A DNA stretch of 41,822 bases from Spirochaetaceae bacterium. GTDB taxonomy: Bacteria > Spirochaetota > Spirochaetia > DSM-27196 > SLAA01. The translations under genes and the position numbers were made by a program. The stretch spans positions 1-41,822 of the forward strand of contig PWQX01000013.1 of NCBI GenBank assembly GCA_003556605.1, given 5' to 3'. This document shows, piece after piece, positions 1-41,822 of this stretch; the first letter of the stretch is position 1; the number at the start of each line of letters is the position of its first letter. The notes below the pieces were generated by a model. The model was not told the origin of the DNA and did no database searches. It was given only the letters and a program-made list of their open reading frames with translations.

Positions 1-26
1 CCCTGGGTATCCGTCAGGGAGGCGTA

Positions 27-1220
27 TTATGCGCGCACGGCGCGGGAGGTGAATGCTACTCCAAAATACGCCGCTGCGACCAGCGCCAAGCCGGCTGGCA
101 GATTCACGAACTCGGCGGTTGACCCGATCAGTACCGGCCCGCTCAGCAGCCCAATGTATCCAAGACCGGCAACCGCGGCGATCGCTCGACCTGGAGAGTC
201 GGGCGCGAGCTGTCCGGCCGAAGCGAACAGGATCGGAACGATGTTCGCCGCGCCTATCCCCACCAGTGCAAACCCAATCAACACAACCGGGGGGTGCGGT
301 ATCGCGAGTGCTAAACCCATCCCGGTCGCTCCGGCCAGTCCGCTCCATCGTAACACCCCGCGCCGCCCCGCTCGCCGAATAGCGGTGTCACCGAGCAAGC
401 GGCCGGTCGCCATCGACAGGGTGAACGCGGCATATCCTGCTGCGGCCATGCTGCTGCCGGCGCCGAGCTCGGCGTACAGATACACCGTGCTCCAGTCCGC
501 CATCGCTCCCTCGCCGACAAGCGCGAGAAACGCGACAACGCCGAGTCCAAGCAGCGCCTTGCGGGGTCGCGTAATGGTGGGTGTAGTTCTGCCGCTATCG
601 GTAAGGTCGCGCAATAGGCCCGTTGCGCCCCACAGCGCTGCCGCAAGCAGTGGGGTGATGAGTAGCGCGATACGCAGCTCGTCGACTGCGATTCGCTCGA
701 GCGCGATCCCCGTTGCTATCGCCCCAAGCAGTCCGCCGAGGCTCCAAGCGGCGTGGAATGAGGTCATGATCGAGCGAGCGTAGCGGTGCTCAACCCCGAC
801 CGCGTGGGTGTTCATGCCGACATCGAGCAGACCGTTGCCAAGCCCGAATAGAAACAGCCCGCCGGCCAACGCCGCGAAAACCGGTGCCCGGATTGGTATC
901 AGCACGAGCATCGGAAACAGGATCGCCGCAACGGTCGTTACTCTGCGACTGCCGTAGCGGCCGACGAGCGCTCCGGCGGTCGGCATTCCAATCAACGAGC
1001 CGGCGCCGATACCCAACAAGGCGAGACCGAGCATACCCGGGCCGATTCCCAGCCGTGCTTGTATGATCGGAATGTGCGGAACCCATATCCCGAGCGTTGC
1101 ACCGTTCACGAAGAACACGCTCAACAGGGCCGCCCGCGCCCGTACGAGCGGGGACGTAGGCGCGAACCCGCCGTTGCGGCGCGGCGCCGGGGCAGGGGCG
1201 TCGTTCTGTTGCTTCAGCAT
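27..1220 (-). CDS. MFS transporter, YbjJ-like
   Basis: A polytopic major facilitator protein of 397 residues with about 12 hydrophobic segments; it should move a small solute across the inner membrane by proton-coupled transport. The loop after TM2 carries the MFS motif-A-like stretch GRYGSRR. A segment GEGAMADWSTVYL in the second half is typical of the YbjJ group, whose substrate is not well defined. I chose the ATG at 1220 because it gives a length close to YbjJ (about 400 residues). The frame stays open to a start at 1370, but those 50 extra residues are basic and not membrane-like. It is divergent from the iron operon. The family is secure; the substrate is unknown. Confidence 0.85.
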   Translation of the reverse strand: MLKQQNDAPAPAPRRNGGFAPTSPLVRARAALLSVFFVNGATLGIWVPHIPIIQARLGIGPGMLGLALLGIGAGSLIGMPTAGALVGRYGSRRVTTVAAILFPMLVLIPIRAPVFAALAGGLFLFGLGNGLLDVGMNTHAVGVEHRYARSIMTSFHAAWSLGGLLGAIATGIALERIAVDELRIALLITPLLAAALWGATGLLRDLTDSGRTTPTITRPRKALLGLGVVAFLALVGEGAMADWSTVYLYAELGAGSSMAAAGYAAFTLSMATGRLLGDTAIRRAGRRGVLRWSGLAGATGMGLALAIPHPPVVLIGFALVGIGAANIVPILFASAGQLAPDSPGRAIAAVAGLGYIGLLSGPVLIGSTAEFVNLPAGLALVAAAYFGVAFTSRAVRA

Positions 1221-1413
1221 GCGTTCCGTACCTATTGTGGTTGCAAATGCTTTGTTCACCCGGAGCACGGCGGCTGTGTGCCCTGTGTGCTTGAGGCGGG
1301 CCACACGCGCCGGCAGTATACCCGAGTGTCCCAATGATTCGCAACACAGTGCCGGTTCTTTGATCAACACACAGCGGAGGGTAGGCTTTTTTCGATAAAT
1401 GCTGATCTAATCA

Positions 1414-1441
1414 TTGACAAATGAGAGTTTGTCCATTAAAA
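1414..1441 (+). promoter_or_regulatory. Sigma-70-type promoter of the iron operon
   Basis: A perfect -35 box TTGACA lies at 1414-1419 and a weak -10-like TTAAAA at 1436-1441, with a 16-nt spacer. An inverted repeat GACAAA/TTTGTC (1416-1421 and 1428-1433) sits inside the promoter. The region is AT-rich against GC-rich surroundings and points towards the gene starting at 1482. The -10 assignment is the weak part. Confidence 0.5.
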
Positions 1442-1442
1442 G

Positions 1443-1456
1443 TTAGGTAAGCCTAA
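1443..1456. promoter_or_regulatory. DtxR/IdeR-type iron box
   Basis: The sequence TTAGGTAAGCCTAA is a perfect 5-bp inverted repeat (TTAGG/CCTAA) around TAAG. Extended to 19 bp, it matches the classical DtxR/IdeR consensus at 15 of 19 positions by my count. It lies just downstream of the putative -10, where a bound metalloregulator would block transcription. Because feoA and feoB domains follow, iron-responsive repression is the natural reading. No regulator gene of this family is seen in the window. Confidence 0.7.
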
Positions 1457-1481
1457 ACAAGTGCGGGTAGCGTAATTTTAC

Positions 1482-1721
1482 ATGAATGAGAAACGCAGGT
1501 CGGCAAAACACGTGCCACAAATTGTACGCAGAGGGGCCGCCATGCTGCTCGCGGGTCTGTGGTTTCTCCACCATGGTCCGACAAGCCTGCGGGGCCGCGG
1601 CGCCACAGGGCAAGAAGGCTGTGCGATCGCGGGGCGCGCCGGTACGGCGCCGGCGAAACGCTGCAGCGGATGCCCGATAGCACCGAGGTGCAGCCGTCAC
1701 CGGGTTGTGAGATCGTTATGA
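1482..1721 (+). CDS. Small Cys-containing protein of unknown function heading the iron operon
   Basis: A 79-residue frame beginning 26 nt after the iron box. Its stop overlaps the next gene's start as ATGA, which suggests translational coupling and is the main reason to believe it is real. The N-terminus is basic, followed by one short hydrophobic stretch (about residues 19-29), a Gly-rich middle and a Cys-bearing C-terminus (C47, C61, C64, C70; motif CSGCPIAPRC). No Shine-Dalgarno sequence is clear before the ATG. I recognise no family. It could be a small membrane-anchored metal-binding protein, or a chance frame in a long leader. Confidence 0.45.
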   Translation: MNEKRRSAKHVPQIVRRGAAMLLAGLWFLHHGPTSLRGRGATGQEGCAIAGRAGTAPAKRCSGCPIAPRCSRHRVVRSL

Positions 1722-2293
1722 GGGTTATTTCTGTGTTCGTCGCTGCGCTCGAACGCCGATTGGCGGCTCAGCCGTGGTTTTTCCGCTTGTATGCCTACCC
1801 GTATCGCGCGTTGGTAGGGCGTGAGCTGCGGCTTGCCGGCGTGGGTGCTCGCGACACGGTCTTGAATATTGGCTGCGGGTCACTGCCGTTTACGGCGGTC
1901 CTGGTCGCAGAGCTCAGCGGTGCGCGTGTAATCGGTGTCGATTGCGACCGCGAAGCCGTCGTGAACGCTCGCGCGACGGTTGCGCGCCTGGGATTACGGC
2001 GGCGCATCCGGATTATCGAAGCCGATGCCGCCCGTGACCCTCTCCCGGCGGCTGATGTTGCTGTGGTATCCCTGCAGGCGGCACCGAAAACGGCGATACA
2101 CGCTAACTTGACGCGCGCTCTCGCGCGCCGCGGGGGCGGGCGCGCGGTATTTCGGTTACCGCGGCCGGCACTCGAGGCGGAGTACGAAACGCTGAGCGCG
2201 CCGGTAGCGGCGCACGGCGTGGTACGCCACCGCATGCCGACCTTCGACCGCTCCGAGCTTTACCTTGTGGCGTTCTTGAGGAGCGTTGCATGA
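1718..2293 (+). CDS. SAM-dependent enzyme, nicotianamine-synthase-like
   Basis: A 191-residue class I SAM-binding protein. Motif I reads NIGCGSLPFT (residues 50-59), the acidic residue at the end of strand 2 is in GVDCD (73-77), and VVSLQAAPK (117-124) and FRLPR (145-149) follow. The Gly-x-Gly-x-Leu-Pro-x-Thr form of motif I, and an Arg-containing strand after the helix, resemble nicotianamine synthase and the CntL-type enzymes. Those enzymes transfer the aminobutyrate arm of SAM rather than a methyl group. The start overlaps the preceding stop (ATGA) and the stop overlaps the next start. A plain methyltransferase remains possible. Fold is secure; reaction is inferred. Confidence 0.75.
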   Translation: MRVISVFVAALERRLAAQPWFFRLYAYPYRALVGRELRLAGVGARDTVLNIGCGSLPFTAVLVAELSGARVIGVDCDREAVVNARATVARLGLRRRIRIIEADAARDPLPAADVAVVSLQAAPKTAIHANLTRALARRGGGRAVFRLPRPALEAEYETLSAPVAAHGVVRHRMPTFDRSELYLVAFLRSVA

Positions 2294-4083
2294 GAGGCGC
2301 CGCGCGCGTGGTGGGCGCAGTTGTGCTCTTGGTGTTGGTCGTGCTGCTGCTGCCGCGCGGGACGCTCGGCGGGGCGGCAGACCGACTGTCGGCGCTGCCG
2401 TGGTACGGCGTGCCGGTGTTGCTCGCTCTGCAGAGTGCTTCGCTGGCGTTGCTCGGGCTGCAATGGACACAGCTGCTGCGCGCGAGTGCGCCGCACACCG
2501 AGATAACGTGGCGCGCGGTCATGACGCGGTATCTCGGCGGGAGTTTCGTGGAGTCGGCGACTCCGTCGGCGAAGGTTGGGGGAGAGGCGGCGCGCCTGCT
2601 GTTGTTCAGGCAGCGGTTTAGGATCGGCATGCCGCAGCTCGGAACCGCGGCTGCGGTTCACGCGTTGGCGATGCTTGCGGGTATCGCGGTGCTCGTTCCG
2701 GTTGCGGTGCTGCTAGGCGGCGGGGCGGCACTCGCAGCGCTGACCGGGCTGGGGCGTCCCGAGCTCACGATATGGCTGCTCGGCGCGGTCGCTGTGCTTG
2801 GCGCGGCGAGTTTAGTACTGCGCCGGGTGGCGCAGCGCCTGCGCGTGGTAGCTCCCGAACGCCGGACGGTTGCCGCTGTGGTGGGCATTGCTGCTGTAGT
2901 GTGGGTGTTGTACCCAACGAAGGTTGTGCTCGCGGCGCATCTTCTCGGCGTCACAGCGCCGGTGCCGGCCTTGGTTGTGGCCACCTTCGCCGCGTACGTG
3001 GTTGGCCTGGCGCCGCTTACGCCCGGCGGAGTTGGCGGCTACGAAGCCACGATGGTGGGCGCGCTGGTTGCGGCAGGTGTTTCGAGTGCCGATGCTGCTG
3101 CCCTGACAGTGCTGTCGCGGGCGGTGAGTTTTGGATGGCCGCTGCTGCTGTCGGGTTTCGCGGCCGCAGGTATTGCCGGCGCTCGCTCCGGCGAAGCTGA
3201 AGCGAGTAGCGGTCAAGGAGAAACGATGCCGCGCGAGCGTTTTTCGGCGATGCGGGCGGTGCAGGTATTGGAGCAGTTGGCGGGGGGAAGCCGCCTTTTT
3301 GCAGCCGTGTACGTACGCCTGTTTTATCGTGCCATGGTAGAACGCGAATACCGGACAGCAGGGCTCAAGCGGGGGGACCGCGTCCTCCAGTTGGGGGCGG
3401 GTCCGTTCCCCATGACGGCACTCGCCCTCGCCGAACTTGGCTGCCATGTAACCGCAGTCGATCGCGATAAGAATGCCTTGGCGTATGCGGAGCGCGCGCT
3501 GCAATCGCGGGAAGCTGCAGACCTTCCGGGAAGCGTGGTGTTGTACGAATCCGACGGGTTACAGTTGTCGTATAGCGGATACACGGCGGTGATGGTTGCG
3601 CTGCACGTAAGGCCGAAAGCGGCGGTCCTGCGGCGCATTCTCGAGACTGCCGACCCGGAAACTCGGGTGCTGTACCGCAATCCACGCGCGTTATTGCGGG
3701 GTGCGTATGAACGTATTACGCCGGGTCAGCTGGGGTTGTCACAAATCGGCAGAATAGCGAAGCTACCGGGGAGCAAGGAGCTGGTGATGGTGAGAAAACC
3801 TGCAAATCTTTCGGCACACGGCGAAATACCGTCGATGCCCTGTGCCGAGTGTGCCTTGTGTGATCTCGCTCCGCGACAACTGGGCACCATCGCCTACGCG
3901 CCGAATCTACCCGCTCTCGCTGCACTCGGGGTGCGCGCGGGCAAGACGTGCAGCCTCGTCGCGGCACAGCCGTGGGGCGGCCCGGTCATCTGCTCGGTAG
4001 GCGGCCGGCAAGTTGCTCTCGAGCGTTCAATCGCAGCACGTATAGGAGTAACGCCGGCCGGGACGGACAACGCCGAGGAATAG
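2290..4083 (+). CDS. Three-domain fusion: flippase-like membrane domain, nicotianamine-synthase-like domain, FeoA domain
   Basis: A 597-residue protein with three parts. Residues 1-295 are polytopic and carry the flippase-like (LPG synthase TM, UPF0104) signature PLTPGGVGGYE (242-252). Residues about 320-503 form a second SAM-binding domain with LQLGAGPFPMT (366-376), AVDRD (389-393) and RNPRALLRGAYE (463-474), again nicotianamine-synthase-like. Residues about 524-590 match FeoA, the small SH3-like partner of FeoB, preceded by the Cys cluster CAECALC (518-524). Translation starts at an ATG behind GAGGAG and overlaps the previous gene (ATGA). In-frame ATGs at 3226 and 3787 each follow AAGGAG, so shorter products or a recent gene fusion are possible. 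I know of no such architecture. Confidence 0.75.
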   Translation: MRGAARVVGAVVLLVLVVLLLPRGTLGGAADRLSALPWYGVPVLLALQSASLALLGLQWTQLLRASAPHTEITWRAVMTRYLGGSFVESATPSAKVGGEAARLLLFRQRFRIGMPQLGTAAAVHALAMLAGIAVLVPVAVLLGGGAALAALTGLGRPELTIWLLGAVAVLGAASLVLRRVAQRLRVVAPERRTVAAVVGIAAVVWVLYPTKVVLAAHLLGVTAPVPALVVATFAAYVVGLAPLTPGGVGGYEATMVGALVAAGVSSADAAALTVLSRAVSFGWPLLLSGFAAAGIAGARSGEAEASSGQGETMPRERFSAMRAVQVLEQLAGGSRLFAAVYVRLFYRAMVEREYRTAGLKRGDRVLQLGAGPFPMTALALAELGCHVTAVDRDKNALAYAERALQSREAADLPGSVVLYESDGLQLSYSGYTAVMVALHVRPKAAVLRRILETADPETRVLYRNPRALLRGAYERITPGQLGLSQIGRIAKLPGSKELVMVRKPANLSAHGEIPSMPCAECALCDLAPRQLGTIAYAPNLPALAALGVRAGKTCSLVAAQPWGGPVICSVGGRQVALERSIAARIGVTPAGTDNAEE

Positions 4084-4086
4084 TTG

Positions 4087-5925
4087 ATGCAGTGTCACAG
4101 TGCTGCGCCCGCGGCGAGGACCGGCAGTTCGGAGGTGTTGTTGATTGGGCCCCCGAACGTCGGCAAGAGCGTAGTTTTCAACCGCCTCACCGGTCTTAGA
4201 GTGTCGGTGGCCAACTACGCGGGTACCACCGTTGATATCGCGCGCGGATTCAGCCGATTCGCGGAGTTTCCGGTATCGTTGGTTGATCTTCCGGGTACCT
4301 ACACCCTATCGGCTACCAACGAAGCTGAACGCGTTGCTACCGAGATGCTCGACGGCCGCGCCGAGTTAGTGATTGTGGTCGCCGATGCACTTCATCTCGA
4401 AAGCAGCATCTATCTGGTGCTCCAGGTGCTGGCTGCCGGCAAGCCCACCGTTGTGGTGCTGAACCGCAGCGACGTAGCGGCCGCGAAGGGCAAACGGGTT
4501 GATAGCGCCGTGCTGTCGCGCCGCCTTGGAGTGCCGGTTGTCCCAACAGTTGCAATCCAGGGTCTGGGCTTTGATATGCTTGAACAGGTCGCGGCGCAGG
4601 CGCTTCGTGATCCCCGGGTACCGCCGGCTTGTACCAAGGAGTACTGGCGCTGTGCCGAGGATATTGCCCGGGAGGTGGAAGAGCCGCTGAGCGCCGCGGG
4701 AAACACCGGGCAGTGGTCTGCAGACCCGCCGGCATCTGCAGGGTATCCCGGTCTCGAGCTCGAGCGGGCGAGGAAACGGGGCAGCAGGCACGGCGTGCGA
4801 CGATCAGGAGTACTGACACGCTTTGACTCTGAGGCCTTAGTGCGCCCTTGGCCGGGCTCTGTTGTTGCGCTCGGGGTTCTCGCCTTGACCTTTGGGGTAA
4901 TCGTGGGTGCGGGAATGGGCCTGCGCCGGCTTCTGCTGCTACCGATTGCACGTGGCTATCTCTTTCCCCTGATAGAGGACATGGTTTCGCGAGTTATCGC
5001 GTCTGGAGCGGTGCGGAACATGTTGATCGGCGAGTACGGACTGCTGATCAAGGGTATCGAGTGGCCGTTCGCGCTCGTGCTCCCGTACGTCATATCGTTC
5101 TATCTGGCAATCAGCTTGCTCGAGGACTCGGGATATCTCCCGCGCTTCGCGGTCTTGTTAGACGGCTTGTTCGCTCGAATCGGCCTTCGTGGATCACACA
5201 GCATCTCGCTGATACTGGGCTACGGGTGTGCAATTCCCGGGATCCTCTCCACGCGCGCGATGGGCTCTCGCAAAGAACGCATAATCGTCGCGACACTGAT
5301 CTCGCTTGCGGTTCCGTGTATCTCGCAGACCGGCGCGCTGTTCGCGCTGCTGGCGGACGCTACGCCGTGGCTGGTGGTGGCGTTGTTCGCGCTTTCGTTT
5401 GCGGTGATGATTGCGGCCGGCGTTGTCATGGACCGACTGGTGCCGGGTGAGCGGTCGCAGTTGGTTTTTGAGATGCCGGAGCTGTTGATGCCGCAGGCGC
5501 GTGTTATAGCCCAGAAGGTGCTAGGGCGGCTGCGACACTATCTGGTCGACGGGGCTGCCCCGATGGTGGTAGCCGTTGGAGCGGCGGCCGTGCTGTACGA
5601 GACCGGCATCTTGGCGCGCCTGGGCGCGGCCTTATCCCCGCTGGTGACCGGCTGGCTCCGGCTTCCCGAGGCGGCCGCGGCGCCGCTGCTGCTGGGGGTC
5701 GTGCGACGAGAGCTCACGGTGCTGCCGTTACTCGATATGAGCCTCTCGCCGTTACAGCTGTTTGTGGGCGCCACGGTTGGGCTGTTTTACGTGCCGTGTA
5801 TCGCGGTGGTGGCGACACTGAGCCGAGAGTTCGGGGTGCGCGCAGGCTTCGCGTTGTTGTTGCTCACTACGTGCACCGCATTCCTGCTTGGCGGGATTTT
5901 TGCGCAGATTGGGGCCCTTCTGTGA
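4087..5925 (+). CDS. feoB: FeoB ferrous iron transporter
   Basis: An inner-membrane Fe(II) transporter with an N-terminal GTPase domain, 612 residues, shorter than many FeoBs (about 700-770). Visible G motifs are GPPNVGKS (G1, 21-28), DLPG (G3, 67-70) and NRSD (G4, 126-129). The membrane part has the first gate signature (LEDSGYLPRF, then GYGCAIPGILSTR, then a conserved Cys in VPCISQTG) and the second gate with VRRELTVLPLL and YVPCIAVVATL. The ATG at 4087 follows GAGGAA with 8-nt spacing and is preferred to the TTG at 4084. It directly follows the FeoA-containing fusion, so FeoA and FeoB functions are adjacent as in classical feoAB. Confidence 0.93.
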   Translation: MQCHSAAPAARTGSSEVLLIGPPNVGKSVVFNRLTGLRVSVANYAGTTVDIARGFSRFAEFPVSLVDLPGTYTLSATNEAERVATEMLDGRAELVIVVADALHLESSIYLVLQVLAAGKPTVVVLNRSDVAAAKGKRVDSAVLSRRLGVPVVPTVAIQGLGFDMLEQVAAQALRDPRVPPACTKEYWRCAEDIAREVEEPLSAAGNTGQWSADPPASAGYPGLELERARKRGSRHGVRRSGVLTRFDSEALVRPWPGSVVALGVLALTFGVIVGAGMGLRRLLLLPIARGYLFPLIEDMVSRVIASGAVRNMLIGEYGLLIKGIEWPFALVLPYVISFYLAISLLEDSGYLPRFAVLLDGLFARIGLRGSHSISLILGYGCAIPGILSTRAMGSRKERIIVATLISLAVPCISQTGALFALLADATPWLVVALFALSFAVMIAAGVVMDRLVPGERSQLVFEMPELLMPQARVIAQKVLGRLRHYLVDGAAPMVVAVGAAAVLYETGILARLGAALSPLVTGWLRLPEAAAAPLLLGVVRRELTVLPLLDMSLSPLQLFVGATVGLFYVPCIAVVATLSREFGVRAGFALLLLTTCTAFLLGGIFAQIGALL

Positions 5926-5979
5926 GTGCCGGATGACCAAGGCCGTAGTATCCGTTATCGTCCGAACTAGGGGTTTGTC

Positions 5980-6942
5980 GTGCAGATTATCGCATCAGGC
6001 CTCGTACTCAGCTCTGGTGTTGTGCTCCTGGTTGCGGGGGCCTCAGCGTTAGTGGAAGGGGCCGCAGCGCTTGCACGACGCGTGCAGGTTTCGGAGCTCG
6101 TGATTGGAATGACGGTTGTGGCGTTCGGTACTTCAGCGCCCGAGCTCGCGGTGAACTTGTCGGCAGCTCTCAGCTCAAACACCGAGTTGGTACTCGGCAA
6201 CGTGGTAGGCAGCAATGTTTTCAATACTTTGGCGGTAATCGGTTGTGCGGCGGTAGTGCACCCGCTCGTAATCGGTATGCGTACGTCGCGCCTGGAGCTC
6301 CCGTTTTCAATCATCGTCGCGGTTATGCTGATCGTTCTGATACAGACCGGACTTCCGCCGCTCAGCGCCGCGTCAACGCTCACGCGCGTTGACGGACTGG
6401 TTTTCCTGGCGGCAGGCGTGGTGTTCAGTGTCTACATCGTGCGAACGATGTACCCGATACCGCAGATGGCGCCGGTCCCGGTGCGGGTGCACCGCTCGGC
6501 GGCTGCGCTGGTGTTGCTCGCCGGCGGAGTGGTATTGCTTATGGTTGGCGGCCGGCTGACGGTGGACGCGGCGGTGCGTATCGCCGTGTACGCCGGGGTG
6601 AGCACTCGGGTGATCGCCTTGACCGTGGTGGCAATCGGTACGTCGCTACCGGAGTTGGCGGCTTCTGTGGTCGCGGTAGGACGGGGAAACACCGATATGG
6701 CGGTCGGCAACGTGATCGGCTCAAACGTGATCAACATTGCGCTTGTACTCGGGATCTCGGTGGTCCTCGTTCCAATTGCGGATACCGGCAACCTGCAGGT
6801 AGAGCTCGTGACGCATCTGTGCGCTGTAGTGGCGGTGTTGCTGTTCGTCTATCTTGGACGCGGTAGAAGGATCGTGCGCTCAGAGGGGGTGGCATTGCTG
6901 GCGGGATATGGTGTGTATCTACTGCTGATCCTGCGTGGATAG
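5980..6942 (+). CDS. Na+/Ca2+ exchanger-like antiporter (CaCA family)
   Basis: A 320-residue membrane antiporter with two alpha repeats in inverted topology, each with the signature of the family: GTSAPE at residues 50-55 with GNVVGSNVFN after it, and GTSLPE at 220-225 with GNVIGSNVIN after it. About ten TM segments are seen, as in YrbG. It should exchange sodium or protons for calcium or another divalent cation. It starts at GTG 5980 behind an AGGGG sequence and lies 54 nt after feoB, so it may be co-transcribed with the iron genes. Confidence 0.9.
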   Translation: MQIIASGLVLSSGVVLLVAGASALVEGAAALARRVQVSELVIGMTVVAFGTSAPELAVNLSAALSSNTELVLGNVVGSNVFNTLAVIGCAAVVHPLVIGMRTSRLELPFSIIVAVMLIVLIQTGLPPLSAASTLTRVDGLVFLAAGVVFSVYIVRTMYPIPQMAPVPVRVHRSAAALVLLAGGVVLLMVGGRLTVDAAVRIAVYAGVSTRVIALTVVAIGTSLPELAASVVAVGRGNTDMAVGNVIGSNVINIALVLGISVVLVPIADTGNLQVELVTHLCAVVAVLLFVYLGRGRRIVRSEGVALLAGYGVYLLLILRG

Positions 6943-6990
6943 TCGCTTGACGCGGAGGCGGCAGGCTCGTACGGTAGACGCTTGAACAGC

Positions 6991-7728
6991 ATGACAAGAG
7001 CTGAACCTGTGCAGTCGCCCGCCGAGGCGCGAGCCTTACTACGCTATCTCGAGCAGTTTGTCACCGCCGAGCGCAGTGCGCGCATGGATGCGGTTTTGGC
7101 GCAACGCACGCGCTTTGTTACCCTGGGGATCGAAGACATTTACCAACCGCAAAACGCGAGTGCCGTTGTGCGCAGCTGTGATGGCTTCGGTGTACAAGAG
7201 CTGCACATCATCGAGAATCGTAATCGCTACCGCGTGAATCCGCAAGTGGCGCTGGGAAGCTCACAGTGGGTTGAGCTGATTCGCTACAACGGCAGGCGGG
7301 ATTCGGGCAACGAATCCCGGGCCAACACTGTGCAGGCTGTCGCAGCATTGCGCGACCGCGGTTATCGAATTGTGGCAAGCACCCCGCATCGCGATGCGCA
7401 TACTCCGGAAACTGTCCCCCTAGAACAGGGTAGACTTGCCGTGTTCTTTGGAAACGAGCTCAATGGTCTCAGCGACACCATGCTCTCGGCTGCCGACGAA
7501 CACTTGCGTATTCCAATGTACGGGTTCGTAGAGAGTTTCAATATCTCGGTTGCTGCCGCGGTCACGATGAGCGGTATTACACGCCGGCTGCGCGACTCGC
7601 GCGTGCAGTGGCGCTTATCGCCGAACGAGCGAACGGCGATCAAGCTCCAGTGGCTGCGAGCGCAAATTCGCGGCATTCGGCGACTAGAAAAGGCGTTTTA
7701 TGCCGAACGCGAGGAAATGGAAACATGA
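6991..7728 (+). CDS. trmH: tRNA (guanosine-2'-O)-methyltransferase, TrmH/SpoU family
   Basis: A SPOUT-class RNA 2'-O-methyltransferase of 245 residues. Motif 1 reads DIYQPQNASAVVRSCD, with the catalytic Arg. Motif 2 reads FFGNELNGLS. Motif 3 reads IPMYGFVESFNISVAAAV, with the SFN in place of the more common SLN. This fits TrmH, which methylates G18 of tRNAs. The start is uncertain: ATG 6991 or the in-frame TTG 6982; neither has a clear Shine-Dalgarno sequence. The stop overlaps the amidase start (ATGA). Confidence 0.87.
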   Translation: MTRAEPVQSPAEARALLRYLEQFVTAERSARMDAVLAQRTRFVTLGIEDIYQPQNASAVVRSCDGFGVQELHIIENRNRYRVNPQVALGSSQWVELIRYNGRRDSGNESRANTVQAVAALRDRGYRIVASTPHRDAHTPETVPLEQGRLAVFFGNELNGLSDTMLSAADEHLRIPMYGFVESFNISVAAAVTMSGITRRLRDSRVQWRLSPNERTAIKLQWLRAQIRGIRRLEKAFYAEREEMET

Positions 7729-9215
7729 AACCTGACGAATACCGCGCAATGGACGCTACCGCCCTTGCCGGTCTCTGGCGCGCCGGGAAAATCCCGGCCG
7801 TTGATTTGCTGGACTGCGCTATCGATCGCCTGGAAGAGGCGAACCCGAGTCTGAATGCGGTGGTGTACACCGCCTACGAGGCGGCGCGCGCGACCGCCGG
7901 GGAGCTGGATCAGACCCGCAGCAGAGGCCGCGGCAGGCACTCACAGCTCCCGGCGTTCGGTGGCGTTCCGTTCCCGGTCAAGGATCTCGGCGTAGAAATT
8001 GCAGGCATGCCTTTGCGCTCCGGTTGCCGGGGGTGGAGCGGGTACACGTCCCGGATCGACTCGCCGTTTGGGAGGCGGCTGCGCGAGCTTGGATTTGTGA
8101 TCTTCGGTAAGACCAACACACCGGAGTTTGGACTCTATCCGGTCACCGAAAGCAAGGCGTACGGTGCGTGCCGTAACCCTTTTAATCTCAAGTATAGCCC
8201 CGGAGGTGCGAGCGGAGGCGCAGCTGCGGCGGTAGCATCGAAAATGGTACCGATGGCCGGTGCCAGTGACGGTGGCGGCTCAATACGGACACCGGCCGCC
8301 TGTTGTGGACTGATTGGGATCAAGCCGTCGCAGGGAGTAGTGGCAGCAGGCGATGAACGCTGGGCCGGAATCTCCTCTGAGGGGTGTGTGAGCCGAACAG
8401 TTCGTGATACCGCCGCCTTTCTCGACTCCCTGCACAGCGGACGTAGCGAGGACACGCCCGGCTATGTCAAATCGCTCGGGAGCCGACCGCACGGTCTGCG
8501 CGTGGCGTTCTCCGCTGATCATCCGCTCGGCGCCATCACTCACGAAGCGTGCAGAGCGGCGGTTATCCGTGCGACCGCGCTGGTCGAGCCGATGAGTGCA
8601 AGCGTCGACGAGATTGCGATCCCGTTTCCGGCTGATCTGTATGCTCGTCTCTTTCTTCCGGTAGTCGCTGCTGAGGTAGCCGCCGATATCGCACAGTTGG
8701 CCCGCTATCTCGGCCGGCGACCGGGAGCTCGTGATCTCGAGCCTGATACCAGGCTCCTTGGTGAGGTCGGACGCCGGCTTTCCGCCATGCTTTACGTTGA
8801 GGCCCGCCGCGGCTGGCAACGGCTTGCAGCGGAGATGGCGGCGTTTCATGATCGCTATGACATCCTGCTTACACCGGTGCTCGCGACTCCGCCTCCGCGG
8901 GTCGGGACACTGACTACCAGTTTTCGCGATCAAATGAGCATTGAATCGTTGACTCGCACGCCTATGGGTCGAAGTCTCGCGCGCCCCGGCTTCATTGAGC
9001 GATTGGCGCTACGTGTCTTTGCACTGATGCCGTTCACACCCCCGGCGAACATGACCGGGCAGCCCGCCATCTCATTACCGATATACCGGACGTCTGGGGG
9101 GTTACCGGTGGGGGTGCAGGCGATGGCCGCACGTGGTCGTGATCGGCTATTGCTTCAACTTGCCGCCGCCCTGGAGGCGGACGGCGCCTGGACGGTTGGC
9201 GAGCCGGTTGTCTAA
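7725..9215 (+). CDS. Amidase signature family hydrolase
   Basis: A 496-residue amidase-signature enzyme that hydrolyses a C-N amide bond. The Ser-cisSer-Lys triad is visible: Lys86 in PVKDLG, the cis-Ser163 in GGASGGAAAAVA and the nucleophile Ser186 in DGGGSIRTPA. The family includes GatA, but no gatB or gatC lies nearby, and the C-terminal part is that of a stand-alone amidase. The ATG at 7725 follows GAGGAA and overlaps the trmH stop by four bases. Substrate unknown. Confidence 0.88.
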   Translation: MKPDEYRAMDATALAGLWRAGKIPAVDLLDCAIDRLEEANPSLNAVVYTAYEAARATAGELDQTRSRGRGRHSQLPAFGGVPFPVKDLGVEIAGMPLRSGCRGWSGYTSRIDSPFGRRLRELGFVIFGKTNTPEFGLYPVTESKAYGACRNPFNLKYSPGGASGGAAAAVASKMVPMAGASDGGGSIRTPAACCGLIGIKPSQGVVAAGDERWAGISSEGCVSRTVRDTAAFLDSLHSGRSEDTPGYVKSLGSRPHGLRVAFSADHPLGAITHEACRAAVIRATALVEPMSASVDEIAIPFPADLYARLFLPVVAAEVAADIAQLARYLGRRPGARDLEPDTRLLGEVGRRLSAMLYVEARRGWQRLAAEMAAFHDRYDILLTPVLATPPPRVGTLTTSFRDQMSIESLTRTPMGRSLARPGFIERLALRVFALMPFTPPANMTGQPAISLPIYRTSGGLPVGVQAMAARGRDRLLLQLAAALEADGAWTVGEPVV

Positions 9216-9226
9216 GCGGTTTCGCC

Positions 9227-9937
9227 TTATCCCCCGTACTCCAAGAGCAATCGTCCGACCGCGTGCCGGTCGGTCGGCGTGCCGAGCGAGTCCCACGCCG
9301 CGCGCAAGGCGCGGTCGGGGATGCCGTAATAACGGTATTTCAGCAAGTAGCGCGCGACCGAGTCTGTGAACTCCGGGTGACCTTGAAAGCACAAAACCTT
9401 GCGATCAATCTGGAAGGCTGCGTTCGGGCAAAAATCGTTCCCGGCCAAGAGCGTTGCGTTGGCCGGCAACGAGATGACCTGGTCTTGATGACTGTGAACC
9501 AGCGTAAGCTGAGGCTTGCCGAGTATCGCTGCCAAAGCGCGTGAGTGCACCTGAGCGACATGGGCTCCAACGCCCCAGCCGCGTGAGGATTTCGCAACTG
9601 TTCCGCCTAGAGCTTGTGCAATCACCTGGTGTCCGAAACACACGCCGAGTAGCGGTCGTCCCGCAGCCACGACGGTACGAACCCAGTGCTCCAGCCGCGG
9701 AATCCACGGCAGAGGTTCGTAGGCGCCGGCGCGACTGCCGGTGACGAGGTATCGATCGCAATCCTCGGTGCGCTCAGGCCAGCCGCCCACCGTGATGTCG
9801 TACACGCGCATTTGCACTGTCGGATCGTGTTCAGTGAACAGATCTTGAAACAAGGCGTCGTACGAGCGTACGTTACTCGGCAGCGCCTCACGCAGGTGGT
9901 CGCAGAGGATGAGCCCTACGCGCACACGCGCTTCCAC
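9227..9937 (-). CDS. Class I glutamine amidotransferase-like protein
   Basis: A 236-residue stand-alone GATase1 domain, similar in layout to GMP-synthase-like amidotransferases. The nucleophile elbow is GVCFGHQ (Cys100) and the His-Glu pair is in QGHPE (His187, Glu189), so the triad is complete. No synthetase domain is attached. It may be a gamma-glutamyl hydrolase-like enzyme acting on a small amide. It starts at GTG 9937 without a good Shine-Dalgarno sequence and runs convergently into the amidase gene with an 11-bp gap. Confidence 0.82.
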   Translation of the reverse strand: MEARVRVGLILCDHLREALPSNVRSYDALFQDLFTEHDPTVQMRVYDITVGGWPERTEDCDRYLVTGSRAGAYEPLPWIPRLEHWVRTVVAAGRPLLGVCFGHQVIAQALGGTVAKSSRGWGVGAHVAQVHSRALAAILGKPQLTLVHSHQDQVISLPANATLLAGNDFCPNAAFQIDRKVLCFQGHPEFTDSVARYLLKYRYYGIPDRALRAAWDSLGTPTDRHAVGRLLLEYGG

Positions 9938-10016
9938 TGCACGAGCGCTATCGCCGTATCACGCACAACCACTGCGGGAGTGACCCGTTCGCCCATTAGG
10001 GGCGGGTGTCTCGACA

Positions 10017-11504
10017 TTACAGCGCCGCAAAAACGACCGAGAGTGATCTGCCGTTGCGAACAAATTCAAGTCGAACCTGGTCTTCAGCCGCTGAGATCTC
10101 GCTGTAGAACTCTCCGGCATCCGCAATAGCGGTGTCATTGACCTCGGTGACGACATCCCCAGGCCGGAGTCCGGCCTCAGCGGCAACGGTGCCTCTTATG
10201 ACCTGTACCAGTACCGCCCCGTCGGTTCGGCGATCCACGCCCGCCTGTTCGCGCACATCCTGGGTCAGGGGCCAGGCCACCAATCCGGGCCAGAGCATGT
10301 CGGTCTGGGCAACCTCATCTTCGGGGGCGCGCCGTTCCAGTGTAACCGTTAGCTCAAGCGGTTCGCCGCTGCGGATCACTCGAAACTCGGTGCGTTGTCC
10401 GGGGCTCAATGCGCCGATCTCTCGCTGCAGCTCTACGGTATCGGTGATCGCTTCACCCTGCACGTGCGTAATGAAGTCACCTGGGCGCAGACCACCCTCT
10501 ACAGCCGGGGCGTTTTGGTACACCTGCAGTACCAGCGACCCCTCTTGGTCTTCAATTCCGAGATCTTCGGCAAGTGCGGTGTGTGTGTCGGTGTCGGTTA
10601 TGCTCACGCCGAGCCAACCGTACTGGATCTCGCCTTCCTCGAGCAGCTGCGTGACGGCGCCGGCGGCGGTATTTATCGGGATCGCAAAGCCGAGCCCAAC
10701 GTTGCCGCCGGTCCGAGTGCCCGCTATCCACGTATTGATGCCCACGATTTCGCCGCTCAGGTTCACCAATGCTCCGCCCGAATTCCCGGGGTTGATGGCG
10801 GCGTCGGTCTGGATGAAATCGGTGAGCTCCGGGATTTGTCCGCCCGGGCCTCCGCGGCGCCCCACGGCGCTCACGATGCCTGCGGTGACGGTAGACTCGA
10901 ATCCGAAGGGATTGCCGATCGCCATGACCCAGTCACCGACCCTCAAAGAGTCGGAATCACCGAGCTGAGCGATCGGTACTTCCGCGCTCGGGGAGAACTC
11001 CAATACCGCAATATCCATGCGCGCGTCGCCGCCGAGCTTCTCGGCTTCGTACTGTCTGCCGTCGTACAGTGAGATTTCAATCTCATCAGCGTCACCGACA
11101 ACATGGTTGTTGGTGAGAACATAGGCGGTATTGTCCTCGCTTTCGATAATCACGCCCGATCCGAGTCCGGGGCGCTCGAACTCGCGTTGTTCGCGGTCCG
11201 GACCGGGACCGAAGAAAAACTCAAACGGCGACCGGAGCCCTCGTTGTTCCACCGTCTCAACTACCGAAACCTCCACGACCACCGGTAGCACCGCCTCGGC
11301 GACGTCCGCCAACGAATCCTGCCCAGGGCTTGTAGCCGGCGAATTGGTGTGCCGGACACTCGGCGAACGAGCGTCTCGGGCTAAACGCTCGGTTGCTCCC
11401 GCTGGGGCTTCGCTGCGGTTGAGGCCGGCGATGAAACCCGCCGAGAACAGCACCACAGCGGCAGCAAGTGCGAAGAATGCAATTTTCCACATATTCAATT
11501 TCAT
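10017..11504 (-). CDS. htrA: HtrA/DegP-family periplasmic serine protease
   Basis: A 495-residue envelope quality-control protease. An N-terminal hydrophobic segment (about 8-27) serves as signal or anchor. The trypsin-like domain has the triad His134 (TNNHVV), Asp164 (MDIAVL) and Ser242 (NPGNSGGAL). Two PDZ domains follow, one around GWLGVSITD and HVQGEAI, the other around VIRGTVAAEAGLRPGDVV near the C-terminus. ATG 11504 is preceded by AGGGGA at a rather long distance; a second ATG lies four codons later. It is divergent from the dihydroorotate-dehydrogenase-like gene. Confidence 0.93.
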   Translation of the reverse strand: MKLNMWKIAFFALAAAVVLFSAGFIAGLNRSEAPAGATERLARDARSPSVRHTNSPATSPGQDSLADVAEAVLPVVVEVSVVETVEQRGLRSPFEFFFGPGPDREQREFERPGLGSGVIIESEDNTAYVLTNNHVVGDADEIEISLYDGRQYEAEKLGGDARMDIAVLEFSPSAEVPIAQLGDSDSLRVGDWVMAIGNPFGFESTVTAGIVSAVGRRGGPGGQIPELTDFIQTDAAINPGNSGGALVNLSGEIVGINTWIAGTRTGGNVGLGFAIPINTAAGAVTQLLEEGEIQYGWLGVSITDTDTHTALAEDLGIEDQEGSLVLQVYQNAPAVEGGLRPGDFITHVQGEAITDTVELQREIGALSPGQRTEFRVIRSGEPLELTVTLERRAPEDEVAQTDMLWPGLVAWPLTQDVREQAGVDRRTDGAVLVQVIRGTVAAEAGLRPGDVVTEVNDTAIADAGEFYSEISAAEDQVRLEFVRNGRSLSVVFAAL

Positions 11505-11610
11505 GGTAACTCAGTCCCCTCTAGGCACGTCTCGCGTGCAGATTGCCCCCCATGGTACTTATAAGGTAACGCGGCGCTTCGGCTCGCGACAAGCGCGGCG
11601 GGCAGTCTCG

Positions 11611-11639
11611 TTGACAGTTCGTTGGAAAGCGTTTAGTAT
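11611..11639 (+). promoter_or_regulatory. Strong sigma-70-type promoter of the DHOD-like gene
   Basis: A perfect -35 TTGACA (11611-11616), a 17-nt spacer and a good -10 TAGTAT (11634-11639) point towards the gene at 11697. The predicted start site is about 50 nt before the start codon. Confidence 0.7.
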
Positions 11640-11651
11640 TGATTTATCAAT
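11638..11651. promoter_or_regulatory. Candidate operator at the DHOD-like promoter
   Basis: ATTGATTTATCAAT is a perfect 6-bp inverted repeat around TT. It begins at the end of the -10 box and covers the predicted start site, a place where a repressor would act. The size suits a MarR-type dimer, and a MarR gene lies just downstream of the controlled gene, but that pairing is inference. Confidence 0.45.
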
Positions 11652-11696
11652 TCTTACTGAATCACGCACCATTTGTTTGCCAGGGGGAGAACAGTA

Positions 11697-12671
11697 ATGC
11701 TGGACCTTTCAACGGTTTATCTCGGGCACAAGTTGCGTAATCCTATTGTTGCTTCGAGCTCGAGTCTTACGAATACTCCCGAAAAAGTGAAACAGCTGGA
11801 AGACGCCGGGGTAGGGGCCGTCAGTTTGCGCTCGATCTTTGAAGAAGAAATAGAAGGTGAGATTGAAGGTCTGGAGCGTCAAGAAGGACATACCGAGGCC
11901 TGGGATTACATCCGAAGCGCGGAGATGTCTCACGGACTGGATGAGTACCGTCAACTCATCAAAGGATCTAAGGCCGCGGTCTCAATTCCGGTGTTCGCCA
12001 GCATGAACGCCAAGAGTTCTTCGTTCTGGGTAGATCATGTAAAGGTGCTGGAGGATGCCGGCGCCGACGGAATAGAGCTGAATCTTTCGCTGCTCCCGGT
12101 GGATTACCACGATACCGAGGAGAAGATTATTCGCTTCTACATTGATACCGTGAAACAGGTCAAACAGCGCGTTTCGGTCCCGCTCGCGGTCAAGATCGGC
12201 TATTACTTCACCTCGATACCGTCTGTGGTCGACCAACTGCATTACGCCGGAGCAAACGCGGTGGTGATGTTCAACCGGTTCTATCAGGTAGATATCGATG
12301 TGAGAAAAGAGCGCTTGAGCTCAATGTCCCCGATCAGCGCGCCGAGTGATTATGTCATTCCCTTGCGCTGGGTAATGCTGACGTACGGCAAGACCCCTAT
12401 CGATTTGGCGACCTCTTCGGGCGTACACGACGGGCGGACAGTGGTCAAAATGCTCCTCGCCGGGGCGACCGTGACGCAGGTGTGCTCGACGCTACTGAAG
12501 AACGGGGTGGAGCATCTGGATACCATGCGATCCGAGTTAGAGGGGTGGATGCGAGAAAATGGCTACTCGAGTGTCGATCAGTTCCGGGGTAAGCTCAGTC
12601 AGAAACGCAGCAACCGGCCTAAGTCCTTCGAGCGCATTCAGTACGTCAAAACGGTGGCGGCGCACGCCTAG
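11697..12671 (+). CDS. Dihydroorotate dehydrogenase-like flavoprotein
   Basis: A 324-residue TIM-barrel protein related to class 1 dihydroorotate dehydrogenases. The start ATG follows GGGGGAG. It begins with DLSTVYLGHKLRNPIVASSS, the usual N-terminus of this group. The active-site loop that in true enzymes reads N-x-S-C-P is here NLSLLP (residues 129-134), and no catalytic Cys or Ser base is obvious there. An authentic pyrimidine enzyme is therefore doubtful; many genomes carry such a second homologue of unknown role. No other pyr genes are near. Expression is likely controlled by the promoter and operator just upstream. Confidence 0.82.
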   Translation: MLDLSTVYLGHKLRNPIVASSSSLTNTPEKVKQLEDAGVGAVSLRSIFEEEIEGEIEGLERQEGHTEAWDYIRSAEMSHGLDEYRQLIKGSKAAVSIPVFASMNAKSSSFWVDHVKVLEDAGADGIELNLSLLPVDYHDTEEKIIRFYIDTVKQVKQRVSVPLAVKIGYYFTSIPSVVDQLHYAGANAVVMFNRFYQVDIDVRKERLSSMSPISAPSDYVIPLRWVMLTYGKTPIDLATSSGVHDGRTVVKMLLAGATVTQVCSTLLKNGVEHLDTMRSELEGWMRENGYSSVDQFRGKLSQKRSNRPKSFERIQYVKTVAAHA

Positions 12672-12682
12672 CCGTATCGGCG

Positions 12683-13165
12683 CTAACTCGTGTGTTGGAG
12701 GCGGCGAAGACTCCGCATTGTCCGTTGCCATTCGCCGCGTCCGACGTGCCGCAGAACGCGGTGGTGAGCACGTCTCCAGATCGGCACGGTTGCCTCCAGC
12801 ATCTTTCTTCCCCGAACGGCTAAGGTGTATACCCGCGAGCGCCGGTCCTGTCCGGGTTCAACGTTAACCCAATTGCGCTCCTCGAGAGCATCCATGTTTC
12901 GTGAAATTGTGCTGGGGTCTGAGCCCAGCCGCTCGGCAAGCTCGGCACTGCTGATCGGCTCGTATAAGGAAAGATGGACGAGAATCGCAAACTGTACCGA
13001 GGTTACCGCCGACGGGCGGAACTCCTCTTCAAACACCCGCCGCACCGCTTTATAGGCCATGCTGAGGTTAGAAGCAGGACAGACTTGCGGCAACAACCAC
13101 AATTCGTTATCGGTCTTTTTCCCGCGTCGTCGCCGAGCGCGGGATATCATGTATTCGTTACTCAC
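12683..13165 (-). CDS. MarR-family transcriptional regulator
   Basis: A 160-residue winged-helix regulator. The recognition region reads ISSAELAERLGSDPSTISRNMDALEERNWV and is followed by the wing (EPGQDRRSRVYTLAVRGRK), both typical of MarR. The N-terminus carries a basic RARRRRGKK stretch. It starts at GTG 13165 or at ATG 13150; neither has a clear Shine-Dalgarno sequence. It is convergent with the DHOD-like gene, 11 bp away, and lies downstream of rnfA. Plausible targets are the palindrome at 11638-11651 or its own promoter. Ligand unknown. Confidence 0.88.
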   Translation of the reverse strand: MSNEYMISRARRRRGKKTDNELWLLPQVCPASNLSMAYKAVRRVFEEEFRPSAVTSVQFAILVHLSLYEPISSAELAERLGSDPSTISRNMDALEERNWVNVEPGQDRRSRVYTLAVRGRKMLEATVPIWRRAHHRVLRHVGRGEWQRTMRSLRRLQHTS

Positions 13166-13248
13166 TGCTAAGAGTGTACTTATGTTGTTAGCCGCTGGTC
13201 AATACGGACGCGATGAAGCGCACCGGGAGCACCAGCAGGGGCAGCGCC

Positions 13249-13827
13249 TTACGCCAGCCCCTGGAATCCCATGAATGCTAAGGCTAAGAGCCCTGCAGTT
13301 ACGAGCGCAATGGGTCCGCCCCGCATGGCTTTCGGGACCGGCATGAGGGCCAGACGCTCACGAATACCGGCAAATGCCACCAGTGCGATCGTGAATCCGA
13401 TTGCGCTCGCGATTGCGAACAGAATGGTCTGAGCCAGATCGTATTGATGCTGAACGATCAAGAGCGCCACGCCCATGATGGCGCAGTTGGTTGTGATCAA
13501 CGGCAGGAATACGCCTAAGGCCTGATGCAGCGGAGGGCTAACCTTTTTCATCACGATCTCAACCAACTGGACAAGCGAAGCGATCACCAAAATGAACGCG
13601 ACTGTCTGCAGAAACTGCAATTCCAACGGCATCAACAGAAACTGCCGAATGAGATACGTTGCGATTCCGGCGATCGTCATGACGAACATCACCGCCGCAC
13701 TCATTCCGATTGCTGTGGAAAGCCGCGAGCTGACGCCCAGGAACGGGCAGATTCCGAGGAACTGCACCAGGACGAGGTTATTCACCAGCATCGCCGCGAT
13801 AACGATGGTTACATAGTCACCTGCCAT
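13249..13827 (-). CDS. rnfA: Rnf complex subunit RnfA
   Basis: A 192-residue, six-TM membrane subunit of the Rnf ferredoxin:NAD+ oxidoreductase, homologous to NqrE. The N-terminal NNLVLVQFLGICPFLGVS and the central TTNCAIMGVALL, with their Cys residues, are the family hallmarks; in related complexes these Cys ligate an Fe-S centre between RnfA and RnfE. The gene is last in the rnfBCDGEA order, starts behind AAGGAG and lies one base after rnfE. Confidence 0.95.
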   Translation of the reverse strand: MAGDYVTIVIAAMLVNNLVLVQFLGICPFLGVSSRLSTAIGMSAAVMFVMTIAGIATYLIRQFLLMPLELQFLQTVAFILVIASLVQLVEIVMKKVSPPLHQALGVFLPLITTNCAIMGVALLIVQHQYDLAQTILFAIASAIGFTIALVAFAGIRERLALMPVPKAMRGGPIALVTAGLLALAFMGFQGLA

Positions 13828-13828
13828 A

Positions 13829-14497
13829 TCAGCGTACTCCTTCGGCTGCCGGTTCGGCGCTCACCGCTCGTGCGCGGGCGGCCGCCGCAACTGCCCGTGC
13901 CTTTCTCACACCGGTATTGACCCCGGCAATCAAGAACCCTAGCGCGATGAAGGCTCCTGGGGGCATGATGAACAGCAGCATAGTCGTTGCGTCCTCGTGT
14001 ACAAATGCGAGTCCAAACAACGAGCCGCTGCCGAGAACCTCGCGTACCGCCCCGAGCATGGCTAGCGCTACGGTGAAGCCTACCCCCATCGTTACCGCAT
14101 CGATAACGGAGGAAGCGAGTATATTGCGAGAAGCGAAGGCTTCGGCCCGGCCGAGAATCAGGCAGTTCACGACGATCAAAGGAATGAACAAGCCGAGAGA
14201 CTCGTGCAACTCGGGAAGATAAGCGGCCATCGTGAGGTCGACGACAGTCACGAAACTGGCAATCACGACGATATATGCCGGAATCCGGACCTTTTCAGGG
14301 ATCAAATCCCTGATCAGGGCAACGACAACGTTCGAACTGAGCAACACCGCCGAGCTTGCGACTCCCATTCCAATTCCGTTGATCGCTGTGCTGGTAACAC
14401 CTAAAACCGGACACATACCAAGCAGCATGGCGAAAACCGGGTTTTCGCGAAACAAGCCCTTAGTTATCTCGTTCTTGAAACTCAAACCGTCGGCCAT
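13829..14497 (-). CDS. rnfE: Rnf complex subunit RnfE
   Basis: A 222-residue, six-TM subunit, paralogous to RnfA. It has [23 protein letters not shown] near the start and [15 protein letters not shown] in the middle, the two Cys-bearing stretches expected of RnfE/NqrD. I chose ATG 14497 because it follows AAGGAG and begins just after rnfG; an upstream start at 14602 would add an unrelated N-terminus. The C-terminus has an Ala/Arg-rich tail beyond the last TM. Confidence 0.94.
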
Positions 14498-14498
14498 A

Positions 14499-15071
14499 CT
14501 ACTGTGCTCCTTCCACCTTTTCAAACGCATCAACCGCGCGGCGAATTGCGTCGGCCACAGCGCGGGTGGAAATCGTGGCGGCGGTGATAGTGTCGATATC
14601 ACCGTTGTCTACACTTGCCCGCAGATCGAACTCACGCGGGTCTATGTCACGAAACTGCTTGAGAAACCGATCACGGGTTATAGCATCGCCGAGCCCCGGT
14701 GTCTCGCTGTGTTGTAGCACCTGTACTCCGGTAATGATCCCATCGGGGGAAAACCCAACCATGAGCTGTAGCTCTCCGCCGTACGCTTGCCTGCTGTACG
14801 TGCGTATCGCCAGCCCGATCGGCTCGTCCTCGAAGGTCGCGGGGTGGAACAGCAGGCGCTCAATACTTTCGATCTCGTACGCTTCTTCCATGGGATCGTT
14901 GTCGAACTCAGGCAGCACTACCTCGAGGGCTGCGCGCTGTCTGGCAGCCCGATTCTCGGCGATTCGCTCGGCAGTCTGCAGGTGCGTGAATCCCAACAAG
15001 AGCGCGGAGATCAGGGCTATTGCAGTTAGCACGAGCACCATATTCGCAAAGGTTGATTCCATCTTAGCCAT
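14499..15071 (-). CDS. rnfG: Rnf complex flavoprotein subunit RnfG
   Basis: A 190-residue subunit with one N-terminal TM segment (about 10-28) and an extracytoplasmic FMN-binding domain. The flavinylation motif usually reads S/T-G-A-T-S/T. Here it is TAATIST, with Thr166 as the expected attachment residue and Ala164 in the usual Gly position. The rest ([13 protein letters not shown]) fits the family. Start ATG follows AAGGAG. FMN would be attached by an ApbE-type transferase, not encoded in the window. Confidence 0.93.
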
Positions 15072-16072
15072 TATGCCGCAGCTCCTTTGCCGAACCGCCG
15101 TGGTCGCAACTTGTTATCGATAATCGGCACGAACGCGTTCATAATCAGTATCGCGTAGGTGACGCCCTCGGGGAACCCACCGAACAGGCGGATAACCGCC
15201 GTAATGAAGCCGCAGCCTACTGCGAACACTATCTTACCATTGCGTGACATCGGCGAGGTGGTCATATCGGTTGCCATGAACCATGCTCCGAGCATAGCGC
15301 CACCGGCGAGTACGTGAAACAATGGGTCGGCGTAGGCGGTGGGATCAATCACCCAAAACGTGCCTGTGATGACGGCCAGCGTCCCGAGGAAGATCACAGG
15401 GGTCTCCCACGAAATGAGTTGCCTATACAGCATGTACGCGCCGCCGATGAGAACCGCCAGCGCACTGATCTCGCCCATCGACCCCCCGACTGTACCGAGG
15501 AACAGCTGCCAGTAGCTTGGCAGCTCAGCTGCGATAGTCGTCAGCGGTTCGCCCAGGGCTTTCGCATCTGCAATCTGCCCGAGAGCTGTGGCTCCTGTGA
15601 CCCGGTCGGCACCCAATGACAGGAGAGTCTGCTGTGGAAGCGGCCAGGTATTCATATGTACCGGGAAACTCACCGTCATAAAGGCGCGGCCAATCAACGC
15701 CGGGTTAAACGGATTCGCCCCAAGGCCGCCGAACGCCATCTTTGCGACGCCGATTGCAACGATAGATCCGACGACGAGTTGCCACATAGGCACGGCCACC
15801 GAGACGTTGAACGCCAATAGCATCCCGGTAACAACTGCGGAACCGTCGGATACGGTCGCGCGCTGTTTTAAAAAATACCGCTGGATTACGTACTCAGTGA
15901 CAACGCACGCAGCGCTTGTTACCAAGACTGCCATAATGGCACGGGCGCCGAATACTAATGCGGAGGCTACGAAAACCGGCACGAGCGCAATAACCACACC
16001 CCACATTATACGCGCCACGGTGAGGTCACCCTTGGCGTGCGGCGAACTTGATACGATTAGCGTTTGACTCAT
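15071..16072 (-). CDS. rnfD: Rnf complex flavoprotein subunit RnfD
   Basis: A 333-residue membrane subunit homologous to NqrB. The covalent FMN motif is intact as RVTGATAL (Thr162). The region GLGANPFNPALIGRAF before it is a family signature. I chose ATG 16072; an in-frame TTG at 16090 is less likely. The last base of rnfD overlaps the first of rnfG, consistent with one transcript. Confidence 0.94.
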   Translation of the reverse strand: MSQTLIVSSSPHAKGDLTVARIMWGVVIALVPVFVASALVFGARAIMAVLVTSAACVVTEYVIQRYFLKQRATVSDGSAVVTGMLLAFNVSVAVPMWQLVVGSIVAIGVAKMAFGGLGANPFNPALIGRAFMTVSFPVHMNTWPLPQQTLLSLGADRVTGATALGQIADAKALGEPLTTIAAELPSYWQLFLGTVGGSMGEISALAVLIGGAYMLYRQLISWETPVIFLGTLAVITGTFWVIDPTAYADPLFHVLAGGAMLGAWFMATDMTTSPMSRNGKIVFAVGCGFITAVIRLFGGFPEGVTYAILIMNAFVPIIDNKLRPRRFGKGAAA

Positions 16073-16105
16073 AACGATGCTTATTCTCAACGGGCCGCGC
16101 CCGCG

Positions 16106-17443
16106 CTAGCTTGCCGATGCCCGGCGCATCTCGTGTACCTTCACCTTGCCGACTTTGATATAGTCCAACAGAGGCCGGTTGGAGGGACAGATATAGCTAC
16201 AGCTCCCACACTCGATGCAGTCCAGAACGTCGTGCTCATCAGCCTGCTCCCAGTACTCGACCCGGGCGAGCTTCTCAAGCAGGTACGGTTCAAGACCTAT
16301 CGGGCAGACAGTCACACACTTCGAGCAGCGGATGCACGCCACCGTTTCATGGCGCTGCGCCGCCTTTTTGTCGAGCAGCAAGATACCCGAAGTACCCTTC
16401 GTGACGGTCACACTCAGGTCGGGCACCGCTTTCCCCATCATCGGACCGCCGGCGATGACCTTTGCGACGTCTTGCGGCATGCCGCCGGCAGCTTCAATTG
16501 TGTGAGAGAACGGCGTACCGATACGCACGAGGAAGTTGCCGCGATTCGGTAGCGAGGTTCCGGTTACCGTAACTACACGATCAATGAGCGGCCGGTTCTT
16601 CTGGATCTGGTGATACGCGGCCAACGCCGTGCCGATGTTGTTCACCACGCAGCCGACGTCCAGCGGAAGCTTTCCGCCGGGCACTTCGCGGTCAAGGATT
16701 GCTTTAATGAGCTGTTTCTCGGCGCCTTGTGGATACTGCACCTTGAGACCGTAAACCTCGATGTTCGAGAACTGCTCAGCGTGCCGTGTCATCTCCTCGA
16801 TTGCGTCCGGCTTGTTCAGCTCGATGCCGACAACCGCGCGGTCTACTTGCAATGCACGCCGCAGAATCTCGATCCCCACGAGAATTTCCTGGGGGTGTTC
16901 GAGCATGAGGCGATGGTCGGCGGTCAGAAATGGCTCGCACTCAACGCCGTTGATCAGCAGTGTGTCGATGTGCTTGCCTTCCGGTACCATGTACTTGACG
17001 TTGGTAGGAAAGGCCGCGCCACCCATCCCGACGATGCCGGCGGTCTTTATGCGTCGGACGATATCCTCGGGCGGGGTCGTGATCTCGGTCACGAGGGTGG
17101 ACGAGCGGTCGATGTGTTCTTCCCACTCGTCACCCTCCACGGAAATGATCACTGCCGGTTTGCGGAAGCCCGCGGCATCAAGCGCTTGATCTATTCTCTT
17201 AACGGTTCCGGAAACCGAGGAATGTACGTTGGCCGAAATGAAGGCCTTTCCCTCGCCGATCAAAGTACCTACTTTGACCGTGTCCCCCTTCTGAACCAGC
17301 GGTTCCGCGGGAGCACCGATGTGTTGGCCGAGCAATATCGCTACCTCGCTGGGCGGATCGAGCACCTGAATCGCTGAATCTGCGGTAAGCTTGTTCTCCG
17401 GCGGATGAACACCGCCCATCGGAAAGGTCTTCACTACTCCCAT
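16106..17443 (-). CDS. rnfC: Rnf complex subunit RnfC
   Basis: A 445-residue peripheral subunit that carries the NADH/FMN site and two [4Fe-4S] clusters. The Gly-rich GMGGAAFPT (139-147) belongs to the flavin/NAD domain shared with NuoF. Ferredoxin-type clusters are at C370-x2-C373-x2-C376-x3-C380 and C409-x2-C412-x2-C415-x3-C419. Length is normal for the compact RnfC without the long Ala/Lys-rich C-terminal repeat of gamma-proteobacteria. Start ATG follows AAGGAAGG. Confidence 0.95.
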   Translation of the reverse strand: MGVVKTFPMGGVHPPENKLTADSAIQVLDPPSEVAILLGQHIGAPAEPLVQKGDTVKVGTLIGEGKAFISANVHSSVSGTVKRIDQALDAAGFRKPAVIISVEGDEWEEHIDRSSTLVTEITTPPEDIVRRIKTAGIVGMGGAAFPTNVKYMVPEGKHIDTLLINGVECEPFLTADHRLMLEHPQEILVGIEILRRALQVDRAVVGIELNKPDAIEEMTRHAEQFSNIEVYGLKVQYPQGAEKQLIKAILDREVPGGKLPLDVGCVVNNIGTALAAYHQIQKNRPLIDRVVTVTGTSLPNRGNFLVRIGTPFSHTIEAAGGMPQDVAKVIAGGPMMGKAVPDLSVTVTKGTSGILLLDKKAAQRHETVACIRCSKCVTVCPIGLEPYLLEKLARVEYWEQADEHDVLDCIECGSCSYICPSNRPLLDYIKVGKVKVHEMRRASAS

Positions 17444-17463
17444 AATACTTCGCCTTCCTTTTG

Positions 17464-18348
17464 CTATGCCTGAGTTTCGGCGGCCGCTTTCTTGGGTTCT
17501 TTGGGTTTTGGCGGTGGAAACGTCGCCGAGATCGCGTTAGTTGGACAGACCGGTACGCACTTGCCGCATGAGATGCACTTGTCCGGGTCGATATACGCGA
17601 GGTTGTTTTCCATACTGATTGCCTGTACGATGTCATTGCACACCCGCACGCACTTCCCGCAGCCGATACATGCAACCGCACAGTTCTTGCGAGCGACTGC
17701 GCCCGGCTGCGTATTGCGGCAGTTGATCCAAACGCGGCGTTCAGCCTTGCCTTTGCCTCGAGGCCGAATCTCGAACAGATTCCGGGGGCAGACCTTCACA
17801 CACGCGCCGCAGCTGGTACACAGGTCCGGCAACACCTCAGGGAGTCCGGTCGTCGAACTCATCACGATTGCGTCGAACGGACAGGCGATTTCGCAGTCGT
17901 TAAGGCGCAGGCAGCTGTTTGGACAGCCGGTTTCGCCGACGTAGAGCGTGTGGGCGGCGGTGCAGCTTGTGGGACCCTGATACTCGGTCTTGGCCGGAGC
18001 GTTGGCGAAGCTGCCCCCACAACGTAGAACTGCGATCGTCTTGTGGGTGCTGCCGACCTCCAAGCCGAAATACTCGCCGACCGTCCTCATGGTCTCGGCA
18101 CCGCCGGGCGGGCAGGTCAAGTGCGAAATATCACCGCTGTCGGCCGCTTCTACGAGGGCTTCGGCGAGCCCGGTGCAGCCGGGATGGCCGCAGGCGCCGC
18201 AGTTGATTCCAGGCAGCAGTTCGGTGACCTCGGCGATCCGGGGGTCTTCATCCACCCTAAACCGGCGGGAGATGATGTACAGCACAACGGCGAAACCGGC
18301 CGCCACACCGCCGAGCGACAACGCCGAGTATAGGAGGAGCTCGTTCAT
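17464..18348 (-). CDS. rnfB: Rnf complex ferredoxin-like subunit RnfB
   Basis: A 294-residue electron-entry subunit. One N-terminal TM segment is followed by the four-Cys Fe-S domain C50-C53-C58-C79 (GINCGACGHPGCTG). Ferredoxin-like clusters then occur at about 142-156, 177-187, 223-237 and 258-268, giving an extended chain to accept electrons from ferredoxin. The C-terminus ends in a short Pro/Lys-rich tail. The ATG overlaps the rseC stop by four bases. Gene order B-C-D-G-E-A puts rnfB first among the structural genes. Confidence 0.95.
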   Translation of the reverse strand: MNELLLYSALSLGGVAAGFAVVLYIISRRFRVDEDPRIAEVTELLPGINCGACGHPGCTGLAEALVEAADSGDISHLTCPPGGAETMRTVGEYFGLEVGSTHKTIAVLRCGGSFANAPAKTEYQGPTSCTAAHTLYVGETGCPNSCLRLNDCEIACPFDAIVMSSTTGLPEVLPDLCTSCGACVKVCPRNLFEIRPRGKGKAERRVWINCRNTQPGAVARKNCAVACIGCGKCVRVCNDIVQAISMENNLAYIDPDKCISCGKCVPVCPTNAISATFPPPKPKEPKKAAAETQA

Positions 18349-18803
18349 TGCGTACCTCGTTCGTTAGAAGCCGTACGATAGGCGCCGATTCGGATGAACT
18401 GTGCTATGCGGTCCCTTTGGGTGTATAGCACCAGATAGTAGGAAGGGAGCACGCCCAGCGCGGCCAGACCCGAGGCCAGCTCTCCGGCGCCGCTTGTCTG
18501 CATGCCGAAGAACGTAGCAACCAGGAGCAGAAACGGCAAGATGAACGCGACGGCCACGGCAAACCATCCGATACTAGGCGCCATTTCAAGGCGCACACGG
18601 TCACCGGGCGCAAGCGGTTCAATACACTCGGCCATGATTATCCCTGCGCGCCCATTCGAGCCGGTGCACAACAGCTTGGCTCGGCACTCATCGCACGCCG
18701 ACCGCTGCTCCACCAGTACCTGCGCCACCCCACCGCCGACCGAGGTGGCAATTCCGGTGTGCACGATCGGACGCCGCTTAGAGACATTGTGGTCACGTAT
18801 CAA
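18345..18803 (-). CDS. rseC: RseC/SoxR-reducing-system-like membrane protein
   Basis: A 152-residue protein of the RseC/MucC family. The N-terminal cytoplasmic part holds the conserved Cys motif SACDEC-x5-C (C37, C40, C46), and two TM segments follow (about 79-97 and 107-124). In enterobacteria RseC is part of the system that reduces SoxR together with Rnf (Rsx), so its place at the head of this rnf operon is meaningful. It starts at TTG 18803 behind GAGGAAAG. The stop overlaps the rnfB start. Confidence 0.85.
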   Translation of the reverse strand: MIRDHNVSKRRPIVHTGIATSVGGGVAQVLVEQRSACDECRAKLLCTGSNGRAGIIMAECIEPLAPGDRVRLEMAPSIGWFAVAVAFILPFLLLVATFFGMQTSGAGELASGLAALGVLPSYYLVLYTQRDRIAQFIRIGAYRTASNERGTQ

Positions 18804-18919
18804 GGTCTCTTTCCTCTATCATGAGCTGCACCTGCGTGCATGAGCCGGCAGCAGCGATACCGGGCGAGCGCGTTTCCGCTGTAATGGGGTTGCGTTGCGC
18901 CGCAGTGCAGTGTTCCGTT

Positions 18920-18936
18920 ACCGATAGTAGATCGGT
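18920..18936. promoter_or_regulatory. Inverted repeat at the rnf promoter
   Basis: ACCGAT/ATCGGT, a perfect 6-bp inverted repeat with a 5-bp centre, lies directly downstream of the TATAAT box and covers the predicted start site. It is a candidate repressor site for rseC-rnf. The regulator is unknown. Confidence 0.4.
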
Positions 18937-18940
18937 TAGG

Positions 18941-18969
18941 ATTATAGCCCAGGGTGTGAGGTCTTGCAA
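18941..18969 (-). promoter_or_regulatory. Promoter of the rseC-rnf operon
   Basis: On the minus strand, a perfect -10 TATAAT (18941-18946) lies 17 nt from a -35-like TTGCAA (18964-18969). It would give a leader of about 130 nt before rseC. Confidence 0.6.
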
Positions 18970-19071
18970 CAGTTCACTTTATCCGTATCAGTTTTTCGGT
19001 TAAGTGTCACCGGTATTACTGAGATTGTGAGCCCGCTTGACCGATTCGGTTGCAGGGGGTACAACGGGGCC

Positions 19072-19707
19072 GTGGTATATCGACTACACCCGCGCGAGCA
19101 CAGCGAGCAAACATTGCGACTCGGTTTCGGAGTTGGATGGCGGGTGTTTTTTGCGCTTGTGGCGATCGCGTTCGGTGTCGGTGCGGTAGAGCCGGCCGGA
19201 ATAAATTTGTTTCGTGCGGTAGTGGCAGTCTTTGCGGCCGGTGCGGCGATCTACGTTGAAGAATGGGTGTTCGACAAGACTCGCAATTGTGTGCGGGTCC
19301 GGACGGGAGTGTTGGGCCTGAGCCGGAAACACGAGCTTGTGCTCAGCGATGTTACGGCGATAGTGTGCCGCAGCACTTACCCTCCCGGCCTCGGCCCTGC
19401 GGCAGAATCCGCAGGGGAGGAGACCGGCGGTTCGGGCGGGCACGGCACGAACCAGACTGCGGGCGACACCGGTACTCCCGGTGGGGTTCCTCCGGTAGGA
19501 ACCAGCACCGGCTTTGAGTTTCTGCGGCGCAGCAGCGGCGGCATGCTCCCTCGTGGGGTTCGGGGCGGGCACGTGCGCCTGTGGCTGGAACTGAAGAACG
19601 GTGAGCGGATGCAGGTCATCACCGATTCGGTGCGCGCCTACGGTTGGGTGTCCGACCTCGGGCGCACTATCGCTGCCTTTACACGAACTCCGTTCCGTGA
19701 AGAGTAG
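19072..19707 (+). CDS. Two-TM membrane protein of unknown function, PH-like soluble part
   Basis: A 211-residue protein if started at GTG 19072; in-frame starts at 19027 (GTG) and 18964 (TTG) also exist. Two hydrophobic segments (VFFALVAIAFGVGAV and FRAVVAVFAAGAAIYV) are followed by a stretch (EEWVFDKTRNCVRVRTGVLG, then HELVLSDVTAIVC) that recalls bacterial PH-domain proteins such as YdbS. A Gly/Thr-rich low-complexity insert of about 40 residues interrupts this part before RLWLELKNGERMQVITDS. I do not recognise a specific family. Codon use resembles that of its neighbours. It is divergent from rnf and convergent with the ABC operon. Confidence 0.6.
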   Translation: MVYRLHPREHSEQTLRLGFGVGWRVFFALVAIAFGVGAVEPAGINLFRAVVAVFAAGAAIYVEEWVFDKTRNCVRVRTGVLGLSRKHELVLSDVTAIVCRSTYPPGLGPAAESAGEETGGSGGHGTNQTAGDTGTPGGVPPVGTSTGFEFLRRSSGGMLPRGVRGGHVRLWLELKNGERMQVITDSVRAYGWVSDLGRTIAAFTRTPFREE

Positions 19708-19735
19708 CGGCGCGAGGGCAGCAGTAACTGCAGGC

Positions 19736-19751
19736 CGCCGCCGCTGCGGCG
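19736..19751. terminator. Possible bidirectional hairpin between convergent genes
   Basis: CGCCGC/GCGGCG with a 4-nt loop forms a 6-bp GC hairpin in the short gap between two converging genes. No T-run follows on either strand, so this is only a weak terminator candidate. Confidence 0.25.
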
Positions 19752-19784
19752 AATTCTCGAGCGTACGCCGTGATTCCGGGAGTC

Positions 19785-22142
19785 TCAGGGGTTGACGCGT
19801 CCCGCCTCCGGTCCTCGGCCGGGCTCGAACAGGTAACATGCGACGCTGTGCTGCGCCCCTACTCGGTACAGCTCGGGTTCGGGCCGGCGGGGAAACCGGA
19901 CCTCAATCTCCTTTCCGGTGACCTCTATACTCTCCACCGCAGACGCTATCGGCTGATCGTGGTCGTCCATAATCCGGTTCATTATTGCTATTACGGCTTC
20001 GGCGTTGACGCCGGCGGAGAGCGCGGCCTTGAGAATTGTATCTTCCAGCTCAAAGCGCTCGATACCCTCAAGCACCGCGGCGTAGCGTTCCTGGTGGTTT
20101 TCCTCGAGCAACAGCTTGAGATCGCGTCCCTCAAATCCGCAATAGGTGAGTGCGAACGGGCAACGCCGGTGAAAGCGACAGCCGTTGGGAATGCTGAGCG
20201 GATCGGGTATTTCTCCACGTGCATCCACGTGTTTGCGTTCGAGGTCAGGGGTGGGACTGGGAACCGCTGCGGTGAGCAGCCGCGTATACGGATGCTTCGG
20301 CCGCTCAATGACCTCGTCCGTGGGACCGATCTCAGCCAGGCGTCCGAGGTACAGGATAGCGGTGCGGTCGCAGATGTAACGGATCGTGGCCAGATCGTGG
20401 GAGATATACACAATCGACATATCCAACTCATCACGAAAGCGCCGGAACAGGTTCAGCACACCGGCGCGGATTGACACATCGAGCATCGACACCGGTTCGT
20501 CCGCAACCAGAAGCTCGGGATTACTCACGATCGCGCGTGCGATTGCCACGCGCTGGCGTTGACCGCCGGACAACTCGTGCGGGTATCGATCCAGAAACTG
20601 CTCGGCCGGATGCAGCTCAACCTGACGCAGCACCTCGGCCGCCAGCTCGTAACGGTTTTCGCCGGTGCCGACCCCGAAATTGCGCAGCGGCTCGAGGATG
20701 GTCTGGAAGACCGTGAATCGCGGGTTAAGCGTCTCGTAGGGGTCTTGAAACGCCATTTGTACCTCGCGCCGAAGCTCGGCGCGGAACTTCCCTTTTCTGA
20801 ACAAGGGTTGCCCGTGGTAGGCGACCACGCCGCCGGTGACGTTTTGCAACCCGGCAATCACCTCGCCAAGATTACTCTTGCCGGAGCCACTCTCACCGGC
20901 AAGTCCGAGAATCTCGGCCTTGCCGATTTCGAAACTGACGCCGTCTATCGCCTTCACGACCGCAGGTCCGCGTCGTCGTACACTCTCAACGAAGCTGCGC
21001 TTGAGTCTGAACCAGCGCAGGAGCTGCGAAACGCTCAGGATCTGTTTGGAATCACCGTTCTCCACTGCATGCTCGCCTGCAAACAGCTCGGCGCGTTCTT
21101 TACGATGCTGCGCTTTCACGGCGCGGTCCTCGGTCTGAGCCGCCTTCTGCCACTGGACTTGCTCACCGGCGGCCCGGCGGAACTCCACTGCGTGTTCGGC
21201 ATAGTGACACGCCGCGTAGTGCTGCGGCCCGATCTTTCGCAGCGCCGGCGTTTCCTGCCTGCACTTCTCGGTTGCGAAGGGGCAGCGTGTGGCGAACGGA
21301 CAGCCGGGCAGCGCCTGTGCCAGGTCCGGCGGTGACCCCGGAATCGAGATCAGCTCGCTCTTCGCACTCTCCAGAGTTGGAAAGGCATTCAGCAGACCGA
21401 TGGTGTAGGGGTGCGCCGCCGCGTTGAAGATTGTGGTGGTGGGCCCGACCTCCGCCAAACGACCGGCGTACATCACCGCGACTCGATGACACATCTCGGC
21501 CACAAGCGACACGTCGTGTGTTACAAGGATCATCGAGTTCTTCAATTGGGACTGGATCTGCTCCAGCTGCTTCAGGATCCCGTCCTGTACCACTACGTCA
21601 AGCGCAGTCGTCGGCTCATCCGCGATGATGAGCTCGGGGTCCAAGGCCAAAGCCAGCGCGATCACCGCACGCTGTCGCATTCCACCCGAGAGCTGATGCG
21701 GGTACGAGCTCAGCCGCTTCGGCTCGAGTCCGACAAGCTCGAATAGCGCGGCGGCGCGGCGCATCCCGGCCCGAGCGGTCGCGTTGGTGTGCAACTGCAG
21801 TGTCTCGAGCATCTGGTCGCCGGCGGTGTACACCGGGTCCAGAGAGTTCATAGCGCTCTGCGCCACCATCGAGATCCCGCTCCACCGCACCTTGCGCATC
21901 TCCGGCTCCGTGAGTGCGGTAAGATTGCGGCCCTTGAACACGACGTTGCCGCCGGCGATGCGGGCGTTGGGCCCGTTGATACGCAGCAAGGACTTCGCCA
22001 GCGTAGTTTTGCCGCAGCCGGACTCGCCGACGAGACCGAGGTTTTCGCCGCTGTCCAACGACAAGGAGACACCGTCCACCGCGCGGACTTCTTGTCCGCG
22101 CGCGCTGTAGTACGTTTTGAGTTCCTGTATCTCAAGCAACAT
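19785..22142 (-). CDS. Peptide-type ABC transporter double ATPase (DppD-DppF fusion)
   Basis: A 785-residue protein with two complete ABC ATPase domains that would power the permeases encoded upstream. Domain 1 has Walker [10 protein letters not shown] (39-47), signature LSGGM (151-155) and Walker B LIIADEP. Domain 2 has Walker [10 protein letters not shown] (416-424, Asn at the last position where Thr or Ser is usual), LSGGQ (524-528) and LLVADEP. Domain 1 ends with the oligopeptide-transporter Cys motif (C281, C287, C294, C312). In domain 2 the same motif (C655, C661, C668, C769) is split by an extra segment of roughly 80 residues (about 672-760). Start ATG follows GAGGAG. Confidence 0.92.
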
Positions 22143-22145
22143 GCG

Positions 22146-23822
22146 TTATCTCCTCGAGAGCCGTGGATTGGCGATTACCTCAAGAGCGCGCGAAATGAAG
22201 AACACCGACACAACGGTCAGCATAATCAGTACGCCGGGAGGGATGACCCACCACCACGCCGTGCGCCACGCCCCGGACAAACGCGCCTGGTGCAGAATGG
22301 TACCCCACGAGTACAGCCGTGGCGGGCCGAGCCCGAGGAAGCTCAGTGTTGCCTCGGCAGTGATCGCGAATGCCATCGCAACCGCCAACTGCAAAAACGC
22401 CAACGGCAGAACGTTCGGGGCGATGTGCTTGTAGATGATGCGGAGTGGGGAAGCGCCGGCTATTCGAGCCGCTTTCACAAAGGGGCGGTCGGCGAGCGAT
22501 AAGACTTGCGAGCGGATGATCCGTGCAGTCGTGCGCCAGGTGAGCAGCCCAACCGCCAAGATGATGATGTGAATGCCGGGTCTCCCCAGCAGCACCAGAA
22601 CCATCGCAAAGGGCTCGAGCGGTAGCGCGTACATGATGTCCACGATACGCATCAGCACGTTGTCAGTGCGCCCGCGCACATAGCCGGAGAACAGGCCGAC
22701 GTTGGTTCCGATCACGGTGACCATCAGCGCGGCGACAAAGCCCACCACCAATGCAGTACGGCTTCCATGGATGACCTGACTGTAGATGTCGCGACCGTTG
22801 TGCGTTGTGCCGAAGTAGTGCTCCGGGGACGGATGTGCGAGGGAGTTGATGTACGGGTCGGTCCCGACAGCCACGGCAGTGTCGCCGTCGCTCGTAACTC
22901 CGCGAAAGTGGCGGCTATAACCGGTTGCAACTTGCTGCCAGGTGCCGCCCGAACGCCGCATCATATCACCATGCGTTCCGACCACCAGCGCTTCCTCGGC
23001 GCTTGACATCGCGACCGATCGCAGGGTACGGGAAAGCGGTCCCCGCTCTTCAACCCATTCGCCTTCACGGTAACGCAGTACCGTACCGCGCTCGCCGACT
23101 GCGTAACCGGCACTTCTATCGAACAGCGCGATATTGATAAGGTCGCGAAACGTCGGTGAAACAACCTCTGCAAGCTGTTGGCCGTCGAACCGCAGGAGCG
23201 TCCCCCGTGCGCCGACGATGTAGCCGTAATCAGACGAGAGCAACGCTACCGCGTGCAGATCACGTGCGACCGGCACCTCAAGCGTGCGCCACTCATCGCC
23301 GTCGAGGTGCAGCACCGTGCCGCTCTCGCCCACCGCCAGCGCGGTTCCGTCCTCAGTGAGCGATACGCCGAACAAATCGGCTTCGGTCGGGGCCGGAACC
23401 TGCTCGAACACCCCGTCGATGTACCATAGGACGGTCCCATTGTGACCGACGGCTATTGAGCGCGCGGCGGCGGCCGAAATCGCCCGAAGCGTCTCGGTGG
23501 TGGGTGTCGCGACGGGGCTCCACTCACCATCTGCATAGCGCATGACGTGTCCGCCGGCGCCGGCGGCGACATAGCTGTCAGGCCCGTCGGCCGACACCGA
23601 GAACAGGGTGTCGGCGGCGATACCCTCCTGGATTTGCACCTGTTCGCCGCGGACCCAAAGTGCGGTTCCTTCCACGCGCTCGGTCATGGCGTACGGATCG
23701 TGGGTGGCAAGCACAGGTGCGAACAACGCTACAAGGACCAGGATAGTCACCACCAGCACGCCGAAGGTCGCCAGACGGTCCTGCTTGATGGCACGCCACA
23801 GGAGGTGTAGGGTCTCTTGCAT
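22146..23822 (-). CDS. DppC-like ABC permease with an inserted beta-propeller domain
   Basis: A 558-residue permease; ordinary DppC/OppC proteins have about 300. TM1 is at residues 17-38. The conserved permease part resumes at EHYFGTTHNGRDIYSQVIHG (about 334-353) and contains the EAA-type loop (AARIAGASPLRIIYKHIAPN). Between them, residues about 51-322 hold six complete repeats of about 40 residues. Each carries an AVG-x-x-GTVL-like core and ends near a G-x-W/F-x-x-V element. A half-blade at 52-66 and another at 305-322 could close a seventh blade. The repeats resemble YCF48/BNR-like propellers. The loop after TM1 is extracytoplasmic in this family, so the propeller should face the periplasm. 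Confidence 0.9.
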   Translation of the reverse strand: MQETLHLLWRAIKQDRLATFGVLVVTILVLVALFAPVLATHDPYAMTERVEGTALWVRGEQVQIQEGIAADTLFSVSADGPDSYVAAGAGGHVMRYADGEWSPVATPTTETLRAISAAAARSIAVGHNGTVLWYIDGVFEQVPAPTEADLFGVSLTEDGTALAVGESGTVLHLDGDEWRTLEVPVARDLHAVALLSSDYGYIVGARGTLLRFDGQQLAEVVSPTFRDLINIALFDRSAGYAVGERGTVLRYREGEWVEERGPLSRTLRSVAMSSAEEALVVGTHGDMMRRSGGTWQQVATGYSRHFRGVTSDGDTAVAVGTDPYINSLAHPSPEHYFGTTHNGRDIYSQVIHGSRTALVVGFVAALMVTVIGTNVGLFSGYVRGRTDNVLMRIVDIMYALPLEPFAMVLVLLGRPGIHIIILAVGLLTWRTTARIIRSQVLSLADRPFVKAARIAGASPLRIIYKHIAPNVLPLAFLQLAVAMAFAITAEATLSFLGLGPPRLYSWGTILHQARLSGAWRTAWWWVIPPGVLIMLTVVSVFFISRALEVIANPRLSRR

Positions 23823-23823
23823 G

Positions 23824-24813
23824 TTATACCCCGGCCCCTTCGCTGGTGTAGCTCACGCGCGGGTCGAGTCGCCCGTAGATCACATCCGCGGCGAAGTTCA
23901 GTACCAGAATAATCGCGGCCATCAACATGAATGCCGCTTGCGCGAGTGGGTAGTCGCTGGTACGGACGGCGTTGAACATCTCGAGACCCAAGCCGGGCCA
24001 TGAGAACACCACCTCAACGACAACTTGCCCGCCCACGGCCAGCCCTGCGGTGACGGCCGCTTGAGTCACAACCGGCAGGAGCGCGTTGCGCGCGGCGTGC
24101 CGGTACATAACACGGGCCCTGGAAAGCCCGCGTGCTCCAGCGAACTCGATGAAATCCTCGCCCATCACCTCAAGCATGGTGTTGCGCATGATCAGCATCG
24201 GCAGGCCGGTGTAATACAGCGTGATCACGATCGTCGGCAGGATCAGATGATGCAGGAAATCCAGGGTGAAGATTTTCTCAAAGAAATTTGCCGCCTCATA
24301 GGGAAAAGTCCGCATGCCGCTTGTCGGGAACCATCCGAGCTGTATTCCGAACAGCATGATTACCAACATGCCAACCCAGAACATGGGCGCGGACCGGAGT
24401 ACAAGACCGGCGGTTATCCCACCCGCCTCCAGTTTGGAGCCTCGTTTCCAGGCCAACAGCACGCCCAACAGCGGTCCTATGGTGTATGAGATCAGAATCG
24501 CGGGGAGCATGAGCACGAGCGTATTGGCTACCCGCTCGCCGACGATAGAAGTCACCGGTGCGTTGTAGTGAAACGAGCGGCCGAACTCGCCGGTTAAGGC
24601 ATTGCCCAAGTAGATAACGTACTGCGCGGGTAACGGTCGATCCAGTCCGAAGCGTTCGGTAACAATTGCACGGTCCTCAGGCGACAAGCCATCGGTAACC
24701 AATGCCACCGTGGGATCGGGGAGTCCGAGACGAAACAGAAAGAACAGTACCGTCAAGATTACCCAGAGCGTGAACAGCATCTGCAGTAGTTTGCTGACGA
24801 TAAGGCGTGTCAT
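23824..24813 (-). CDS. DppB-like ABC permease
   Basis: A 329-residue inner-membrane permease of the peptide/nickel/oligopeptide class with about six TM segments. The N-terminus matches the DppB group (TM1, then GLDRPLPAQYVIYLGNALTGEFGRS), and the coupling loop reads FAGARGLSRARVMYRHAARN. Start ATG follows AAGGAG, and the stop lies one base from the next permease gene, so the two are co-translated. Length and motifs are ordinary. Confidence 0.94.
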   Translation of the reverse strand: MTRLIVSKLLQMLFTLWVILTVLFFLFRLGLPDPTVALVTDGLSPEDRAIVTERFGLDRPLPAQYVIYLGNALTGEFGRSFHYNAPVTSIVGERVANTLVLMLPAILISYTIGPLLGVLLAWKRGSKLEAGGITAGLVLRSAPMFWVGMLVIMLFGIQLGWFPTSGMRTFPYEAANFFEKIFTLDFLHHLILPTIVITLYYTGLPMLIMRNTMLEVMGEDFIEFAGARGLSRARVMYRHAARNALLPVVTQAAVTAGLAVGGQVVVEVVFSWPGLGLEMFNAVRTSDYPLAQAAFMLMAAIILVLNFAADVIYGRLDPRVSYTSEGAGV

Positions 24814-24913
24814 CGCAGGTGGCTCCTTGATACACTACCGCTGCGGCCGGAAGTGGGAAAAACGATGCGCCGCAAGAACAGACGTTCCCGCGGCGCGAGC
24901 AGTGTGCCGGGTG

Positions 24914-26551
24914 TTAGCTCTGCGGGGCGTAAATGCGACCCTGGGCGTCCCAGGTGTATCCGGCTTCCTCGAGCAGCTGACGGGCGCGCTCGAGATCAAA
25001 ATCAAAGCGTTCGACGTCGGGGTTATGCCAGAACGTGTTGATTGGTGCGATCACCGAGTAACCTGCCTCACCGCGCCCTTCAAGCAGTACGTCGATGATG
25101 GTGTTGCGATCGATGGCGTGCGCCAGCGCTCTGCGCACCTGCACTTCGTCGAACGGAGCGCGGCGGAGGTTGTAGGTCATGTGATAATACCCGAAGTCGC
25201 CCACGGTAATCACCGAAATGTGGTCCTCGGCCTCAGCGATCGGAATCTGACCCGGCTCCATGCGCCAAGCGTTCATGTCGATCTCGCCGGTAAGAAGAGC
25301 GGTGAATACGCCCTCGGAATCAGCGTAGGTGATGTAGTCGATACCCTCGATAGCGATATCGCCGGCGCTGAAGTGATCTTCGAACACCTTCAGTGCTTTG
25401 TACTCGCCGCGATCGTAGGTGTCGAACTTGAACGGACCGCTGCCGACGGTTGGGATATCGTCGGGTGCCAGGTCGGCCGGATTGTCGATGTTGCCCCAGA
25501 TGTGCTCGGGCAGGATCACGATCTGGCTAAGCGTCACGGTGATGAACGGGGAGTACGGCTCGGCGAGGTGGAAACGGACTGTGCTGGAATCCAGCACTTC
25601 AACGCTGTCGATCGGGCCGAAGAATGGGCGGAAGTATGCGAAATCGTTGTCGATGAAGTAGTCGAAGCTGAACTTCACGTCCTCCACCGTCACCGGTTCA
25701 CCGTCGTGGAACGTCATGCCGTCGCGGACGATCACATCGACCGTGCGGTCGTCTACCTCGATAATCTCTTGCGCCGCCCACGGCTCGGGCTCAATATCCG
25801 GTGTCAAGCGCACCAGCTTATCGTAGTACATGCGCATGAACTTCCAGCCCCAGACTGAAGTAGAGTCCAGTGGATTGATGGTGTCGGGCTCCTGCGACGT
25901 TCCAATCGTGAGCATCAAATCGTCGCTGAGCGGAGTCACTTCGTACGGTGTCCACTCGTTGTAGATGCCCTCGCCGGCCATTGCTACGAAGTTTTCAAAG
26001 CGCTCGTTGTTGTAGCCGACAACCTCGTCGCGGTAGAACAGTACGTCTAGCGGGGCGTCTGAGGCGGCGATATCCTGCATTTGCAGCACGATCTCGCGGC
26101 GCGCGTCCGGATCAAATTCGCGTTCCTGCCGTACGTACAGCTCGTCGTACTCGCGGTTTACGTAGCCGCCCGGGTTGTTGGCCCCCAAGTCAATCTGCTC
26201 ACCATGAAGGGTGCCGAGGAAGTGCTGTGGGTCGAGGCGGTCAACGCGCCCTGACCAGCCGAGGATCGTGGCGTCGAAGTCCTGCTCATCGTAGAAGTAC
26301 TGCAGCAGCGTGGAGAACTCCATCGGCTCAACATTCACCTGAAAACCGAGCTCCTCCCACGCGTCTTGGATCATAAACGCCGCTTCGTAGCGAATTGGGT
26401 CGTAGGATTCGGTTGTGGTGTAGATCGTGATCTCGGGAACGGGATCACCTTCAGGCTCGGGCGCGCCGCCGGCAAAACCGGTTGCGGCAGCTACACCGAG
26501 CATAAGCGCAACGGCCAAGCCGGTGCGAACCACTCGAATTGTATTTGTCAT
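24914..26551 (-). CDS. Extracellular solute-binding protein, family 5
   Basis: A 545-residue exported binding protein (SBP_bac_5) that should capture peptides or a similar solute for the downstream permeases. The signal peptide ends around GFAGG and has no lipobox Cys. The mature start (GGAPEPEGD) is acidic, in a style I associate with spirochaete binding proteins. The family core is visible as DGMTFHDGEPVTVEDVKFSFD and, later, VRRALAHAIDRNTI. The ATG at 26551 follows AAGGAG with 9-nt spacing. About 100 nt separate the stop from the DppB-like gene, with no clear terminator. Confidence 0.92.
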   Translation of the reverse strand: MTNTIRVVRTGLAVALMLGVAAATGFAGGAPEPEGDPVPEITIYTTTESYDPIRYEAAFMIQDAWEELGFQVNVEPMEFSTLLQYFYDEQDFDATILGWSGRVDRLDPQHFLGTLHGEQIDLGANNPGGYVNREYDELYVRQEREFDPDARREIVLQMQDIAASDAPLDVLFYRDEVVGYNNERFENFVAMAGEGIYNEWTPYEVTPLSDDLMLTIGTSQEPDTINPLDSTSVWGWKFMRMYYDKLVRLTPDIEPEPWAAQEIIEVDDRTVDVIVRDGMTFHDGEPVTVEDVKFSFDYFIDNDFAYFRPFFGPIDSVEVLDSSTVRFHLAEPYSPFITVTLSQIVILPEHIWGNIDNPADLAPDDIPTVGSGPFKFDTYDRGEYKALKVFEDHFSAGDIAIEGIDYITYADSEGVFTALLTGEIDMNAWRMEPGQIPIAEAEDHISVITVGDFGYYHMTYNLRRAPFDEVQVRRALAHAIDRNTIIDVLLEGRGEAGYSVIAPINTFWHNPDVERFDFDLERARQLLEEAGYTWDAQGRIYAPQS

Positions 26552-26668
26552 ACGCAAACACTCCTTTTTGAAAAGCGTAGATTTGCATAGGAGAGTCGCA
26601 AGAATTGTGCAAGCCTGTCAATCAGGTTTACCAGGGGAGACGGGACAAGCGCAGACGTTACTCCATGG

Positions 26669-26764
26669 ATGAGTAGTAAGTACGTCTTCGGCGATATGCC
26701 GCATCCGTGGGAAGACAATCAGCAACACAAGCTCATCGACGTTTTGTTAATAGTTATCTCCTTG
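26669..26764 (+). pseudogene. N-terminal remnant of an ISAs1-type transposase
   Basis: The 32 codons from ATG 26669 read FGDMPHPWEDNQQHKLIDVL, near-identical in pattern to the start of the better-preserved transposase at 27189 (FASMPDPREDNRRHNLIDIL). The similarity ends abruptly at LLIVIS and nothing transposase-like follows in any frame. It is a fossil of a second, related insertion. Confidence 0.65.
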
Positions 26765-27173
26765 ACTTCCCGGGGGAATTGTGGCTATGCCGGGCCTGCC
26801 AGTTTGAGTCGCGGTGCCGTGAAAGCTGTTCGCTGCGGTTCGGTGAGCCGGCTAAGGATCGGATTGCGCTTCTCGGAGCGCTTGATCCTGCTTATCGTTT
26901 CCGGCGTTCGGAGCGCTTCCTGCACGGTGTAGCGAGAGCTCTCCGATGACCTGTTCGGTTAACGTTACAGGAAGCTTCTCCTTTTCGGCTCCAGCCACAC
27001 TGTGGGTCAGTGACTCACTTGGTTCGTATCCGTCCGAGCCTCTTTGGACGCAATGCCACGTCGGCTTAGCACCAGGGCTAACGCAGATGCCACTGAACGC
27101 ATGACTAGTAAACATCTGTCTAGTACTAGACGCTAGCCCGCAGAGCAAGAAACACTCCCTCCTAGATCGACCA
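26765..27173. other. Non-coding stretch between two IS remnants
   Basis: No supported gene. The open frames here have no recognisable motifs and unusual composition. A perfect 14-bp palindrome GTCTAGTACTAGAC lies at 27118-27131. The base composition is less GC-biased than the flanking genes, as expected for decayed insertion DNA. Confidence 0.4.
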
Positions 27174-28257
27174 CCTTGGAGGGACTTGATGAGAACAGCG
27201 AACATCATTGATCATTTCGCCAGCATGCCGGATCCACGCGAAGATAACAGGCGGCATAACCTCATAGACATACTGTTCATCGTTATCTGCGCGACGATGT
27301 GTGGGGCGGAAAAGTGGGAAGACGTGGAAACGTTTGCCAAGGCGAAAGAACGGCGGCTTGGTAAGTATCTCGATCTGCCGCGCGGTATTCCCTCCCACGA
27401 TACCTTCGTGCGGGTGTTCGCAAAACTCGATCCTGAAGCGCCCAACGAGCGCTACCCCGGCGCTGCAGATGGTAAGCGCGTGGGCGTCGAGAGCCGGACT
27501 GACGCTCGGCGGGCGGCGGGTGGATGAGAAGTCTAACGAGATCACTGCAACCCCTGAGCTGCTTGAAGTGCTTGAGCTCAGCGGCTGTGTGGTCACTATC
27601 GACGCGATGGGAACCCAGAAAGGCATTGCCGGCCGGATTATCGACGGCGACGGTGAGTACGTGCTCGCGCTGAAGGGCAATCACGCAACGCTCGAAGAGG
27701 AGGTAGCGCAGTACTTTGCCGATGAGCTCACTCGTGAAAGGGACAGGGCAGCGACAAGTGCAAGGACGAAGAGAGCGAGATCGATTACTACAAGAGCGTA
27801 GATCGCGGCCACGGCAGAGTTGAGGTGCGTGAGTGTTGGGCGAGCGGCAAAATCCAGTGGCTTTCCGGCAGACAAGACTGGAAGGGGGTTCCGCAGTATT
27901 TCCATGGTGCGCTCCAAGCGCATCATCGGCAAGAGTGAAAGTGAGGAGGTTCGCCACTTCATCTCGAGCTTGCCTCCCGTCGCCGAAGCGTTGGGCCACG
28001 CGGTTCGCGCGCATTGGGGTATTGAGAACTCGTTGCACTGGGTGCTCGATATGGCGTTCCGCGAGGATGAATGCCGCAAACGCAAGGACAACTCGGCTGA
28101 GAACTTCGCGGTGCTGCGTCATCTGACGTTGAGCCTACTCAAGCGAGAGCAGACCTGTAAGCGCAGCATAGCCGGCAAGCGATTGCTCGCCGGCTGGGAC
28201 TAGCGCTACACGGAGAAGGTGCTTTTCAACCCCTGAACTCCAAATGCGTTTGCCCTC
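27174..28257 (+). mobile_element. Degenerate ISAs1-family insertion element
   Basis: Bounds are approximate. The right side has CAAATGCGTTTGCCCT (28241-28256), which resembles ends of ISAs1-family elements. The left side has TTGGAGGGA shortly before the transposase start, partly matching the inverse of the right end. No direct repeat could be confirmed. Confidence 0.4.
27189..28203 (+). pseudogene. Frameshifted ISAs1-family transposase
   Basis: Three frames must be joined to read it. The N-terminal part (MRTANIIDHFASMPDPRED to FAKLDPEAPNE) is followed by a gap where the first catalytic Asp region (usually IDGK) should be. The middle then reads MVSAWASRAGLTLGGRRVDEKSNEITA and VTIDAMGTQK in a second frame. 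A third frame gives YYKSVDRGHGRVEVRECW, and the end (HWGIENSLHWVLDMAFREDE to GKRLLAGWD) lies in yet another register. The deletion, at least three frame changes and a stop at 28201 make it inactive. Confidence 0.88.
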
Positions 28258-28541
28258 CAGTTTAACCAGGCAGCCCTTCCAATTAAAGACATCTACCTCT
28301 ATCCGTTACACCCCGAGTTCAAGCACCTGCTCTGTTGACTATCACAGAGCCCCGTGGGAAACGCGAACGTTTACGCACAGGCTCTGAGGGGCCGCGCGTC
28401 GTCCGCATAAGGAACTCGGCCCATGTCGACGAGATTCTCGTCTTTGAGGATCTCGTTCCCGAGGTGGAAGCCCATCCGAAGATGAGCCTACTGGCTGCGC
28501 CTCGCGAGCTCGAGTTCGACGCAACAGGCAACCTCTTCTAA
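28258..28541 (+). pseudogene. Truncated C-terminal fragment of an unidentified gene
   Basis: Directly after the IS end, one frame reads FNQAALPIKDIYLYPLHPEF and stops. A second frame then continues with PRVVRIRNSAHVDEILVFED and ends in LEFDATGNLF at 28541. Both look like genuine protein sequence, so this is probably the tail of a gene whose 5' part was lost at the insertion, with one frame change. The tail faintly recalls lactate-racemase-like proteins, but I cannot support that. It is convergent with the HMG-CoA-lyase-like gene. Confidence 0.4.
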
Positions 28542-28562
28542 GCCGAGGCGCCATTCGGTCAT

Positions 28563-29510
28563 TCATCTTCCCGCCGCTCGATACAAGCCCGGCGGAAACA
28601 GTTTGTCGTCGTCCAGATGAATGAGGTGGCCGCTCGCACCAGGATCCTCTATTTGTCGAACCAGATCTTTCGCGGCACGAATGAGTTTGGAAAGGTCGAT
28701 TCCCGTGTTCACACCCATCGCATCGAGCACGAATACGAGGTCTTCGGTGGCGGTATTCCCCGCCGCCCCGGGTGCGAAAGGGCAGCCGCCGATGCCGGCT
28801 GCGCTCGTTTCAATGATGCGAACTCCGGCATCGATCGCCGTAAGGCTGTTTGCGATCCCTGCCCCGCGGGTGTCATGAAAGTGAGCTCGAAATGTCACCT
28901 CAGGGCAGCTACCGCCGAGCAGCTCGAGCAAGTCCCGGGTTTGTTTCGGGGTCGCGGTTCCGATGGTATCGCAGAGGCAGATATCACGAATGCCCATTTC
29001 CCGCGCCGCGGCGACCCGTTCCAGAACGAGTGACTGAGGTGTCCGTCCTTCGAACGGGCAGCCGAACGCGGTTGCGAGGTCCAACTTGATCCTGCGAAAA
29101 CGAAACTCGGGCGATGCGATGATGCCGCGCAACTCATCAAACGACTCGGCGACCCCGCGTTTGACGTTGGCCCTATTATGCGGTTCGGTTACCGAGATTA
29201 CGTAGGTGATCTCGCCGATTCCCGCATCGGCGGCCCGTCTGGCGCCGTTCATGTTCGGTACGAGAACACTGAGACCGTCTGCGTCATGACGGGAGAGAAT
29301 TGTCGTTACGACGTCGTTCGCGTCTTTCATCTGGGGTATCGCTCGCGCGCTTACGAACGAACCGATCTGCATCTCCTTAAGGCCTGCTTCGAGAAGGTTT
29401 TCGATGATGTGTACTTTCCGGCCGGTCGGAATGAAGGCTCGCGTGTTCTGAAACCCGTCGCGTGGAGCGACCTCGACTATCCTCACGCTATCCGGCAAAT
29501 CCACGGTCAT
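28563..29510 (-). CDS. HMG-CoA-lyase-like enzyme
   Basis: A 315-residue TIM-barrel lyase of the HMGL group, which cleaves a 3-hydroxyacyl-CoA by a retro-Claisen reaction. Metal and catalytic residues of human HMG-CoA lyase have equivalents: Arg17-Asp18 (VAPRDG), His210 and His212 (HFHD), Cys243 (GGCPFAPGAAGN) and Asn252. The position of human Glu72 (EVTSFVS) appears as Gln48 here (QIGSFVS), so the natural substrate may not be HMG-CoA itself. It is last in the minus-strand operon SDR, iron-ADH, acylating aldehyde dehydrogenase, lyase, 15 nt after the dehydrogenase. Confidence 0.85.
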   Translation of the reverse strand: MTVDLPDSVRIVEVAPRDGFQNTRAFIPTGRKVHIIENLLEAGLKEMQIGSFVSARAIPQMKDANDVVTTILSRHDADGLSVLVPNMNGARRAADAGIGEITYVISVTEPHNRANVKRGVAESFDELRGIIASPEFRFRRIKLDLATAFGCPFEGRTPQSLVLERVAAAREMGIRDICLCDTIGTATPKQTRDLLELLGGSCPEVTFRAHFHDTRGAGIANSLTAIDAGVRIIETSAAGIGGCPFAPGAAGNTATEDLVFVLDAMGVNTGIDLSKLIRAAKDLVRQIEDPGASGHLIHLDDDKLFPPGLYRAAGR

Positions 29511-29525
29511 ATTCCCCCGATTCGG

Positions 29526-30920
29526 CTAAGCGAACTCACTAATCACATCCTTTCCGAAAACGTCCTCATCGCTCGGAACATCCCGTTGCATCGGGTAAGC
29601 GACTCTCGTCGTATTCAGCAAGTGCCGGTAGTACACGTTTTCGCTTACGATGTTCCCGCCCCACGTGCCGCAGCCGAGGGTTGCGGTGTTAACCAGACCG
29701 TTGTGCCACGAGCCGCTGTTGGCCAAGGCGTGTGCCTGGTTTACCGTTACCCGGGCCACCCTTACCCGGCGCGCAAGCTCTCGTATTCTGGCGTCGTCTT
29801 GTGAGTGGATGGCACACGAATGGCCGGTACCGCAGTTGGCGGTGATTTCGTTTACCATGCGAACGGCTGTGTCGAAATCGTCCCACCTGTACAACGTCAG
29901 CACCGGTGAGAGTTTCTCGCGCGAGAATGGATACTCGTCGCCGATTCCGTGTTCCTCGACCACCAGGAACTCGGTATCGGCCGGAACCGGTATGCCGGCC
30001 TTCTCGGCGATCCGGCGGGCCGGCTGCGCAATGATCTCACGGTTCAAGACATTCTTCTCGGTCCACATCGTTTTGCACAGTCGAGCTTTTGCTTCCGTGT
30101 TCGCTCGTATCAGGCAGCCGCCGTTCGAGCTGAGCTCGCTGATAAGCTCCTCGTAGATCGAATCCCGTGCGAGGCAGCTGTTGTCCGCGGAGCATCCCGA
30201 GGAAAGATCGAATGTCTTGGAATCTCGTATTTTTTTTGCGCTGTCGGAGATGTCGGCGGTCTCGTCAACGATCAAAACGGCATTGCCGGTGCCCACACCG
30301 TAGGCGGGCTTTCCGCTGGAGTAGGCGGCCCGTACCAGCCCCGCGCCTCCGGTTGCCAGGACCAGGTCGCATTGGCGCATGAGGTTCTTGCTGTTCTCGA
30401 TTCCAGGCTCCTGTACGCCGATGACGAGATCCTCCGCGTATCCATTGCGGCTCAGCACCGAGCGGATCTCAGACACGGCCAGCTCATTTACCTCCAGTGC
30501 GCCAGGATGGGGGGATAGGACGATGGCATTTCGGGTCTTGAGCGCCCAGACCGCTTTGATAAACGGCGTGATCTCAGGGTTGGTGACGGGAATGAGAGCC
30601 CCAATCACGCCGACCGGCTTCGCGTACTCGATGATACCCTTCTCCTTGTCATGATGGACGATGTCAACGGTTCGAGCTCCCTTGGTGTCGGCGTAGATTG
30701 CTTTCAGCTTATTGCGCATCTTGAGGAACTTCGAATGATAGTCGCCGAGCCCGGTCTTCTCGTACGCAAGCTCAGCGATTCGCGCAGCGAAGGACTCCCG
30801 GCAACCGGCCCAGGCGACGCGCGCACAGATGTGGTCGACCTTTTTCTGGTCGGCGTACTCGTACCACCTGAATGCCGTTCTCGCCCGGTCAATCAAGCCT
30901 GCCGCGTAATCTTGGGACAA
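29526..30920 (-). CDS. CoA-acylating aldehyde dehydrogenase
   Basis: A 464-residue NAD(P)-dependent aldehyde dehydrogenase of the acylating class, making an acyl-CoA from an aldehyde. The nucleophile is Cys243 in LSSGCSADNS; NPEITPF and GVGTGNA are typical of the EutE/AdhE-N branch. The C-terminal block NQAHALANSG and GCGTWGGN resembles sulfoacetaldehyde and related acylating dehydrogenases, though I cannot assign the substrate. The start is TTG 30920 with AAGGGGG eight bases upstream. It is 15 nt from both neighbours, so the operon is tight. Confidence 0.87.
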   Translation of the reverse strand: MSQDYAAGLIDRARTAFRWYEYADQKKVDHICARVAWAGCRESFAARIAELAYEKTGLGDYHSKFLKMRNKLKAIYADTKGARTVDIVHHDKEKGIIEYAKPVGVIGALIPVTNPEITPFIKAVWALKTRNAIVLSPHPGALEVNELAVSEIRSVLSRNGYAEDLVIGVQEPGIENSKNLMRQCDLVLATGGAGLVRAAYSSGKPAYGVGTGNAVLIVDETADISDSAKKIRDSKTFDLSSGCSADNSCLARDSIYEELISELSSNGGCLIRANTEAKARLCKTMWTEKNVLNREIIAQPARRIAEKAGIPVPADTEFLVVEEHGIGDEYPFSREKLSPVLTLYRWDDFDTAVRMVNEITANCGTGHSCAIHSQDDARIRELARRVRVARVTVNQAHALANSGSWHNGLVNTATLGCGTWGGNIVSENVYYRHLLNTTRVAYPMQRDVPSDEDVFGKDVISEFA

Positions 30921-30935
30921 TGTGATACCCCCTTC

Positions 30936-32090
30936 TCATAACGATCTCGAAATAATCATCTCGACGTCCTCGAGAGCCGGTTCGCGAGGGTTGTTCTTCC
31001 AGATCCGTTCGTTTCCGAAAGCCAGCTCGGCAATCGTCGATACGTGATCCCGGGTGACGCCGTAGCGATGCAGACCCAGCTCGACGTTGAGTTTCGCCGC
31101 AAGGTGCTCAATCGCGGCAGCCACCGATTCGGCAGCCCGGTCAGCGGAGAGCTTCCCGGTATCGAGGCTCAAGAGGCGGCCGATGCGTGCGAATTTCTCC
31201 TCCGCGGCAGGTCCGTTGAATCGGACGACCTCCGGGAGCATCAGCGTCACCGCCTTGCCGTGCGGCAGTTTTGCCGCGATTCCCAGCGCAAGCGCACAGG
31301 CGTGGGCGCCGCCGGTCTGGGTGTTCGTGAAGCTGATTCCGGCGAGCAAACTCGCCCGCAGCAGGTGCTCCCGGGCGGCGAGATCCGAACCGTCCTCGTA
31401 GGCTCTCGGCAGATAGCGGGCCACATACTCGATGGCCTGAAGCGCATACGGTTCGGTCAGAAACGAATTGTATTTTCCGACGTAAGACTCGAGAGCGTGC
31501 GCAAGCGCGTCGAGACCGGTAAAAGCAGTCTGCTCGGGCGGCAGACCGGTCGTCAGCAAAGGATCGAGGACGGCGATCTCGGCAATATGATGCGGGGTGA
31601 CGACGCCGAATTTGTTGCCGCGGTCATCGCTGTAGACGGCGACATTCGTCACTTCAGAGCCGCTGCCGGCGGTCGTCGGAACCAAGATCAGCGACGCCGC
31701 CTGGTGAGGAACGGTGTCTACACCGGCGTAATCCGAGATGCCGCCCCCGTTCCGCAGCAGCACTGCGACGCCTTTGGCGATGTCCAGCGAGCTCCCTCCG
31801 CCGATTCCAACGACACTGTCGGCTTCGTGATCGCGGGCCAGTTGAGCGTACTCGTCGACAAGACTGCTTGGCGGATCGGGTATCACGTGATCGAGCACGG
31901 ACGCGATGAGTCCCGACTCTTGCATCTGCGTGAGCATGCGGCCGACTACATCGGCGGTAATGAGGGCTCCGTCGCACACCACCATCACCCGCTTCAAACG
32001 GGCGGTCTCGCAGATTCGTGCAATCATCTCGGACGAGTTATTTCCGAATATGATTCGCGGAAGGCGATTCATCGTGACGTGTTCCGGCAT
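30936..32090 (-). CDS. Iron-type (group III) alcohol dehydrogenase
   Basis: A 384-residue Fe-ADH that interconverts an alcohol and an aldehyde with NAD(H). The nucleotide site is GIGGGSSLDIAKG (95-107). Metal ligands seen are Asp194 and His198 (GLDALAHAL) and His277 (LPHGKA). The third ligand His, usually in AHPLG, is replaced by Leu267 (GGAHACALALG), while His263 remains close by. ATG 32090 follows GGAG with good spacing; the longer frame to 32342 would overlap the SDR gene and lacks family sequence. It probably works with the adjacent aldehyde dehydrogenase. Confidence 0.88.
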   Translation of the reverse strand: MPEHVTMNRLPRIIFGNNSSEMIARICETARLKRVMVVCDGALITADVVGRMLTQMQESGLIASVLDHVIPDPPSSLVDEYAQLARDHEADSVVGIGGGSSLDIAKGVAVLLRNGGGISDYAGVDTVPHQAASLILVPTTAGSGSEVTNVAVYSDDRGNKFGVVTPHHIAEIAVLDPLLTTGLPPEQTAFTGLDALAHALESYVGKYNSFLTEPYALQAIEYVARYLPRAYEDGSDLAAREHLLRASLLAGISFTNTQTGGAHACALALGIAAKLPHGKAVTLMLPEVVRFNGPAAEEKFARIGRLLSLDTGKLSADRAAESVAAAIEHLAAKLNVELGLHRYGVTRDHVSTIAELAFGNERIWKNNPREPALEDVEMIISRSL

Positions 32091-32175
32091 GTCGTACTCC
32101 AGCTTCCCAGGCTCCTCTTGTAAAATCGGTGTGCCGGCGGCGTGACTTCGGTTGTATCTGCGGCACGGATGGTCT

Positions 32176-32937
32176 TCAGTCGATATGAGAGCCGCCGTTA
32201 ATATCGACCTCTTCGCCGGTAATGTAGCCAGCTTCCGTTGACGCGAGGAAGCACACCGTCGCGGCGACTTCCTCCGGCAGTCCGATACGTTGGAGCGGTA
32301 TATCACGCGAGATTTCGCACTGCTCGGCTTCCGACTCCACACCGCCGCGAATGTCGGTCAGGATGAGGCCGGGTGCCACCGAGTTTACGGTGACCCCGGA
32401 CGGCGCCACTTCCCGCGCGAGAGCCTTGGCAAAGCCGAGGATAGCCGCCTTAGCCGCCGAGTAGTGGGCACCCCCGTAGACTCCCCCGCCGCGTTTTCCG
32501 GAGACGGAGCTTATGTTGATGATCCGACCGAACCGCCTGCTCTGCATATGAACAATCGCCGAGCGGGAACACAGGAAGGTTCCGGTGGCGTTCACCGTCA
32601 TTACTCGATTCCAGTCTGCAAGCGTCATATCCTTGACCGAGATCGGTTGGGTAATTCCGGCGTTGTTCACGAGAATGTCGAGGGCGCCTAAGTCTCGGAT
32701 GATTCGATCGACGACCGTCTGAACGGCGCGTTCGTCGGTGACGTCGAGTACATAAGATCGCGCGATACCGCCGGAGCTCTCGATCTCAGTCGCAATACGT
32801 TCCGCCCCGGCCGCCTCAATGTCCGCTACGGCTACTGCCGCCCCTTGAGCGGCAAGGGCCCGCGCGATCGCCTGTCCGATTCCTCGTTGTGACCCTGCGC
32901 CTGTAACCAAAGCGACCCGCCCGCTGAGGTCAAACAT
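32176..32937 (-). CDS. Short-chain dehydrogenase/reductase, FabG-like
   Basis: A 253-residue classical SDR. The cofactor motif is TGAGSQRGIG (12-21), the NNAG motif is at 91-94, and the catalytic set is Asn115, Ser144, Tyr159 and Lys163 (HYSAAK). Asp39 at the end of strand 2 (VAVADI) favours NAD(H). Start ATG follows AAGGAG. It is first in the minus-strand operon and faces the 18-bp palindrome upstream, so it is likely controlled by the divergent GntR regulator. Substrate unknown; a sugar or polyol type is plausible from context. Confidence 0.9.
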   Translation of the reverse strand: MFDLSGRVALVTGAGSQRGIGQAIARALAAQGAAVAVADIEAAGAERIATEIESSGGIARSYVLDVTDERAVQTVVDRIIRDLGALDILVNNAGITQPISVKDMTLADWNRVMTVNATGTFLCSRSAIVHMQSRRFGRIINISSVSGKRGGGVYGGAHYSAAKAAILGFAKALAREVAPSGVTVNSVAPGLILTDIRGGVESEAEQCEISRDIPLQRIGLPEEVAATVCFLASTEAGYITGEEVDINGGSHID

Positions 32938-33031
32938 ATCTAACTCCTTTTGGATCTTGCTCTCGGTCTCCGGCCGGCATCAAGCACGACTTCAGCCGGA
33001 TCGGCGAAATTTGTTGTTGCAAAAACGTTAT

Positions 33032-33049
33032 ATGTAGGATATCCTACAT
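33032..33049. promoter_or_regulatory. Perfect 18-bp palindrome, candidate GntR/FadR operator
   Basis: ATGTAGGATATCCTACAT is fully self-complementary. It lies in the 142-bp space between the divergent SDR and GntR genes, overlapping AT-rich promoter-like sequence (TATAAC on the minus strand). Position and symmetry suit a FadR-subfamily dimer controlling both sides. I found no second copy in the window. Confidence 0.65.
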
Positions 33050-33079
33050 TTCTTGGATGTCAAGAGAGGAATTTCCGTC

Positions 33080-33814
33080 GTGGCGTTGGATCTCGAACCG
33101 ATAAACAGACAGAACACCGTCGATACCTTGCTTCGCCAGCTGCTCGACCGGATGCTTTCCGGGAAACTGAAGCCGGGGGATAAGCTGCCCGGTGAGATCG
33201 AAATGGCGGCCCAGTTGGGGGCGAGCCGTAACTCCATTCGAGAAGCATTCAAGGTTCTGCAAACGCTCGGCATTCTCGAACGGCGGCAGGGTGACGGCAC
33301 GTATGTCGCCGAATCGTACAAAATGCCGTTCGACTGGGTTCTCTTCCCCCTCTTGTCTCGTCTCGAGACTTCACAAGATCTCGTGGAGCTGCGGCACGTT
33401 CTGGAATCCGGTATCGCCGAGCTGGTAATTGAAAAGGCTACGCCCGAAGACTTCGACGCGCTCGAGGAGAAAAGGACTGTTTTTGAGAGCATGACTGGAC
33501 GTGCGCCTCTCGACGCGGATGAGGTCGTACAGGCTGATGTCGAGTTTCACCTCACTCTGGCGCGCATTACCCGAAACGACGCCATCGAGGAGCTCGCGAA
33601 GCTCGTATTCCGATTGTTTGCGCCGTCTATGAAAGCGCACCTCACGAGCCCGGATGGGACAGCGCATGCGATTCATGATCATCGAGCAGTCCTCGACGCT
33701 CTCAAGATGCGAAGCCGTGATCAGGCCCAACGCTGTGTAGTTGCCGCCTTCGAACACTGGAGGCGGTTCATTGGTTTTGGTCAAGGTGGAGGTCACCGGC
33801 CCGGCGGTGGCTGA
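33080..33814 (+). CDS. GntR-family regulator, FadR subfamily
   Basis: A 244-residue regulator with an N-terminal winged helix (LKPGDKLPGEIEMAAQLGASRNSIREAF) and a C-terminal all-helical FCD ligand domain. The FCD metal-binding pattern is visible in ADVEFHLTLAR and HDHRAVLDAL. GTG 33080 follows AGAGAGGAA with 7-nt spacing and is preferred to the TTG at 33053. It precedes the TRAP genes by 51 nt and faces the SDR operon across the palindrome, so it most likely responds to the substrate of the cluster. Confidence 0.9.
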   Translation: MALDLEPINRQNTVDTLLRQLLDRMLSGKLKPGDKLPGEIEMAAQLGASRNSIREAFKVLQTLGILERRQGDGTYVAESYKMPFDWVLFPLLSRLETSQDLVELRHVLESGIAELVIEKATPEDFDALEEKRTVFESMTGRAPLDADEVVQADVEFHLTLARITRNDAIEELAKLVFRLFAPSMKAHLTSPDGTAHAIHDHRAVLDALKMRSRDQAQRCVVAAFEHWRRFIGFGQGGGHRPGGG

Positions 33815-33865
33815 TCCACAAGAAAACGACTACGCCGACGGAGTCGGCGAATAGGGAGAGGGGGC

Positions 33866-34873
33866 ATGAAAAACAAGATTCGATTGTCTGTTCTTGTGTT
33901 GGTCGCGGTGCTGGTTTCGGCCGTTCTGGTTTTTGCACGCGGTACCGCGGAACCGGATGTGATTACCATCAGGCTCGGACACGGCGGTGCGGTGGATGAC
34001 CTCCGGCAGGTGGCGTCCGAGGAGTTCAAAAAGGTCGTAGAAAGTGAGACCGACGGGCGGGTGATCGTCGAGCTCTACCCCGCCTCGGCGCTCGGCAACT
34101 GGCGGGAGATGCAGGAAGGTCTGCAGATCGGTACTACCGATATCGTGATAGAGGATATTGGCACCCTCGAGCGGTACTCGGACAGTGCGGCCCTCGGGTT
34201 TTTGCCTTACACGTACCTGAATAGGGAGCACTGGGAGAAGGTCTGGTTTGATACCGAGGTAGGACGCGATTTTGTCAGCGCGTTCGAGGAAGAAACCGGA
34301 TTCCTCCTGTTGGGCAGCATGTACAGAGGCGCACGAAATCTCACCGCCGTACGCCCGGTGAGAGCGCGCGATGATCTTGAAGGTCTGCAGATCCGAATCC
34401 CCGGCTCTCTGGCGGCGATCAAGGCTTGGGAGCGGCTTGGCGCAGCCCCGTTGTCGATGGATTTCCCGGAAGTGTTCGGTGCCCTCGAGCAAGGGGTTAT
34501 CGATGCGCAGGAGAACCCGTTCCAGGTCATCTATTACGACAGCATGTATGAGGTTGCTCCGTACATCACCCTCACCGAACACGTCCACGGTGCGTTCAAC
34601 TTCCAGTTTTGGGGAGAGACCTTCGATTCTTGGCCTGAGGACGTCCGGGCGGCGGTCGAGGTCGCGGCCGAACAGGCCTCTCGTCTCTATAACGACCTCA
34701 TAGACAAGGAAGAGCAGGAGATACTCGCGAAGCTCTACGAAATGGAGGATGTCGATATTATAACGCTCTCCGATGCCGAGATTCGAAGGTGGGCTGAGAT
34801 CGTCAGGCCCGTTCGCGAGGATTATCCGAGACTCGCTGATTTCTTCGCCGCAGTAGACGCGCTGGCACCATAG
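33866..34873 (+). CDS. dctP: TRAP transporter solute-binding protein (DctP family)
   Basis: A 335-residue periplasmic binding protein of the DctP family. The signal peptide ends near VFARG and the mature protein begins GTAEP. The substrate-clamping Arg typical of TRAP binding proteins is probably in the stretch LEGLQIRIPGS, and LEQGVIDAQENPF is the other family landmark. The ligand is likely an organic acid or sulfonate. The ATG follows GAGAGGGGG. A long antisense frame overlaps this gene and is not considered real. Confidence 0.93.
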   Translation: MKNKIRLSVLVLVAVLVSAVLVFARGTAEPDVITIRLGHGGAVDDLRQVASEEFKKVVESETDGRVIVELYPASALGNWREMQEGLQIGTTDIVIEDIGTLERYSDSAALGFLPYTYLNREHWEKVWFDTEVGRDFVSAFEEETGFLLLGSMYRGARNLTAVRPVRARDDLEGLQIRIPGSLAAIKAWERLGAAPLSMDFPEVFGALEQGVIDAQENPFQVIYYDSMYEVAPYITLTEHVHGAFNFQFWGETFDSWPEDVRAAVEVAAEQASRLYNDLIDKEEQEILAKLYEMEDVDIITLSDAEIRRWAEIVRPVREDYPRLADFFAAVDALAP

Positions 34874-34904
34874 GTGACGAGGAGAAACCATCGAGGATGT
34901 GAGA

Positions 34905-35951
34905 ATGCGAGCGCTGCGGTTTCCGAGGCCACTCGAAGCAGAAGTGATTGAGGTGGAGCGCCCCGTGATTCGGGGCGCTCGTGAGTTGATCGTTCGGGTG
35001 GAAGCGTGCGGAATCTGCGCGAGCGACGTGGCGGCCTACAAAGGGCTTCATCCGTACCGCACACCTCCGGTTATCACCGGGCACGAGTGCGCCGGAACGG
35101 TGGTGGAAGTCGGCGACGAGGTTCGTCAGGTACGAGTCGGCGATCGAGTTGCGGTGGAGCCGCATCTGGGATGCGGTAGCTGCCGGTATTGCCGTGCCGG
35201 CGAGTATCAGCAATGCGTGAAGAAGGGATTGATCGGGGTCGGCGACTGGATCGGCGGCTTCGCCGAGTATATCGTCGTCAGAGACTCTATGTGCTACGTG
35301 ATCCCGGATGACGTCTCGTGGGAGATCGCGGCCCTGCTGGAACCGTATAACGTCGGCGTGCACGCCGTCCGGCGTGCGGCAGTCGGGGAGGGGGAGAGCA
35401 TCGGGATCGTCGGCACCGGGACGATAGGGCTTGCCACGCTTCTCGCATTGAAACCCCTTTCCGTCGGCCCGGTCGTGGTGACCGATATCAGCGCGGCGAA
35501 GCTCGAAGCGGCTCGGAAACTCGGCGCGGACGCCGCATACAACGCCGACGAGGTAGAGGTTAGAGATGAGGTTCTCAGGGATGCTCCCGAGGGGCTCGAC
35601 GTCGTTTTCGTTACCGTGCCCAAGGAAGAGGCGATCGACCTCGGGCTCACCCTCTGCACCCGCCGGGGCAAGGTGATCCTCATCGCCACGCTGGGAAGAC
35701 CGGTTCAGATCGACACGCATAAAATTCAGCAATTCGAGCGCACGGTAATCGGGACGGCTATGTACAACCGCACTGATTGGCAGATGTCGTTGCGCCATTT
35801 GCAAAGCGGGGATACGTGCTCGAGCCTGCAACAGTTGATTTCCAGGCGGGTTTCGCTTGATCAAGCTGCCGTCCAGATCGATGATCTGGCGCACGGACGT
35901 GACGGCGATACCATCAAGACAATGATTACGGAGTTCAGGGGTGAGCGATGA
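34905..35951 (+). CDS. Zinc-dependent medium-chain dehydrogenase
   Basis: A 348-residue MDR enzyme of the sorbitol/threonine-dehydrogenase type. Catalytic zinc ligands are Cys38 (CGICASD), His60 and Glu61 (GHECAG); structural zinc ligands are Cys90, Cys93, Cys96 and Cys104. The nucleotide motif is GTGTIG. It should oxidise a polyol or hydroxy acid with NAD(P)+. ATG 34905 follows GAGG with 8-nt spacing; GTG 34899 is an alternative. It sits between the TRAP binding protein and the TRAP membrane subunits, so the imported compound is probably its substrate. Confidence 0.92.
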   Translation: MRALRFPRPLEAEVIEVERPVIRGARELIVRVEACGICASDVAAYKGLHPYRTPPVITGHECAGTVVEVGDEVRQVRVGDRVAVEPHLGCGSCRYCRAGEYQQCVKKGLIGVGDWIGGFAEYIVVRDSMCYVIPDDVSWEIAALLEPYNVGVHAVRRAAVGEGESIGIVGTGTIGLATLLALKPLSVGPVVVTDISAAKLEAARKLGADAAYNADEVEVRDEVLRDAPEGLDVVFVTVPKEEAIDLGLTLCTRRGKVILIATLGRPVQIDTHKIQQFERTVIGTAMYNRTDWQMSLRHLQSGDTCSSLQQLISRRVSLDQAAVQIDDLAHGRDGDTIKTMITEFRGER

Positions 35952-36457
35952 GAAGACTGCTTGACGTCTTGGAAAAGCTTATTCTCAGCGCGGCTGCAGC
36001 GTTGCTATTGTTGGTCACCGTAGTGCTGGTGTTGCAGGTGTACTATCGCTACGTTATGAACGTCTCGACGCCCTGGGCATCCGAGATCGCCCGGTACGGG
36101 ACGGTCTGGCTTACGCTCATTAGTCTAGGAGTGGTAGCCCGGCGGCGCGAGGAGATCCGCGTTGATTTCTTGGAACACTTCATGAGAAATCGGACGTTCA
36201 CGGCGGGCCTCGCAGTTTTATTTAAGGTGCTGGAGATAGGGTTCATGATCGTCGTGGCTGTTTCCGCGGTGCGTCTCCTGCCGATCGCCCGAACGCAGAC
36301 ACTCGTGGGGCTCGGTGTCTCCATGACCATTGTCATTTGGAGCTTTGTCGTCGGGCCTGTCGTCATAATCCCTTTCCTGCTTGAAGGCCTCTTGGACACG
36401 GTCCAGACTGCCTTCAGAGGGCACGCGAAAGGTCTCAAAGGGTCAAGCTGTGACTAA
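35948..36457 (+). CDS. dctQ: TRAP transporter small membrane subunit (DctQ)
   Basis: A 169-residue, four-TM small permease. The conserved VYYRYVMN-x3-PWASEIARY stretch after TM1 is the DctQ signature. Its ATG overlaps the dehydrogenase stop (ATGA), and its end overlaps the dctM start by 8 bases, so the three are translationally linked. Confidence 0.92.
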   Translation: MRRLLDVLEKLILSAAAALLLLVTVVLVLQVYYRYVMNVSTPWASEIARYGTVWLTLISLGVVARRREEIRVDFLEHFMRNRTFTAGLAVLFKVLEIGFMIVVAVSAVRLLPIARTQTLVGLGVSMTIVIWSFVVGPVVIIPFLLEGLLDTVQTAFRGHAKGLKGSSCD

Positions 36458-37739
36458 CCTGGTCGTTCTGCTCGTCATGTTCTTCGTGCTGGCTGGACTG
36501 GGACTCCCGATAGCGGCTTCGCTCGGCATCACGAGTGTGTTCGTGGCTCTCGTCCTGCAGGACATCAGAGTCGCGGTCATCGTACAGCGCATCTTCTCCG
36601 GCATAGATTCGTTCCCTCTACTGGCGATTCCGTTGTTCGTGTTGGCCGGAAAGGCGATGAACGTTGGGGGAACGACCGACCGAATCGTGACGTTCAGTAA
36701 CGCGATAGTCGGCCGGGTACGCGGCGGGTTGGCGCAAATCAATGTGCTGGCGAGTATGTTTTTCGGGGGTATATCAGGGTCGGCGGTCGCGGACACCTCC
36801 TCGATAGGGGGGATCTTGATCCCGGCGATGGTCAAGCAGGGCTATGGTCGCGGGTTTTCGGCCGCGGTCACCGCCTTCTCCAGCGTCGTTGGGCCGATCA
36901 TACCGCCGAGCATCACGATGGTGGTGTACGGCATCACGACCGGAGCGTCGATTCGACAGCTGTTCATCGGCGGAGCTATTCCGGGAGTCATATACGGATT
37001 AAGTCTCATGGCCGGAGTGGCGTATATTGCGATCCGTGAGGGCTTCCCGCGCTCAGCCAGGTTGAATTGGAAGGAAAAGCTTCGAAGCCTCGGGGAGGTT
37101 GTCTGGGCACTGGTCATGCCGGTGATAGTCGTCGGCGGTGTCGTTTCCGGCGTGTTTACCGTGACCGAGTCAGCCGCGGTAGCCGCAGTGTACGCGCTCT
37201 TTGCAGGCGTTTTCATCTACAGAGGGATCAACAGTCTTTCGAAGCTTCGGGAGGTTGTCGTGTCCTCGGCCCTGCTCGTCGCCTCTATAATGATCGTGAT
37301 CGCCACGGCGAAGCTCTATTCGTGGCTGCTGGTAATCAACCACGCGCCGATGGTTCTTTCCGAGGCGATACTGGCGCTGACCACTAACCCGTTGGTCGTG
37401 CTTCTGCTGATCAACGTGCTGCTTATCGTTATCGGCATGTTCATCGAGGCGAACGCTGCAATCGTGATCTTTGTTCCGGTCCTGTGGCCGGTGGCGGCGC
37501 GTTTCGGAATCGATATCATTCATTTCGGGGTGATCGTCGTCGTCAACCTCGGCTTGGGGTTGGTCACACCGCCGGTGGGGCTCTGTTTGCACCTCGCGAA
37601 CAAGATTGCCGGGTGTAACCTGTACGATTCTCTGCGGCAGGCAAGATGGTTTTTTGTGGCGGGAGTGATCGTGCTCGCCGCCGTAACCTACTGGCCCCGC
37701 ATGGTCTTGTTCTTGCTGGAGCTACTGAGTATGCGATAA
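36450..37739 (+). CDS. dctM: TRAP transporter large membrane subunit (DctM)
   Basis: A 429-residue sodium-driven permease with about 12 TM segments. Family hallmarks are FPLLAIPLFVLAGKAM, the Gly/Ser-rich FGGISGSAVADTSSIG with the sodium-site region, and SSVVGPIIPPS. GTG 36450 follows AAGGG and overlaps dctQ; the earlier in-frame ATG at 36381 would add a non-homologous tail. The last TM runs to the C-terminus. Confidence 0.93.
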   Translation: MTNLVVLLVMFFVLAGLGLPIAASLGITSVFVALVLQDIRVAVIVQRIFSGIDSFPLLAIPLFVLAGKAMNVGGTTDRIVTFSNAIVGRVRGGLAQINVLASMFFGGISGSAVADTSSIGGILIPAMVKQGYGRGFSAAVTAFSSVVGPIIPPSITMVVYGITTGASIRQLFIGGAIPGVIYGLSLMAGVAYIAIREGFPRSARLNWKEKLRSLGEVVWALVMPVIVVGGVVSGVFTVTESAAVAAVYALFAGVFIYRGINSLSKLREVVVSSALLVASIMIVIATAKLYSWLLVINHAPMVLSEAILALTTNPLVVLLLINVLLIVIGMFIEANAAIVIFVPVLWPVAARFGIDIIHFGVIVVVNLGLGLVTPPVGLCLHLANKIAGCNLYDSLRQARWFFVAGVIVLAAVTYWPRMVLFLLELLSMR

Positions 37740-37876
37740 TGAACGAACCGGGCCGGAAGAGAGTTCGCGTACCGTCGCCGCCGCTTCTGCTCATGGAGCG
37801 CAGGTGGATGCGTGACACCGCCGGCCAACGCCCGGTTCGGTGAAAAGCGTGGATCCTTAAGACGCGGATAATGGAA

Positions 37877-37890
37877 CGGCAGCGCTGCCG
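37877..37890. promoter_or_regulatory. 14-bp palindrome before the transketolase genes
   Basis: CGGCAGCGCTGCCG is fully self-complementary and lies in the 193-bp gap between dctM and the transketolase genes. It may be an operator, a processing hairpin or a chance GC palindrome. No promoter boxes are convincing nearby. Confidence 0.3.
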
Positions 37891-37932
37891 GAGAGAAGAT
37901 CGCAGATCGAATGAGCGAGGAGTGAGAGCGTT

Positions 37933-38790
37933 ATGGATAAAGCAAAACGGACGCTTGCCACACCGGCGGATGAGCTAACCGATATCGCCCGCAAGCTTCG
38001 ACTTGCCGTACTCGAGATGGTTTACACCGCACAGTCCGGGCACATTGGCGGCTCGTTCTCGGCAGCTGAGATCATGGCGGCGTTGTACTTCAGGGTATTG
38101 AGAATCCGGCCGGATGAACCTGATTGGCCCCAGCGAGATCGGTTCGTTCTGTCAAAGGGACACACGTGTCCGGTCCTGTATGCGTGCCTCGCGTTTCGGG
38201 GATTCTTTCCGATGGAGACTTTGATGACGCTCCGGCGGTTCGAAAGCATACTGCAAGGACACCCGATCGCAAAAACGCCGGGAGTCGACGTCACCACGGG
38301 TTCGCTCGGCCTGGGATTCGGTCAGGCTGTGGGTATAGCTCTCGAATCCAAGGCCGGCGGCAGGAACTACAACGTTTACGCGCTTCTGGGGGATGGCGAG
38401 ATTCAGGAAGGTGTTGTGTATGAAGCCGCACAGACTGCGCGCAAATACAAGCTGGACAACCTGATCGCCATCGTCGACAGAAATGGGATCCAGAACGACG
38501 GCTTTGTCGACGAGATCATGGATGTCGAACCGATAGAGTCTCGATTTGAGGCGTTCGGCTGGAATACGAAGCGCATAAACGGGCACAACATGGAGGAGGT
38601 GCTGAGTGCGCTCGAACAAGCGGGCGCGCATGCAGGCTCGCCGTTTTGTATCGTTGCGGATACGGTAAAAGGGAAAGGGGTCGGTTTCATGGAGAATGAA
38701 CAGTACTGGCACGGGAAACCGCCGACCGAGGAACAGTACGCTGCGGCCAGAAACGAGTTGCTCCGTGGAGGGGATCAAGATGACGGTTGA
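37933..38790 (+). CDS. Transketolase-like, N-terminal subunit
   Basis: A 285-residue split transketolase half carrying the thiamine-diphosphate pyrophosphate site. The TPP motif is GDGEIQEG ending in the IVDRNGIQNDG stretch, and conserved His residues appear in SGHIGGSFS and SKGHTCPV. Start ATG follows GAGGAG. The C-terminal half is the next gene, overlapping by 11 bases. Split transketolases are common in catabolic clusters that cleave a specific ketose or ketose phosphate, which fits this island. Confidence 0.93.
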   Translation: MDKAKRTLATPADELTDIARKLRLAVLEMVYTAQSGHIGGSFSAAEIMAALYFRVLRIRPDEPDWPQRDRFVLSKGHTCPVLYACLAFRGFFPMETLMTLRRFESILQGHPIAKTPGVDVTTGSLGLGFGQAVGIALESKAGGRNYNVYALLGDGEIQEGVVYEAAQTARKYKLDNLIAIVDRNGIQNDGFVDEIMDVEPIESRFEAFGWNTKRINGHNMEEVLSALEQAGAHAGSPFCIVADTVKGKGVGFMENEQYWHGKPPTEEQYAAARNELLRGGDQDDG

Positions 38791-39733
38791 ACGAGTCAAG
38801 GCCAAAAAACCGACGCGTCAGGCGTTTGCCGAAGGCCTGCTGGCGTATGCGCAGGAACACCGGGATTTTTTTGTTCTCGAATCGGACATCGGATACTCCA
38901 CCTACACCCACCTCTTCGGTGACAAGTACCCCGAACGATACTTCAATCTGGGGATCGCAGAAGTCGGGGCATTCGCGGTCGCTGCCGGGCTGGCGGCATC
39001 CGGAAGAAACGTACTGGTGGGCGGCTATGGGGTGTTCATTACCATGCGTGCGCTCGAGGTAGTAAGATCATTCATCTGTTACCCCAATCTGAATGTCAAG
39101 ATACTCTCATCGCACGGTGGCATCACGGCGGCTGTCGATGGCGTGACTCACCAGGCAACCGAAGATATCGCCAACATGACGACCTTGCCGAACATGAAAG
39201 TTCTCTGCCCGGCCGATCCGACGGCTGCCGCAGCGATGGTGCGGACGAGCTTCGAGATTCACGGACCGGTTTTTAATCGCTTGATGAGGGATCCTCTATT
39301 TGAGATCTATGGACCGGACGAGGTATTTCCCCTGGGCGGAAGCAAGCTCTTGCGTGAGGGCAAGGACGTTACGCTCGTGTCATACGGTGATATTCTGTTT
39401 CAGGCGCTCGCGGCTGCTGAGCAGCTGTCCAAAGAGGGAATCGAGGCTGATGTGATCGACTTGTATTCCATCAAGCCATACGACAAAGAACGTATTCTGC
39501 AATCGATCAGGAAGACGAATGGTCTCGTGGTGGCCGAAAACCACCAGCAGAGGAACGGGCTTGGATATGAGCTGGCCCACTTCTGTCTTGTCAATTGTCC
39601 GGTACCGTTCGAGTCGTTGGGGCTCATGGACACCTTCGCCGAAAGCGGGGGTTACGGGCAGCTCCTCGATAAGTACGGCCTGTCTGCGCAGCACATCGTT
39701 GCCGCGGCACAACGGGTAGTGAGAAAGAAGTGA
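38780..39733 (+). CDS. Transketolase-like, C-terminal subunit
   Basis: A 317-residue partner of the preceding gene with the pyrimidine-binding domain and the C-terminal transketolase domain. The catalytic Glu that activates TPP is Glu61 in NLGIAEVGAFA. ATG 38780 follows GGAGGGG. It is the last intact gene of the cluster; beyond it lies debris. Together the two chains equal a full transketolase in domain content. Confidence 0.93.
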   Translation: MTVERVKAKKPTRQAFAEGLLAYAQEHRDFFVLESDIGYSTYTHLFGDKYPERYFNLGIAEVGAFAVAAGLAASGRNVLVGGYGVFITMRALEVVRSFICYPNLNVKILSSHGGITAAVDGVTHQATEDIANMTTLPNMKVLCPADPTAAAAMVRTSFEIHGPVFNRLMRDPLFEIYGPDEVFPLGGSKLLREGKDVTLVSYGDILFQALAAAEQLSKEGIEADVIDLYSIKPYDKERILQSIRKTNGLVVAENHQQRNGLGYELAHFCLVNCPVPFESLGLMDTFAESGGYGQLLDKYGLSAQHIVAAAQRVVRKK

Positions 39734-39903
39734 AACAGGCTTGCGGCGGGAGCGGCGCGACGAAACGCGGCAGCGGGAAATGCCGGCCGCTTCGAAGCTC
39801 CCGGTATGATGCAGTCCACCGCGGATTCCACCGGCGGTTGGGTTGATGGCGCTCGAGACCGACCGGCGTTCCCTGCGGTATCGCGCTACTCCAGCGTCCG
39901 GAG

Positions 39904-40275
39904 TTACACCGAGCCGATTTCGGTTTCGATGCCATGGAAGGCCGGCAGGCAGTGCAGGGAGATGACCTCGCCGTTGCCGCTTTACCGCAGCACTTCCATG
40001 GTCACCTGGTAAGGGCGGAGGAGTGTAATCCGCTCTTCAAACCGCTCTTCCTCACCCATCGACACCCATACATCGCTGTAGATCACATCCGCCCCCGCTA
40101 CGGCGGTTTCGATCGAGTCGGTGTACTCGATCTCGGCACCGCTCGTACGCGCCCTGGATTTGATCTCGTCCATGACCGCCGGGTCCGGAGACAACTCTCT
40201 CGGCCCGATCCCCACGTACCGCATGCCGAGCTTGGCGGCTCCTATGTAACCATTCACCCAAACCAATGGTACGAA
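39904..40275 (-). pseudogene. Ornithine carbamoyltransferase fragment
   Basis: The minus strand reads IGAAKLGMRYVGIGPRELSPD, later ADVIYSDVWVSMGEEE and LLRPYQVTMEVLR, then a stop at 39982. One frame over, HCLPAFHGIETEIG follows. These are consecutive C-terminal-half landmarks of ornithine carbamoyltransferase, including the HCLP ornithine-binding loop. The carbamoyl-phosphate half and the extreme C-terminus are missing, so it is a decayed piece. Confidence 0.8.
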
Positions 40276-40282
40276 GAGCATG

Positions 40283-41142
40283 TCATGAAGAGTCGAAGCA
40301 GAGGGTATCCCGAAAACGGCGAACCAACGGATACAGGAATATCTCTTTCTTCGGTAACCGTCGCTGCCTGGACACATCATTTCTGCCGCGTCCGGCAGTG
40401 GTTCCGACGTGGGTCCAGTTGGCCGCTGTGTAACACGTACCGTTGAACCGATCGGTCTCCACAAAGGTTTCCAGCATCACCGGACGATATCGATATCGCT
40501 GCTCCCAGTCATCCGGTAATCGTCCGGCAATGATCGACAGAAGTCGGGTACCCAAGGTTCCGCGAGTAAATCCACGGCAGAATCAGAAACCGGTTGTTGT
40601 TCACCACTAGATGAAGATGTGCCACGCGCTGCCGATCACTCCAGCGATCCACTGATCACGCGGTGCAATGCGGTAGGCGGAAGCGGAGAATCCAAACAGA
40701 GCCACCGGTCCATCGTCGATCTTCACGATGTACTGCATTGTCGCCCCCGCCGTGCGGGTGTGGCCCAGGTGGTGACACCGATCGATGTACTCTTTCCACA
40801 GTGACTTCCGCTCATCCGAGTCCACCACCGTCACCCACAACCGCGCCAGCCATCCGGCGGGAGTGAAGATCTCCTCCCCGGGATCGGTGCGGCCGGTATG
40901 AACGATCGGGGCAAGGGGAGACGGACTATCCGTCTGTCGCCGCCACTGGGCAGCTCAAGCAGATCGTCGGCTTCCATCTTCGGCAGCACCTCGCGCATGC
41001 TCTGACACTTGAGACTGCCGTCCGGTTTGTACCATTTGATCGTGCGGCACGCCTGTCGCGCGATCTCCGCCGGATTGCCGGTGGTGTCTTCTTCCACCGA
41101 GTCCTTCATAACGCTGATCTCCTGTGGCGTGAATACCCGCCC
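40283..41142 (-). pseudogene. Frameshifted DUF4338 (DruA-like) gene
   Basis: Four overlapping frame segments can be joined. They are: FTPQEISVMKDSVEED to LPKMEADDLLELP (about 41139-40940); IVHTGRTDPGEEIF to IAPRDQWIAG (about 40900-40630); LVVNNNRFLILPWIYSRN (about 40605-40560); and LLSIIAGRLPDDW with ETDRFNGTCYTAANW to the stop at 40283. The YRPVMLETFV and FNGTCYTAANW stretches are hallmarks of DUF4338, the family named DruA in the Druantia defence system, but such genes are also common near insertion sequences. At least three frame breaks make it inactive. Confidence 0.75.
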
Positions 41143-41297
41143 GCCTCGGCGCACGCGCGCAGGTAGCCTACCAACCACTCGTGCTGATTGATCTCGTAGA
41201 GTTGCAGTGTCTGGAATATGCCGAACATCACCGCTGTCGCCCGGGCACTCCACATGTTACGTAGCACGCCCAAAGGCGGCGTGAAGGGGTTCTGGCT
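41136..41297 (-). pseudogene. Possible transposase C-terminal fragment
   Basis: The minus-strand frame reads NPFTPPLGVLRNMWSARATA and then VMFGIFQTLQLYEINQHEWL, with the pattern of an IS66-type transposase tail. It runs directly into the DUF4338 remnant. No catalytic part is present. The assignment is from pattern only. Confidence 0.3.
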
Positions 41298-41352
41298 GTA
41301 CGCTTGATGGCATAGGTGTGGGGTGGCGGAATCAGCAGAGCGAGGGTAGAGT

Positions 41353-41822
41353 GTGAAGTCCGCAGCGTGCAACTGCGGGCAGGTCACCTCCCGTTCGCGC
41401 AAAACCGGGCCGCGCTTCCCGTTGGCAGTGGTAAGCTGCTCGTGGCATCCACAGGGCCGCTACACGCTGTATCCTCCGGGACACTACCCCTATGGCTATG
41501 AGCAGCTGGCGCCCTACAGCCCCTCGGGACAGCTGCTGGTGGACGCTATCACCAGACAGCCTCCCTGGGAGGCCACGCTGTTCGCAGCCGCTGTGGATGC
41601 TGCCAAGGGAGAGCGCCGGCGGTCAGAAAGCCGGTGGTTTCAGCCATATGACCCACGCCGGCGCCGAACTCAGGACCGTCGGCTGGAGCTGGCCGGCCGG
41701 CTCATGGGGGTGCACCCGGCTCTCGATCGGGGAGTGCGAGAGCGCATCGCAACGCGGCTGGGAGTCGCGACGATGACGCTCGCAAGCGCAGCAGCAAGCT
41801 GGGCGAGGAGCTGGAAGACACG
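41353..41822 (+). CDS. Partial open frame of unknown function at the window edge
   Basis: A frame of 156 codons from GTG 41353, preceded by an in-frame stop at 41347, runs off the window. It has an N-terminal CNCG motif and a Cys-His pair in CSWH, then a Tyr/Pro-rich stretch (GRYTLYPPGHYPYGYEQLAP) and an Arg-rich middle, as in zinc-ribbon proteins that accompany transposases. Near the end, a neighbouring frame reads more naturally (DDARKRSSKLGEELED), so it may also be frameshifted. Function unknown. Confidence 0.35.
   Translation, partial: MKSAACNCGQVTSRSRKTGPRFPLAVVSCSWHPQGRYTLYPPGHYPYGYEQLAPYSPSGQLLVDAITRQPPWEATLFAAAVDAAKGERRRSESRWFQPYDPRRRRTQDRRLELAGRLMGVHPALDRGVRERIATRLGVATMTLASAAASWARSWKT

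Follow-up and report, generated by a model that had tools for sequence, protein, structure and literature searches.

The window is the whole stretch of DNA analysed here, 41,822 nt from a Spirochaetaceae bacterium (assembly GCA_003556605.1, contig PWQX01000013.1, positions 1 to 41,822, forward strand). An initial annotation had proposed an iron box followed by genes for a small Cys protein, a SAM enzyme, a flippase-SAM-FeoA fusion and FeoB, and all of these were located, at 1443-5925:

1443-1458, + strand: DtxR/IdeR-type iron box TTAGGTAAGCCTAAAC (motif scan, chance expectation 0.02 in the window)
1482-1721, + strand: ORF for a small Cys protein with HHGP and CxxCPxxxRC motifs
1718-2293, + strand: SAM1, a minimal NAS/CntL-like enzyme of 191 aa (profile and fold matches)
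2290-4083, + strand: fusion of a flippase-like membrane domain, SAM2 and FeoA, 597 aa
2308-3156, + strand: LPG_synthase_TM (MprF/UPF0104 flippase-like) domain of the fusion, residues 7-289 (2.5e-26)
3187-3810, + strand: SAM2, the NAS-like domain of the fusion
3841-3861, + strand: CxxCxLC motif ahead of FeoA, seen in Spirochaete copies
3868-4053, + strand: FeoA (SH3-like) domain of the fusion (6.8e-11 for the isolated domain)
4087-5925, + strand: FeoB (FeoB_N 1.2e-45)

The ATGA overlaps reported for the first junctions are present at 1718-1721 (Cys ORF and SAM1) and 2290-2293 (SAM1 and fusion); FeoB is not overlapped, its ATG at 4087 lying 3 nt past the stop of the fusion. The flippase-SAM2-FeoA fusion is real, because the same fusion occurs in independent Spirochaete genomes, including that of the isolate Alkalispirochaeta alkalica. 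Its membrane domain exceeds the TIGR00374 cut-off (50.6 bits vs 43.2) but MprF itself is not matched (51.8 bits, cut-off 600), the membrane domain being present and the lysyl-PG synthase domain absent; a sequence search of the PDB for relatives of the flippase domain gave only spurious matches. Criteria for a Feo system are satisfied, with FeoA present and an FeoB bearing the G domain, Gate domains and FeoB_C. This FeoB, narrowly above the TIGR00437 cut-off (320.1 bits vs 315.65), is the only one of its genome. The small Cys protein was considered as a general component of the cassette and rejected, being confined to Spirochaete loci among those scanned.

The iron box recurs with the cassette: TTAGGN4CCTAA is enriched 56-fold in the 200 bp upstream of cassette genes (54 loci, not all independent; Fisher p 3e-12), and is observed in this position in both bacteria and archaea. 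The genome from which the window comes encodes three DtxR-family domains. A consensus scan found no sigma-70 promoter ahead of the operon, and there are no Rfam elements in the window.

Both SAM domains had been likened to nicotianamine synthase (NAS), and searches at the family level bear this out. The SAM1 family profile, run against the PDB, matched CntL (2e-16) and then the archaeal enzyme MtNAS (2.6e-15), with the next match at 9e-9; the SAM2 profile matched MtNAS (1.1e-20) and then CntL (8e-15), with the next at 4e-9. Foldseek ranked MtNAS at the top for the predicted structures of both. PF03059 is the commonest Pfam match of SAM2 (23 of 26 members, best 1.3e-17), and its cut-off of 27.1 bits is exceeded in 14 of 20 cassette-bearing genomes, at up to 62.7 bits. 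The window copies, taken singly, fall under the PF03059 cut-off (SAM1 12.8 bits, SAM2 13.8 bits) and under that of the CntL NCBIfam model (38.6 bits, cut-off 350). The initial annotation would have been refuted had both domains scored best as ordinary methyltransferases without similarity to NAS; profile and fold searches together support placing SAM1 and SAM2 nearer to NAS and CntL than to ordinary methyltransferases.

Residue conservation was examined across the two families. The GxGxxPxT form of motif I claimed earlier is there (GCGSLPFT, GAGPFPMT); the Arg-rich later strand is not, since that strand holds one invariant Arg (R146/R164). All copies keep the catalytic Tyr (54/54 for SAM1, 42/42 for SAM2), and a candidate catalytic Glu (E12/E29) lies 17-18 residues upstream of it in 54/54 and 41/42, respectively. 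E12, Y29, R146 and Y156 are invariant in all 54 SAM1 copies; Y29 aligns directly with MtNAS Tyr107, while E12/E29 are equated with MtNAS Glu81 by order and spacing, being aligned with a CntL Glu and not with MtNAS E81 itself. Missing from both enzymes is most of the N-terminal helical domain that caps the active site in NAS and CntL: SAM1 has only ~24 residues ahead of the aligned Tyr region, and the SAM1 and SAM2 alignments begin at MtNAS residue 90-101. This leaves room for a different substrate or for altered chemistry.

A single scan of public genomes yielded 54 SAM1 loci, spread over 12 or more phyla of bacteria and archaea. Linkage of the genes is directly observed: no SAM1 locus stands without another component close by, 27 have all five, and 24 have SAM2 and FeoA fused. 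The order of components is shuffled and the fusions vary. A gene order unique to this strain had been named beforehand as a refuting outcome; the gene set proved conserved across phyla and in both domains of life, and a strain-specific gene order was rejected. Some cassettes seemingly lack the flippase or SAM2, at least in the stretch seen, and in three genomes the set is split, the remaining part lying elsewhere in the same genome. No additional conserved neighbour gene is widespread (the biggest clusters reach 5/54 loci), and no plasmid copies were found. At least 47 of the 54 loci are in soda-lake MAGs, and several others are in alkaliphilic isolates. Alkalispirochaeta alkalica, Halanaerobium polyolivorans and Methanocalculus are cultured carriers, so the cassette can be tested now. 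In the SAM1 tree, neither the grouping of the archaea (AU p 0.115) nor that of the Spirochaetes (AU p 0.175) is rejected; the tree does not prove horizontal transfer, which rests instead on the patchy distribution.

Among known systems, the best fold match of both SAM domains is MtNAS, which makes thermonicotianamine (PDB 3FPE/3FPF) and shares with them a GxGPLPLT-type motif, the position of the catalytic Tyr, a PK motif and the late-strand Arg. The cassette enzymes differ in their length of ~190 aa, without most of the helical domain, and in occurring as two paralogues linked to Feo and a flippase. Opine-type metallophore systems (CntKLM: staphylopine, pseudopaline, yersinopine) include CntL, the first match of the SAM1 profile; the cassette, in contrast, has FeoB and no ABC importer or exporter recurring next to it. 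The opine dehydrogenase CntM (PF10100) was above cut-off in none of 21 cassette genomes, which rules out a staphylopine-type pathway, and an opine-type metallophore was rejected. The term Feo is absent from a published map of opine-like zincophores (PMC7438024). Both domains of Feo transport, FeoA and FeoB, are in the cassette, and the window operon adds two SAM enzymes and a flippase. Bacteroides fragilis has a FeoA-FeoB fusion (PMC8980893), whereas FeoA of the window is joined to a NAS-like enzyme.

We propose, with a probability of roughly 0.6, that the cassette is an Fe(II)-acquisition system of haloalkaliphilic prokaryotes, in which an aminocarboxypropyl chelator, soluble or lipid-linked, is made by an iron-regulated, membrane-coupled route and supplies FeoB in alkaline brine. 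Iron scarcity would release a DtxR-family repressor from the TTAGGTWAGCCTAA operator. SAM1 (CntL-like) and SAM2 (MtNAS-like) would act as minimal aminobutyryl (3-amino-3-carboxypropyl) transferases, using SAM to build an Fe(II) ligand on an unidentified acceptor, with release of methylthioadenosine. The flippase-like protein may then move this ligand, free or attached to a lipid, to the other side of the membrane, and the dedicated FeoA/FeoB would import the Fe(II) so gathered; the frequent SAM2-FeoA fusion would site synthesis at the inward opening of FeoB. Against the proposal, a secreted chelator would have neither a receptor nor an ABC importer. While the homology, the conserved catalytic residues, the gene linkage, the iron box and the habitat are observed, aminobutyryl transfer, the identity of ligand and substrate, the direction of transport and the acceptance of gathered iron by FeoB are all inferred, and sequence alone does not tell a soluble metallophore from a modified lipid as the product.

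A lipid-based scheme is possible but rather unlikely: SAM1 and SAM2 would put aminocarboxypropyl on a lipid headgroup, the flippase would expose the resulting iron-binding lipid, and iron captured at the surface would pass to FeoB. MprF, a lysyl-phosphatidylglycerol synthase/flippase, makes and flips lysyl-PG; its membrane domain, of the same LPG_synthase_TM family, is joined to a cytosolic transferase, as the window's membrane domain is fused straight to a SAM enzyme. The catalytic half of the fusion is, however, NAS-like rather than an aminoacyl-tRNA-dependent synthase, and is linked to iron. Loss of the NAS cap, judged from the predicted model and the 191-aa length, could admit a bulky acceptor. 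SAM-dependent aminocarboxypropyl transfer to a lipid is known from BtaA, which apparently is not homologous to NAS (PMC10491745), and PF11899 (DUF3419) is touched by only one of 26 SAM2 members, weakly (0.0057). The scheme must also accommodate bacteria and archaea, whose lipids differ, and cassettes with no flippase nearby.

Less probable still is that Fe(II) is buffered within the cell, as it enters, by a nicotianamine-like chelator made at the exit of FeoB, with some other role for the flippase-like protein. The FeoA fusion does bring SAM2 to the side of FeoB that faces the cytoplasm, no uptake receptor is seen, and in plants nicotianamine, a chelator of low molecular mass, is central to metal homeostasis within the organism (PMC10248798); yet 40 of the 54 loci hold a flippase-like protein, and the alkaline habitat is explained less directly. 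We give least credence to the SAM domains being ordinary methyltransferases acting on FeoB, FeoA or another target. The window's SAM1 and SAM2, taken singly, do score best against generic methyltransferase models in Pfam (for SAM1, Methyltransf_25 at 36.2 bits, cut-off 27), but MtNAS and CntL are clearly first in profile and fold searches, and there is little or no variation at the positions typical of NAS (P of GxGxxP, Tyr, late-strand Arg).

The initial annotation knew of no described system of this layout, and none joining nicotianamine-type chemistry to FeoA/FeoB was found in the literature searched, which for FeoA comprised titles and the openings of abstracts. Nor did that literature yield a paper pairing nicotianamine with soda lakes, or a description of iron uptake in pH 10 carbonate brines. 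Iron in such brines is bound up as sulfide and carbonate, and the gene set suggests an undescribed way to obtain it at pH 10. Only tentatively, at somewhat short of even odds, do we see here a new iron strategy common to soda-lake bacteria and archaea, in which the aminocarboxypropyl Fe(II) ligand made by a minimal NAS-like pair, possibly anchored to a lipid, is flipped outward to the cell surface and supplies a dedicated FeoB. Nicotianamine is the metal chelator behind iron uptake of grasses, and the cassette, if so read, would be a prokaryotic parallel to their strategy on alkaline soils. Nicotianamine-type chemistry would then reach as far as Fe(II) import by FeoB, FeoA fusions and the flippase-like protein would gain a role, and a metal-binding metabolite or lipid not yet known would be indicated. 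That the cassette is spread over so many phyla, bacterial and archaeal, and sits almost always in soda-lake genomes suggests a habitat-defining trait.

The cassette has five parts, namely a minimal SAM enzyme (SAM1), a flippase-like protein, a second such enzyme (SAM2), FeoA and FeoB, and in the window the middle three are fused.

1443-1458, + strand: iron box
1482-1721, + strand: small Cys ORF
1718-2293, + strand: SAM1
2290-4083, + strand: fusion protein (flippase, SAM2, FeoA; 597 aa)
4087-5925, + strand: FeoB

ATGA overlaps link the first three genes (small Cys ORF, SAM1 and fusion), and the Pfam/NCBIfam matches in the operon are as expected: LPG_synthase_TM, FeoA, FeoB_N, Gate and FeoB_C. 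This FeoB is the sole one found in its genome (estimated 99.4% complete), which has three DtxR-family domains; the window belongs to a Spirochaetaceae metagenome assembly, whose closest named relatives are Spirochaetaceae MAGs (metagenome-derived). Immediately after feoB lies a Na+/Ca2+ exchanger gene (5980-6942, + strand; PF01699, 8.7e-56), which also adjoins feoB in a relative (locus L024 of our scan of public genomes). Divergent from the operon is an MFS transporter (27-1370, - strand), its position kept in three related genomes (L040, L041, L043). A 558-aa peptide ABC permease (22146-23822, - strand) has an apparent propeller-like repeat insertion near its N-terminus, with repeated units of the VGxxGTVLxxxxGxW type.

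Taken alone, the window's SAM1 scores best in Pfam with generic methyltransferase models (Methyltransf_25, 36.2 bits) and in NCBIfam with CntL, the staphylopine synthase (38.6 bits, far under the cut-off of 350). Unlike these single-sequence scores, family alignments give an unambiguous result, and the kinship of both SAM domains to nicotianamine synthase (NAS), suggested in the initial annotation, and to CntL is clear as far as sequence comparison can tell. The Spirochaete SAM1 alignment matches the archaeal NAS, MtNAS, at 3.4e-15 and CntL at 5.7e-12 (best other 6.3e-9), and the SAM2-FeoA family alignment does so at 2.6e-15 and 6.2e-9 (best other methyltransferase 1e-5). Broader alignments gave CntL 2e-16, MtNAS 2.6e-15 and next 9e-9 for SAM1, and MtNAS 1.1e-20, CntL 8e-15 and next 4e-9 for SAM2. 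The NAS family PF03059 matches 23/26 SAM2 and 22/30 SAM1 sequences at E<=0.01; in 14 of the 20 cassette genomes compared, its score exceeds the curated threshold. When AlphaFold models were compared with PDB structures, MtNAS was top for both SAM1 (pLDDT 90.8; 1.6e-11, next fold 8e-10) and SAM2-FeoA (pLDDT 80.5; 1.2e-11, next 7e-9).

In MtNAS, Glu81 and Tyr107 deprotonate the acceptor amine (PMC10491745), and their counterparts in Arabidopsis NAS1, E77 and Y106, are essential (PMC10248798). Tyr107 aligns with SAM1 Y29 and SAM2 Y47, a Tyr that is invariant (54/54 SAM1, 42/42 SAM2). A Glu lying 17-18 residues upstream (SAM1 E12, SAM2 E29) is conserved in 54/54 SAM1 and 41/42 SAM2 copies, and the SAM2-FeoA family alignment pairs it with a Glu of CntL; the equivalence of this upstream Glu to Glu81 is only inferred, because the MtNAS alignments stop short of Glu81. 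A true difference from NAS is that most of its N-terminal helical domain is missing from both SAM1 and SAM2, which may mean that the acceptor is bulkier or that a partner provides the cap.

In a set of 61 genomes, made up of 60 relatives plus the one the window comes from, 17 have strong SAM1 matches (E at or below 2e-34), and in their neighbourhoods SAM1 adjoins flippase, SAM2-FeoA or FeoB. One scan of named genomes yielded 54 loci, in bacteria (Spirochaetota, Bacillota, Mycoplasmatota, Chloroflexota, Thermodesulfobacteriota, Pseudomonadota, Actinomycetota, Lentisphaerota, Cloacimonadota, Caldisericota, Bipolaricaulota) and archaea (Thermoplasmatota, Methanobacteriota). Because the scan patterns were derived from Spirochaete sequences, the scan may have overlooked other branches; mis-binning may affect a few of the MAG loci, e.g. 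L093, which resembles Thermoplasmata. At least one partner of SAM1 is present in all 54 loci and all five parts in 27, contig ends interrupting many of the rest. SAM2 is fused to FeoA in 24/54 loci, while the flippase-SAM2 fusion is, among the 54, confined to Spirochaetes. Cassette genes lie on both strands in 12/54 loci, and in Desulfonatronospira and two Spirochaete genomes the set is divided between two contigs of the same genome. Vibrio and Marinospirillum MAGs (L090, L092) carry two SAM1-class enzymes instead of one SAM1 and one SAM2. The aligned cassette FeoBs, the window's included, have in common the Gate motifs GYGCxIP and VPCxxQxGA, which differ from the GFGCNVP/SCGARLP type. Methanocalculus chunghsingensis has a second FeoA-FeoB set, with a different FeoB type, immediately following the cassette (L068:12430-14666).

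The tree separates SAM1 from SAM2 as two paralogous groups, both containing bacteria and archaea; one Vibrio copy and the references fall outside, and many forks are weak. The distances of the five parts are correlated with one another (r 0.54-0.73). The distribution is patchy, with SAM1 in only 4 of 393 Spirochaetota genomes (even draw) and 2 of 14 of the Halanaerobium family, so lateral transfer of the cassette is likely; it is not proven, since neither archaeal nor Spirochaete monophyly was rejected in the SAM1 tree.

Exact TTAGGN4CCTAA boxes number 12 within 200 bp upstream of the cassette genes, against 3 elsewhere, a 56-fold enrichment (Fisher p 3e-12; 54 loci, not all independent). Carriers of the upstream box are Spirochaetes, Thermoplasmata and one Actinomycetota MAG, and in several archaea it sits at a shared divergent promoter. 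The exact box is found in only 11 loci, or 17 with up to one mismatch; loci without it may use other regulators.

Soda-lake sample names appear in the titles of 47 of the 54 loci (MAGs). We take PLM2, DLM2 and GEM2 to be the Canadian soda lakes of PMC6748926. B1Sed10, T1Sed, CSSed10, CSSed11 and T3Sed10 are Siberian soda-lake sediments of pH 10 (PMC6146748), and the CSSed16 and CSBr16 MAGs come from Cock Soda Lake, also pH 10, where sulfur is mostly sulfate or iron sulfide (PMC6704655). The remaining seven are Alkalispirochaeta alkalica, Halanaerobium polyolivorans, Herbivorax sp. ANBcel31, Methanocrinis natronophilus, Methanocalculus chunghsingensis, and MAGs HAP27 and MAG-1580, both of unassigned source. 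The first two are alkaliphiles, Herbivorax less surely so, and M. chunghsingensis is not known to be one. For M. natronophilus strain Mx, PMC10598746 gives a soda-lake origin. Against an upper base rate of 2.4% (871 + 1032 MAGs of two big projects, with 100 more allowed for, among 84,980 genomes), the soda-lake excess is enormous (about 1e-68), an order-of-magnitude statement only, given the relatedness of the loci and the approximate base rate.

Most safely, the cassette is read as coupling iron-regulated aminobutyryl-transferase chemistry to FeoB, with a flippase-like carrier, both chemistry and transport being inferred. Soluble, lipid-linked and intracellular versions are all possible; the confidences of the rivals overlap that of the best explanation, since this covers the soluble and the lipid version alike. 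No opine dehydrogenase passes the cut-off in 21 cassette genomes, which sets the cassette apart from staphylopine-type systems, which have one, and no description of such a system was found in the literature searched. The individual parts are of known kinds and their combination is new; the system would be categorically new if its product, or the membrane handling of that product, proves so.
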